From NCBI RefSeq assembly GCF_030530745.1, contig NZ_JAUMUI010000001.1:1-44950 (forward strand): 44,950 nt of DNA, given 5' to 3'. A program made the position numbers and the translations under genes. Shown here one piece after another: positions 1 to 44,950 of the stretch (the first letter of the stretch is position 1; every line of letters starts with the position of its first letter). This stretch comes from Neisseria sp. GTDB taxonomy: Bacteria; Pseudomonadota; Gammaproteobacteria; Burkholderiales; Neisseriaceae. The notes beneath the pieces were generated by a model. That model made no database searches. It had not been told where the DNA came from and saw nothing but the letters and a program-made list of their open reading frames with translations.

Positions 1-25
1 CTGAATCCGTTAGGGGGAATTTAGA

Positions 26-53
26 GGAGTTTTGGGATTTTTGCAAAGGTCTC
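26..53. mobile_element. possible IS5-family (IS1106-like) terminus
   Basis: The stretch ending in TTTTTGCAAAGGTCTC reads, on the minus strand, as GAGACCTTTGCAAAAA. This resembles the terminal repeat I recall for neisserial IS5-type elements such as IS1106. Any element body would lie to the left, outside the window. Related TTTGCAAAGGTTTC fragments recur near 2239, 32313 and 44770. The assignment rests on memory of the end sequence only. Confidence 0.3.
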
Positions 54-111
54 AACCTCTGCATGAGGCGAATCAGGCGGTCGCTATTGCGGCGGTTGAA
101 ATACGAATATA

Positions 112-147
112 AGGCCGTCTGAAAACATATTTGTTTTCAGACGGCCT
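112..147. terminator. inverted DUS pair, terminator of the lipoprotein gene
   Basis: A complete DUS and its inverted copy form a 15-16 bp stem around a short AT-rich loop, directly downstream of the minus-strand lipoprotein gene. Inverted DUS pairs at gene ends are a well-known terminator arrangement in Neisseria. Confidence 0.75.
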
Positions 148-182
148 GTTTTCTACAGATTCAGCGTGGTTCGAATTCCGGC

Positions 183-1892
183 TTACGGCCGTTTGGCGCC
201 GTAACCGCCGATAAGCTGCTGAGTGTTGCCGGCATTTTGCAAACCGTAGGTGCCGCCGATTTCGGCAGCCTGCGCACCATAGAATTTACCCAACAGTTGT
301 CCCGTCATCCGGTTATCCGCCGTGGCGGCAGTGCCTGTAAAGCTGTTGCTGTTGGCCGACCATGAAGCCGAGCCTTTCATGTTGTAACCTTCAGCCGCTT
401 CCGAAACGCGCACGCCGTTATTCAAAGCATGGAACTGTGCATTACTGGTTTCAAAACGCAAACCTTTTTTGGCAAAGTCGGCCACGGCTTTCACATCGGC
501 AGTCAGCTGACGGTCAGCTTTACCGGTTTCAACCAAGTAAGCCGTGGTAATACCGGTATAAGTTGCCGTGCCGCTGGTGGGCATGGCGCTTACAGCGGTT
601 TCATCGCCGATGCTCTGATAACCGTGTGTGATACCATTTTTCGGATCGACATAATGGGCAAAAGTCTGATAGGTCCAACCGGCGGCGGCAGGGTCGTGCA
701 GGGTGATGCGGGTGCCGTCGGCAAACTGGATCATGTAAACGCCGTCGAATTTTTTATCGAACACCAAGCCGTTTTTGTCTTTTTTGAAATAGGCCAAAGC
801 TGAAACCGCATCGGTGGTTTTGTCCGACAATTCTTTGCGCAACTTCCTGTCGTTGTTATAAGCGGCTTCAATTTTCTCTTTCTCAATAATAGCTTCCTCT
901 TTAGTTTTTTTAGGCTCCTCTAATACAACTTCTTTTTGCTTTTCTGCTTCCGCTACCGCAATATCCCTAATGGCTTGTGCTTCTTGTATCTCTACTTGAT
1001 TTCCCTTTTCTTTCACTTCGTTCAATACTCTGTCTGCTTCTGCAACAGCGGAATCATAGCTTTTCTCTGCATTCGCCAATGCTATCTCATAGTTTTTTTC
1101 TGCCGTTTCAAGCGTTTTCTTTGCTGCTTCCAGTTTTTGATAGTTTTCTACGATTCTGGCATCAAAAGAAGTTTTGACATTCGAAAAAACGGTATTCGGA
1201 TCATCACCTGTTTGAGCGCTGATGTCTTCATTTGAAGTACCACCGGAAAAAGCTTTGCTGATAGCGGAAGACGGTGTGGTAAAGCTGACTTCAGTTGCAT
1301 TGTCTACCGTAGTCGTATTGTTCAAAGTAACTGCGTCGATTACAACTGCACTGTTTTGATTGGAAGCCAGCGTGCGGATCAGTCCTGCCTGATCGCTGCG
1401 TAAAGCGGGCTCGCCGTCAACGGTGCGCAGCTGCATATGCGGGTTGTTTTGCTGTGCGGCCGATGAAGAAATAAAAGACGTGTGCAGCGGGGTAGGCAGG
1501 TTCAGGGATGCCAGGCTGTCGTTGTCGCTGATTTCGGAAGTATCGACAGTGCTGACGGTGCCGTCGGTTGACGTGCCGGCAGCCGATGCTGCGGCCAGTG
1601 CGTCCAACGCCTCTTGGAGTTTGTCTTTCAAATCTTTGCCGATTAAGGATTTCTGGCTGTCGCTCAAGCGGTTGTAGCTTTGCGCGGCCGCCTCTACGCT
1701 CGCCTTGTCTTCAAGTGTGATTTCGGCAGCTTCGTCCAGCGCTTCGATCATGTTCATTACGTTGCGCGCGGCAACGGCGTTATCGACCAAATCCGCGCTT
1801 GTCGAACCGCCTCCCCCGCCTCCGCAAGCGGCCAGAACGGCGGCGCAGGCGATGGTGAGCGCAATGTGTTTTACGGTTGTTTTCTTAGACAT
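183..1892 (-). CDS. modular surface lipoprotein: coiled-coil stalk plus TbpB-like barrel
   Basis: This 569-residue protein begins with a lipoprotein signal peptide (lipobox LAAC, Cys23) followed by a Gly6 tract, as in neisserial lipoproteins carried to the surface by Slam. Residues about 30-95 are helical, with a pattern (VEAAAQSYNRL, then SQK) resembling small helical modules of Gram-positive surface proteins. Residues about 245-345 are a charged Ala/Glu/Lys coiled coil. The last 150 or so residues have alternating Gly-rich strands (GTATYTG, KGSASWS, then GGTYGLQ) typical of the TbpB/factor H-binding-protein barrel, probably the ligand-binding head. A strong AAGGGG lies 6 bases before the ATG. 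The coiled-coil DNA is visibly more AT-rich than its flanks, which suggests an exchanged module. The ligand is unknown. Confidence 0.85.
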   Translation of the reverse strand: MSKKTTVKHIALTIACAAVLAACGGGGGGSTSADLVDNAVAARNVMNMIEALDEAAEITLEDKASVEAAAQSYNRLSDSQKSLIGKDLKDKLQEALDALAAASAAGTSTDGTVSTVDTSEISDNDSLASLNLPTPLHTSFISSSAAQQNNPHMQLRTVDGEPALRSDQAGLIRTLASNQNSAVVIDAVTLNNTTTVDNATEVSFTTPSSAISKAFSGGTSNEDISAQTGDDPNTVFSNVKTSFDARIVENYQKLEAAKKTLETAEKNYEIALANAEKSYDSAVAEADRVLNEVKEKGNQVEIQEAQAIRDIAVAEAEKQKEVVLEEPKKTKEEAIIEKEKIEAAYNNDRKLRKELSDKTTDAVSALAYFKKDKNGLVFDKKFDGVYMIQFADGTRITLHDPAAAGWTYQTFAHYVDPKNGITHGYQSIGDETAVSAMPTSGTATYTGITTAYLVETGKADRQLTADVKAVADFAKKGLRFETSNAQFHALNNGVRVSEAAEGYNMKGSASWSANSNSFTGTAATADNRMTGQLLGKFYGAQAAEIGGTYGLQNAGNTQQLIGGYGAKRP

Positions 1893-2188
1893 GGTATCCC
1901 CTTAGGTTAATGATTCGGCCGGCGGAAAAGGTTTTCCTTCGGAAATTACAATTCATAACAAATTTGAGAAATTGTAAATTAATGCTTGTTTAAACACAAT
2001 TGTCATTAACAGTTACACAGGTTTTGCTTTGGGACATATATCTATTTTGCAACATTTGAACGGGGCTTTGCCCCGGTAACAAAACGGTGATGCGGTGCCG
2101 GAACGAGGTTTTCCGGCGGGTGAAAATTTGAGGCCTGCGTATCGTATTCCGGCTTAATGCGATTATCCCGTCGCTCTAAAAACAAAAA

Positions 2189-2215
2189 GATACTCGGGTC
2201 AGGCCCGAGTATGAC
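2189..2215. repeat. dispersed palindromic repeat, copy 1
   Basis: Reads AGATACTCGGGTCAGGCC followed by CGAGTATGAC. It is an imperfect palindrome, and close relatives occur at 5661, 5722, 21721, 26157, 37684 and 37738. Confidence 0.75.
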
Positions 2216-2260
2216 GGTGGTTGGGTATTTCAGACGGCCTTATCGGCTTGCAAAGGTTTC

Positions 2261-2287
2261 AGGCCGTCTGAAAGTTTCAGACGGCCT
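2261..2287. terminator. inverted DUS pair, terminator of the PLD gene
   Basis: Two inverted DUS copies with almost no loop lie directly after the stop codon of the minus-strand phospholipase D-like gene. Confidence 0.7.
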
Positions 2288-2294
2288 GTTGCTT

Positions 2295-3827
2295 TTACAG
2301 CAATCCTTCTATCGGCAGAATGGAAAGTATTTTTACGGTGATGCGTTTCCAAAAGCCTGCTTCGGGTTCTTTTTTGGAAACGGTGCCGTCTTCCGGATCT
2401 TGCCATTGCAGTTTGTTGCGGCGGCCCAGGGTAACTTTGTAGGCATATGCGGGGGTGGTTTCGGCCAGCCTGCGCTGCATATCCTGCGCCAGCGGCGGGC
2501 TTTCGATAACCACGCCCATTTCGGTGTTGAGCCGTGCGGAACGCGGGTCGAGGTTGAACGAACCGACGAATACGCGCTGCCGGTCAACGATAAAGGTTTT
2601 GGCGTGCAGGCTGGTGGACGAGCTGCCTGTTAAGCCGCGGTCTTTGGTTTTGGGCACGGCATGAACGGCTTTGAGTTCGTATAAATCAACACCTGATTTA
2701 AGCAGGGGCTTGCGGTATTTGGCATAGCCGGAATGCACGGCGGCCACGTCGGTGGCTTGCAGGGAATTGGTGAGCACGGTGATGTCAACACCTTGTTTTT
2801 TCAAATCGGCAATGGCTTCGGTGCCGGATTTGGTGGGCACGAAGTAAGGCGATACCAAATAGATTTCTTTTTCGGGCGAGCCTAGGGCTTCGTCGAGTTT
2901 GTCGCTGATTTGCGGTTTGTCGCGGGCGCGGTCGAGCGCTTTGGCGGGGTCGTCGCTGACGAGTTTGGTTTTTACATGCCGCCATTGGATTTTGTTGGTT
3001 TTAATGGCTTCAAACAATGCCGACTGTTCCAAATCGCGGTGGTAGCGTGCAAGCACCGTGCTGCGGTCGCGGTCGCTGATTTCGAGTTCGGCCGCACCTT
3101 TCTGCGCATCGGCCCGGCGGGCGATGCTTTTGAAGGGGTATGAGGATTCGCTCGCCCAATAGCGGTCGAAGTCTTCGGAAACTTCGGTTACAACGCGGCC
3201 GGTGGCGAGAATGTCGACATCGGCAAATGCGGTGTCTTCACCGACATTAAAATATTCGTCGCCGATATTGCGCCCGCCGACGATGGTGGCGTGGTTGTCG
3301 GCGGTGAGCGATTTGTTGTGCATGCGGCGGTTGAGGCGCGGAAAGTCGGTGAGGTAGCCCAGCGCGCGCCATTTGCGCATAAGAAACGGGTTGAACAGGC
3401 GGATTTCGATATTGGGGTGGCTGTCGAGCGCGGCTAGTATGTTGTCGAGCCCGTTGGTGTTGTTGTCGTCGAGCAAAAGCCGCACGCGCACGCCGCGCTC
3501 GGCCGCACGGTGCAGCATGTTGAACAGGATTTTGCCTGATACGTCTTTGTGCCAGATATAGTATTGTATGTCGAGCGTGTGGTCGGCAGAGTCGATAAGG
3601 GTGGCGCGCGCCACAAAGGCATCGTGCGCATCATCGAGCATATAAATGCCCGAGGTTTCAGGCTCCGGCCCGGCCTGCCCTGCTTTGGCGGGTGTGAGCG
3701 CGGAAACAAGGCGCGGCGAGGCAGGCACGTCGAGATATTGGCTGGCGGTGCGGTTTTCTAATGAAGGCAGGCTCATACAACCGGTAAGGATGGCTGGCAG
3801 GGTTAATAAAATGATGTGCGGTTTCAT
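2295..3827 (-). CDS. phospholipase D / cardiolipin synthase-like lipoprotein
   Basis: A 510-residue member of the PLD superfamily (ClsC/YmdC type), which performs phosphatidyl transfer or phosphodiester hydrolysis on phospholipids. Both HKD motifs are intact: H170, K172 and D177 (MHNKSLTAD), and H408, K410 and D415 (LHAKTFIVD). Each is followed by the usual Gly/Asn stretch (GGRNIGDEYF and GSFNLDPRS). The N-terminus is a short lipoprotein signal with lipobox LTGC (Cys17), so the enzyme is probably anchored to a membrane. Neisserial PLD homologues are known. Whether this one makes cardiolipin or acts as a secreted phospholipase cannot be told. It is a single gene; a mobile repeat begins about 60 bp upstream. 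Confidence 0.85.
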   Translation of the reverse strand: MKPHIILLTLPAILTGCMSLPSLENRTASQYLDVPASPRLVSALTPAKAGQAGPEPETSGIYMLDDAHDAFVARATLIDSADHTLDIQYYIWHKDVSGKILFNMLHRAAERGVRVRLLLDDNNTNGLDNILAALDSHPNIEIRLFNPFLMRKWRALGYLTDFPRLNRRMHNKSLTADNHATIVGGRNIGDEYFNVGEDTAFADVDILATGRVVTEVSEDFDRYWASESSYPFKSIARRADAQKGAAELEISDRDRSTVLARYHRDLEQSALFEAIKTNKIQWRHVKTKLVSDDPAKALDRARDKPQISDKLDEALGSPEKEIYLVSPYFVPTKSGTEAIADLKKQGVDITVLTNSLQATDVAAVHSGYAKYRKPLLKSGVDLYELKAVHAVPKTKDRGLTGSSSTSLHAKTFIVDRQRVFVGSFNLDPRSARLNTEMGVVIESPPLAQDMQRRLAETTPAYAYKVTLGRRNKLQWQDPEDGTVSKKEPEAGFWKRITVKILSILPIEGLL

Positions 3828-3885
3828 GCGTTTTTAGGTGGGTGTTCAAACGGCCTGAACACGGTTTTCTTGTTGCGGGGTATTC

Positions 3886-4074
3886 TAGGGTCTGTCAACA
3901 ATTAACGCAACGGCGGTATTTTTGGTCAAAAATCCCCATCTGCGGCGTTAGGTAGCGTAGCGGACTTGCGAAGCTAAAATGCTCGCAAGGTATTCAACCT
4001 TGCTGCGCTTTTTGCCTTGCATACGCGGTTTTTGCCTCAAAAAACCGCTGCGCCGGTCACGTCGACAGACCCTA
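3886..4074 (-). mobile_element. TA-flanked MITE-like element, copy A (189 bp)
   Basis: Begins TAGGGTCTGTCAACA and ends TGTCGACAGACCCTA on inspection of the inverted arms (right arm as written: GTCGACAGACCCTA). It shares its core with copies at 32361, 33600 and 41227 but lies in the opposite orientation. The core contains GCGGTTTTTTGAGGCAAAAA and an internal hairpin with stem GCAAGGT/ACCTTGC. It carries about 25 extra bases beside the internal hairpin. The flanking TA and the first G of the element supply the TAG stop of the neighbouring MFS gene. Confidence 0.75.
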
Positions 4075-5493
4075 CTTTTTTGCTTCAACCAGATTTCGGC
4101 CGTCTGAACGGTGCAAACGGGCGAATATCAGGCCGGAAACAAAGGTAATCGCTCCGGCGGCGGCGAAGGTGCAGCGGAAAGCGGTGTGCAGGTTGCCGCC
4201 GGTCAGGCTGCTGCGGCTGAACCATTGCAGCATCAGTGCGCCCAATGCGATGCCGAAACCCATGGCAAGCTGCTGGTTAACCGCCATCAGGCTGTTGCCG
4301 CTGCCGGTTTGGTAGGGGCGCAAATCGGCAATGGTCAGCGTGTTCATGGCGGAAAACTGTATCGAATTGCACAAGCCTATGCCGAACAGCAGCGCCACCC
4401 ACACCCACAGGGGGGCGTTTGCAGGCGGCAGCGCTACCGCCGCAATCAGCAGCCCGAGAATGCGGGTGTTGCCGATCAGCACTTTGCGGTAGCCGAAGCA
4501 GGTCATAATCGGTTTAATCAGCGGCTTCACCAACAGCGAGGCCAACGCCATCGGCGCCACCAGCCAGCCCGACAGGCTGGCGCTGAAACCGAACGCCACT
4601 TGAAACATCAGCGCCAATAAAAACGGTGCCGAGCTGATGCCCAAGCGGCTGACCAGGTTTCCGCCCAGCCCGATGCGGAATGTGCGCACCTGGAGCAGGT
4701 GGCCTGCGTAAATCGGGTCTTCGTCGCGCTTGGCGTGTTCGCGGTAAAGCCATAATGCCGCTGCTCCGAACGCCGCCAGCAGCACCGAAAACAGCAATGC
4801 CCCGGGGTGTGTGATGATTTCCACCGACAAACTCAGTGCACAGGCTGCGGCGGCAAACAGCAGAAAACCCACCATATCGAAGCGGCCTTTTTCGCCTTTA
4901 ATGTTGGGCATCACCTTCAAAGCCAGCCAAATGCCCAATGCGCCGATGGGCAGGTTAATCAGAAAAATCCAGTGCCAGCTGGCATATTCCACCAGATAGC
5001 CGCCCACCAGCGGCCCCAATATCGGGCCGATTAGTGCGGGCATCACAGCATAATTGATGGCATTGAGCAGCTGGGATTTTTCATACACCCGCATCAGGGT
5101 CAGGCGCGGCACCGGCGCCAGCATCGAACCGCCCAGCCCCTGCACCACCCGCGCCAGCACCAGCATGGGCAGGTTGGGCGCGGCGGCGCACAGCAGCGAG
5201 CCGGTCATAAACAGCCCCATCGCGGTAACAAACACATTGCGCGTGCCGAAACGGTCGACCAGATAACCGCTCAAAGGTATCAGCAGCGCCAGCGTCAGCA
5301 CATAAGCAATCACCGCCGACTGCATATTGAGCGGCGATTCGTTCAAACCGGCCGCCATTTTCGGCAGCGCGGTGTTGAGTATGGTGGTATCGAGCATCTG
5401 CATGAAGATGGCAACGGCCAGCAGCATGGGCAGATATTTTGACGGTGCGGATCGGGCGGTCATAGAGCGGTTAAATAGGCCGTCTGAAAACAT
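4072..5493 (-). CDS. mdtD: MFS multidrug exporter, DHA2 family, MdtD-like
   Basis: A 473-residue drug:H+ antiporter-type inner-membrane protein matching E. coli MdtD (471 aa) along its length. Shared features include LDTTILNTALPKMA, the VEYASWHWIFLINLPIG stretch, and SGNSLMAVNQQLAMGFG near the end. MdtD-like proteins export small molecules; the substrate here is unknown. The first codons (MFSDGL) derive from a DUS, and no good Shine-Dalgarno precedes them. The next Met (MTARSAP, ATG at 5463) is an equally plausible start. The TAG stop is formed exactly at the border of mobile element copy A, so the present C-terminus (VEAKK) may have been fixed by that insertion. Confidence 0.85.
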   Translation of the reverse strand: MFSDGLFNRSMTARSAPSKYLPMLLAVAIFMQMLDTTILNTALPKMAAGLNESPLNMQSAVIAYVLTLALLIPLSGYLVDRFGTRNVFVTAMGLFMTGSLLCAAAPNLPMLVLARVVQGLGGSMLAPVPRLTLMRVYEKSQLLNAINYAVMPALIGPILGPLVGGYLVEYASWHWIFLINLPIGALGIWLALKVMPNIKGEKGRFDMVGFLLFAAAACALSLSVEIITHPGALLFSVLLAAFGAAALWLYREHAKRDEDPIYAGHLLQVRTFRIGLGGNLVSRLGISSAPFLLALMFQVAFGFSASLSGWLVAPMALASLLVKPLIKPIMTCFGYRKVLIGNTRILGLLIAAVALPPANAPLWVWVALLFGIGLCNSIQFSAMNTLTIADLRPYQTGSGNSLMAVNQQLAMGFGIALGALMLQWFSRSSLTGGNLHTAFRCTFAAAGAITFVSGLIFARLHRSDGRNLVEAKK

Positions 5494-5660
5494 ACGGGCG
5501 GCGTTTTCCGGAAACCGGATTGTACGCGAAAGCGCAACGGCTTGATATAAGGTTTGCTTGTGTTTTCATGGCACTACTATATGAATCCACTTAAATTTCC
5601 GGCACAAAGCAACAAGCCGAAGGCGGTACAGATAAGTCAAGCTTATTAACAACAGTTTTC

Positions 5661-5687
5661 GTCATGCCCGGGCTTGACCCGGGTATC
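5661..5687. repeat. dispersed palindromic repeat, copy 2
   Basis: GTCATGCCCGGGCTTGACCC followed by GGGTATC; forms an inverted pair with copy 3. Confidence 0.75.
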
Positions 5688-5721
5688 TCACTTTCTTAAA
5701 AAAAACTTCTAAAATCCAAAA

Positions 5722-5750
5722 AGATACTCGGGTCAAGCCCGAGTATGACG
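5722..5750. repeat. dispersed palindromic repeat, copy 3
   Basis: Reads AAGATACTCGGGTCAAGCCC, then GAGTATGACG, inverted relative to copy 2 and 35 bp away, like the paired REP units of a BIME. Confidence 0.75.
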
Positions 5751-5915
5751 TGTGTACTTTTTTCTTAAGTTGACTGGCTATATAACCGTTCGACCGCCTT
5801 CAACAAACCGACGGGCTTTACTGCTGACGGAGCTCCGCCCTTGCAACCGCACGCCCCGCGCGATTGATGTTAAGATACGCATTCTTTTCATATCACGCCG
5901 TCCGACCCCCCGCTT

Positions 5916-7106
5916 ATGAACCCGTTACTCGACACCCTCAAACCCTACCCTTTCGCCCGTTTGCGCGAAGCCATGGCCGGGCTGGAAGCGCCTGCCGGCA
6001 CCTCCCCCGTTCCGCTGCACATCGGCGAACCCAAACACCCCACCCCCGCCGTGATTACCGACGCGCTCACCGCCTCTTTGGCCGAACTTGAAAAATACCC
6101 GCTTTCCGCCGGTCTGCCCGAACTGCGCCAAGCCTGTGCCGGCTGGGCGGCGCGCCGCTACGACGGCCTGCGGCTCGACCCCGAAACCGAAGTCCTGCCC
6201 GTGCTCGGCAGCCGCGAAGCGCTGTTTTCGTTTGCCCAAGTGGTGCTGGAACACGTTTCAGACGGCCTCAAACCCGCCGTCGTCAGCCCCAATCCGTTTT
6301 ATCAGATTTACGAAGGCGCCACCCTGCTCGGCGGCGGCGAAATCCATTTTGCCGACAGCCGCGCCCCGCGCTTTCTGCCCGACTGGAGCCAAGTGCCCGA
6401 AACCGTGTGGCAGCGCACCAAACTGGTGTTCGTGTGCTCGCCCGACAACCCCAGCGGCAGCGTAATGCAGCTTGGCGACTGGGCGGAACTCTTCGCCCTG
6501 CAAGACCGGTACGGCTTCGTTATCGCTTCCGACGAATGCTATTCCGAAATCTATTTCGGCGGCAACAAGCCCATCGGCGGCCTGCAGGCCGCGCAGCAGC
6601 TCGGGCGCGGCAACAAAGGCATCGTGATGTTTACCAGCCTTTCCAAACGCTCCAACGTGCCCGGCCTGCGCTCCGGCTTCGTAGCGGGCGATGCCGAACT
6701 GCTCAAAGCCTTCCTGCTCTACCGCACCTATCACGGCAGCGCCATGAGCATACCCGTACAGCGCGCCAGCACCGCCGCTTGGAACGACGAAGCCCACGTT
6801 ATCGAAAACCGCCGCCTGTATCAGGAAAAATTCGACAAAGTGCTGCCTATCCTGCAAACCGTTTTCGACGTACGCCTGCCCGACGCTTCGTTTTATATCT
6901 GGCTGAAAGTGCCGGACGGCGACGACTTGGCCTTTGCCAAAACACTGTGGCAGCAGGCCGCCATCCAAGTGCTGCCCGGCCGCTTTCTGGCCCGCGACAC
7001 CGAACACGGCAACCCGGGCGCGGGTTATGTGCGCATCGCGCTGGTGGCCGACGTGGAAACCTGCGTTAAAGCGGCCCAAACCATTGCGGCGCTATACCGC
7101 CGCTAA
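5916..7106 (+). CDS. dapC: succinyldiaminopimelate transaminase
   Basis: A fold-type I PLP aminotransferase of 396 residues matching neisserial DapC. It converts N-succinyl-2-amino-6-oxopimelate to N-succinyl-LL-diaminopimelate in lysine and peptidoglycan synthesis in the cytoplasm. The PLP lysine is K244 in FTSLSKRSNVPGLRSG. SPDNPSG (175-181) and ASDECYSEIYF (D206, Y209) are the other cofactor-binding motifs. The N-terminus (MNPLLDTLKPYPFARL) is the normal one for the family. An internal DUS encodes VSDGL near residue 115. It is not in an operon. Confidence 0.92.
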   Translation: MNPLLDTLKPYPFARLREAMAGLEAPAGTSPVPLHIGEPKHPTPAVITDALTASLAELEKYPLSAGLPELRQACAGWAARRYDGLRLDPETEVLPVLGSREALFSFAQVVLEHVSDGLKPAVVSPNPFYQIYEGATLLGGGEIHFADSRAPRFLPDWSQVPETVWQRTKLVFVCSPDNPSGSVMQLGDWAELFALQDRYGFVIASDECYSEIYFGGNKPIGGLQAAQQLGRGNKGIVMFTSLSKRSNVPGLRSGFVAGDAELLKAFLLYRTYHGSAMSIPVQRASTAAWNDEAHVIENRRLYQEKFDKVLPILQTVFDVRLPDASFYIWLKVPDGDDLAFAKTLWQQAAIQVLPGRFLARDTEHGNPGAGYVRIALVADVETCVKAAQTIAALYRR

Positions 7107-7297
7107 AGCGGCCGTTTACCCGGACAGGGTGCTTTATGCCCCTGTTATTTTCGATACAGCCCAAATGCAATAATTTTTATACCGACCGCCGGGTTACAGA
7201 CAGCAGCCGATGCTATAGAGGCCGTCTGAAAACCGGCGGTTTTCTTTTCCAAACCTCCCAATCGTCCCGTATTTTCAAATCTGCAACTATTTCCCAA

Positions 7298-7348
7298 CTG
7301 ATTAAATCAGATTATTTTTATAACAAAATCATAATGATATTTTTATTT
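7298..7348 (+). promoter_or_regulatory. AT-rich promoter region with a Fur-box-like site
   Basis: A perfect palindrome CTGATTAAATCAG (7298-7310) is followed by CATAATGATATTTTTATTT (7330-7348). The latter matches the 19-bp Fur consensus at about 12 positions, including ATAATGATA. The match is weak in such AT-rich DNA. Iron control would fit a TbpB-type lipoprotein. Confidence 0.3.
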
Positions 7349-7442
7349 CATAAAATGTTTTGCATTAACATATTGAAAAAAAATAAGAAAATTTTTTAAC
7401 GGCCGAACCGGCTGTTATCCACAAACACAAAGGAATCCACTT

Positions 7443-8066
7443 ATGAAAAAACTTTTCTTACTCAGCACCATTTCCCTTCTTCTTTCTGCCTGCGGAAGCG
7501 GCGGCGGCGGTTCTGGTGTGGCCGGAAGCGGCTCCGGTACGGCCGAAACACCCGACGGCACCCGCATCAATTTGAATTTGAGCGATAACGGCTTGGTGGG
7601 CGGGCAGACTACCGACGGCAAACTGATCGGCTGGAATCAGGATTCGTCTTTTTACGGCGCATGGGTTAACAACAGCAACCAAGTGCAGGAGTTGCGTTAC
7701 CAAGGCACCTTAACTCCGGAAAAAGACATTCCCAACTCAGGCAAGGCCACCTATTACGGCAATGCCGTACGCAACGACAGCCTTACCGGCGATATCATCA
7801 CCGACGGCACCAGCCGCGTTACTGTCGATTTCGGCAATAAAACCGTCAGCGGCAAAATCGAAATGCCCGGCCTGCGCCGCGACATCACCCTCCACGAAGG
7901 CCGCTTAAGCGGTGCCCAATATTCGGGCAGCGCCAGTGTGTTGGGCAATAGCGGCGGGCGTTACGAAGGCGGTTTGTTTGGTGCGAATGCCGCCGAAACC
8001 GCAGGCGTGGTCAAATTCGGCAACAATTCGAGCTTGGATACCGCATTCGGCGGAAAACGTTACTGA
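7443..8066 (+). CDS. small TbpB/fHbp-barrel surface lipoprotein
   Basis: A 207-residue lipoprotein with lipobox LLSAC (Cys17), then a Gly/Ser-rich tether (GSGGGGSG). Alternating strands follow (RYQGTLTP, KATYYGNAV, RVTVDFGNKTVSGKI and GGRYEGGLFG), typical of the single eight-stranded barrel domain shared by TbpB, HpuA and factor H-binding protein. Such proteins reach the cell surface through Slam; the ligand here is unknown. AAAGGAA stands 9 bases before the ATG. The leader of over 300 bp is AT-rich, unlike neighbouring DNA. The C-terminal GAxAAExxG motif is shared with the larger lipoprotein at 183-1892, so the two are probably paralogous in their barrels. Confidence 0.85.
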   Translation: MKKLFLLSTISLLLSACGSGGGGSGVAGSGSGTAETPDGTRINLNLSDNGLVGGQTTDGKLIGWNQDSSFYGAWVNNSNQVQELRYQGTLTPEKDIPNSGKATYYGNAVRNDSLTGDIITDGTSRVTVDFGNKTVSGKIEMPGLRRDITLHEGRLSGAQYSGSASVLGNSGGRYEGGLFGANAAETAGVVKFGNNSSLDTAFGGKRY

Positions 8067-8136
8067 CGATGTCTGCACGGCATCGCGGCAGTTTCCGGAA
8101 ACCGGCACTGCCCGAACCGTGTATTCCGAAACATAC

Positions 8137-8164
8137 AGGCCGTCTGAAAACTTTCAGACGGCCT
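8137..8164. terminator. inverted DUS pair between convergent genes
   Basis: Complete inverted DUS copies separated by a few bases lie between the convergent lipoprotein gene and ilvC. They could end transcription from both sides. Confidence 0.75.
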
Positions 8165-8226
8165 GTATTCAAACGGCGGCAGTCAAACGGTTTAAACAAC
8201 CCGCTTGTTTTCTGCCCTTATGCAGG

Positions 8227-9580
<1,354 letters not shown>

Positions 9581-9598
9581 GGCGGCTTCCTTAGTGTT

Positions 9599-9640
9599 TT
9601 TTCAGACGGCCAAATTAATCTTTAAAAGGCCGTCTGAAAA
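9599..9640. terminator. inverted DUS pair between ilvN and the ABM gene
   Basis: Inverted DUS copies with a 15-base AT-rich loop, followed by a second looser pair at about 9655-9692. They could reduce readthrough from ilvBN into ilvC. Confidence 0.5.
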
Positions 9641-9699
9641 GGTTTCCGGCGTTTCGGACGGCCTTGAACCTGCATGCTTAGGCCGTCTGAAACACCTGT

Positions 9700-10191
9700 T
9701 TAAATTCTCAAAATCCGCTCGCCCCTGCCGATGCCTGCGGCACCGGTGCGCACGGTTTCGAGAATCGCGGTTTTGCCTACGGTTTCTAAAAACGAATCCA
9801 GTTTGTCGCTGGAGCCGGTGATTTCGACGGTGTAGGTTTTGTCGGTAACGTCCACCACGCTGCCGCGGTAGATTTCGGTCAGGCGCAGGAATTCGTCGCG
9901 GTCTTTGCCCAGCGCGCGCAGTTTCACCAGCATCAGCTCGCGCTCGACGAAACGGCTTTCGTTCAAATCAACCACTTTCACCACCTCAACCAGTTTGTTG
10001 AGCTGCTTGGTGATTTGCTCCAGCACGGTGTCGTCGCCGTGGGTAACGATGGTCATGCGCGACAGGGTTTTGTCTTCGGTGGCGGCCACGGCCAATGAAT
10101 CGATGTTGTAGTCGCGGGCCGAAAACAAGCCCACCACGCGGCTCATCGCGCCTGATTCGTTTTCCATCAGGATAGATAAAATATGTCGCAT
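9700..10191 (-). CDS. ilvN: acetolactate synthase small (regulatory) subunit
   Basis: 163 residues with an N-terminal ACT domain (HILSILMENESGAMSRVVGL, then FSARDYNIDSL) that binds valine for feedback inhibition. A C-terminal domain follows (RFVERELMLVKLRA; FLRLTEIYRGSVVDVTDKTY). Length and order are those of the long IlvH/IlvN type. The ATG shares one base with the ilvB stop codon (TAATG), and an AAGGAG lies inside the end of ilvB, so translation of the two subunits is coupled. The gene is often called ilvH in Neisseria. Confidence 0.95.
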   Translation of the reverse strand: MRHILSILMENESGAMSRVVGLFSARDYNIDSLAVAATEDKTLSRMTIVTHGDDTVLEQITKQLNKLVEVVKVVDLNESRFVERELMLVKLRALGKDRDEFLRLTEIYRGSVVDVTDKTYTVEITGSSDKLDSFLETVGKTAILETVRTGAAGIGRGERILRI

Positions 10192-11969
10192 TATGGCACG
10201 CTCCTTGTGTCGTAATCACGATCTTTCACATCGTTTACATCGGAATCTTTAGGCGTTTCGCGCATGTGCGGCGGCAGCACCATTTCATCCAAACCTTTGC
10301 CGTTGCCCACCATCGGGAACACGTTTTGCTTTTTGTCGGTAATGAAATCGAGGAACACCAAACGGTCTTTCAGCCTTACCGCTTCGCGCAACGCGCCTTC
10401 CACGTCAGATTTCTTCTCCACGCGGATACCGACGTGGCCGTAGGCTTCGGAAAGTTTCACAAAATCGGGCAGCGAATCGAAATAGGTTTCCGATTCGCGG
10501 TTGCCGTAATAAAGTTCCTGCCATTGGCGAACCATGCCCAGATAACCGTTGTTGAGGGTAACGATGTTAACCGGAATACGGTATTGGAAGCAGGTGGAAA
10601 GCTCTTGGATATTCATTTGGATCGAGCCTTCGCCGGTGATGCAGAACACATCCTGATCGGGAGCAGCCAGTTTGGCTCCCATCGCATAGGGCAAACCTAC
10701 GCCCATCGTGCCCAAACCGCCCGAATTGAGCCATTGGCGCGGGCGCTTGAACGGATAATATTGTGCGGCAAACATTTGGTGCTGCCCCACATCGGAGGTG
10801 ATGATGGCCGAATTATTGGTAACTTCGGCAAGTTTCTGCACCACATATTGCGGCTTGATGATTTCGCCGTCGTTATCGAACCACAAACAGTTGCGGCTGC
10901 GCCATGCTTCAAGGGTTTGCCACCATTTTTCAAGGGAGGCGGGCGCAATCGCCAGCTCTTGCTTTTTCCACAAGCAAGTCATTTCGGCCAATACGTTTTT
11001 CACATCGCCCACAATCGGCACATCCACCCGAACGCGCTTGGCGATGCTTGAGGGGTCGATGTCGATATGAATGATTTTTTTGGCTTTTTCCAAGAACTTG
11101 GCAGGCACCGACACCACGCGGTCGTCGAAACGCGCGCCGACCGCCACCACCACATCGGCATTCTGCATCGCCAAATTGGCCTCATAAGTGCCGTGCATAC
11201 CCAACATGCCGAGATATTGGCGGTCGCCGGCCGGGTATGCGCCCAAGCCCATCAGCGTGCCGGTGCACGGTACGCCGGTCAGGCGCACAAAGTCGATAAG
11301 TTCCTGATGCGCATTGCCAAGCACCACTCCGCCGCCGAAATACACCAGCGGGCGCTTGGCCGAAGCGAGCATCTGCACGGCTTTTTTGATTTGACCGGTA
11401 TGTCCCTGCGTAACGGGCTGATAGGAGCGGATAAAGATATCTTCCTGCGGATAGCTGAATTTCGCCATCGCCTGGGTAACATCTTTTGGAATATCCACCA
11501 CCACCGGGCCGGGGCGGCCGCTGGCGGCGATTTGAAACGCCTTTTTAACGGTAACGGCCAATTCGTTGATGTCGGTTACCAAAAAGTTATGTTTCACGCA
11601 CGGGCGGGTGATGCCCACGGTATCCACTTCTTGGAACGCATCAGTGCCGATGGCGGGCGTACCCACCTGGCCGGTAATCACCACCAACGGAACCGAATCC
11701 GAATAGGCCGTGGCAATACCGGTAAGCGCATTGGTGGCACCGGGGCCGGATGTTACCAATGCCACGCCCACTTTGCCGCTGGTGCGCGAGTAGGCGTCGG
11801 CGGCATGTACTGCGGCCTGCTCGTGGCGTACTAAAATATGTTTGAACTTATTAAGCTGGAAAAGCGCGTCGTAGATTTCGAGAACCGCGCCGCCGGGATA
11901 GCCGAAAACGTATTCCACGCCCTCGGCCTTCAGACTCTGCACGAGTATTTGTGCACCTGACAACTGCAT
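10191..11969 (-). CDS. ilvB: acetolactate synthase large (catalytic) subunit
   Basis: A thiamine-diphosphate enzyme that joins two pyruvates, or pyruvate and 2-oxobutyrate, as the first common step of branched-chain amino acid synthesis. The catalytic Glu lies in VRHEQAAVHAADAYSR. The ThDP/Mg motif is TGEGSIQMNIQELS, ending at NN (GEG where GDG is common). The FAD-binding middle domain is present. I chose the ATG at 11969 (MQLSGAQILVQ, 592 aa) because AGAGGCAG precedes it and homologues start there. The frame stays open for 41 more codons upstream, but that extension does not look like family sequence. Often named ilvI in Neisseria. Confidence 0.95.
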   Translation of the reverse strand: MQLSGAQILVQSLKAEGVEYVFGYPGGAVLEIYDALFQLNKFKHILVRHEQAAVHAADAYSRTSGKVGVALVTSGPGATNALTGIATAYSDSVPLVVITGQVGTPAIGTDAFQEVDTVGITRPCVKHNFLVTDINELAVTVKKAFQIAASGRPGPVVVDIPKDVTQAMAKFSYPQEDIFIRSYQPVTQGHTGQIKKAVQMLASAKRPLVYFGGGVVLGNAHQELIDFVRLTGVPCTGTLMGLGAYPAGDRQYLGMLGMHGTYEANLAMQNADVVVAVGARFDDRVVSVPAKFLEKAKKIIHIDIDPSSIAKRVRVDVPIVGDVKNVLAEMTCLWKKQELAIAPASLEKWWQTLEAWRSRNCLWFDNDGEIIKPQYVVQKLAEVTNNSAIITSDVGQHQMFAAQYYPFKRPRQWLNSGGLGTMGVGLPYAMGAKLAAPDQDVFCITGEGSIQMNIQELSTCFQYRIPVNIVTLNNGYLGMVRQWQELYYGNRESETYFDSLPDFVKLSEAYGHVGIRVEKKSDVEGALREAVRLKDRLVFLDFITDKKQNVFPMVGNGKGLDEMVLPPHMRETPKDSDVNDVKDRDYDTRSVP

Positions 11970-12148
11970 ATCTGCCTCTTTTTTCTGCGTGTAAACCAAT
12001 AGGGGAAGCCGGCTCCGCCACAGCACCTGTAATGCAATTTCTGCAGGCAGCGGTTTAGGGTACGCGCATTGCAGAAAAACAGCGGCAGCCAAGCAGCCCA
12101 GTCAATTGATTCAGACGCTTGAGCGTTTATCAAAGTAAAAGAGCCTGC

Positions 12149-12177
12149 AAGATAACCCAAACACCCTATCCAATCAA
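12149..12177 (-). promoter_or_regulatory. candidate promoter of the ilv cluster
   Basis: On the minus strand, TTGATT and TATCTT are separated by exactly 17 bp, about 180 bp before the ilvB start. A second AT-rich candidate with TTGTAA lies further upstream (about 12210-12245). No leader peptide with a run of branched-chain codons was found. Confidence 0.35.
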
Positions 12178-12335
12178 GACAAAAACTTTCATTTGAAAGC
12201 AGAAAAAATTCATATATATTTTAATATTTGATTTACAACAAAATAAATCGTCATTGCCAAAAAAAACCGCTTTTCAGACGGCCTGAAAACCAATCGGGCA
12301 GCACCACATCACGCGGCACTGCCCGATAATCAAAC

Positions 12336-12411
12336 TGGCGCACCCAACAGGGATCGAACCTGTGACCTCCAGCTTCGGAAACTGACACTCTTCCAACTGA
12401 GCTATGGGTGC
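12336..12411 (-). tRNA. tRNA-Arg (anticodon CCG)
   Basis: A 76-nt cloverleaf including an encoded CCA. The acceptor stem GCACCCA/TGGGTGC is perfect, the D stem is GCTC/GAGT, and the T stem ACAGG/CCTGT encloses loop TTCGATC. The anticodon loop TTCCGAA gives anticodon CCG, reading CGG. The anticodon stem TCAGT/GCTGG contains two G-U pairs. Confidence 0.93.
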
Positions 12412-12556
12412 GGAAAGACTGGTAGATTAACGCAAAACGCCGCCTTTGGCAAAATTATTTCATATTCCGCCATACCGCGTCGGCCGCACAGTCTTGCCGC
12501 AATATGTAGGCAGATGTAGTAATCGGCTTTTTTTTGAGAAAGGTTAAACTTAAAGA

Positions 12557-12585
12557 TTGGAAAGCTGTTGCGAATTCAGTATAAT
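12557..12585 (+). promoter_or_regulatory. sigma-70 promoter of the cytochrome c5 gene
   Basis: TTGGAA and a perfect TATAAT are separated by 17 bp, about 90 bp before the ATG. Just upstream (12539-12553) is a 15-mer, AAAGGTTAAACTTAA, that also occurs exactly at 18581-18595 between rne and rluC. Confidence 0.7.
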
Positions 12586-12676
12586 CCAGCAAATTATTGT
12601 TAATGCCGATTAACAAAACCGACACAATTACAATCCCTTATCGTTACAACCTACCAAAACGGCGAGGCCAAACCAC

Positions 12677-13525
12677 ATGAACCACTTAAGCAGCAACAAA
12701 GCCCGGGGCTCTGCGTTAATTCCGCTTATCGGCGGCATCGTAATCCTGCTTGCAGTATTGTTTTTCCTAGTCAAACTGGCAACCAGCGGCTATTACAGCG
12801 ATGTAGAGGCTTCCACGCCCTCCGCCACCCAAACCCGCATCATGCCCGCAGGCAGCGTTACCATGGGCGACGGCACGCCCGTCGGCCAACGCACCGGCGA
12901 GCAGATTTTCAACAAAGTCTGCATCCAGTGCCATGCTGCCGACGGCAACATCCCCAACGCACCCCGTATAACCAACAACGGCGAATGGGCGCCGCGGATT
13001 GCCAAGGGATTCGAAACCCTGTTCAACAACGCACTCAACGGCTTTAACGCCATGCCCGCCAAAGGCGGCCAGGCCGATCTGACCGACGATGAACTCAAAC
13101 GCGCCATTGCCCACATGACCAACGAATCCGGCGGTAATTTTGAAGCGCCTGCGGCAGGCGCGTCCGATGCCGCCGCCTCAGATGCCGCAGCTTCCGGCAG
13201 CGTCGGCGATACTTCTGCCGCAGCAGCTTCGGACAGCCCTGCCGCAACCGCGTCGGCCGACGGGCAGAAAGTTTTCGAAACCGCTTGCGCAGCCTGCCAC
13301 GGTGCCACATCGGCCATTCCCAACTCACCCAAAATCACCAAAAACGACGAGTGGGCTCCCCGTATCAAGCAAGGCAAAGAAACACTGTTCAAACATGCGA
13401 TTGAAGGATTCACAGGCCCCGGCGGCAGCCTGATGCCTGCCAAAGGTGGCAATGCCGGCCTCTCCGACGATGAAGTGAAAGCAGCCGTTACCTATATGGT
13501 AAACCAGTCAGGTGGTAAAATTTGA
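12677..13525 (+). CDS. cycB: membrane-anchored dihaem cytochrome c5
   Basis: 282 residues: an N-terminal transmembrane anchor (about residues 13-36), then two homologous cytochrome c5 domains joined by an Ala/Ser/Asp-rich linker (about 155-195). The haem motifs are CIQCH (C82-H86) and CAACH (C204-H208). The likely axial Met residues lie in the matching MPAKGG motifs (M126 and M253). In Neisseria, c5 carries electrons from the bc1 complex toward the cbb3 oxidase and supports nitrite reduction in the periplasm. Linker length varies between species. It has its own promoter (12557-12585) and a strong terminator, so it is a single-gene unit. Confidence 0.9.
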   Translation: MNHLSSNKARGSALIPLIGGIVILLAVLFFLVKLATSGYYSDVEASTPSATQTRIMPAGSVTMGDGTPVGQRTGEQIFNKVCIQCHAADGNIPNAPRITNNGEWAPRIAKGFETLFNNALNGFNAMPAKGGQADLTDDELKRAIAHMTNESGGNFEAPAAGASDAAASDAAASGSVGDTSAAAASDSPAATASADGQKVFETACAACHGATSAIPNSPKITKNDEWAPRIKQGKETLFKHAIEGFTGPGGSLMPAKGGNAGLSDDEVKAAVTYMVNQSGGKI

Positions 13526-13550
13526 TCAGCTTCATACTCAAATGTTTTTT

Positions 13551-13580
13551 AAAAGCGTACTATTCAAGTACGCTTTTTTA
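13551..13580 (+). terminator. rho-independent terminator of cycB
   Basis: Stem AAAAGCGTAC/GTACGCTTTT with a 7-base loop and a T run, 25 bp after the stop. It is one of the few terminators here not built from DUS. Confidence 0.9.
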
Positions 13581-13714
13581 TTTAAGCCGGCCAATACCGC
13601 ATCAAGCCTTGCCGGTCAGCCCCGAATTTTTCAGACGGCCGCAATCCTATCCGGCACGCAACGGCAAATCAGATTTGCCTGCCGTGCCGCCCGCCGCTTT
13701 CACAGGAACCAGCC

Positions 13715-15148
13715 ATGAACGCCATCGAACAACTGCTTAACCACCCCGACGTCCGCACCACCCCGCTTTCAGACGGCCTCAAAATCCAAAACCCCGCCAC
13801 CGGCGATACGCTGGCCTATATCCGTACCACTTCCGTGCAGCAGCTGAACCACATTATCGCCAAAGCCCAAACCGCGCAAACCGGGTGGGCGGCGAAAAGC
13901 GCGCTGGAGCGCGCCGACATACTTTGGCGTTGGTACCGCCTGATGCAGGAAAACAGAGAAAACCTCGCCCGCCTGATGACGATGGAACAAGGCAAAAGCC
14001 TGGCCGAGTCGCTGGGCGAAATTGACTACGCCGCAGGGTATATCCGCTGGTTTGCCGAAGAAGCACGCCGCGTCGACGGCGATATCCTCACCGGCCTGAA
14101 GCCCACCCAAAAGCTGATGGTTATCAAACAACCCGTCGGCGTTACCGCCGCCATCACCCCGTGGAACTTCCCTGCCGCCATGATTACCCGTAAAGCCGCA
14201 CCCGCTCTGGCGGCAGGCTGCGCCATGATTGTCAAGCCCGCCAGCCAAACACCCCTGAGCGCCTACGCCCAAGCCGTGCTGGCCTACCGCGCGGGCATTC
14301 CGCAAGACTTGTTTGCGGTTGTGAACGGCAAAGCCGCCGACATCAGCAACACCTTCACGCAAAACCCGGTTATCCGCAAAATCAGCTTCACCGGCTCCAC
14401 CGAAGTGGGTATACAGATTTTCCGCAACAGCGCCGACCATATTAAAAAACTCAGCCTCGAGCTGGGCGGCAACGCCCCCCTGCTGGTTTTCGACGATGCC
14501 GACCTCGACAAAGCCGTAGAAGGCACCATGCTCAGCAAATTCCGCAACAGCGGCCAAACCTGCGTGTGCACCAACCGCGTATATGTGCAGGCCGGCGTTT
14601 ACGACGAGTTCTGCCGCCGCCTCGCCGTGCAGGCAGGCCGTCTGAAACTCGGCAACGGTTTGGACAAGGGCGTGCAGCAAGGCCCGTTAATCGATGCAGA
14701 CGCCGTGGCCAAGGTGGAAGCATACATCGCCGATGCGCTCGAAAAAGGCGCGCAATGCTTAACCGGCGGACGGCGCAGCCCGTTGGGCGGCACGTTTTTC
14801 GAGCCGACGGTGTTAAGCGGCGCCACCGCCGATATGCATTTGGCCCGCGAAGAAATCTTCGGCCCGCTCTGCCCCGTGTTCAAATTCGAATCGGAAGCAG
14901 AAGCCGTTGCCCAAGCCAACCGCACCGAAGCCGGTTTGGCCGCCTACCTGTTTACCCGCGACACCGCCCGCCAGTGGCGTGTGGCCGAAGCGCTCGAATA
15001 CGGCATGGTGGGCATCAACACCGGCATCATCAGTAACGAAGTTGCGCCTTTCGGCGGCATCAAAATGAGCGGTTTGGGCAGGGAGGGCAGCAAATACGGC
15101 ATAAACGAATATCTCGAATTGAAATATCTGTGTTTGGATATCGGATGA
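13715..15148 (+). CDS. gabD: succinate-semialdehyde dehydrogenase (NADP+)
   Basis: A 477-residue aldehyde dehydrogenase oxidising succinate semialdehyde to succinate, the exit of the GABA route into the TCA cycle. It shows the oxyanion Asn in TPWNFPAAM (N151), the cofactor motif FTGSTEVG, the general base E249 in LELGG and the catalytic C283 in NSGQTCVC (C285 nearby). The C-terminal GGIKMSGLGREGSKYG motif is typical of GabD. AGGAA precedes the ATG. No GABA transaminase (gabT) is next to it, so its substrate source is unclear. A single DUS just after the ATG encodes SDGL. Confidence 0.92.
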   Translation: MNAIEQLLNHPDVRTTPLSDGLKIQNPATGDTLAYIRTTSVQQLNHIIAKAQTAQTGWAAKSALERADILWRWYRLMQENRENLARLMTMEQGKSLAESLGEIDYAAGYIRWFAEEARRVDGDILTGLKPTQKLMVIKQPVGVTAAITPWNFPAAMITRKAAPALAAGCAMIVKPASQTPLSAYAQAVLAYRAGIPQDLFAVVNGKAADISNTFTQNPVIRKISFTGSTEVGIQIFRNSADHIKKLSLELGGNAPLLVFDDADLDKAVEGTMLSKFRNSGQTCVCTNRVYVQAGVYDEFCRRLAVQAGRLKLGNGLDKGVQQGPLIDADAVAKVEAYIADALEKGAQCLTGGRRSPLGGTFFEPTVLSGATADMHLAREEIFGPLCPVFKFESEAEAVAQANRTEAGLAAYLFTRDTARQWRVAEALEYGMVGINTGIISNEVAPFGGIKMSGLGREGSKYGINEYLELKYLCLDIG

Positions 15149-15298
15149 AACCCATCTGCAGAAAACAGGCGTAACAAACCGAGACTTTTGAACAATTCAA
15201 AAAACACTGCGGGAAGTTCATCTGCCGCCATTTCAGCCTGCCCGAGAATTGCGGCGGCAGGCATTGCAGGCGGCCTGACCTTCTCAAAAATTCCCGGC

Positions 15299-15337
15299 AA
15301 AAAATCCCGACCGTTCAAAAACAGCCGGGATTTTCTA
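15299..15337. terminator. bidirectional terminator between gabD and rne
   Basis: AAAAAATCCCG and CGGGATTTT form a stem between two convergent genes. A-rich and T-rich sides serve both strands. Confidence 0.7.
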
Positions 15338-15356
15338 CCTCCTGCTTTATTCCTGC

Positions 15357-18269
15357 TTATTGCTTGGCGGTTTCCACCTGCACCAGTGGCACATCGGCAG
15401 TTTCGGCCTCCGCAACTTTCGGCACATCGGCACGGCGCAGGACGCGGGTTTCGGGCTGCACCCAAGTTGCGGCAGCAGCCAGCGCGTCGGCGCGGGTTTG
15501 CACCAGCACCAAACCGCCCAAGTCTTGGCCGTCTGAAACGGTTTGCGCAACGGTTACGGTTTCCACGGCAACTTCTTCCGCCGGCTGCGTTTCTGCCGCA
15601 GCGTCTTCTCTGGCGGCATGGCTCGCACCCGACACATTGCTGACGGCTTGTTCCGCATTCGATACTGCCGATTCGATTACCGCCATTACCGCCTGTTCAG
15701 ACGGCATCACCGCTCCTGCGGCATCGTCGGATTCGATGGCAAACAACACCGGATCGGCGGTACCGCTTTCTGCAGCCTGTTCCGTAACGGCGGCAGGTTC
15801 GGCTTCCTGCACGGGTACCACCACGACCAAAGGTTCGTCGGCAGCAGCAGCTGCCGCCACCCCGGCATCGGCAGCCAACGGGGCGGTAACGGCGATGGCA
15901 ACAGGGGCTTCTTCCGCCCCACCGTATATGTGAGCCACAGCGAAACGCACCTTGTCGGCCGCTTCTTCGATGCTCAGATATTGCTCGATTTTGGCGGCGG
16001 AAGGGATATTGCGTTTTTTGCTGTTATTGCGGCGGTCGCGCTGATCCCGCTGGCGGTTGCGGTCGCGCTCGCGGCGGTTGCCTTGGCTGTCGCTGCGGGC
16101 TTCGGTCTGCACGGCTTCCGCAGTTACTTCCACTTCGGTTTCGGGCAGGTTTTCAGCCTCCAATGCCGCTACTGCGGCAACCGGTGCGGCGTCGGCTTTT
16201 TCGCTTCGGTTCCGGCGGCGGTTGTCGCTGCGCTGCTCATTGCGGGTTTCTTTTTCTGCCGCTTTCCCAACCGGTTTGTTTTCTTCGGCGGGGGTGAGGG
16301 GGGCATCGCTCCGGTTCTGGCGGTTGCGGCCGCTATCGTCTTGGTTGCGGCGGCTGCGTTGGGCGCGGTTGCCGTTGCCGTTGCCGCCCTCCCTGCTTTC
16401 GGTCAAGCCTGCAACGGCGGCTTCTTTGGTTTCTTGAACTCCGTCGTCCTGCCGTTTCCGGTTCGGATTGCGGTGCTGGGTTTGGCGGCGTCCTCCGGCT
16501 GCCGGGCGGCGGCTGCCTTGGCGGCTGTTGCTGTTGCGAACGGCTTTTTCTGCCTCGGGCGCTTTTTCAGGCTCCGGCACACTGCCGAATACTTTGCCCA
16601 ACCATGATTTGAAACCACCCCACCATCCCGATGACGCAACGGCAGGAGCGGCTGCGGTCGGCGCAGGTTGGGTGTGCTTCACGCCTTTAACGGCGGGTTC
16701 GGGGCGGGCGGCTTTGGCTCTTTCGCTGCCGAAGGGTTTGTCGTTTTCGCTTTCTTCAGGCACTTCCACGCGCTTGTAGCTCGGATCGGCGTTTTCGTCC
16801 ACATCGTCGGTACGTACGCGGGTGATTTCGTAGTGCGGGTTTTCAAGATGGGTGTTGGGAATCAGGAACACGGAAACATCCAAACGCTCTTCCAAACCGA
16901 ACAGCTCGGCGCGTTTTTCGTTGAGCAGGAAGGTGGCAACATCCACCGGCACCTGCGCGTGCACTTCGCCGGTGTTGTCCTTCATGGCTTCGTCCTGAAT
17001 CAGGCGCAAAACGTGCAGCGCAGTGGACTCGATGCCGCGTATTACCCCGGTGCCGGCGCAGCGCGGACAGGCCACATGGCTGCTTTCGCCCAAAGCCGGT
17101 TTCAGGCGCTGGCGCGAAAGCTCGAGCAGGCCGAAGCGGGAAAGTTTGCCCATCTGCACACGGGCGCGGTCTTTTTTCAGCGCGTCGCGCAGCACGTTTT
17201 CAACGTCGCGCTGGTGCTTGGGGTTTTCCATGTCGATGAAGTCGATCACCACCAAACCGCCCAAGTCGCGCAGGCGCATTTGGCGGGCGACTTCTTCGGC
17301 GGCTTCCATATTGGTTTTGAAGGCAGTGTCTTCAATGTCGGCGCCGCGGGTGGCGCGGGCGGAGTTGACGTCGATGGAAACGAGGGCTTCGGTGTGGTCG
17401 ATCACGATGGCGCCGCCGGAAGGCAGGCTCACGCTGCGGGCGAACGCGCTCTCGATCTGGTGCTCGATTTGGAAGCGGGAAAACAGCGGCGTGTGGTCTT
17501 GGTAGAGTTTCAGACGGCCTACGTTGTTGGGCATCACATAACTCATAAACTCGCTGATTTGCTCGTGCACTTCTTGGTTGTCGACCAGTATTTCGCCGAT
17601 GTCGGGGCGGTAGTAGTCGCGGATGGCGCGGATGAGCAGCGAGCTTTCCATAAACAGCAGGTAAGGCTCGTTGTGGGCTTTGCCGGCTTCTTCAATGGCC
17701 TGCCACAATTGTTGCAGGTAGTTGAAATCCCATTGCAGCTCTTCGACGCTGCGGCCGATGCCGGCGGTGCGGGCGATCAGGCTCATGCCGCGCGGCACTT
17801 CCAGCTCGGCCATCGCAGCTTTCAGCTCTTGCCGCTCTTCGCCTTCAATACGGCGCGACACGCCGCCGCCGCGCGGGTTGTTGGGCATCAGCACGAGATA
17901 GCGGCCGGCCAGGCTGATGAAGGTGGTAAGCGCCGCGCCTTTGTTGCCGCGCTCGTCTTTTTCCACCTGCACGATAACCTGCATGCCTTCTTTGAGCACG
18001 TCTTGAATGCGCGCGCGACCGCCTTCGTAGTCTTGGAAATAGGATCGGGAAACTTCTTTGAACGGGAGAAAACCGTGGCGGTCGGTGCCGTAATCGACGA
18101 AACACGCTTCCAGCGACGGTTCGATGCGGGTAATCATACCCTTATAGATATTGCCTTTGCGCTGTTCTTTTCCCAACGTTTCGATGTCGAGGTCGAGCAG
18201 CGTCTGCCCGTCGACAATCGCCACGCGCAACTCTTCGGCCTGCGTGGCATTAAACAACATACGTTTCAT
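15357..18269 (-). CDS. rne: ribonuclease E
   Basis: A 970-residue endoribonuclease that starts mRNA decay and processes rRNA and tRNA. The N-terminal half has the S1 domain (about residues 35-125), the DNase I-like catalytic site with both acidic positions (VVIDFIDMENPKHQRD and LKKDRARVQ) and the Zn-link CPRC in ESSHVACPRCAGTGV. The C-terminal half, from about residue 530, is a disordered scaffold rich in Arg/Asn (RNRQNRSD, RRNRSEK) for RNA binding, followed by a long Ala/Glu/Val-rich tail to the end. GAGGTT precedes the ATG. The long leader suggests autoregulation as in E. coli, but that is not shown here. Confidence 0.96.
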   Translation of the reverse strand: MKRMLFNATQAEELRVAIVDGQTLLDLDIETLGKEQRKGNIYKGMITRIEPSLEACFVDYGTDRHGFLPFKEVSRSYFQDYEGGRARIQDVLKEGMQVIVQVEKDERGNKGAALTTFISLAGRYLVLMPNNPRGGGVSRRIEGEERQELKAAMAELEVPRGMSLIARTAGIGRSVEELQWDFNYLQQLWQAIEEAGKAHNEPYLLFMESSLLIRAIRDYYRPDIGEILVDNQEVHEQISEFMSYVMPNNVGRLKLYQDHTPLFSRFQIEHQIESAFARSVSLPSGGAIVIDHTEALVSIDVNSARATRGADIEDTAFKTNMEAAEEVARQMRLRDLGGLVVIDFIDMENPKHQRDVENVLRDALKKDRARVQMGKLSRFGLLELSRQRLKPALGESSHVACPRCAGTGVIRGIESTALHVLRLIQDEAMKDNTGEVHAQVPVDVATFLLNEKRAELFGLEERLDVSVFLIPNTHLENPHYEITRVRTDDVDENADPSYKRVEVPEESENDKPFGSERAKAARPEPAVKGVKHTQPAPTAAAPAVASSGWWGGFKSWLGKVFGSVPEPEKAPEAEKAVRNSNSRQGSRRPAAGGRRQTQHRNPNRKRQDDGVQETKEAAVAGLTESREGGNGNGNRAQRSRRNQDDSGRNRQNRSDAPLTPAEENKPVGKAAEKETRNEQRSDNRRRNRSEKADAAPVAAVAALEAENLPETEVEVTAEAVQTEARSDSQGNRRERDRNRQRDQRDRRNNSKKRNIPSAAKIEQYLSIEEAADKVRFAVAHIYGGAEEAPVAIAVTAPLAADAGVAAAAAADEPLVVVVPVQEAEPAAVTEQAAESGTADPVLFAIESDDAAGAVMPSEQAVMAVIESAVSNAEQAVSNVSGASHAAREDAAAETQPAEEVAVETVTVAQTVSDGQDLGGLVLVQTRADALAAAATWVQPETRVLRRADVPKVAEAETADVPLVQVETAKQ

Positions 18270-18789
18270 AACAACCTCGTTTCATGCACCCACGAGGCAT
18301 GTAATCAGTATTCAACGCTTGTCAGCCGCCAATGGTCAGGCCGTCTGAAACGGCGTGTGGGGCTGGTCTTGAACGAGAAGGGAGATAAAGAGCGTGCGGC
18401 ACGGATGCGCCTGCCGGGCTGCGGTGGCGTTTTTCCATGCTGCGGGCCTGCCGCTGCGCCCTCGGGCACCCGGCAAACCGGTAAATACGAGCCGTCTTCT
18501 TCATTACTGTCCGGCGCGGCGGAAATCCTGCGGCGGCGCGTTGCTGTCATGCGTCTTACGCTTGCGGGCGCTTTGCCGGAAAAGGTTAAACTTAATTACT
18601 TCTTCACCCGCCCGGCTTTGAGGCAGATAAAGGAAATGCTTTGTGGCGTGCTTTTTTCAGATAAAATGTTCGGTTCACAATAACAGGCGGTTTCGGTTTG
18701 CCGTTTGCAAACCTTGGCGCCGCATCTGTTTCAGACGGCCTTTATTTCTTCTTAAACCGTCTTAAAACAGTAACGGGATTATAGAGAAA
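18270..18789. other. divergent rne / rluC intergenic region (520 bp)
   Basis: Holds the rne leader and the promoters of both genes. It contains the 15-mer AAAGGTTAAACTTAA (18581-18595) shared with the cycB promoter region. A weak -10-like TAAAAT at about 18661 faces rluC. Two single DUS copies are also present. No gene is convincing. Confidence 0.6.
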
Positions 18790-19779
18790 ATGCCTGCAAT
18801 TAGCAAAGACTTGGTTAACCACATCAGCATTACCGAAGCCGATGCCGGCGCGCGGCTCGATAACTTCTTAATCAAAATCCTCAAGGGTGTGCCCAAGAGC
18901 CATATCCACCGCATTATCCGCGCGGGCGAAGTGCGCCTGAACAAAAAGCGCGCCAAGCCGGCCGACCGTTTGAACGAGGGCGACGTGGTGCGCATCCCGC
19001 CCGTGCGCACGGCCGAAAAACAGAGGCCGTCTGAAAAAAACGCCGCGCCCGCACGCGAGTTTGAGATTGTGTATGAAGACGACGCCATGCTGGTGATCAA
19101 CAAACCCGCCGGCACGGCAGTGCACGGCGGCAGCGGCGTGAGCTTCGGCGTTATCGAGCAAATCCGCCGCGCCCGCCCCGAAGCCAAATATCTCGAACTT
19201 GTCCACCGCCTCGACAAAGACACCAGCGGCCTGTTGATGGTTGCCAAAAAACGCAGCGCGCTGGTGAAGCTGCACGAAGCCATCCGCAACGACCACCCGA
19301 AAAAAATCTATCTGGCGCTGGGGGTGGGCCGTCTGAAAGAAAACCGCGTTCATGTGAAGCTGCCGCTTTTCAAATATACCGGCGCGCAGGGCGAAAAAAT
19401 GGTGCGCGTGAGTGAAGACGGCCAGGCGGCTCACACCGTTTTGCGGGTGTTAAACCGTTTTTCAGACGGCCTGCTGCACAGCGTCGGCCTGTCGGATTTA
19501 ACCTTGACGGAAGCCACGCTGAAAACCGGCCGCACCCACCAAATCAGGGTGCATATGCAGTCGCAAGGCTGCCCGATTACGGGCGACGGGCGCTACGGCG
19601 ACTATCAGGCCAACAAACGCCTGCAAAAACTCGGCCTGAAACGGATGTTTCTGCACGCGGCCGAGCTGCACCTGAACCACCCGCTCACAGGCGAACCGCT
19701 GCGCCTGAAGGCGGCGCTGCCTCAGGATTTGGCGCAGTTTTTGTTGGTGTTGGAAAACCAAAATGGCGATGCTTCTTGA
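18790..19779 (+). CDS. rluC: 23S rRNA pseudouridine synthase, RluC type
   Basis: A 329-residue RluA-family enzyme. An N-terminal S4 RNA-binding domain (about residues 18-75) is joined by a DUS-encoded linker (RPSEKNAAP) to the catalytic domain. The catalytic Asp is D142 in HRLDKDTSGLLMVAKK. The KTGRTHQIRVHMQSQGCPI and PITGDGRYGD motifs complete the fold. RluC modifies U955, U2504 and U2580 of 23S rRNA in E. coli. The position divergent from rne is the usual one for rluC. A second DUS encodes FSDGL near residue 222. Confidence 0.92.
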   Translation: MPAISKDLVNHISITEADAGARLDNFLIKILKGVPKSHIHRIIRAGEVRLNKKRAKPADRLNEGDVVRIPPVRTAEKQRPSEKNAAPAREFEIVYEDDAMLVINKPAGTAVHGGSGVSFGVIEQIRRARPEAKYLELVHRLDKDTSGLLMVAKKRSALVKLHEAIRNDHPKKIYLALGVGRLKENRVHVKLPLFKYTGAQGEKMVRVSEDGQAAHTVLRVLNRFSDGLLHSVGLSDLTLTEATLKTGRTHQIRVHMQSQGCPITGDGRYGDYQANKRLQKLGLKRMFLHAAELHLNHPLTGEPLRLKAALPQDLAQFLLVLENQNGDAS

Positions 19780-19787
19780 ACCGAAAT

Positions 19788-19825
19788 GCGGCAACGACGT
19801 AGCGGAAGGATAAGCCAATCCGCCA
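19788..19825. mobile_element. solo Correia right end (decayed)
   Basis: GGCAACGACGTAGCGGAAGG, then ATAAGCCAATCCGCC, resembles the right end of the intact Correia element at 29250 (CAACGACGTATCGGAAG, then TTAATCCGC). No matching left end was found. Confidence 0.4.
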
Positions 19826-19974
19826 CATCTGAGTTAAACAGAAAATATTTCAAGCCTTTGAGAAATCTGTTCAGGTTGCCTGAAAAGACTTTTATTTTTG
19901 TCCAAAACTTGAGAGGGCAGTTCAAACATGTTCAGACGGCCTTTACCGTTCGGCATACGGTTTCTGCAATATTT

Positions 19975-20934
19975 TCAGCGCGTATGCCTGTGATAACAAT
20001 GTTCATGATGATGCATATCGCCGCCTTGCCCTGCCGGGCAGCCGTGTTCCCCATGCCCGTGCTGTGGCGGTTCGGTTTGTACGGTAACGTGGGCGATACC
20101 GTGCCGCTGCACGGCTGCTTCCACCGCTTGGGTAATCTGGTAGGCTTCGGCCACGTTTAAAGCACCGTCAACCACAATATGGCAAGAGAGCGCGTGTTTG
20201 CGGCTGGTTATCGTCCAAGCATGGATATCGTGTACGCCTGCTACGCCTTCGATATTGCGGATATCGGCGGTTACCTGCTCCATATCCATGCCCGACGGCG
20301 TACCTTCCATCAAAATATGCAGGCTGTTTTTGGTTACGCCCCAACCGCTTCTGCCGATTAACAGTGCAATCAATACGCTGACGGCAGGGTCTGCCCATGT
20401 CCAACCGAATGCCAACACCAGCACACCCGCCGCAATGGCGCCGATCGAACCGAGCAAATCACCCAACACATGCAGATAAGCGGCACGTATATTGATGTTG
20501 CCTTCGGTATCCGAATTTTTCAGCATATACCAAGCCACCACGATATTAACGGCCAAACCGACCGCAGCCACCGCCAGCATGGAGGCGCCTGCAATTTCAG
20601 GCGGGTTCAGCAGACGGTTTGCCGCCTCGGCCACAATCCACACGGCAATCAGCAGCAAGGTGATGCCGTTGGCTGCAGCAGCGATAATTTCAAAACGCTG
20701 ATAACCGAAACTGCGTTTGCCGTCGGCCGGCCGCTCGCCGATGCGGAAAGCCGCCAAAGAAAGCGCAATGGCGGCGGCATCTGAAAACATGTGCCCGGCA
20801 TCGGAAAGCAGCACCAGACTGTTGGTCAGCCATCCCGCCGCAGCCTCTACCAGCATAAAAGAGCCGATCAACAGCAGCGAAACCCGCAGCACTTTCTTGT
20901 TCGACGTGTGGGAATGGCTATGGTGGTCAGACAT
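19975..20934 (-). CDS. cation diffusion facilitator, zinc-type exporter (ZitB/CzcD-like)
   Basis: A 319-residue CDF antiporter with six transmembrane segments that moves Zn2+ (or a similar divalent ion) out of the cytoplasm. TM2 carries LLSDAGHMFSDAAA and TM5 carries the paired site (the HVLGDLLGS stretch), giving the HD-HD metal site of zinc CDFs. Both ends are His-rich (SDHHSHSHT; HGHGEHGCPAGQGGDMHHHE). I chose the ATG at 20934 (MSDHHSH), preceded by AGAAGAG; an in-frame TTG 18 bp upstream is less likely. Together with the znu locus at 34.8 kb, the window holds both zinc export and import. Confidence 0.88.
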   Translation of the reverse strand: MSDHHSHSHTSNKKVLRVSLLLIGSFMLVEAAAGWLTNSLVLLSDAGHMFSDAAAIALSLAAFRIGERPADGKRSFGYQRFEIIAAAANGITLLLIAVWIVAEAANRLLNPPEIAGASMLAVAAVGLAVNIVVAWYMLKNSDTEGNINIRAAYLHVLGDLLGSIGAIAAGVLVLAFGWTWADPAVSVLIALLIGRSGWGVTKNSLHILMEGTPSGMDMEQVTADIRNIEGVAGVHDIHAWTITSRKHALSCHIVVDGALNVAEAYQITQAVEAAVQRHGIAHVTVQTEPPQHGHGEHGCPAGQGGDMHHHEHCYHRHTR

Positions 20935-21174
20935 AATTGCTTCTCTTCTCAATAAAACCGCCGAATTTTAAAACGGCATCAAAATTCCATTCAAAACCAA
21001 ACCCAAAACCTTTGGAAAACCTGATATACATCACGATAAAATCAATCCCCGATACAAAACAGCAGGCGCGTTTTTACCAAATATACCGCCGTTTTACCGG
21101 GCACCGGCAGACGCCGGCAATTATGCTAACAGTTTCGCCACAGAACCACAAAACCTTAGCCAAAACCCCGGCTT

Positions 21175-21180
21175 TATACT
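21175..21180 (+). promoter_or_regulatory. candidate -10 box of proQ
   Basis: TATACT lies 58 bp before the proQ ATG, without a good -35. The rest of the 300-bp gap back to the CDF gene shows no further gene. Confidence 0.3.
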
Positions 21181-21237
21181 AAAATGCTACAAACGTTACT
21201 CTCAAACTCAGACCATAAGTTTTTTAGGAACACCGAC

Positions 21238-21696
21238 ATGACGAAGGAAACCGCTTTGGGCGCAGCGCTGAAATCCGCCGTGCAAACCATGAGCAAGAAA
21301 AAACAAACCGATATGATTGCCGATTATATCTACAACAAATACGATGTATTCAAACGCTTCAAACCGCTGGCCGTCGGCATTGATCAAGATTTGATAGCCG
21401 GGCTGCCGCAATTTGATCCCGCCCTGATTGCGCGCGTGCTCGCCAACCACTGCCGCCGCCCGCGCTACCTAAAAGCGCTCGCCCGCGGCGGCAAACGCTT
21501 CGATTTGAACAACCGCTTCAAAGGCGAAGTCAGCCCCGAAGAACAGGCCATTGCCCAACAGCACCCCGCCGTACAGCAGGCCCTCGCCGCCCAAGCCGAG
21601 CGCAAAGCCGCCGCCGAAGCACAGAAAGCCGCCGAAACTGCCGAAGCCGCACCGCAGCCCGCCGAAGAAGCCCCTGCGGCGGAAAACAACGGCTGA
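21238..21696 (+). CDS. proQ: ProQ/FinO-domain RNA chaperone
   Basis: 152 residues from the ATG at 21238. The FinO fold covers about residues 1-105: positions near 50-65 (GIDQDLIAGLPQF) and 68-95 (ALIARVLANHCRRPRYLKAL, then ARGGKRFDL). An Ala/Glu/Pro-rich low-complexity tail follows. The short length matches the minimal ProQ of N. meningitidis, a global binder of structured sRNAs and mRNA 3' ends. The frame is open for 18 more codons upstream, but AGGA 8 bases before this ATG and family length favour the later start. Confidence 0.9.
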   Translation: MTKETALGAALKSAVQTMSKKKQTDMIADYIYNKYDVFKRFKPLAVGIDQDLIAGLPQFDPALIARVLANHCRRPRYLKALARGGKRFDLNNRFKGEVSPEEQAIAQQHPAVQQALAAQAERKAAAEAQKAAETAEAAPQPAEEAPAAENNG

Positions 21697-21720
21697 ACAC
21701 CTTAATCAACCGCTCTATCC

Positions 21721-21747
21721 GTCATACTCGGGCTTGACCCGAGTATC
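21721..21747. repeat. dispersed palindromic repeat, copy 4
   Basis: GTCATACTCGGGCTTGACCC followed by GAGTATC, 24 bp after proQ. It may also act as its terminator stem. Confidence 0.75.
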
Positions 21748-21858
21748 TTTATTTTGTCTTGAAAACAGCAAACAGGCCGCCTGAAAATTTGAACCGCACC
21801 CCAAACAAAACACCCGGGCACAATCCGGGTATTCGGGAAAACGGCATCGGCGCAGCCC

Positions 21859-22734
21859 TTACAACCCCAGCCGGCCCGCCAGCGTGTTCCAATAAAACAA
21901 ACAGCCGATGGCGCACACCGCCACCACAATCCCCGCCGCATTAACGGCACTGATTTTTTCTTTAAACGCCAGCGCCCCCACCAGCGTGCCGAGCACAATC
22001 ACGCCGATGTTCATGCCCGCAAACACCAGCGTGGGGTTGCTGCTCATGATTTGGTGGGCACGCACATAAGTGAAAATATTGGCGAAATTCAGGCAGCCCA
22101 GCACCAACCCGCCGAGTATGCCCGCCGCCGTCCATTTCACCGACTTTGAAAACAGATAGCCGAACATCAGCACCGCCGCCAAGCAAAACGCCACCAGCAG
22201 GTTGCCCGCAAACGCCGTGCCGCTTTTGGCCACCTGTTTGAACAGAATATCAATCACGCCATAGCCCGCCCACACACCGAGCAGCAGGCCCGCATTGGCG
22301 GCGAAACCACCCGACTTTTTACCGCCCTCCGGTTTCCACAACAGACAGAACAACGCCGTAAACGCCAGTGCCAGCCCGATTAAGCGCCCCTGCGAGAGTT
22401 GCTCGCCGAACAGGGCAAACGAAGCCAGCACCGGCAGAAACAGCGACAGGCGCTGCGCCGCGTCGGATTTCACAATCCCCGCCCGCTCCACAGCCCTGCC
22501 CATAATCACGAACACGGCTGGCAGCAGCACGCCGAGCGCGGCAAACAGCCACCAAGTGGGCAGATAAGACTTCCACTCCCCCAAATCCGGCTTCAACACC
22601 AGCATACACAAAGCAACGGCAACGATATAATTCACCGCCACCGCCTGACCGATGTCGATTTTGCGGGAACGGGCGAGTTTGAGCAGTACCGACACGGCCA
22701 CGCTGCAAAGAATACTGGCAATCAGATAAATCAT
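21859..22734 (-). CDS. EamA/DMT-superfamily transporter
   Basis: An integral membrane protein of 291 residues with about ten hydrophobic segments in two repeats, as in the drug/metabolite transporter superfamily. Examples are MIYLIASILCSVAVSVLLKL and IGVIVLGTLVGALAFKEKIS, the latter a typical EamA end motif before the last helix. The substrate is unknown. I chose the ATG at 22734, directly before the first membrane segment. It has no clear Shine-Dalgarno because a DUS occupies that position, and the 31-codon upstream extension does not look coding. Confidence 0.75.
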   Translation of the reverse strand: MIYLIASILCSVAVSVLLKLARSRKIDIGQAVAVNYIVAVALCMLVLKPDLGEWKSYLPTWWLFAALGVLLPAVFVIMGRAVERAGIVKSDAAQRLSLFLPVLASFALFGEQLSQGRLIGLALAFTALFCLLWKPEGGKKSGGFAANAGLLLGVWAGYGVIDILFKQVAKSGTAFAGNLLVAFCLAAVLMFGYLFSKSVKWTAAGILGGLVLGCLNFANIFTYVRAHQIMSSNPTLVFAGMNIGVIVLGTLVGALAFKEKISAVNAAGIVVAVCAIGCLFYWNTLAGRLGL

Positions 22735-22900
22735 AAACAAATAAAGGCCGTCTGAAACACGGCGCTGCAAACAGATAGAAACGGGGCGGATTATAACCTC
22801 CCGCCCCGCGCTTGTCTTTTCCCGCACCGCCCCGCAGATTTTCAGGCGGCCTGCCTATCCGTTATAATCGCTTTTTCATAAGCCTTACACCCTGACCGCC

Positions 22901-24259
22901 ATGCCGTTCAAACCGCTGCTGCTCACCGTCCTGCTCTGCTGCTCCCCCACCGCCTTTGCCGCACCCGAACCCGCGCCTGCCAATACCTCCGGAGCCGGCA
23001 GCGATTTACAGGAAATCCGCCGCGCCATCAGCGCCGCCCAAGCCGACCTCAAACGCAAACAGGCCGCACAGCAAAGCGCCCGTAAAACACTCGAACACAC
23101 ACGCACCGCACTGGCCGACGCACAGCAGGAACTCGCCGCCGTAAACAAACAGCACCGCGACGCTTGGGCGAAAATGCAAACGCTGCAAAACGAACTGAAC
23201 CGTCTGAAAACCGAAGTAACCGGCACCAAAGCCCAAGTGGCGCGCCTGCTTTCCGGCCAATATAAAAACCGCCACCCCAACGCTGTGGTGCTGTTTCTAA
23301 AAAACGCCGAACCCGGGCAGAAAGCGCGCTATCTGCAATACAGCCGCTACATCAACGAAGCCAACCAAAAAGTGATGAACGATCTGGTGCGCCAGCAGGC
23401 CGATCTGGAAAAACAGGAAGCCGCCATCAACGCCGAGCTGGCGCGCCTCAACAAAATCAAAGTGCAACGGCAGGCTGCCATGGGCAGGCTCGGCCGTGCC
23501 AACACCGCCGCCCAAACCGAAAGCCGCCGGCTTTCCGCCCAAATCGACAGCCAAACCCAACACATCGCCAGCCTGCGTGAAAACGAACAGCGCCTCAACG
23601 CACTGCTGGCCGACATTGCCAAACGCAACGCCGAAAACCGCCGCAAGGAAGCCGAAGCGCGCAAAAAAGCCGCTCAAGCACGGCTGGCCGCCGCCGAAAA
23701 AGCACGCGCCGAAAAAGAAAAAATCAAAGGCAAAGCCAAACCTGCACAACAAAAGGACGGCAAACCCACGCAAACCGCCAAAACCCCCGCGCCCAAGCCG
23801 CAAACCCCGCGCTCCACCCTCACCGCCGAAGACCGCGCCCTGCAGGCACCTGATCAAACCACCGAGTACAAAAACAGCTTCAGCCGTATGCAGGGACGCC
23901 TCTCCCGCCCCGTCGGCGGCACCATCAGCGGCCGCTTCGGCCAGGCGCGCCCCAGCGGCGGCACTTGGAAAGGCGTGTTTTTCTCAACCGCAGGCGCCCC
24001 CGTTCAAAGCATCGCCGCAGGCACTGTTGCCTATGCCGGCCCTTTGAGCGGCTACGGCAATATGGTGGTACTCGACCACGGCGACGGCTATGTGAGCGTG
24101 TATTCCGGCTTAAGCAGCGTGTCTGTAGGCGGGGGCGCCAGCGTGGCTGCAGGCCGCACCATCGGCACCAGCGGCCGGCTTCCCTCCGGCGAGCAGGGGC
24201 TGTATTTCGAAATCCGCTACCGCCGCCAGCCGATGAACCCGCTGTCGTGGATACGTTAA
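22901..24259 (+). CDS. envC: EnvC-like murein hydrolase activator (degenerate LytM)
   Basis: A 452-residue periplasmic protein: Sec signal peptide (cut after PTAFA), a long coiled coil (about residues 35-270), a Lys/Pro-rich linker and a C-terminal M23/LytM domain (about 330-452). Metal ligands of active M23 enzymes are absent: GRFGQARPSGGTWKGVF replaces the H-x(n)-D site, and LYFEIRY replaces LHFEIR. It therefore probably activates an amidase (AmiC) at the division septum instead of cutting peptidoglycan. The envC-ctpA order is common in proteobacteria. The start follows a usual signal peptide. Confidence 0.85.
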   Translation: MPFKPLLLTVLLCCSPTAFAAPEPAPANTSGAGSDLQEIRRAISAAQADLKRKQAAQQSARKTLEHTRTALADAQQELAAVNKQHRDAWAKMQTLQNELNRLKTEVTGTKAQVARLLSGQYKNRHPNAVVLFLKNAEPGQKARYLQYSRYINEANQKVMNDLVRQQADLEKQEAAINAELARLNKIKVQRQAAMGRLGRANTAAQTESRRLSAQIDSQTQHIASLRENEQRLNALLADIAKRNAENRRKEAEARKKAAQARLAAAEKARAEKEKIKGKAKPAQQKDGKPTQTAKTPAPKPQTPRSTLTAEDRALQAPDQTTEYKNSFSRMQGRLSRPVGGTISGRFGQARPSGGTWKGVFFSTAGAPVQSIAAGTVAYAGPLSGYGNMVVLDHGDGYVSVYSGLSSVSVGGGASVAAGRTIGTSGRLPSGEQGLYFEIRYRRQPMNPLSWIR

Positions 24260-24528
24260 AAACACAACCGGATCCAAAAGCCGGACGGCTGCCGGATACC
24301 AGACTACAGCGCGAAGCAAAACCAAAACCGCCCCGATAAACACCGTATCCGCCGCTTTTCAGACGGCCTGTTTCCCCGGTTCCTGCAAACCGTTGCAAAA
24401 CCCGCCTTGTTTAGCATTTTTTTACCCCTATACGGTTGCCCGCAAACGATAAATCACATAAAGTTCCACCGTTATCCGAGCAGGCCGTCTGAAAGCCTGC
24501 AGCTCAAGAAGAAAGAGAAAGTTTGGCA

Positions 24529-25998
24529 ATGTCTAATTCTACTTTAAAGAAAATCGCCCTCTACACACTGGGCGCACTCAGCGGCGTAGCGTTAAGCCTG
24601 AGCGTGCAGAGCCATGCCGCCGGCGAAAAGAAAAACGAAGCGCTGCCCGTGCAGTCTATCCGCACCATGGCCGAAGTATACGGTCAGATTAAGGCTAACT
24701 ACTATCAAGACAAATCCGACAACGCCCTGATCGAAGGCGCCATGAAAGGCATGGTGGCCGGCCTCGACCCCCATTCCGAATACATGACCAAAAAAGACTA
24801 TGCCGATCTGAAAGAAAACACCAGCGGCGAATTCGGCGGCTTGGGCATGGAAGTGGGCGCGGAAGACGGTTTTGTGAAAGTTATTGCACCGATTGAAGAC
24901 ACCCCCGCCGAGCGCGCAGGCGTAAAAAGCGGCGATTTTATCGTGAAAATCAACGGCGTATCCACCCGCGGCATGACCGTGAACGAAGCCGTGAAAAAAA
25001 TGCGCGGCAAGCCCGGCACCGACATCGTGCTCACCCTCTCGCGTAAAGACGCCTCCAAACCCATCACCGTTAAAATCACCCGCGCCATCATCAAAGTGAA
25101 AAGCGTGCGCCACCACCTGCTCGAACCCGGCTACGGCTATATCCGCATCAGCCAGTTCCAAGAGCGCACCGTGTCCGCGCTCAATGAATCCGCGCAGGCG
25201 CTGGTGAAACAAAACAAAGGCCCGCTCAAAGGTTTGGTGCTCGATTTGCGCGACGACCCCGGCGGCCTGCTTAACGGCGCGGTGGGCGTGTCCGCCGCCT
25301 TCCTGCCTGCCGATGCCACCGTGGTGAGCACCAAAGGCCGCGACGGCAAAGGCGGCATGAGCCTGAAAGCCGTACCCGAAGACTACGTCCTCTCTTCCGG
25401 CAAAGATCCGCTTGCCGGACTGCCTGCCGAACTGAAAACCATCCCCGTTACCGTGCTGATAAACTCCGGCTCAGCCTCCGCTTCCGAAATCGTGGCGGGC
25501 GCACTGCAAGACCACCGCCGTGCCGTAGTGGTGGGCACGCAGAGCTTCGGCAAAGGCTCGGTGCAAACCGTGCTGCCGCTTTCCAACGGCAGCGCCGTCA
25601 AACTGACCACCGCGCTCTACTACACCCCGAAAGACCGCTCGATTCAGGCACAGGGCATCGTGCCTGATGTGGAAGTGAAAGACAAAAACCGTCTGTTTGA
25701 AAGCCGCGAAGCCGACCTTGCCGGCCATATCGGCAACCCTTTCGGCGGAACAGAAGTAAACGGCGGCGAATATGTGCCTTCTGAAGATATCGAAAAAGAA
25801 CAGCCGAAAACCAAAGGCAAAAAAGAAAAAGACGAAGACATCTCTTCACGCCGCATTCCCAACCCTGCCAAAGACGACCAGTTGAGAAAAGCGCTCGAAT
25901 TGGTGAAACAGCCCGCCCAATGGCAGAAATCACTGGGCTTGGCCGCCAAAAAACCCGCTCCGAAAAAAGAGAAAAACGGCGAGGGCGAATCGGAATAA
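24529..25998 (+). CDS. ctpA: carboxy-terminal processing protease (S41)
   Basis: A 489-residue periplasmic or membrane-anchored serine protease. N-terminal signal/anchor (about residues 7-28), PDZ domain (about 100-185; GGLGMEVGAEDGFVKV), then the catalytic core with the Ser/Lys dyad at S317 (SGSASASEIVAGAL) and K342 (TQSFGKGSVQT). A Lys/Glu-rich tail ends the protein. It trims or degrades periplasmic proteins and peptidoglycan enzymes from their C-termini. It sits 270 bp after envC on the same strand. The ATG at 24529 is preferred over a TTG two codons earlier; AGAGAAAG precedes both. Confidence 0.9.
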   Translation: MSNSTLKKIALYTLGALSGVALSLSVQSHAAGEKKNEALPVQSIRTMAEVYGQIKANYYQDKSDNALIEGAMKGMVAGLDPHSEYMTKKDYADLKENTSGEFGGLGMEVGAEDGFVKVIAPIEDTPAERAGVKSGDFIVKINGVSTRGMTVNEAVKKMRGKPGTDIVLTLSRKDASKPITVKITRAIIKVKSVRHHLLEPGYGYIRISQFQERTVSALNESAQALVKQNKGPLKGLVLDLRDDPGGLLNGAVGVSAAFLPADATVVSTKGRDGKGGMSLKAVPEDYVLSSGKDPLAGLPAELKTIPVTVLINSGSASASEIVAGALQDHRRAVVVGTQSFGKGSVQTVLPLSNGSAVKLTTALYYTPKDRSIQAQGIVPDVEVKDKNRLFESREADLAGHIGNPFGGTEVNGGEYVPSEDIEKEQPKTKGKKEKDEDISSRRIPNPAKDDQLRKALELVKQPAQWQKSLGLAAKKPAPKKEKNGEGESE

Positions 25999-26020
25999 AC
26001 CCGGGTTGATTGAGCCCGAA

Positions 26021-26084
26021 GGCCGTCTGAAAGCATATTGAAGCCCCGCAGCGTGGGACGGTTAATGTTTTCAGACGGCCTTTT
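26021..26084. terminator. distant inverted DUS pair after ctpA
   Basis: Two inverted DUS copies separated by about 40 bases, with TTTT after the second. Confidence 0.5.
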
Positions 26085-26095
26085 ACCTTTTACCC

Positions 26096-26214
26096 GGGGT
26101 CTGTTGGCAATTAACCGGCCTTGGCCCCGATATATCAAATTTTTCTGAAACCCAAAATGCCCGGGACAAGCCCGAGCATGACGTACGTACTTTTTCTTAA
26201 GTTGACTGACCCTA
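26096..26214. mobile_element. composite repeat: MITE-like left end, palindrome, Correia-like right end
   Basis: Starts GGGGTCTGTTGGCAATTAAC, close to the end of element A at 3886. It contains a dispersed palindrome (26157-26182) and finishes CTTAAGTTGACTGACCCTA. That last stretch follows the decayed Correia end at 5763-5782 but finishes with the CCCTA of the MITE family. Confidence 0.45.
26157..26182. repeat. dispersed palindromic repeat, copy 5
   Basis: Reads ATGCCCGGGACAAGCCCGAG, then CATGAC. Confidence 0.65.
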
Positions 26215-26253
26215 TCCGTTGAAACCGCCGGATTACCCCCAACCTCTACCCGC

Positions 26254-26793
26254 ATGACCGACACCAAACGCACATCTTGGCGCAGCAGGCTGCCCAAACG
26301 CGAACAGATTTTCGCCTCACGCTGGAGCAAGCCCTTTGCCCCGCTGTTCGACAAACCCTATTTTTGGACGCTCAACCGCCGCCAGGCCGCCCTATCTGTG
26401 GCCGTAGGCATGTTCTGCGGCCTGATGCCCGGCCCCACCCAAATGATGACCGCGCTGATTGTCGCTTATTTTTTGCGCACCAACCTGCCCGTGGCCGTGT
26501 TTACCACCCTTTATACCAACCCGGTAACCTATATGCCGCTCTACTACACCGCCTATAAAATCGGCAGCCGTCTGCTGGGCATGGAGACGGGAAGCCTTGA
26601 ACTTCCTGTTTGGGATGGCGGAAATTTTCTTTCCGAATCTTGGGCATGGGTTGTGGGGGCAGGAAAACCGCTGCTGGTGGGCGTGCCCGTTTTAGGTTCC
26701 GCATTAGCCGTAGCAGGTTACGTTGCCGTACTCGCTTTTTGGCGGCTGCGCACTGCACATCTGTGGCAAAAGCGGAAGGCCGGCCGTGGCTGA
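26254..26793 (+). CDS. DUF2062 membrane protein
   Basis: A 179-residue inner-membrane protein with the DUF2062 signature LSVAVGMFCGLMPGPTQMM and TTLYTNPVTYMPLYY, and three or four membrane segments. The biochemical role of the family is unknown. No clear Shine-Dalgarno was seen before the ATG. Its stop overlaps or abuts the start of the HELAH-motif gene, so the two form one transcription and translation unit. Confidence 0.8.
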   Translation: MTDTKRTSWRSRLPKREQIFASRWSKPFAPLFDKPYFWTLNRRQAALSVAVGMFCGLMPGPTQMMTALIVAYFLRTNLPVAVFTTLYTNPVTYMPLYYTAYKIGSRLLGMETGSLELPVWDGGNFLSESWAWVVGAGKPLLVGVPVLGSALAVAGYVAVLAFWRLRTAHLWQKRKAGRG

Positions 26794-27379
26794 TATGCGC
26801 TGGCGGCGGCTGACTGCGCAGGAAACCGAGCTGGCACGGCTGGTTTTTTCAGACGGCATCGACTACAGCCGCGTCAAAATCTACCGAGGCATACCGTTTC
26901 TGCCCCACATCAATTCAGCCGTTGCCCCCAACGGCCACATTTATTTTCCCCGCCGCAACTGCCCCGATGATTTCACCTGCACGGGCACACCTTACGCCGT
27001 GTGGCTGATACACGAACTGGCCCACGTTTGGCAACACCAACACGGCTACCGCACTTGGCTCGGCGGCCTGATGCTGGCTGTCAAAGGCGGCTACCGCCGA
27101 CGCTGCTGCTACGCCTACCCCCCTCCCGCACACATCCGCAGCATCGCCGATCTGAATATGGAACAGCAGGCCGATCTGATTGCGCACTACTACGCCGCCC
27201 GCTTTCTCGGGTGGCCGCAATACCGGGCAGACCTGCCCCATTTTGAGACCGCCTTAAGCGGCTTTCTCTCCAACCCGCACGATACTTCCCTGCTGCCGAA
27301 GTACCGCAACGGTTTAAGCTGGTCTAGCTGGCTGAAAGATATGGCGGCATCACTGAAAAACCGCCGGCGCAAATACTGA
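26786..27379 (+). CDS. HELAH-motif putative zinc metalloprotein ('vgr-related' family)
   Basis: About 197 residues. The motif WLIHELAHVWQHQHG is a zinc-binding HExxH-type helix (here HELAH), and ADLNMEQQADLIAHYYAAR downstream supplies a possible third ligand Glu/Asp. Similar proteins are annotated 'vgr-related' in neisserial genomes, without a proven function. No signal peptide. GGAAGG lies 6 bases before a GTG at 26786, giving an 8-base overlap with the DUF2062 gene. The ATG at 26795 is the alternative. A DUS encodes FSDGI near residue 20. A single-residue frame extension upstream is not needed. Confidence 0.7.
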   Translation: MADMRWRRLTAQETELARLVFSDGIDYSRVKIYRGIPFLPHINSAVAPNGHIYFPRRNCPDDFTCTGTPYAVWLIHELAHVWQHQHGYRTWLGGLMLAVKGGYRRRCCYAYPPPAHIRSIADLNMEQQADLIAHYYAARFLGWPQYRADLPHFETALSGFLSNPHDTSLLPKYRNGLSWSSWLKDMAASLKNRRRKY

Positions 27380-27403
27380 GCCGTCTGAAATATTTCAGAC
27401 GGC
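27380..27403. terminator. inverted DUS pair
   Basis: GCCGTCTGAAA and TTTCAGACGGC with a 2-base loop, directly after the HELAH gene. Confidence 0.7.
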
Positions 27404-27451
27404 CTGTTTATCCATTACAATAACCGCCCACCGTCAAAAAGAAAGCAGCCC

Positions 27452-28171
27452 ATGATAGCCGTTATCGGCGGCAGCGGCCTCACCCGCCTGCCCGAACTCA
27501 GCATCACCCAGCGCCGCATCGTGCGCACCCCCTACGGCCTCACCAGCAGCCCGCTGCTGTTCGGCACGCTCGGCAGCCGCAGCATCGTGTTTCTTGCCCG
27601 CCACGGCCTCAACCATTCGCTCGCCCCGCACGAAATCAACTACCGCGCCAATATTTGGGCGCTGCATTCCATAGAAGCCGAAGCCGTGGTTTCCGTGTCT
27701 TCCGTGGCCGCATTGAACGACGCCTGCGAACCCGGCTCGCTGGTGGTGCCCGACGATTTGGTCGATTACACCTTCGGCCGCCGCAGCACCTTCTTTGAAG
27801 GCCGGAATCAGGAAGTGGTGCATACCGACTTTTCCGAACCTTATGATAACAACCTGCGCCAAGCCCTGCTTGATCATGCTGCCGTCCACAATACGCCCGT
27901 ATACAGCCGTGCCGTTTACGGCTGCCTGCAGGGGCCTCGCCTGCCTACCCGCGCGGAGGCACGCCGCTACCGCAACGACGGCATCGACATCATCGGCATG
28001 ACCGGCATGCCCGAAGCCGTGCTCGCACGCGAACTCGGCCTGCCCTACGCCCACCTGTGCGGTGTAACCGGCATCGGCTGCATCAGCCATAATCCCAAGC
28101 TTGCCGCAAGTTGCGATTCAAACTCACGCAAAGCCATCGAAAAAATCCGCCGCCTGCTGGTAGATTTGTAA
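27452..28171 (+). CDS. S-methyl-5'-thioinosine phosphorylase / MTAP-family purine nucleoside phosphorylase
   Basis: A 239-residue protein of the PNP/MTAP family. It has the N-terminal IGGSGLTRLPEL, the phosphate motif LARHGLNHSLAPHEINYRAN, the VSSVAALNDACEPGSLVVPDD loop and MTGMPEAVLARELGLPY. The length and substrate loop resemble the bacterial methylthioinosine phosphorylase described in Pseudomonas, which salvages methylthioadenosine after deamination. The choice between methylthioinosine and methylthioadenosine cannot be made by eye. It stands alone between DUS hairpins; no other methionine-salvage gene is adjacent. Confidence 0.8.
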   Translation: MIAVIGGSGLTRLPELSITQRRIVRTPYGLTSSPLLFGTLGSRSIVFLARHGLNHSLAPHEINYRANIWALHSIEAEAVVSVSSVAALNDACEPGSLVVPDDLVDYTFGRRSTFFEGRNQEVVHTDFSEPYDNNLRQALLDHAAVHNTPVYSRAVYGCLQGPRLPTRAEARRYRNDGIDIIGMTGMPEAVLARELGLPYAHLCGVTGIGCISHNPKLAASCDSNSRKAIEKIRRLLVDL

Positions 28172-28177
28172 ACCGCC

Positions 28178-28227
28178 GTTTCAGACGGCCCGGAACCTCA
28201 GAAAAAAACTATCAGGCCGTCTGAAAA
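28178..28227. terminator. inverted DUS pair with about 25-base loop
   Basis: Inverted DUS copies between the phosphorylase gene and mogA. Confidence 0.5.
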
Positions 28228-28264
28228 CCGAACACCGCTACCGCGCACCAAACAAGGAGCAACC

Positions 28265-28846
28265 ATGCCGCCCCCCCTTCCCACCGTTACCGTCGGCCTC
28301 GTTTCCGCCAGCGACCGCGCCAGCAGCGGCGTGTATGCCGACGAAGGCATTCCCGCCCTGAAACAATGGCTGCAGGCCGCCGTGAAAAACCCGATCAATT
28401 TCGCCGAAGCGCTGGTTGCCGACGAACAGAGCGCCATCGAAGCCGTGCTGCGGCGCATGGCCGACTCCGACGGCTGCGACCTGATTTTCACCACCGGCGG
28501 CACCGGCCCCGCCCCGCGCGACGTTACCCCCGAAGCCACGCTGGCGGTTATCGACAAAGAAATGCCCGGCTTCGGCGAGCAGATGCGCCAAATCAGCCTT
28601 TATTATGTGCCGACCGCCATCCTGTCGCGCCAAACCGCGGGCATACGCGGCAAATGCTTAATCGTCAACCTGCCCGGCCGCCCCAAAGCCATCGCCGAAA
28701 CCTTGGGCGGCGTGCGCTCGGAAAACGGTGAAATCAAAGTACACGGCCTGTTTGCCGCGATTCCGTATTGCGTCGAATTAATCGGCGGCGTGTTTGTCGA
28801 AACCGATGAGACGGTGTGTAAAGCATTCAGGCCGAAGAAGAAATAG
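28265..28846 (+). CDS. mogA: molybdopterin adenylyltransferase
   Basis: A 193-residue MogA/MoaB-fold enzyme that adenylylates molybdopterin before molybdenum insertion. Signature: FTTGGTGPAPRDVTPEATL (the TGGTG loop and the Asp/Pro that follow), EMPGFGEQMRQ and NLPGRPKAIAETL. AAGGAG precedes the ATG. Codons 2-5 contain a run of seven C residues directly after the start, which would make the start region slip-prone if it were longer. No other cofactor gene is nearby. Confidence 0.9.
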   Translation: MPPPLPTVTVGLVSASDRASSGVYADEGIPALKQWLQAAVKNPINFAEALVADEQSAIEAVLRRMADSDGCDLIFTTGGTGPAPRDVTPEATLAVIDKEMPGFGEQMRQISLYYVPTAILSRQTAGIRGKCLIVNLPGRPKAIAETLGGVRSENGEIKVHGLFAAIPYCVELIGGVFVETDETVCKAFRPKKK

Positions 28847-28943
28847 CGTTTTCCGCACGGACATTCCCATGCCATGACAGGCATTTGTTTCCACAGCATT
28901 TTCTTTTGCCCACCCTATCATAAATAAATACAAGGAAACCCTT

Positions 28944-29234
28944 ATGACCGCATACGTTGTTTTTATCCGCGATGAAATGAAAGATCAAACTGCCTATGAT
29001 AATTATCTGAAACTGGGCGTACCTACCCTCACCCCGTTCGGTGGTGAAATTTTGGTTGCCAACGGCGCGCACGAAGCCTTTGAAGGGGAAGAATTTGACG
29101 GTTCGGTAATACTCCGCTTCCCCGACATGGCGTCTGCCCGGGCATGGTACACCAGCCCTGAGTATGAAAAATTTAAAGCCATCCGCCTGGGTGCGACAAC
29201 AGGCCGCGCCTTTTTGTTGGAAGGAGTCGGCTGA
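28944..29234 (+). CDS. DUF1330 protein
   Basis: A 96-residue protein with the DUF1330 (dimeric alpha-beta barrel) pattern: TAYVVFIRDEMKDQTAYDNY, GGEILVANGAHEAFEG and the typical closing motif FPDMASARAWYTSPEYEKF. The function of the family is unknown. AAGGAA stands 6 bases before the ATG. An intact Correia element begins 15 bp after the stop. Confidence 0.85.
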   Translation: MTAYVVFIRDEMKDQTAYDNYLKLGVPTLTPFGGEILVANGAHEAFEGEEFDGSVILRFPDMASARAWYTSPEYEKFKAIRLGATTGRAFLLEGVG

Positions 29235-29249
29235 GTCCGGCTGCCGCAC

Positions 29250-29357
29250 TATAGCGGATTAAATTAATTTTCGATACAAGGCAGCAAGCCGCAGACAGTA
29301 CAAATAGTACGGCAAGGCGCAGCAACGACGTATCGGAAGTTAAGTTAATCCGCTATA
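29250..29357. mobile_element. Correia repeat-enclosed element, short form (108 bp)
   Basis: Begins TATAGCGGATTAAATTAATT and ends TTAAGTTAATCCGCTATA. It includes the Correia hallmark AAGCCGCAGACAGTACAAAT, then AGTACGGC. TA lies on both sides. The length fits the internally deleted class of these neisserial elements. Correia transcripts can be cut by RNase III, and their ends can supply promoters. Confidence 0.9.
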
Positions 29358-29438
29358 CTTCCGTTACAGAAAACCAAGCGGACAGATTGGCTTTGCAATT
29401 CCAATCTGTCCGCTTACTTGTGAATGCGGGGTTAAGCA

Positions 29439-29477
29439 TTTTCAGACGGCCTCAAGGTATCTTGAGCCGTCTGAAAA
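29439..29477. terminator. extended inverted DUS hairpin, terminator of acnD
   Basis: TTTTCAGACGGCCTCAAG pairs with CTTGAGCCGTCTGAAAA around loop GTAT with a single bulge. The flanking CTCAAG/CTTGAG extends the DUS stem. Confidence 0.75.
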
Positions 29478-29479
29478 CC

Positions 29480-32086
29480 TTACGCCACTGTGCCTTCTAA
29501 AAAATCTTGCGCAAAACGTTGCAGCACGCCGCCGGCTTCGTAGATCAACACTTCTTCGGCGGTATCCAAACGGCAGGTAACGGGCACTTCGACCGTTTCG
29601 CCGTTTTTACGGTGAATCACCAGCGTCAAATCGCCGCGCGGGACGCGTTCTCCCGCCACATCGTAGGTTTCCGTGCCGTCTAATTCAAGCGTGTGGCGGT
29701 TTACGCCTTCTTTAAACTGCAAGGGCAGCACGCCCATGCCGATGAGGTTGGTGCGGTGGATTCGCTCGAAACCTTCGGCCACAATCGCTTCCACGCCCGC
29801 GAGGCGTACACCTTTGGCCGCCCAGTCGCGTGATGAACCTTGGCCGTAATCCGCGCCGGCGATGATAATCAGCGGCTGTTTGCGGTTCATATAGGTTTCG
29901 ATGGCTTCCCACATGCGCATCACTTCTCCTTCGGGTTCGACGCGGGCGAGCGAGCCTTGGCGCACTGTGCCGTCTTCGTTTTTCACCATTTCGTTGAAGA
30001 GTTTGGGATTGGCGAAGGTAGCGCGTTGGGCGGTCAGGTGGTCGCCGCGGTGGGTGGCGTATGAGTTGAAGTCTTCTTCGGGCAAGCCCATTTTGGCGAG
30101 GTATTCGCCCGCCGCGCTGGTCGGCAGAATGGCGTTACTCGGCGACAAGTGGTCGGTGGTGATGTTGTCGGGCAGAATCGCCAAGGGGCGCATACCTTTG
30201 AGGGTGCGCTCGCCGGCCAGCGCGCCTTCCCAATAGGGCGGACGGCGGATGTAGGTGGACATCGGCCGCCAGTCGTAGAGCGGGCTTTTGGCTTTTTCGG
30301 CCGCGCCGGTGTCGAACATGAGGATGTAGACGTCGCGGAACTGCTGCGGCTTCACATATTCGGCGACGATAGCGTCGATTTCTTCGTCGGCCGGCCAGAT
30401 GTCTTTCAGGCGGATTTCGCGGCCGTCTGAAACGCCGAGTACGTCGTTTTCAATGTCGAAACGGATGCTGCCCGCAATCGCGTAGGCCACCACCAGCGGC
30501 GGCGAGGCGAGGAAGGCCTGTTTGGCATAGGGGTGGATGCGGCCGTCGAAGTTGCGGTTGCCCGACAACACGGCGGTGGCGTACAAATCGCGGTCTATGA
30601 TTTCCTGTTGGATTTTCGGATCGAGCGCGCCGCTCATGCCGTTGCAGGTGGTGCAGGCGAAGGCGACGATGCCGAAGCCGAGTTTTTCCAATTCGGGCAA
30701 CAGCCCTGCTTCTTTCAGGTATATTTCGGCCACTTTCGAGCCGGGCGCGAACGAGGACTTCACCCACGGTTTGCGCGTCAGCCCCAATTCGTTGGCTTTT
30801 TTCGCCAACAGCGCGGCGGCCACCACGTTGCGCGGATTTGACGTGTTGGTACACGAGGTAATCGCCGCGATAATCACCGCGCCGTCGGGCATCAGGCCGT
30901 CTGAAGGCTCTTCGTAAGGTTGGGCCAAACCTTTGGCGGCCAAATCGGCGGTGGCAAAACGCGCGTGCGGATTGCTCGGGCCGGCCATATTGCGCACCAC
31001 GGTGGACAAATCGAATTTCAACACGCGCGGATATTCGGCCGTTTCCAGCGCATCCGCCCACAATCCTGCGGTTTTGGCGTAGTTTTCCACCAGTTTGACT
31101 TGATCGTCGTCGCGGCCTGTGAGTTTCAGATAATCAATGGTTTGCTGATCGATGGCGAACATGGCCGCCGTGGCGCCGAATTCGGGGGTCATGTTGGAAA
31201 TCGTCGCCCTGTCGCCGATGGACAAACTGCGCGCGCCCTCGCCGAAAAACTCGACAAACGCGCCCACCACGCGCTCTTTGCGCAGGAATTCGGTCAAAGC
31301 CAGCACAATATCGGTGGCCGTAATCCCCGCCTGCCGCTTGCCCGTGAGTTCCACGCCGACAATATCGGGCAGGCGCATCATAGAAGCGCGGCCGAGCATC
31401 ACCGTTTCCGCTTCCAAACCGCCTACACCCACCGAAATCACGCCCAGCGCATCAACGTGCGGCGTATGCGAATCCGTGCCCACACAGGTGTCGGGGAATG
31501 CCGTGCCGTCTTTCACTTGGATAACGGGCGACATTTTTTCCAGATTAATCTGGTGCATGATACCGTTGCCCGCCGGAATCACGTCCACGTTTTCAAAGGC
31601 GGTCTTGGTCCAATTGATAAAATGAAAACGGTCTTCGTTGCGGCGGTCTTCAATTTCGCGGTTTTTGCGGAAGGCATCGGGATCGTCGCCGCCGCATTCC
31701 ACCGCCAGCGAATGATCCACAATCAATTGGGTTTGAACCACAGGATTGACCTTGCCCGGATCGCCGCCCTTCTCGGCAACCGCATCGCGCAGCCCCGCCA
31801 AGTCCACCAGCGCGGTCTGCCCCAAAATATCGTGGCACACCACGCGGGCGGGATACCACGGGAAATCCAGTTCCTGTTTGTTGTCTATCAGCTGCAAGAG
31901 CCAAGATTGCAGCGTGGCCAAATCGGTTTTATCCGCGCGGTTCACCAGATTTTCGGCCAGAATGCGCGAAGTGTAAGGCAGCTTGTCGTACGAACCCGGG
32001 CGGATGCCGTCGCACGCGGCGCGCGCGTCGTAGTATTCCAGATTGGTGCCGGGCAGGGGTTTGCGGTAGGTTTGGTTGGTGCTCAT
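29480..32086 (-). CDS. acnD: Fe/S-dependent 2-methylisocitrate dehydratase
   Basis: An 868-residue aconitase-family enzyme whose sequence follows AcnD of Shewanella closely from RKPLPGTNLEYYDARAA through RFAQDFLEGTVA. Family motifs include VDHSLAVECGG, GTDSHTPHVDALGV, the 4Fe-4S cysteines in ITSCTNTSNPRN and ACTTCNGMSG, and the GADYGQGSSRDWAAKGVRL loop. AcnD dehydrates 2-methylcitrate in propionate breakdown and normally works with the isomerase PrpF. No prpB, prpC or prpF gene is beside it in this window. AAAGGA stands 9 bases before the ATG. Ordinary aconitate hydratase is the alternative, but length and sequence favour AcnD. Confidence 0.88.
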   Translation of the reverse strand: MSTNQTYRKPLPGTNLEYYDARAACDGIRPGSYDKLPYTSRILAENLVNRADKTDLATLQSWLLQLIDNKQELDFPWYPARVVCHDILGQTALVDLAGLRDAVAEKGGDPGKVNPVVQTQLIVDHSLAVECGGDDPDAFRKNREIEDRRNEDRFHFINWTKTAFENVDVIPAGNGIMHQINLEKMSPVIQVKDGTAFPDTCVGTDSHTPHVDALGVISVGVGGLEAETVMLGRASMMRLPDIVGVELTGKRQAGITATDIVLALTEFLRKERVVGAFVEFFGEGARSLSIGDRATISNMTPEFGATAAMFAIDQQTIDYLKLTGRDDDQVKLVENYAKTAGLWADALETAEYPRVLKFDLSTVVRNMAGPSNPHARFATADLAAKGLAQPYEEPSDGLMPDGAVIIAAITSCTNTSNPRNVVAAALLAKKANELGLTRKPWVKSSFAPGSKVAEIYLKEAGLLPELEKLGFGIVAFACTTCNGMSGALDPKIQQEIIDRDLYATAVLSGNRNFDGRIHPYAKQAFLASPPLVVAYAIAGSIRFDIENDVLGVSDGREIRLKDIWPADEEIDAIVAEYVKPQQFRDVYILMFDTGAAEKAKSPLYDWRPMSTYIRRPPYWEGALAGERTLKGMRPLAILPDNITTDHLSPSNAILPTSAAGEYLAKMGLPEEDFNSYATHRGDHLTAQRATFANPKLFNEMVKNEDGTVRQGSLARVEPEGEVMRMWEAIETYMNRKQPLIIIAGADYGQGSSRDWAAKGVRLAGVEAIVAEGFERIHRTNLIGMGVLPLQFKEGVNRHTLELDGTETYDVAGERVPRGDLTLVIHRKNGETVEVPVTCRLDTAEEVLIYEAGGVLQRFAQDFLEGTVA

Positions 32087-32360
32087 AAATCTAATCCTTT
32101 GTGAATATTTTTCTTGTTTAAACAGCGTACAAAGCCAACTGTTATTTTTCAGACGGCCTCAGGCCGTCTGAATGTAGTGTATTGTAATCGCTGATATGAT
32201 CGGCCGAAAGGGGTTGCAAAACGGCGATACCGCCGCGCAGCAGCCGCAAATGTCTAAGGTCTGCCGACATTCAACGCAACGGCGGTATTTCAGACGGCCT
32301 GAACGGATTTTGCAAAGGTTTCTCCCTATCTTTTGTTCCCGGTCATACCCGGTCTTGTTT
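32087..32360. other. repeat-filled intergenic region upstream of acnD
   Basis: Contains a loopless DUS palindrome (32148-32172), a solo MITE end (32255-32290), a TTTTGCAAAGGTTTC fragment (about 32312) and half of the dispersed palindrome (about 32342-32360), abutting MITE copy B. No gene is visible. Confidence 0.65.
32255..32290. mobile_element. solo end of the TA-flanked MITE-like element
   Basis: TAAGGTCTGCCGACATTCAA, then CGCAACGGCGGTATT, matches the inverted right end of copy B at 32361, but the rest of the element is missing. Confidence 0.65.
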
Positions 32361-32527
32361 TAGGGTCTGCCGACATTTAACCGACGAAGCGGTTTTTTTG
32401 AGGCAAAAACCGCGTATGCAAGGCAAAAAGCGCAGCAAGGTTGGACACCTTGCGGGCATTTTTAACGCCGCAGACGGGGTATTTTGGCCAAAAATACCGC
32501 CGTTGCGTTGAATGTCGACAGGCCCTA
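32361..32527 (+). mobile_element. TA-flanked MITE-like element, copy B (167 bp)
   Basis: Begins TAGGGTCTGCCGACATT and ends AATGTCGACAGGCCCTA; the arms pair with three mismatches, two of which would be G-U in RNA. Internal stem GCAAGGT/ACCTTGC. The TAG stop of the adjacent aldo-keto reductase gene comes from its right border. Confidence 0.8.
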
Positions 32528-33577
32528 AGGGCATGGATTGCTGATTTCGGCGTGCACGGCATCCACCGCTTCAAGCACGTCGTTTGGTAACACTACTTCG
32601 GCGCCGGCGATGTTTTCGCGCAATTGCTCCAACGTGGTGGCGCCGATGATGTTGCTGGCTACAAAGGCCCTGCCGGTTACGAAGGCCAGCGAGAGGGCGG
32701 TGAGGCTCAAGCCGGCGTCTTCGGCGATTTTTGCGTAGCGTTCCACCGCCGCAAAACCTTGCGGCTTGGTATAGCGTTTGAAGCGCTCGAATAAGGCCAA
32801 ACGGCTGTTTTCCGGCATGGCGCCGTGGCGGTATTTTCCGCTCAACACGCCGAAGGCCAGCGGCGAATAAGCCAGCAGCGGAATGTTTTCACGCAGTGAA
32901 ATTTCGCTCATGCCCACTTCGTAGCTGCGGTTGAGCAGGTTGTAGGGGTTTTGCACCGAGGCGGCGCGCGGCAGCCCGGGGTTTGCTTCGTGCCGGTTCA
33001 GATAGCGCATCGTGCCCCACGGGGTTTCGTTGGATAATCCGAACGCGCGGATTTTCCCCTGCCGCACCAGTTCGCCCAAGGTATCGACAATTTCGTTTAT
33101 CGGCGTGAACCGTTCGTTTTCGGCCAGCGCCGACACACCGAGTTTGCCGAAAAAGTTTACCTGCCGCTCCGGCCAGTGCAGCTGGTATAAATCGAGATAA
33201 TCGGTGTTGAGCCGTTTGAGGCTGGCTTCGCAGGCTTCGATAATCTGCGCGCGCGAAAAATCGTTGCCGCCGCGGATGTAGCTGTCGAGGTTATTGGCTC
33301 CGGTGGGGCCGGCCACTTTGCTGGCCAGCACGAAATCATCGCGCCTGCCCCGCCGTTTGATCCAGTTGCCGATATATTGTTCGGTGCGGGTGTAGGTTTC
33401 TCGGCACGGCGGCACGGGATACATTTCGGCGGTGTCGATAAAGTTCACGCCGTTGGCCAGCGCATAATCCAGCTGTTCGTGCGCCTGCGCCTCGGTGTTT
33501 TGTTCGCCCCAGGTCATGGTGCCCAAACAGATTTTGCTGACCATGATGCCGCTTTTGCCGAGTTCGCGCTTTTCCAT
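32525..33577 (-). CDS. tas: NADP(H)-dependent aldo-keto reductase, Tas-like
   Basis: A 350-residue aldo-keto reductase aligning along its length with E. coli Tas. Motifs include GTMTWGEQNTEAQAHEQLDYA, FIDTAEMYPVPP (D48, Y53), the Lys in LASKVAGP, DLYQLHWPER and the cofactor-binding IIGATTLEQLRENI. It reduces carbonyl compounds; the natural substrate is unknown. AAAGGAAA precedes the ATG. Its TAG stop is created at the border of MITE copy B, leaving a C-terminus (SNPCP) close to the usual length. Confidence 0.85.
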   Translation of the reverse strand: MEKRELGKSGIMVSKICLGTMTWGEQNTEAQAHEQLDYALANGVNFIDTAEMYPVPPCRETYTRTEQYIGNWIKRRGRRDDFVLASKVAGPTGANNLDSYIRGGNDFSRAQIIEACEASLKRLNTDYLDLYQLHWPERQVNFFGKLGVSALAENERFTPINEIVDTLGELVRQGKIRAFGLSNETPWGTMRYLNRHEANPGLPRAASVQNPYNLLNRSYEVGMSEISLRENIPLLAYSPLAFGVLSGKYRHGAMPENSRLALFERFKRYTKPQGFAAVERYAKIAEDAGLSLTALSLAFVTGRAFVASNIIGATTLEQLRENIAGAEVVLPNDVLEAVDAVHAEISNPCP

Positions 33578-33599
33578 ACGGTTTCCTTTCGTTTGATTT

Positions 33600-33764
33600 T
33601 AGGACGTGTCGTCAGAAGGCTTGTGCAGCGGTTTTTTGAGGAAAAATCCGCAGATGCAAGGCAAAAAGCACAGCAAGATTGGACATCTTGCGAGCATTTT
33701 TAACGCCGCAGATGCGGATTTTAACCAAAAATACCGCCGCAACGCTTTCTGACGACACGTCCTA
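33600..33764 (+). mobile_element. TA-flanked MITE-like element, copy C (165 bp)
   Basis: Perfect 17-bp terminal inverted repeats AGGACGTGTCGTCAGAA between flanking TA. The core holds three potential hairpins, including GCAAGAT/ATCTTGC. It ends 5 bp from the gpxA stop and lies about 20 bp upstream of the aldo-keto reductase start. Confidence 0.9.
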
Positions 33765-33769
33765 GTAGA

Positions 33770-34309
33770 TTAAAGCAATGATTTGATTTCGCCTTCTATC
33801 GAAAGCGGGGCAACTGCGGGGGCGAAGCGGTTTACAACCCTGCCGTTGCGGTCAACCAGAAACTTGGTGAAGTTCCATTCGATACCGCCCGCTTCGCGCT
33901 TGCTGCCGAGTGCGGCCAGCTTCAACAAAGCGCCTTTTATGCCGCCCCCGCCGCTGTCGTGCGGTTGCTGCGCTTTCAGGTAGCGGTATAGCGGGTGGGC
34001 ATCGGCGCCGTTCACATCGATTTTGCCGAAAACCTTAAACTGCGTGCCGAATTTGGTTTGGCACACCTGCTCGATTTCGCCGCTGGCCTCGGGCGCCTGA
34101 TTGCGGAACTGGTTGCAGGGGAAATCGAGAATTTCCAAACCCTGCCCGGCATAGCGGGCATAAAGGGTTTGCAGTTCGCTATATTGCGGGGTGAGGCCGC
34201 AGCGTGTGGCGGTGTTGACAATCAGCAGCACTTTGCCGGCATAAGCAGACAATGCCACGTTGTTGCCTTGTGCGTCTTTCATCACGAAATCATAGAGTCG
34301 GGCGGTCAT
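33770..34309 (-). CDS. gpxA: glutathione peroxidase
   Basis: A 179-residue thiol peroxidase of the GPx family, removing peroxides in the cytoplasm. The peroxidatic Cys is C37 in NTATRCGLTPQYSEL. The Gln of FPCNQF (Q67) and the Trp/Asn of EWNFTKFLVD complete the site. Cys, not selenocysteine, is used. AAAGGA lies before the ATG at 34309; upstream frame extension runs through the DUF2288 gene in another frame and is not coding. It follows the DUF2288 gene by 10 bp, so the two form an operon. Confidence 0.92.
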   Translation of the reverse strand: MTARLYDFVMKDAQGNNVALSAYAGKVLLIVNTATRCGLTPQYSELQTLYARYAGQGLEILDFPCNQFRNQAPEASGEIEQVCQTKFGTQFKVFGKIDVNGADAHPLYRYLKAQQPHDSGGGGIKGALLKLAALGSKREAGGIEWNFTKFLVDRNGRVVNRFAPAVAPLSIEGEIKSLL

Positions 34310-34319
34310 GTTTATCCTT

Positions 34320-34619
34320 TCATTCGCCGGTGCAGGGCTGCACCAGCACCCACGGCGCCACCACCACCGCCCACATGGCTTGGTTGGCGGCCAGAAAGCG
34401 GCGCGCCTGCTCTTCGCTAACCACACCGAACCTGCCCTGTTTCATCAGTTCGCCCAATGCGGCGGCATCGTCGTCTGCCATCAGGCGGGCAGTTTGAATC
34501 AGATCCAGATCGGCGCTCACATACACCGCTGCGCCGCGGGCGAAATGCGGTTGCAGCTCGTTCCATGAAATACGGGCGGTTTCAAGGTTGAGTTTGTCGT
34601 TGAGCAGGTTGCCGTTCAT
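34320..34619 (-). CDS. DUF2288 protein
   Basis: A 99-residue cytoplasmic protein. The pattern LNLETARISWNELQPHFARG, VYVSADLDLIQTARLMADDD and WAVVVAPWVLVQ is that of DUF2288, whose function is unknown. AAGGAAA precedes the ATG. It is the first gene of a two-gene unit with gpxA. Confidence 0.85.
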   Translation of the reverse strand: MNGNLLNDKLNLETARISWNELQPHFARGAAVYVSADLDLIQTARLMADDDAAALGELMKQGRFGVVSEEQARRFLAANQAMWAVVVAPWVLVQPCTGE

Positions 34620-34728
34620 GCTTTTCCTTGAGAATGTTGGAAAGGTTGGGGGTTATTGTACGCTGTTTGCAGCCGCCGTTCTGTTTCAGACGGCCTCTTG
34701 CGCTTCGGCACAGGCTTATTGCCCGTGT

Positions 34729-34757
34729 TTTACAAATAGAATGTTATACAGTATCAT
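34729..34757 (+). promoter_or_regulatory. promoter with overlapping Zur-box-like operator (znu locus)
   Basis: TTTACA and TATCAT are separated by 17 bp. ATGTTATACAGTATCAT (34741-34757) agrees with the proteobacterial Zur box ATGTTATAnTATAACAT at 13 of 16 defined positions and covers the spacer and -10. Zinc-loaded Zur binding here would block transcription. Confidence 0.65.
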
Positions 34758-34810
34758 TTGCGCTTTTCAGCCTTGCGCCTAAGGCAAGGCCGTCTGAAAG
34801 ATTGTTAAGC

Positions 34811-34909
34811 ATGAATTCCATTTTACTCGCCGGCCTTGCCCAACGCCTGCTGCTGGCCGCCGCCGCCCTCGCCCTGCTGTGGGGCGCTTATTTCTGGGCG
34901 GCGGCATGA
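34811..34909 (+). CDS. 32-residue membrane peptide at the head of znuC
   Basis: A small frame starting MNSILLAGLAQRLLLAAAAL and ending in WAAA. It is almost entirely hydrophobic and could form one transmembrane helix. Its TGA overlaps the znuC ATG by four bases (ATGA), the usual sign of translational coupling. It lies just after the Zur-controlled promoter. It may be a true small subunit or a leader that couples translation of znuC. No family is recognised. Confidence 0.55.
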   Translation: MNSILLAGLAQRLLLAAAALALLWGAYFWAAA

Positions 34910-35634
34910 GCATTCTGGTTAAAAACCTCACCGTAAGCTACCGCCGCCGGCCGGCAGTCCACCATTTGAACACCGAGTTTGCCGACGGCTGCATGTGCGC
35001 CGTTTTCGGCCCCAACGGGGCGGGCAAATCCACTCTGCTCAAGGCGGTGATGGGCTTGCTCAAAGCCGACACCGGCACCGTGCGCCATGTCGGTTTGCGC
35101 CGCCAAGACATCGCCTACCTGCCGCAGCAGTCGGATATCGACCGCAGCCAGCCCATCAGCGTGTTTGAGCTGGCGGCGATGGGGTTGTGGTATGAAATCA
35201 GTTTTTTCGGACGGGTTAACGCCGAGCAGCGCAAGCGGGTGATGGAAGCATTGGAACGGGTGGAAATGGCCGACTTTGCCGGCCGCCAAATTGCCCATCT
35301 TTCCAACGGCCAGTTCCAGCGCGTTTTGTTTGCGCGCATGTTGGCGCAGAATGCGAAATTTCTGCTGCTCGACGAACCGTTTAACGCGGTGGACGCCAAA
35401 ACCACTTATGCCCTGCTCGATGTTTTGCGGCGCTGCCACGGCAGCGGCCAGTCTGTTGTGGCGGTGCTGCACGATTACGAGCAGGTGCGGGCGTATTTTC
35501 CCGAAACGCTGCTGATCGCCCGCGACAAAATCGCCGAAGGCGCCACCGAGAAAGTGTTAACCGACACCTTTCTGCAACAGGCTAACGCCGCCATGCAGCG
35601 GCACGAAACGCCAGACTGGTGCGAAACGGCCTGA
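34906..35634 (+). CDS. znuC: zinc ABC importer, ATPase
   Basis: A 242-residue ATP-binding subunit. Walker A is GPNGAGKST, the signature is LSNGQFQRV (Asn replaces the usual Gly of LSGGQ), and Walker B is FLLLDEPFNAVD, followed by the switch His in VLHDYEQV. It drives Zn2+ uptake with ZnuB and ZnuA. The ATG at 34906 overlaps the small peptide gene; the frame's earlier ATG would run into that gene. Manganese is an alternative substrate, but the His-rich partner ZnuA and the Zur boxes favour zinc. Confidence 0.9.
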   Translation: MSILVKNLTVSYRRRPAVHHLNTEFADGCMCAVFGPNGAGKSTLLKAVMGLLKADTGTVRHVGLRRQDIAYLPQQSDIDRSQPISVFELAAMGLWYEISFFGRVNAEQRKRVMEALERVEMADFAGRQIAHLSNGQFQRVLFARMLAQNAKFLLLDEPFNAVDAKTTYALLDVLRRCHGSGQSVVAVLHDYEQVRAYFPETLLIARDKIAEGATEKVLTDTFLQQANAAMQRHETPDWCETA

Positions 35635-35657
35635 TTTTGAAGCCTTTGCAAAACCCG

Positions 35658-35696
35658 TTTTCAGACGGCCTCAAACAAATTCAGGCCGTCTGAAAA
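35658..35696. terminator. inverted DUS pair between znuC and znuB
   Basis: TTTTCAGACGGCCTC and its inverted copy around a short loop. It could cause partial termination inside the locus. Confidence 0.45.
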
Positions 35697-35755
35697 CCGC
35701 CCGCCATATCCGATAAACCGCCGCCTGATATTTCAGACGGCCTCTGCTTTCCAAC

Positions 35756-36631
35756 ATGAATCTTTACGAATTAATCATCGGGCCGTTCGCCGAATTCGAC
35801 TTCATGCGCTATGCGCTCGCATCGGTGGTGTGCCTGGCGTTCAGCGCCGCGCCGGTGGGCGTGTTTCTGGTGATGCGCCGCATGAGCCTGATCGGCGACG
35901 CCTTAAGCCACGCCGTACTGCCCGGCGCCGCCGTCGGCTATATGTTTGCCGGATTGAGTATGCCCGCTATGAGCGCGGGCGGTTTTGCGGCGGGTATGCT
36001 GATGGCGCTGCTTGCGGGTTTGGCCAGCCGTTTCACTTCGCTGAAAGAAGATGCCAATTTCGCCGCCTTTTATTTAAGCAGCCTGGCCGTCGGCGTGGTG
36101 CTGGTGAGCAAAAACGGCAGCAGCGTCGATCTGCTGCACCTGCTGTTCGGCTCGGTGCTGGCCGTGGATTTGCCCGCGCTGCAACTGATTGCCGCGGCCG
36201 CCAGCGTTACCATCGTGGCTTTGGCCGTGATTTACCGCCCGCTGGTGCTCGAAAGCATAGACCCGCTGTTTTTAAAATCGGTAAACGGCAAAGGCGGCTT
36301 CTGGCACGTTTTGTTTCTGGTACTGGTGGTAATGAACCTGGTGGCGGGGTTTCAGGCTTTGGGCACGCTGATGTCGGTGGGGCTGATGATGCTGCCCGCC
36401 ATCACTGCGCGCCTGTGGGCGAAAAACATGGGCATGCTTCTGCTGCTGGCAGTATTAACCGCTTTGGTGTGCGGCTTCGGCGGGCTGCTGTTTTCGTATT
36501 ACATCGAAATCCCTTCCGGCCCCGCGATTATCCTGTGGTGCGGTGCGTTTTATCTGGTTTCGGTGCTGTTCGGTTTGGAAGGCGGCATCATCCCGAAATG
36601 GCTGCGCCATAAAAAACACCGCCGGGCTTGA
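35756..36631 (+). CDS. znuB: zinc ABC importer, permease
   Basis: A 291-residue ABC-3 family permease with about eight membrane segments. The coupling region is RRMSLIGDALSHAVLPGAAVGY, and FQALGTLMSVGLMMLPAITARLW is the second conserved stretch. It forms the membrane channel of ZnuABC. No good Shine-Dalgarno precedes the ATG, which lies about 120 bp after znuC beyond an inverted DUS pair. Confidence 0.92.
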   Translation: MNLYELIIGPFAEFDFMRYALASVVCLAFSAAPVGVFLVMRRMSLIGDALSHAVLPGAAVGYMFAGLSMPAMSAGGFAAGMLMALLAGLASRFTSLKEDANFAAFYLSSLAVGVVLVSKNGSSVDLLHLLFGSVLAVDLPALQLIAAAASVTIVALAVIYRPLVLESIDPLFLKSVNGKGGFWHVLFLVLVVMNLVAGFQALGTLMSVGLMMLPAITARLWAKNMGMLLLLAVLTALVCGFGGLLFSYYIEIPSGPAIILWCGAFYLVSVLFGLEGGIIPKWLRHKKHRRA

Positions 36632-36695
36632 TGGCCAAATAGTTTTCAGACGGCCTCAACCTGCTGTTTTCAAAATTCTTTAACCACCGCTTTAT

Positions 36696-36712
36696 CTGTT
36701 ACGTTATATCAA
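36696..36712 (+). promoter_or_regulatory. second Zur-box-like site, upstream of znuA
   Basis: CTGTTACGTTATATCAA agrees with the Zur box at 11 of 16 defined positions and ends 13 bp before the znuA ATG. It suggests znuA has its own zinc-controlled promoter. Confidence 0.45.
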
Positions 36713-36725
36713 AAGGAATTTTAAG

Positions 36726-37634
36726 ATGAAACATTGGAAAACCGGCCTGATTGCCGCACTTGTATCCGGCAGCCTCTACGCCACCCCCATGAACGTGGTT
36801 GCCAGCTTCAGTATTTTGGGCGACGTTGCCAAACAAGTAGGCGGCGAGCGCGTGGCCGTGCAGAATTTGGTCGGACCCGACCAAGATTCGCACGCCTACC
36901 ACATCACCAGCGGCGACATCAAAAAAATCCGCAGCGCCAAACTGGTGCTGATGAACGGCTTGGGGCTTGAAGCCGGCGACGTACAACGCGCCGTGAAGCA
37001 AAGCAAAGTGCCCTACGCCGAAGCAGCGGCAGGCATCTCCGCCCTCAAAGCCCCCGAAGGCGGCCATGCTCACGATCACGGCCACAGTCATGACCACGGC
37101 CACAATCACGGCAGATACGACCCCCACGTTTGGACCGACCCCATGCTGATGCAAACCTACGCCCAAAACGTTGCCAACGCCCTGATCAAAGCCGATCCGC
37201 AAGGCGCGGCCTATTACCGCCAGCGCCTTACCGCCTATCAGGGCGAGCTGAAAAAACTGCATGCCGACACGCAAAAATCGTTTGCCGCCATCCCGCAGAA
37301 CCAACGCAAAGTGCTCACCGGCCACGACGCTTTCGCCTATATGGGCAAACGCTACAACATCCGCTTTATCGCCCCGCAAGGCGTGAACACCTCTGCCGAG
37401 CCGTCGGCCAAACAGGTGGCGGCCATCATCCGCCAGATCAAACGCGAAGGTATCAAAGCCGTGTTTGCCGAAAACATCAAAGACACCCGCATGGTCGAGC
37501 GCATCGCCAAAGAAACCGGCGTGAAGCCCAGCGGCAAGCTCTACTCCGACGCGCTGAGCAAAAACGCCCCTGCCGACAGCTATGTGAATATGTACCGCTA
37601 CAACGTGCGCGCATTGAGCGATGCCATGAAATAA
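36726..37634 (+). CDS. znuA: zinc-binding periplasmic protein
   Basis: A 302-residue cluster A-I solute-binding protein with a Sec signal peptide (residues 1 to about 20). The metal ligands expected for ZnuA are visible: DSHAYH, DPHVWTDP, LTGHDAFAYMG and VFAENIKDTRM. A His/Asp-rich loop (GHAHDHGHSHDHGHNHG, residues about 115-133) marks a zinc rather than manganese protein. AAAGGAA precedes the ATG. It completes ZnuABC. Confidence 0.94.
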   Translation: MKHWKTGLIAALVSGSLYATPMNVVASFSILGDVAKQVGGERVAVQNLVGPDQDSHAYHITSGDIKKIRSAKLVLMNGLGLEAGDVQRAVKQSKVPYAEAAAGISALKAPEGGHAHDHGHSHDHGHNHGRYDPHVWTDPMLMQTYAQNVANALIKADPQGAAYYRQRLTAYQGELKKLHADTQKSFAAIPQNQRKVLTGHDAFAYMGKRYNIRFIAPQGVNTSAEPSAKQVAAIIRQIKREGIKAVFAENIKDTRMVERIAKETGVKPSGKLYSDALSKNAPADSYVNMYRYNVRALSDAMK

Positions 37635-37683
37635 ACCTTGTTTGGCAGGCAACCGGTCAGGCCGTCTGAAACGCTTAAATACC

Positions 37684-37711
37684 GTCATGCTCGGGCTTGA
37701 CCCGAGCATCT
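37684..37711. repeat. dispersed palindromic repeat, copy 6
   Basis: Reads GTCATGCTCGGGCTTGACCC, then GAGCATCT. Confidence 0.75.
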
Positions 37712-37737
37712 TTTTGTTTCGGAAGAAATAACAGATA

Positions 37738-37761
37738 ACCGGGGCAAGCCCGAGTATGACG
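37738..37761. repeat. dispersed palindromic repeat, copy 7 (partial)
   Basis: GGGGCAAGCCCGAGTATGAC lies inverted relative to copy 6, making a second BIME-like pair. Confidence 0.6.
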
Positions 37762-37799
37762 TAAGGGATATAAAACGGAGGCCGGTCAAAAACTCAATC

Positions 37800-37840
37800 A
37801 GGCCGTCTGAAAACAAACAGAATTTGTTTTCAGACGGCCT
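37800..37840. terminator. inverted DUS pair between convergent znuA and mpl
   Basis: Complete inverted DUS copies whose stem is extended by AAAACAAA/TTTGTTTT-type flanks. It serves both strands. Confidence 0.75.
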
Positions 37841-37885
37841 GATTAGTATGTTATCAATACATTCCGATCCAACAACCGGCCGGGC

Positions 37886-39268
37886 TTAACGCCCTGCCAG
37901 CAGAGCCAGCAGCTTATCGTGGATGCCGCCGAAGCCGCCGTTGCTCATCACCAGAATATGGTCGCCCGGCCGGGCTTCCGCCGCCACTGCCGCCGTAAAG
38001 GCATCGAAATCTTTGCCCGTGTGCAGCTTGCCGCCCAGCGGGGCAAGCGCGTCGGCCACGTCCCAATCGACGCCGCCTGCGTAGCAGAATACCTTATCGG
38101 CTTCCTTCAGGCTTGCGGGCAGCGCGGCTTTCATGGTGCCGAGCTTCATGGTATTGGAACGCGGCTCCAACACGGCCAAAATGCGCGCCTCGCCCACTTT
38201 CTGACGCAAGCCCGCCACGGTGGTGGCGATGGCGGTGGGATGGTGGGCGAAATCGTCGTAAACGGTGATGCCGTCGGCCTCACCTTTGATTTCCATGCGC
38301 CGTTTCACGTTTTTAAAGGCGCTCAGGGCTTCGCAGGCCGTCTGAACGTCCACACCGGCATGGCGGGCGGCGGCAATCACGGCCAGCGCGTTCATGCGGT
38401 TGTGTCCGCCCATCAGGCTCCAAGCCACCCGCCCTGCCGGTTTACCGTGCAGCAAAACATCGAACGAACCGTCGGCCGCCACGCCGCCCGTCTGCCAGCC
38501 CGATGCCGTGCCAAAGGTTTCAACGGGGGTCCAGCAGCCTTTGTCTAAAGTGTCTTGCAGGTTTTGCTCGGTGCCGTTGGCAACAATCAGGCCGTCTGAA
38601 GGAATGGTGCGTACAAGGTGGTGGAATTGGGTTTGGATGGCGGCCAAGTCGGCGAAAATATCGGCGTGGTCGAATTCGAGGTTGTTCAGAATCGCAGTGC
38701 GCGGGCGGTAATGTACGAATTTGGATCGTTTGTCGAAAAACGCGGTATCGTATTCGTCGGCTTCGATAACGAAAAAAGGCGACTGCGAATGCGGGTCTTG
38801 GCGCGGCGCCTGCGGCAGGCGGGCGGACACGCTGAAATTCTGCGGCACGCCGCCGATAAGGAAGCCCGGCGCCAAACCGGCGTATTCAAGCACCCATGCC
38901 AGCATCGAAGCGGTGGTGGTTTTACCGTGCGTGCCGGCCACACCCAGCACCCAACGCCCCTGCAACACGTTTTCGGCCAGCCATTGCGGGCCGGAAACAT
39001 ACGGCAGCCCGCGGTTCATCACTGCTTCCACCACTTCCATGCCGCGTTTGGCCACATTGCCGATCACATAAACGTCGGCGGGGAAACTATCCAGCTGCGC
39101 GGCGTCGAAACCTTCGTGCACGCCTATGCCCAAGGCCTCGAGCTGGGTGCTCATCGGCGGATACATTTTGGCGTCGCAGCCGGTTACTTTAAAGCCCGCT
39201 TCTTTGGCTATCGCCGCCACGCCGCCCATAAAGGTGCCGCCGATGCCGATAATGTGGATGTGTTTCAT
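37886..39268 (-). CDS. mpl: UDP-MurNAc:L-Ala-gamma-D-Glu-meso-DAP ligase
   Basis: A 460-residue Mur-ligase-family enzyme that reattaches the recycled tripeptide to UDP-MurNAc in peptidoglycan recycling. The N-terminal domain begins MKHIHIIGIGGTFMGGVAAI. The ATP site is LGVAGTHGKTTTASML, and IEADEYDTAFFDKRSKF, LNNLEFDHADIF and YDDFAHHPTAI are typical of Mpl. I chose the ATG at 39268 because the 65-codon upstream frame is not family sequence. No strong Shine-Dalgarno was seen. It is divergent from the NSS transporter gene. A DUS encodes PSDGLI. Confidence 0.93.
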   Translation of the reverse strand: MKHIHIIGIGGTFMGGVAAIAKEAGFKVTGCDAKMYPPMSTQLEALGIGVHEGFDAAQLDSFPADVYVIGNVAKRGMEVVEAVMNRGLPYVSGPQWLAENVLQGRWVLGVAGTHGKTTTASMLAWVLEYAGLAPGFLIGGVPQNFSVSARLPQAPRQDPHSQSPFFVIEADEYDTAFFDKRSKFVHYRPRTAILNNLEFDHADIFADLAAIQTQFHHLVRTIPSDGLIVANGTEQNLQDTLDKGCWTPVETFGTASGWQTGGVAADGSFDVLLHGKPAGRVAWSLMGGHNRMNALAVIAAARHAGVDVQTACEALSAFKNVKRRMEIKGEADGITVYDDFAHHPTAIATTVAGLRQKVGEARILAVLEPRSNTMKLGTMKAALPASLKEADKVFCYAGGVDWDVADALAPLGGKLHTGKDFDAFTAAVAAEARPGDHILVMSNGGFGGIHDKLLALLAGR

Positions 39269-39517
39269 AGCTGGTTTTCTGTGCGCAAAAAATGTGATTA
39301 TATAGCGAATCGGCGCCACATTCGGCCTGCTCTGCCGATTTTCCTCCCCGCCCCGCCGCCTCAAGGGCGGAAACGCAGGCCGCACCCTTAATTTTTTCTC
39401 GCACAACTTTACATAAATCAGTATGATAGCCCCCTTACCGGCAGAAAACCGCCTGCTGCACACACTTCAGGCCTGCCGGCAGATAAAACCATATTTAAAT
39501 TTTGAAGAGGTATCACC

Positions 39518-41065
39518 GTGTCTGATTCTAACCAATCCAAGCGCGAAACTTTCTCGAGCCGCAGGGCATTTATGTTTGCCGCCGTCGGCTCGGCGGTAGG
39601 TTTGGGCAATATCTGGCGCTTTCCTTATATTGCTTACAGCAACGGCGGCGGGGCTTTTATCTTGCCCTATCTGGTAGCCCTGCTCACGGCAGGTATCCCG
39701 CTGCTGTTTTTAGACTATGCATTAGGGCACCGCTACCGCGGCTCCGCCCCGCTGGCGTTCCGCCGCCTCAACCGCGCCTTCGAACCGTTCGGCTGGTGGA
39801 ACGTGCTTGCCAACGTAATTATCTGTATTTATTACGCCGTAATCATCGGCTGGGCTGCCAGTTACACCTACTATTCGCTGGCAGGCGCATGGGGCGCCGA
39901 CCCGCAGGCTTTTTTCTTTAAAGACTATCTGAATATGGCCGACGGCGTTTCTATGGGTTTCGATTTTGTGGCCAAAGTGCTCGGCCCCTTGATCGGCGTA
40001 TGGATTTTCACCCTGCTGATTCTGGCCTTGGGCGTGCAGAAAGGCGTAGCGCGTGCTTCAGGCTTCTTTATGCCGCTCTTGGTGGTGATGTTCCTGATTA
40101 TGGTTGCCGTATCGCTCACCCTGCCGGGCGCTGCCAAAGGCTTGGATGCGCTGTTTACACCCGATTGGTCGAAACTTTCCAATCCAAGCGTATGGGTTGC
40201 CGCCTACGGCCAGATTTTCTTTTCGCTGTCTATCTGCTTCGGCATCATGGTAACCTATTCTTCTTACCTGAAGCCCAAATCCGACCTCACCGGCACGGGC
40301 TTGGTGGTAGGCTTTGCCAACAGCAGCTTCGAAGTGCTGGCCGGTATCGGCGTGTTTGCCGCGCTGGGCTTTATGGCTGCGGCAGCGGGCAAAGAAGTGG
40401 GCGACGTGGCCTCTTCGGGCATCGGCCTGGCATTTATCGCCTTCCCCACCATCATCAACCAAGCCCCGTTCGGCTCGTTAATCGGCGTGCTGTTTTTCGG
40501 CTCGCTGGTTTTTGCCGGCATCACTTCGATGATTTCGATTGTGGAAGTAATCATTGCCGCCGTTCAGGATAAACTGCGTTTGGGGCGCATTGCCGCCACA
40601 TTTGCCGTATGCCTGCCGATGGGCATTGTGTCGGCGCTGCTGTTCGGCACCACCACCGGCCTGCCGGTGTTGGACGTGATGGACAAATTCGTCAACACCT
40701 ACGGCATCGTCGCCGCCGGTTTCCTGTATGTTTTGGTATTGGCTGCCGCCAAAAAACTGCCGGTGCTGCGCCGGCACATCAATTCGGTTTCATCATTCAA
40801 AGTCGGCACGTTATGGTATGTTTTCATATGTATCACCATCGCCATGCTCGGCTATATGCTGTTTAACGACACCAAAACCCTGCTGGCCGAAAACTACGAA
40901 GGCTATCCCGACTGGTTCTTAAACACCTTCGGCTGGGGCATGTCGCTGGGCTTGGTTATACTGGCGTTACTGCTGTCGCTGCTGCCGTGGCGCATGGAAA
41001 ACAAATTCAACCCCGACGAGGTTCATAAACCCGACGATACCCGCAACCAAGGAGAACAACCGTGA
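39518..41065 (+). CDS. sodium:amino acid symporter (NSS/SNF), MetP-like
   Basis: A 515-residue neurotransmitter:sodium symporter-family transporter with 12 membrane segments. The sodium and substrate site in TM1 is [20 protein letters not shown], and TM1b continues into [12 protein letters not shown]. It starts with a GTG preceded by GAGGT. The next gene is a tiny MetS-type subunit overlapping by four bases, which points to the MetPS class (methionine and alanine uptake in Corynebacterium). The substrate in Neisseria is an inference. Confidence 0.88.
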
Positions 41066-41154
41066 GCACTACCTCCATCATCATGCTCGTGATAACGCTG
41101 GTTATCATTTGGGGCGGATTTATTATTTCGCTGATGCGTCTGCCGAAAGAATAA
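41062..41154 (+). CDS. MetS-type small subunit of the NSS transporter
   Basis: A 30-residue peptide starting [19 protein letters not shown] after the GTG and ending LMRLPKE. It has one transmembrane helix and a short charged tail, as in MetS small subunits. Its GTG overlaps the TGA of the transporter gene (GTGA), and GGAGAA lies 7 bases before it. It is too short for routine gene finding. Confidence 0.8.
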
Positions 41155-41185
41155 ACCCGACCGCCAAGCAGCAAATAAAACGGAG

Positions 41186-41220
41186 AGGCCGTCTGAAAAA
41201 CATTTTTCAGACGGCCTTTT
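41186..41220 (+). terminator. inverted DUS pair with T run
   Basis: AGGCCGTCTGAAAAA and TTTTTCAGACGGCCT with a CA loop, followed by TTTT, 31 bp after the MetS-type gene. Confidence 0.85.
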
Positions 41221-41226
41221 CGTTTC

Positions 41227-41391
41227 TAGGGAGTGTAGTCAGAATGCTTGTGAAGCGGTTTTTTGAGGAAAAATCCGCAGATGCCAGGCAAAAAGCGCAG
41301 CAAGATTGGACATCTTGCGAGCATTTTTAACGCCGCAGATGCGGATTTTGACCAAAAATACCGCTGCAACGCTTTCTGACTACACTCCCTA
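41227..41391 (+). mobile_element. TA-flanked MITE-like element, copy D (165 bp)
   Basis: Perfect 17-bp terminal inverted repeats AGGGAGTGTAGTCAGAA between flanking TA. The core is nearly identical to copy C at 33600. It lies just past the terminator of the NSS unit. Confidence 0.9.
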
Positions 41392-41475
41392 AAGCATCCA
41401 CGTTATACCCAGGCCTGGCAAAATCGTATGATAACAGGCAAAGGCCTCAGGCATTCAGGGCAACCCCTCTCTGCC

Positions 41476-41928
41476 TTACGCCTTGCCCGTACTGCCGAAA
41501 CCGCCCGCTCCGCGTTCGCTGGCGGCAAACTCGTCCACCAATTTAAACTCGGCCTGCACCACCGGCACCACCACCATTTGCGCGATGCGCGCCAACGGCT
41601 CGATGGTAAACGCCTCTTTGCCGCGGTTCCAAACCGACACTTTCAACTCGCCCTGATAATCCGAATCAATCAGGCCGACCAGATTACCCAACACGATGCC
41701 GTGCTTGTGCCCCAAACCCGAACGCGGCAGCAGCACGGCGGCGTAGGCGGGGTTGGCCAGATGAACGGCCAAACCGGTGGGCACGAGAAACGTGTCGCCC
41801 GGCTGCAAAACAACGGCTTCGTCGATGCAGGCGCGCAGATCCAAGCCTGCCGAGCCGGGCGTGGCATAAGCAGGCAGGTTGCCGGCCATTTTCGGGTTGA
41901 GGATTTTCAGTTCCACTTCAGTTCGCAT
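41476..41928 (-). CDS. dut: dUTP diphosphatase
   Basis: A 150-residue trimeric dUTPase that converts dUTP to dUMP and keeps uracil out of DNA. The five motifs are visible: [51 protein letters not shown] and the C-terminal GGFGSTGKA arm. It is a single gene between MITE copy D and purA. Confidence 0.96.
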
Positions 41929-41970
41929 AATGGTTCTTCTGTTGTTTCAAAAGGCGTTTATTATACACAA

Positions 41971-41998
41971 AGGCCGTCTAAAAAGTTTCAGACGGCCT
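41971..41998. terminator. inverted DUS pair (one copy mutated), end of purA
   Basis: AGGCCGTCTAAA (G to A change in the uptake motif) pairs with TTTCAGACGGCCT downstream of minus-strand purA. The stem is kept although one uptake sequence is damaged. Confidence 0.65.
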
Positions 41999-42042
41999 CA
42001 AAAGGCTTTGCAAATAAAGGCTTTGCAAAACCGCCCGCCCGA

Positions 42043-44525
<2,483 letters not shown>

Positions 44526-44779
44526 GAAAATCCAATCTTTACTGTAAACACAACAAAGGCTGCTCAAACTTAAAAACCATCGTTTCGGGCAACTCTCGCC
44601 ACCCGCTTTATGATTTGATTTTAAATTCAAACAGCCCCGAATTATTAAAGCAGAACTTTAACATAAAACAACAATGAAGTGCAGCCTGTTTTTACCACGC
44701 AAGGCCGCACCGTTTGCGCGCTTTTGTTTTCAGACGGCCCGATCTTTATTGCCGAACCTGTCCGGATTTTACAAAGGTT

Positions 44780-44950
44780 TCACGCTACGGATATCCTGTC
44801 ATGCAAAAAATCATACAGCGGTTTGGGCAGGCCGTAGCCGGCCAGGTTTTGTTTTTCCACCCACAGGCCGTTTGAAAAATGTTTGGGCGGGCTGCCGTTT
44901 GCAGATGCGGCAAACGGGGTAATCAGCAACAGGCGGTGGGTGAGGCGGTG
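44780..44950 (-). CDS. mutY: A/G-specific adenine glycosylase, C-terminal end (partial)
   Basis: The last 56 codons of a minus-strand gene cut by the window edge. The frame reads HRLTHRLLLITPFAA, then FSNGLWVEKQNLAGYGLPKP and LYDFLHD. This matches the C-terminal NUDIX-like domain of MutY, which recognises 8-oxoguanine opposite adenine. The TGA is at 44780-44782. The catalytic half lies outside the window. Confidence 0.85.
   Translation of the reverse strand, partial: HRLTHRLLLITPFAASANGSPPKHFSNGLWVEKQNLAGYGLPKPLYDFLHDRISVA

Follow-up and report, generated by a model that had tools for sequence, protein, structure and literature searches.

A MITE is usually recognised by ends that are conserved around a variable middle. 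Among described repeats, the Correia elements (CREE/NEMIS) resemble the family reported here in being short, non-coding and TA-flanked, as the cited passages describe them (PMC1431543), and in being hairpin-forming, dispersed in Neisseria and equipped with both symmetric and asymmetric ends; the mechanism that mobilises them is described as not determined (PMC2649163). A second point of reference is the IS427 group of insertion sequences, most of which make 2-bp duplications according to the section cited (PMC3281130), and a YTAR motif is given for E. coli IS5 in the part of the literature we cite (PMC10359306). The QMITE2 elements of Coxiella, in the portion of their description cited, share with our family a full-length fold, a lack of coding capacity and a multi-copy distribution (PMC10969869).

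The window, a 44,950-nucleotide stretch of a Neisseria sp. genome (G000), contains four copies of a repeat that a sequence-only reading had located correctly, each of them beginning and ending with TA. Copy C (33600..33764, plus strand; 165 bp including the flanking TA) and copy D (41227..41391, plus strand; 165 bp) are type II elements, and N. dentiae (G020) has an orthologue of D at that locus. Copy B (32361..32527, plus strand; 167 bp) is of type I, as is copy A (3886..4074, reverse orientation; 189 bp), a variant with an insert of about 25 bp that has an orthologue in G019. Adjoining copy B is a partial copy that consists of a single end arm (32255..32290, minus strand; inverted repeat I9). 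The left terminal inverted repeat of copy C (33600..33617, plus strand) reads TAGGACGTGTCGTCAGAA and is mirrored on the minus strand at 33747..33764. With TA counted, the inverted ends are perfect in C (TAGGACGTGTCGTCAGAA) and D (TAGGGAGTGTAGTCAGAA), at 18 of 18 positions, so the paired ends previously described hold for these two copies but not for A (13/18) or B (15/18). Three positions differ between the ends of C and D, and every one is compensated in the opposite arm. The central hairpin region (33654..33715 in C and 41281..41342 in D, both on the plus strand) is conserved across the family, and the apical hairpin also changes in a paired way, with GCAAGAT/ATCTTGC in C and D versus GCAAGGT/ACCTTGC in A and B.

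We conclude, with a probability of roughly 0.83, that these repeats are a non-autonomous MITE family that inserts at TA within YTAR and that IS5-family (IS427-like) transposases, encoded by insertion sequences with like ends, copy in trans. Consistent with this reading, the elements are short (<500 bp), non-coding and multi-copy, mostly 163-167 bp long or, with the 25-bp insert, about 190 bp (189-191 bp). At least 50 copies bearing the core occur in the window's genome, and a one-arm core pattern gave 50 matches there versus 0 control matches. An element match was found in 36 of 84 Neisseriaceae genomes, in a family-wide scan that scored 10 candidates or fewer per genome and whose copy counts are lower bounds; core-arm pattern hits reached 190 in a single genome (G047), and the controls gave none in any of the 84. 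Terminal inverted repeats, as expected of MITEs, are present, and they are perfect in 9 of the 38 G000 copies examined (3/28 of type I and 6/10 of type II with 18/18 matching arms); position 6 is mismatched in 16 of the 28 type I copies. Two places where a longer element might have been concealed were rejected. Nine contig ends that stop inside an element could have hidden an IS, but those ends carry about 55 bp of MITE or slightly more, as expected of unresolved MITE copies. A 1151-bp end pair (C7:94917-96067) proved to be a MITE relic, a long ORF and a decayed end; the ORF looked membrane-protein-like by eye.

Insertion at TA is suggested by the flanks themselves. TA stands at both ends of 140 of the 193 bounded copies (the bounding gave a small bonus to TA and AGGG), and among these 140 the preceding base is C or T in 131 and the following base A or G in 128, which is the YTAR motif. 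At one locus, two tandem copies in G000 have a single TA in common, and G020 has one copy. The presence of TA on both sides suggests that it is a target duplication. The search for empty sites yielded no clean example with a single TA; one site in G054 is without the element but diverged, and BLAST searches with flanks returned only tandem copies or flanks lying inside another copy.

The sequence-only reading had proposed a TA-target MITE and recommended looking for a transposase gene with matching ends. Related genomes do contain IS5-family elements with such ends, about 810-880 bp long, which supports the proposal, although the search succeeded in six of nine comparable genomes and not in G000. 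In G043 the IS ends are TAGGGCTTCCTGACAATT, identical at 18/18 positions to the MITE there; in G055 they are TAGGGTCTGTTCACAATT, with 17/18 matching that genome's MITE; and in G019 and G037 they are TAGGGTCTGTCGACATTC, 18 bases that six G000 copies also have as their right end. In these six of nine genomes, the best fit of the MITE ends, outright or tied, is to the resident IS5-family (IS427-like) element, with own-genome matches of 18/18 in G043, 17 in G055, 16 in G019, G037 and G047, and 15 in G002. The own-genome matches sum to 117 across the nine genomes versus 99.4 when permuted (p 0.0014), for end sets that were hand-picked and in which G019 and G037 have one IS type in common. The other three (G012, G052 and G015) show no such fit between MITE ends and resident IS, and in G067 the two sets of ends differ as judged by eye. 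The transposases of G043, G055 and G019 match NF033580 (IS5 family) and the Pfam domains DUF4096 and DDE_Tnp_1; of the 31 MITE-bearing genomes searched, 16 have a DUF4096 match and 15 have none. Inspection for matching ends covered 18 of the 30 loci found. In G000 itself the search found no intact IS5-family element with matching ends; its sole DDE_Tnp_1 locus has an internal stop and no matching ends seen around it, and no IS partner was found for the type II ends. IS630-family elements (PF13358) were rejected as partners, with no matching end pair among the results listed for 20 loci.

If the MITE reading is correct, the transposase of an IS with the same terminal repeats would move the element in trans to a TA within YTAR. 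The two ends would be kept similar by the need for a single transposase to recognise both, and they would drift in step with the IS5 transposase that a genome carries. Among ten end classes (162 of 193 copies compared), between-class identity is 0.84-0.87 in the central ~54 bp and 0.37-0.63 in the outer parts, and the class consensuses start with TAGGG, CAGGG, AAGGG or AGAACC. A poorly resolved tree built from 161 of the 193 cores, with nine classes, shows at least 14 changes of end class. End class thus mostly tracks the core in that tree, and frequent swapping of ends on one core is not supported.

Pairing extends well beyond the ends. Copy C folds at -91.6 kcal/mol, where shuffled sequences average -41.3 (z -12; none of 200 shuffles as low), and the prediction is a single hairpin that spans the full length and contains internal loops, instead of the outer stem closing three hairpins that had been envisaged. 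Each of the ten class consensuses is predicted to fold along its full length. Exchanging 3' arms between nine classes weakens folding from a mean of -89.8 to -54.3, and exchanging only the inner arm, with the ends kept, gives -73.0, a cost of about 17 kcal/mol. In an alignment (A1) of 39 of 42 chosen copies from ten classes, with L261, L103 and L101 omitted, 94.9% of cells are paired versus 79.4% when shuffled, and two-sided changes occur at 33 of 56 pairs. Covariation there is 0.439, as against 0.167 after shuffling and no more than 0.09 after sliding, with all five measures at 0/500, under controls without a tree model and for a structure predicted from the same alignment; covariation above controls of this kind is what a structured RNA would display. 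The stem inside the terminal repeats, taken alone, retains covariation of 0.321 versus 0.141, with three of five measures beating shuffling and two not (41/500 and 193/500).

The earlier suggestion that pairing, not sequence, is kept thus stands between lineages, the inner stem included, but fails copy by copy. Many copies across the genome carry unpaired arm differences, the very pattern that had been named in advance as counting against the suggestion, and changes between orthologous copies are one-sided, so we rejected the idea that pairing is always kept. In six orthologous copies (six of nine pairs; L002 and L014 are another element and L031 is not homologous), 21 of 22 changed stem pairs are one-sided and one is two-sided, which indicates that resident copies decay. 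Given that the inner stem is paired between lineages, recognition of the ends does not account for the inner pairing: either selection would act on the hairpin, in the form of RNA or of single-stranded DNA, or the arms would occasionally be homogenised.

We therefore considered what else could hold the arms together. The element may carry a structured RNA or a strand-specific single-stranded DNA hairpin, with an apical domain that is conserved and a stem that covaries, whose fold is selected for its own spread or for a host role; we regard this as possible but doubtful, and it can coexist with the MITE reading. The covariation of the whole and inner stem and the cost of arm swaps speak for it, as does an excess of G.U over A.C cells in the arms (27 vs 7; 17 vs 5 distinct class sites, p 0.017), which is a modest sign of strand-specific pairing. 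An earlier G.U excess from RNA folds (138 of 172 copies) was discarded, since RNA folding is itself biased towards G.U, and the count was redone with strand-symmetric arm pairing. The excess recurs in 14 further copies (57 vs 27, p 0.0014), which include L118, already in the class comparison, and L404, at the same place as L124, and whose automatic bounds are imprecise in some (e.g. L397). G.U is in the majority in 10 of the 14, yet A.C is in the other 4, and the plus-strand fold is lower in only 10. That strand folds lower in 42 of 49 G000 copies. When only the arms are folded, the core's plus strand is the lower in all 10 classes, but for the isolated core segment the minus strand is the lower in 9 of 10. 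Also against a selected fold, new one-sided variants are nearly symmetric (77 vs 62; 26 vs 18 summed over G000 copies), the fixed-versus-new contrast is not significant (p 0.18), two inner-stem measures fail against shuffling, and the covariation controls have the limits given above. Rfam at the gathering threshold found only one tRNA in the whole window, leaving the element unmatched, and a search with copy C at E up to 1 gave no match. Gene orientation is likewise unbiased (52 sense, 45 antisense, 20 convergent, 19 divergent), and a role through host mRNAs was rejected on this ground.

Alternatively, template switching or conversion between the arms, an effect of DNA repair or replication without selection on the fold, could keep them alike, and the portion of the literature cited reports that template switching can create and maintain stems (PMC8794818). 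Two-sided changes all along the stem, beyond the ends too, would fit, as would the inverted or different element found at the same site in a relative at two loci (L002/L167 and L014/L185). Arm copying would not be expected to produce a G.U excess, however, and the one-sided changes at orthologous loci leave template switching, which the sequence-only reading had raised, unsupported as a frequent event on that time scale; we consider this explanation unlikely, although rare events may occur. Less probable still, and disfavoured, is that selection acts on the terminal repeats alone and the inner pairing is a legacy of a palindromic ancestor. Individual copies do decay through changes in one arm at a time, but each class consensus is largely paired despite the low outer identity between classes, and the inner-arm swap is costly. 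A bolder combination, which we hold only tentatively and somewhat below the selected fold as such, would make the family a mobile hairpin, either a structured RNA or strand-specific single-stranded DNA, in which an apical ~54-nt domain is conserved, the covarying stem is needed for the element's spread, and each lineage has its outermost ~18 bp adjusted to the IS5 transposase resident there.

REPINs, which are associated with RAYT transposases, are palindromic, dispersed and non-autonomous, like the present family; to our knowledge, TA on both sides is not expected of RAYT elements, unlike what we see here. No description of these repeats was found in the literature searched, printed sequence strings included. 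The Correia ends, given as TATAG[CT]GGATTAA in the cited part of their description (PMC2911385), differ from the ends of every class here, and we rejected membership since no class consensus carries them; the present family also differs in having ends that match IS5-family elements. With the IS427 group and its derived MITEs it shares terminal repeats, TA on both sides, YTAR and, in several of the same genomes, IS5-family transposases, but it has only the terminal ~15-20 bp in common with the IS, and a single conserved centre is joined to many different end sequences. Across several genera, conservation is highest in the centre and the ends rank among the least conserved parts, a possible contrast with QMITE2 and other hairpin MITEs. 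Set against the usual pattern of MITEs, these weakly conserved ends fit the local transposase in several genomes, while the middle and the full-length fold persist across genera. The family offers a natural series of parasite ends beside different transposases, and a system for testing whether a MITE hairpin is itself selected.

The four copies that the sequence-only reading had located in the window (A, 3886-4074; B, 32361-32527; C, 33600-33764; D, 41227-41391) lie where it placed them, each bounded by TA. Its proposal that end differences are matched in the opposite arm held for C against D, which have perfect 18-bp ends; the ends of A and B match at 13 and 15 of 18 positions. Copy C is predicted to fold as a single full-length hairpin on both strands (-91.6 and -90.9 kcal/mol, z about -12). 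An insert of about 25 bp (AGCTTCGCAAGTCCGCTACGCTACCT) at one place on the hairpin's 3' side occurs in some copies of each end type, among them the one at window 3886-4074. The window also contains a second dispersed palindromic repeat, which includes ACTCGGGCTTGACCCGAGTATC (2180-2217, 5712-5750, 21719-21755, and 37668-37761).

Across the source genome (G000; 2.28 Mb in 53 contigs), a pattern for one arm of the conserved core matched 50 places (control, 0), all of which we extracted, while patterns for the two end sequences matched 99 sites for type I (that of A and B) and 33 for type II (that of C and D), again with none in the control. Part of these end sites are short versions of about 80 bp, with close end pairs at C40:58846-58925, C16:13238-13317, C7:158291-158370, C31:12661-12740, and C47:55098-55176; a version of about 40 bp occurs at locus L109 in genome G043. 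Nine contig ends break off within a copy. Script-based typing of the 49 fully flanked core copies assigned both ends of 34 to type I and both ends of 12 to type II, leaving 3 mixed; by eye, two of the mixed copies (L013 and L016) appear to be real hybrids and the third (L014) appears to have a decayed end. A tandem pair with one common TA lies at C40:24229-24556, where N. dentiae has a single copy.

Left and right ends agreed at 15.93 of 18 positions in type I versus 15.19 when shuffled among copies (1 of 2,000 shuffles as high), and at 17.3 versus 16.13 in type II (0 of 2,000), in shuffles that treat copies as unrelated. Perfect end pairs numbered 3 of 28 in type I and 6 of 10 in type II. We therefore conclude that the two arms of a copy are linked, yet unpaired differences are common. 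The sequence-only reading had named genome-wide copies with unpaired arm differences as evidence against it, and such copies are what we found.

A BLAST search with copy B, in which at most 10 candidates per genome were scored, matched 36 of the 84 Neisseriaceae genomes examined, spread over 7 of 12 genera. Our pattern survey matched 24 of the 84 (controls, 0), with the highest counts in G047 (190), G000 (53), G037 (48), G020 (39), G019 (35), G012 (31), and G043 (23). Named genomes are N. dentiae (G020), Neisseria MAG S28M_Sa_33 (G037), N. elongata (G021), N. sicca (G032), N. wadsworthii (G049), and an Eikenella MAG (G004). Locus D is 94% identical between the source genome and N. dentiae across 1.1 kb. 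The 193 bounded copies, which came from 26 genomes, were most often 163-167 or 189-191 bp long, despite differing ends.

We built consensuses for ten end classes from 162 copies, one class being a single copy and another two copies. Compared between classes, the centre had an identity of 0.84-0.87, the inner arms 0.37-0.63, and the outer 18 bp at either side 0.55. All ten consensuses folded full length as hairpins (-79 to -99 kcal/mol). Swapping 3' arms among nine classes weakened the mean fold from -89.8 to -54.3, and swapping inner arms with the ends retained weakened it to -73.0. Across 39 copies of the ten classes, pairing was present in 94.9% of cells (79.4% shuffled), and 33 of 56 pairs showed two-sided changes. 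The covariation score of 0.439 fell to 0.167 with shuffling and to 0.09 or less with sliding, the structure having an advantage over slid versions in being predicted from the same alignment; for the full stem, five of five measures gave 0/500 against controls. The stem inside the ends alone scored 0.321 (0.141 shuffled), and there the pair-count and type-count measures were no better than shuffling (41/500 and 193/500).

At six orthologous copies, three common to N. dentiae and three to G019, 21 of 22 changed stem pairs were one-sided and one was two-sided; thus, resident copies lose pairing in single arms. Arms that changed together are seen between lineages, presumably those in which the element continued to move. 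At two further loci (L002/L167 and L014/L185), the relative has an inverted or other-type element in the same insertion site, which may reflect replacement, inversion, or re-insertion.

With a strand-symmetric alignment score, class consensuses contained 27 G.U versus 7 A.C cells (17 versus 5 distinct sites, p 0.017), and 14 further copies, 12 previously unused, gave 57 versus 27 (p 0.0014; G.U ahead in 10 copies, A.C in 4), although sites from related copies are incompletely independent. Arms-only folds were lower on the core's + strand in 10/10 classes, whereas the core segment by itself folded lower on the - strand in 9/10. New one-sided variants numbered 77 versus 62, a non-significant contrast to fixed ones (p 0.18, single test). 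With neighbours called by a purpose-written simple gene finder, orientation bias was absent (52 sense, 45 antisense, 20 convergent, 19 divergent, 4 within an ORF, 13 without a neighbour gene). The element could therefore have a strand-specific role of its own.

We consider the repeat to be very probably a MITE tied to IS5-family transposases (probability roughly 0.83). Its copies lie in a YTAR context, with TA on either side. DUF4096, the Pfam domain that forms the N-terminal part of transposases of the IS5 family, matched in 9 of the 11 MITE-bearing genomes of one set searched and in 7 of the 20 of the other. Resident IS ends were the best or tied fit to the MITE ends in six of nine genomes having both (G043, 18/18; G055, 17; G019, G037, and G047, 16 each; G002, 15), and were not the best fit in G012, G052, and G015. 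With ends chosen by hand, own-genome matches across the nine summed to 117, whereas permutation gave 99.4 on average (p 0.0014). The G043, G055, and G019 transposases match NF033580 ("IS5 family transposase") and DUF4096/DDE_Tnp_1; the ORF is single in the first two and split in two in G019, where the second ORF by itself falls under the NF033580 cut-off. The sole DUF4096 locus in the source genome (C49:37641) adjoins a DDE domain with an internal stop, and we saw no matching ends around it. The right ends of six copies there are identical to G019 and G037 IS ends, which makes it likely that a partner IS was lost or is unassembled.

Rfam gave no match to the repeat. In the library of papers searched, none contained any of six of its sequence strings, and none of those listed was recognisable as a description of it. 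Neisserial families covered in PMC2267715 include ATR, Nem-2 to Nem-4, dRS3, NEMIS, and Rep2, and palindromic repeats are also treated in PMC3733652. G000, G019, and G037 also carry elements of the IS630 family (PF13358), about 910-920 bp long and with ends TATAGTGAATTAAAATAAGAA / TATAGTCAATTAAAATAAGAA (C7:183782-184183 in G000, locus L313; also L311, L312, L316, L321, and L325). In 6 of 11 IS630 loci examined, the first 13 end bases differ from the published Correia repeat by 1-2 mismatches, and a nearby pair of IS630-like ends about 117 bp apart (L311:2409-2525) has 0 mismatches to Correia at one end. The mechanism mobilising Correia elements is described in PMC2649163 as not determined; judging from these ends, IS630-family elements could possibly be their transposase source. 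Correia ends, the neisserial family ends that we compared by sequence, are unlike those of the MITE. In having two ORFs, the transposase of G019 resembles members of the IS427 group, for which such an arrangement is described (PMC3281130).
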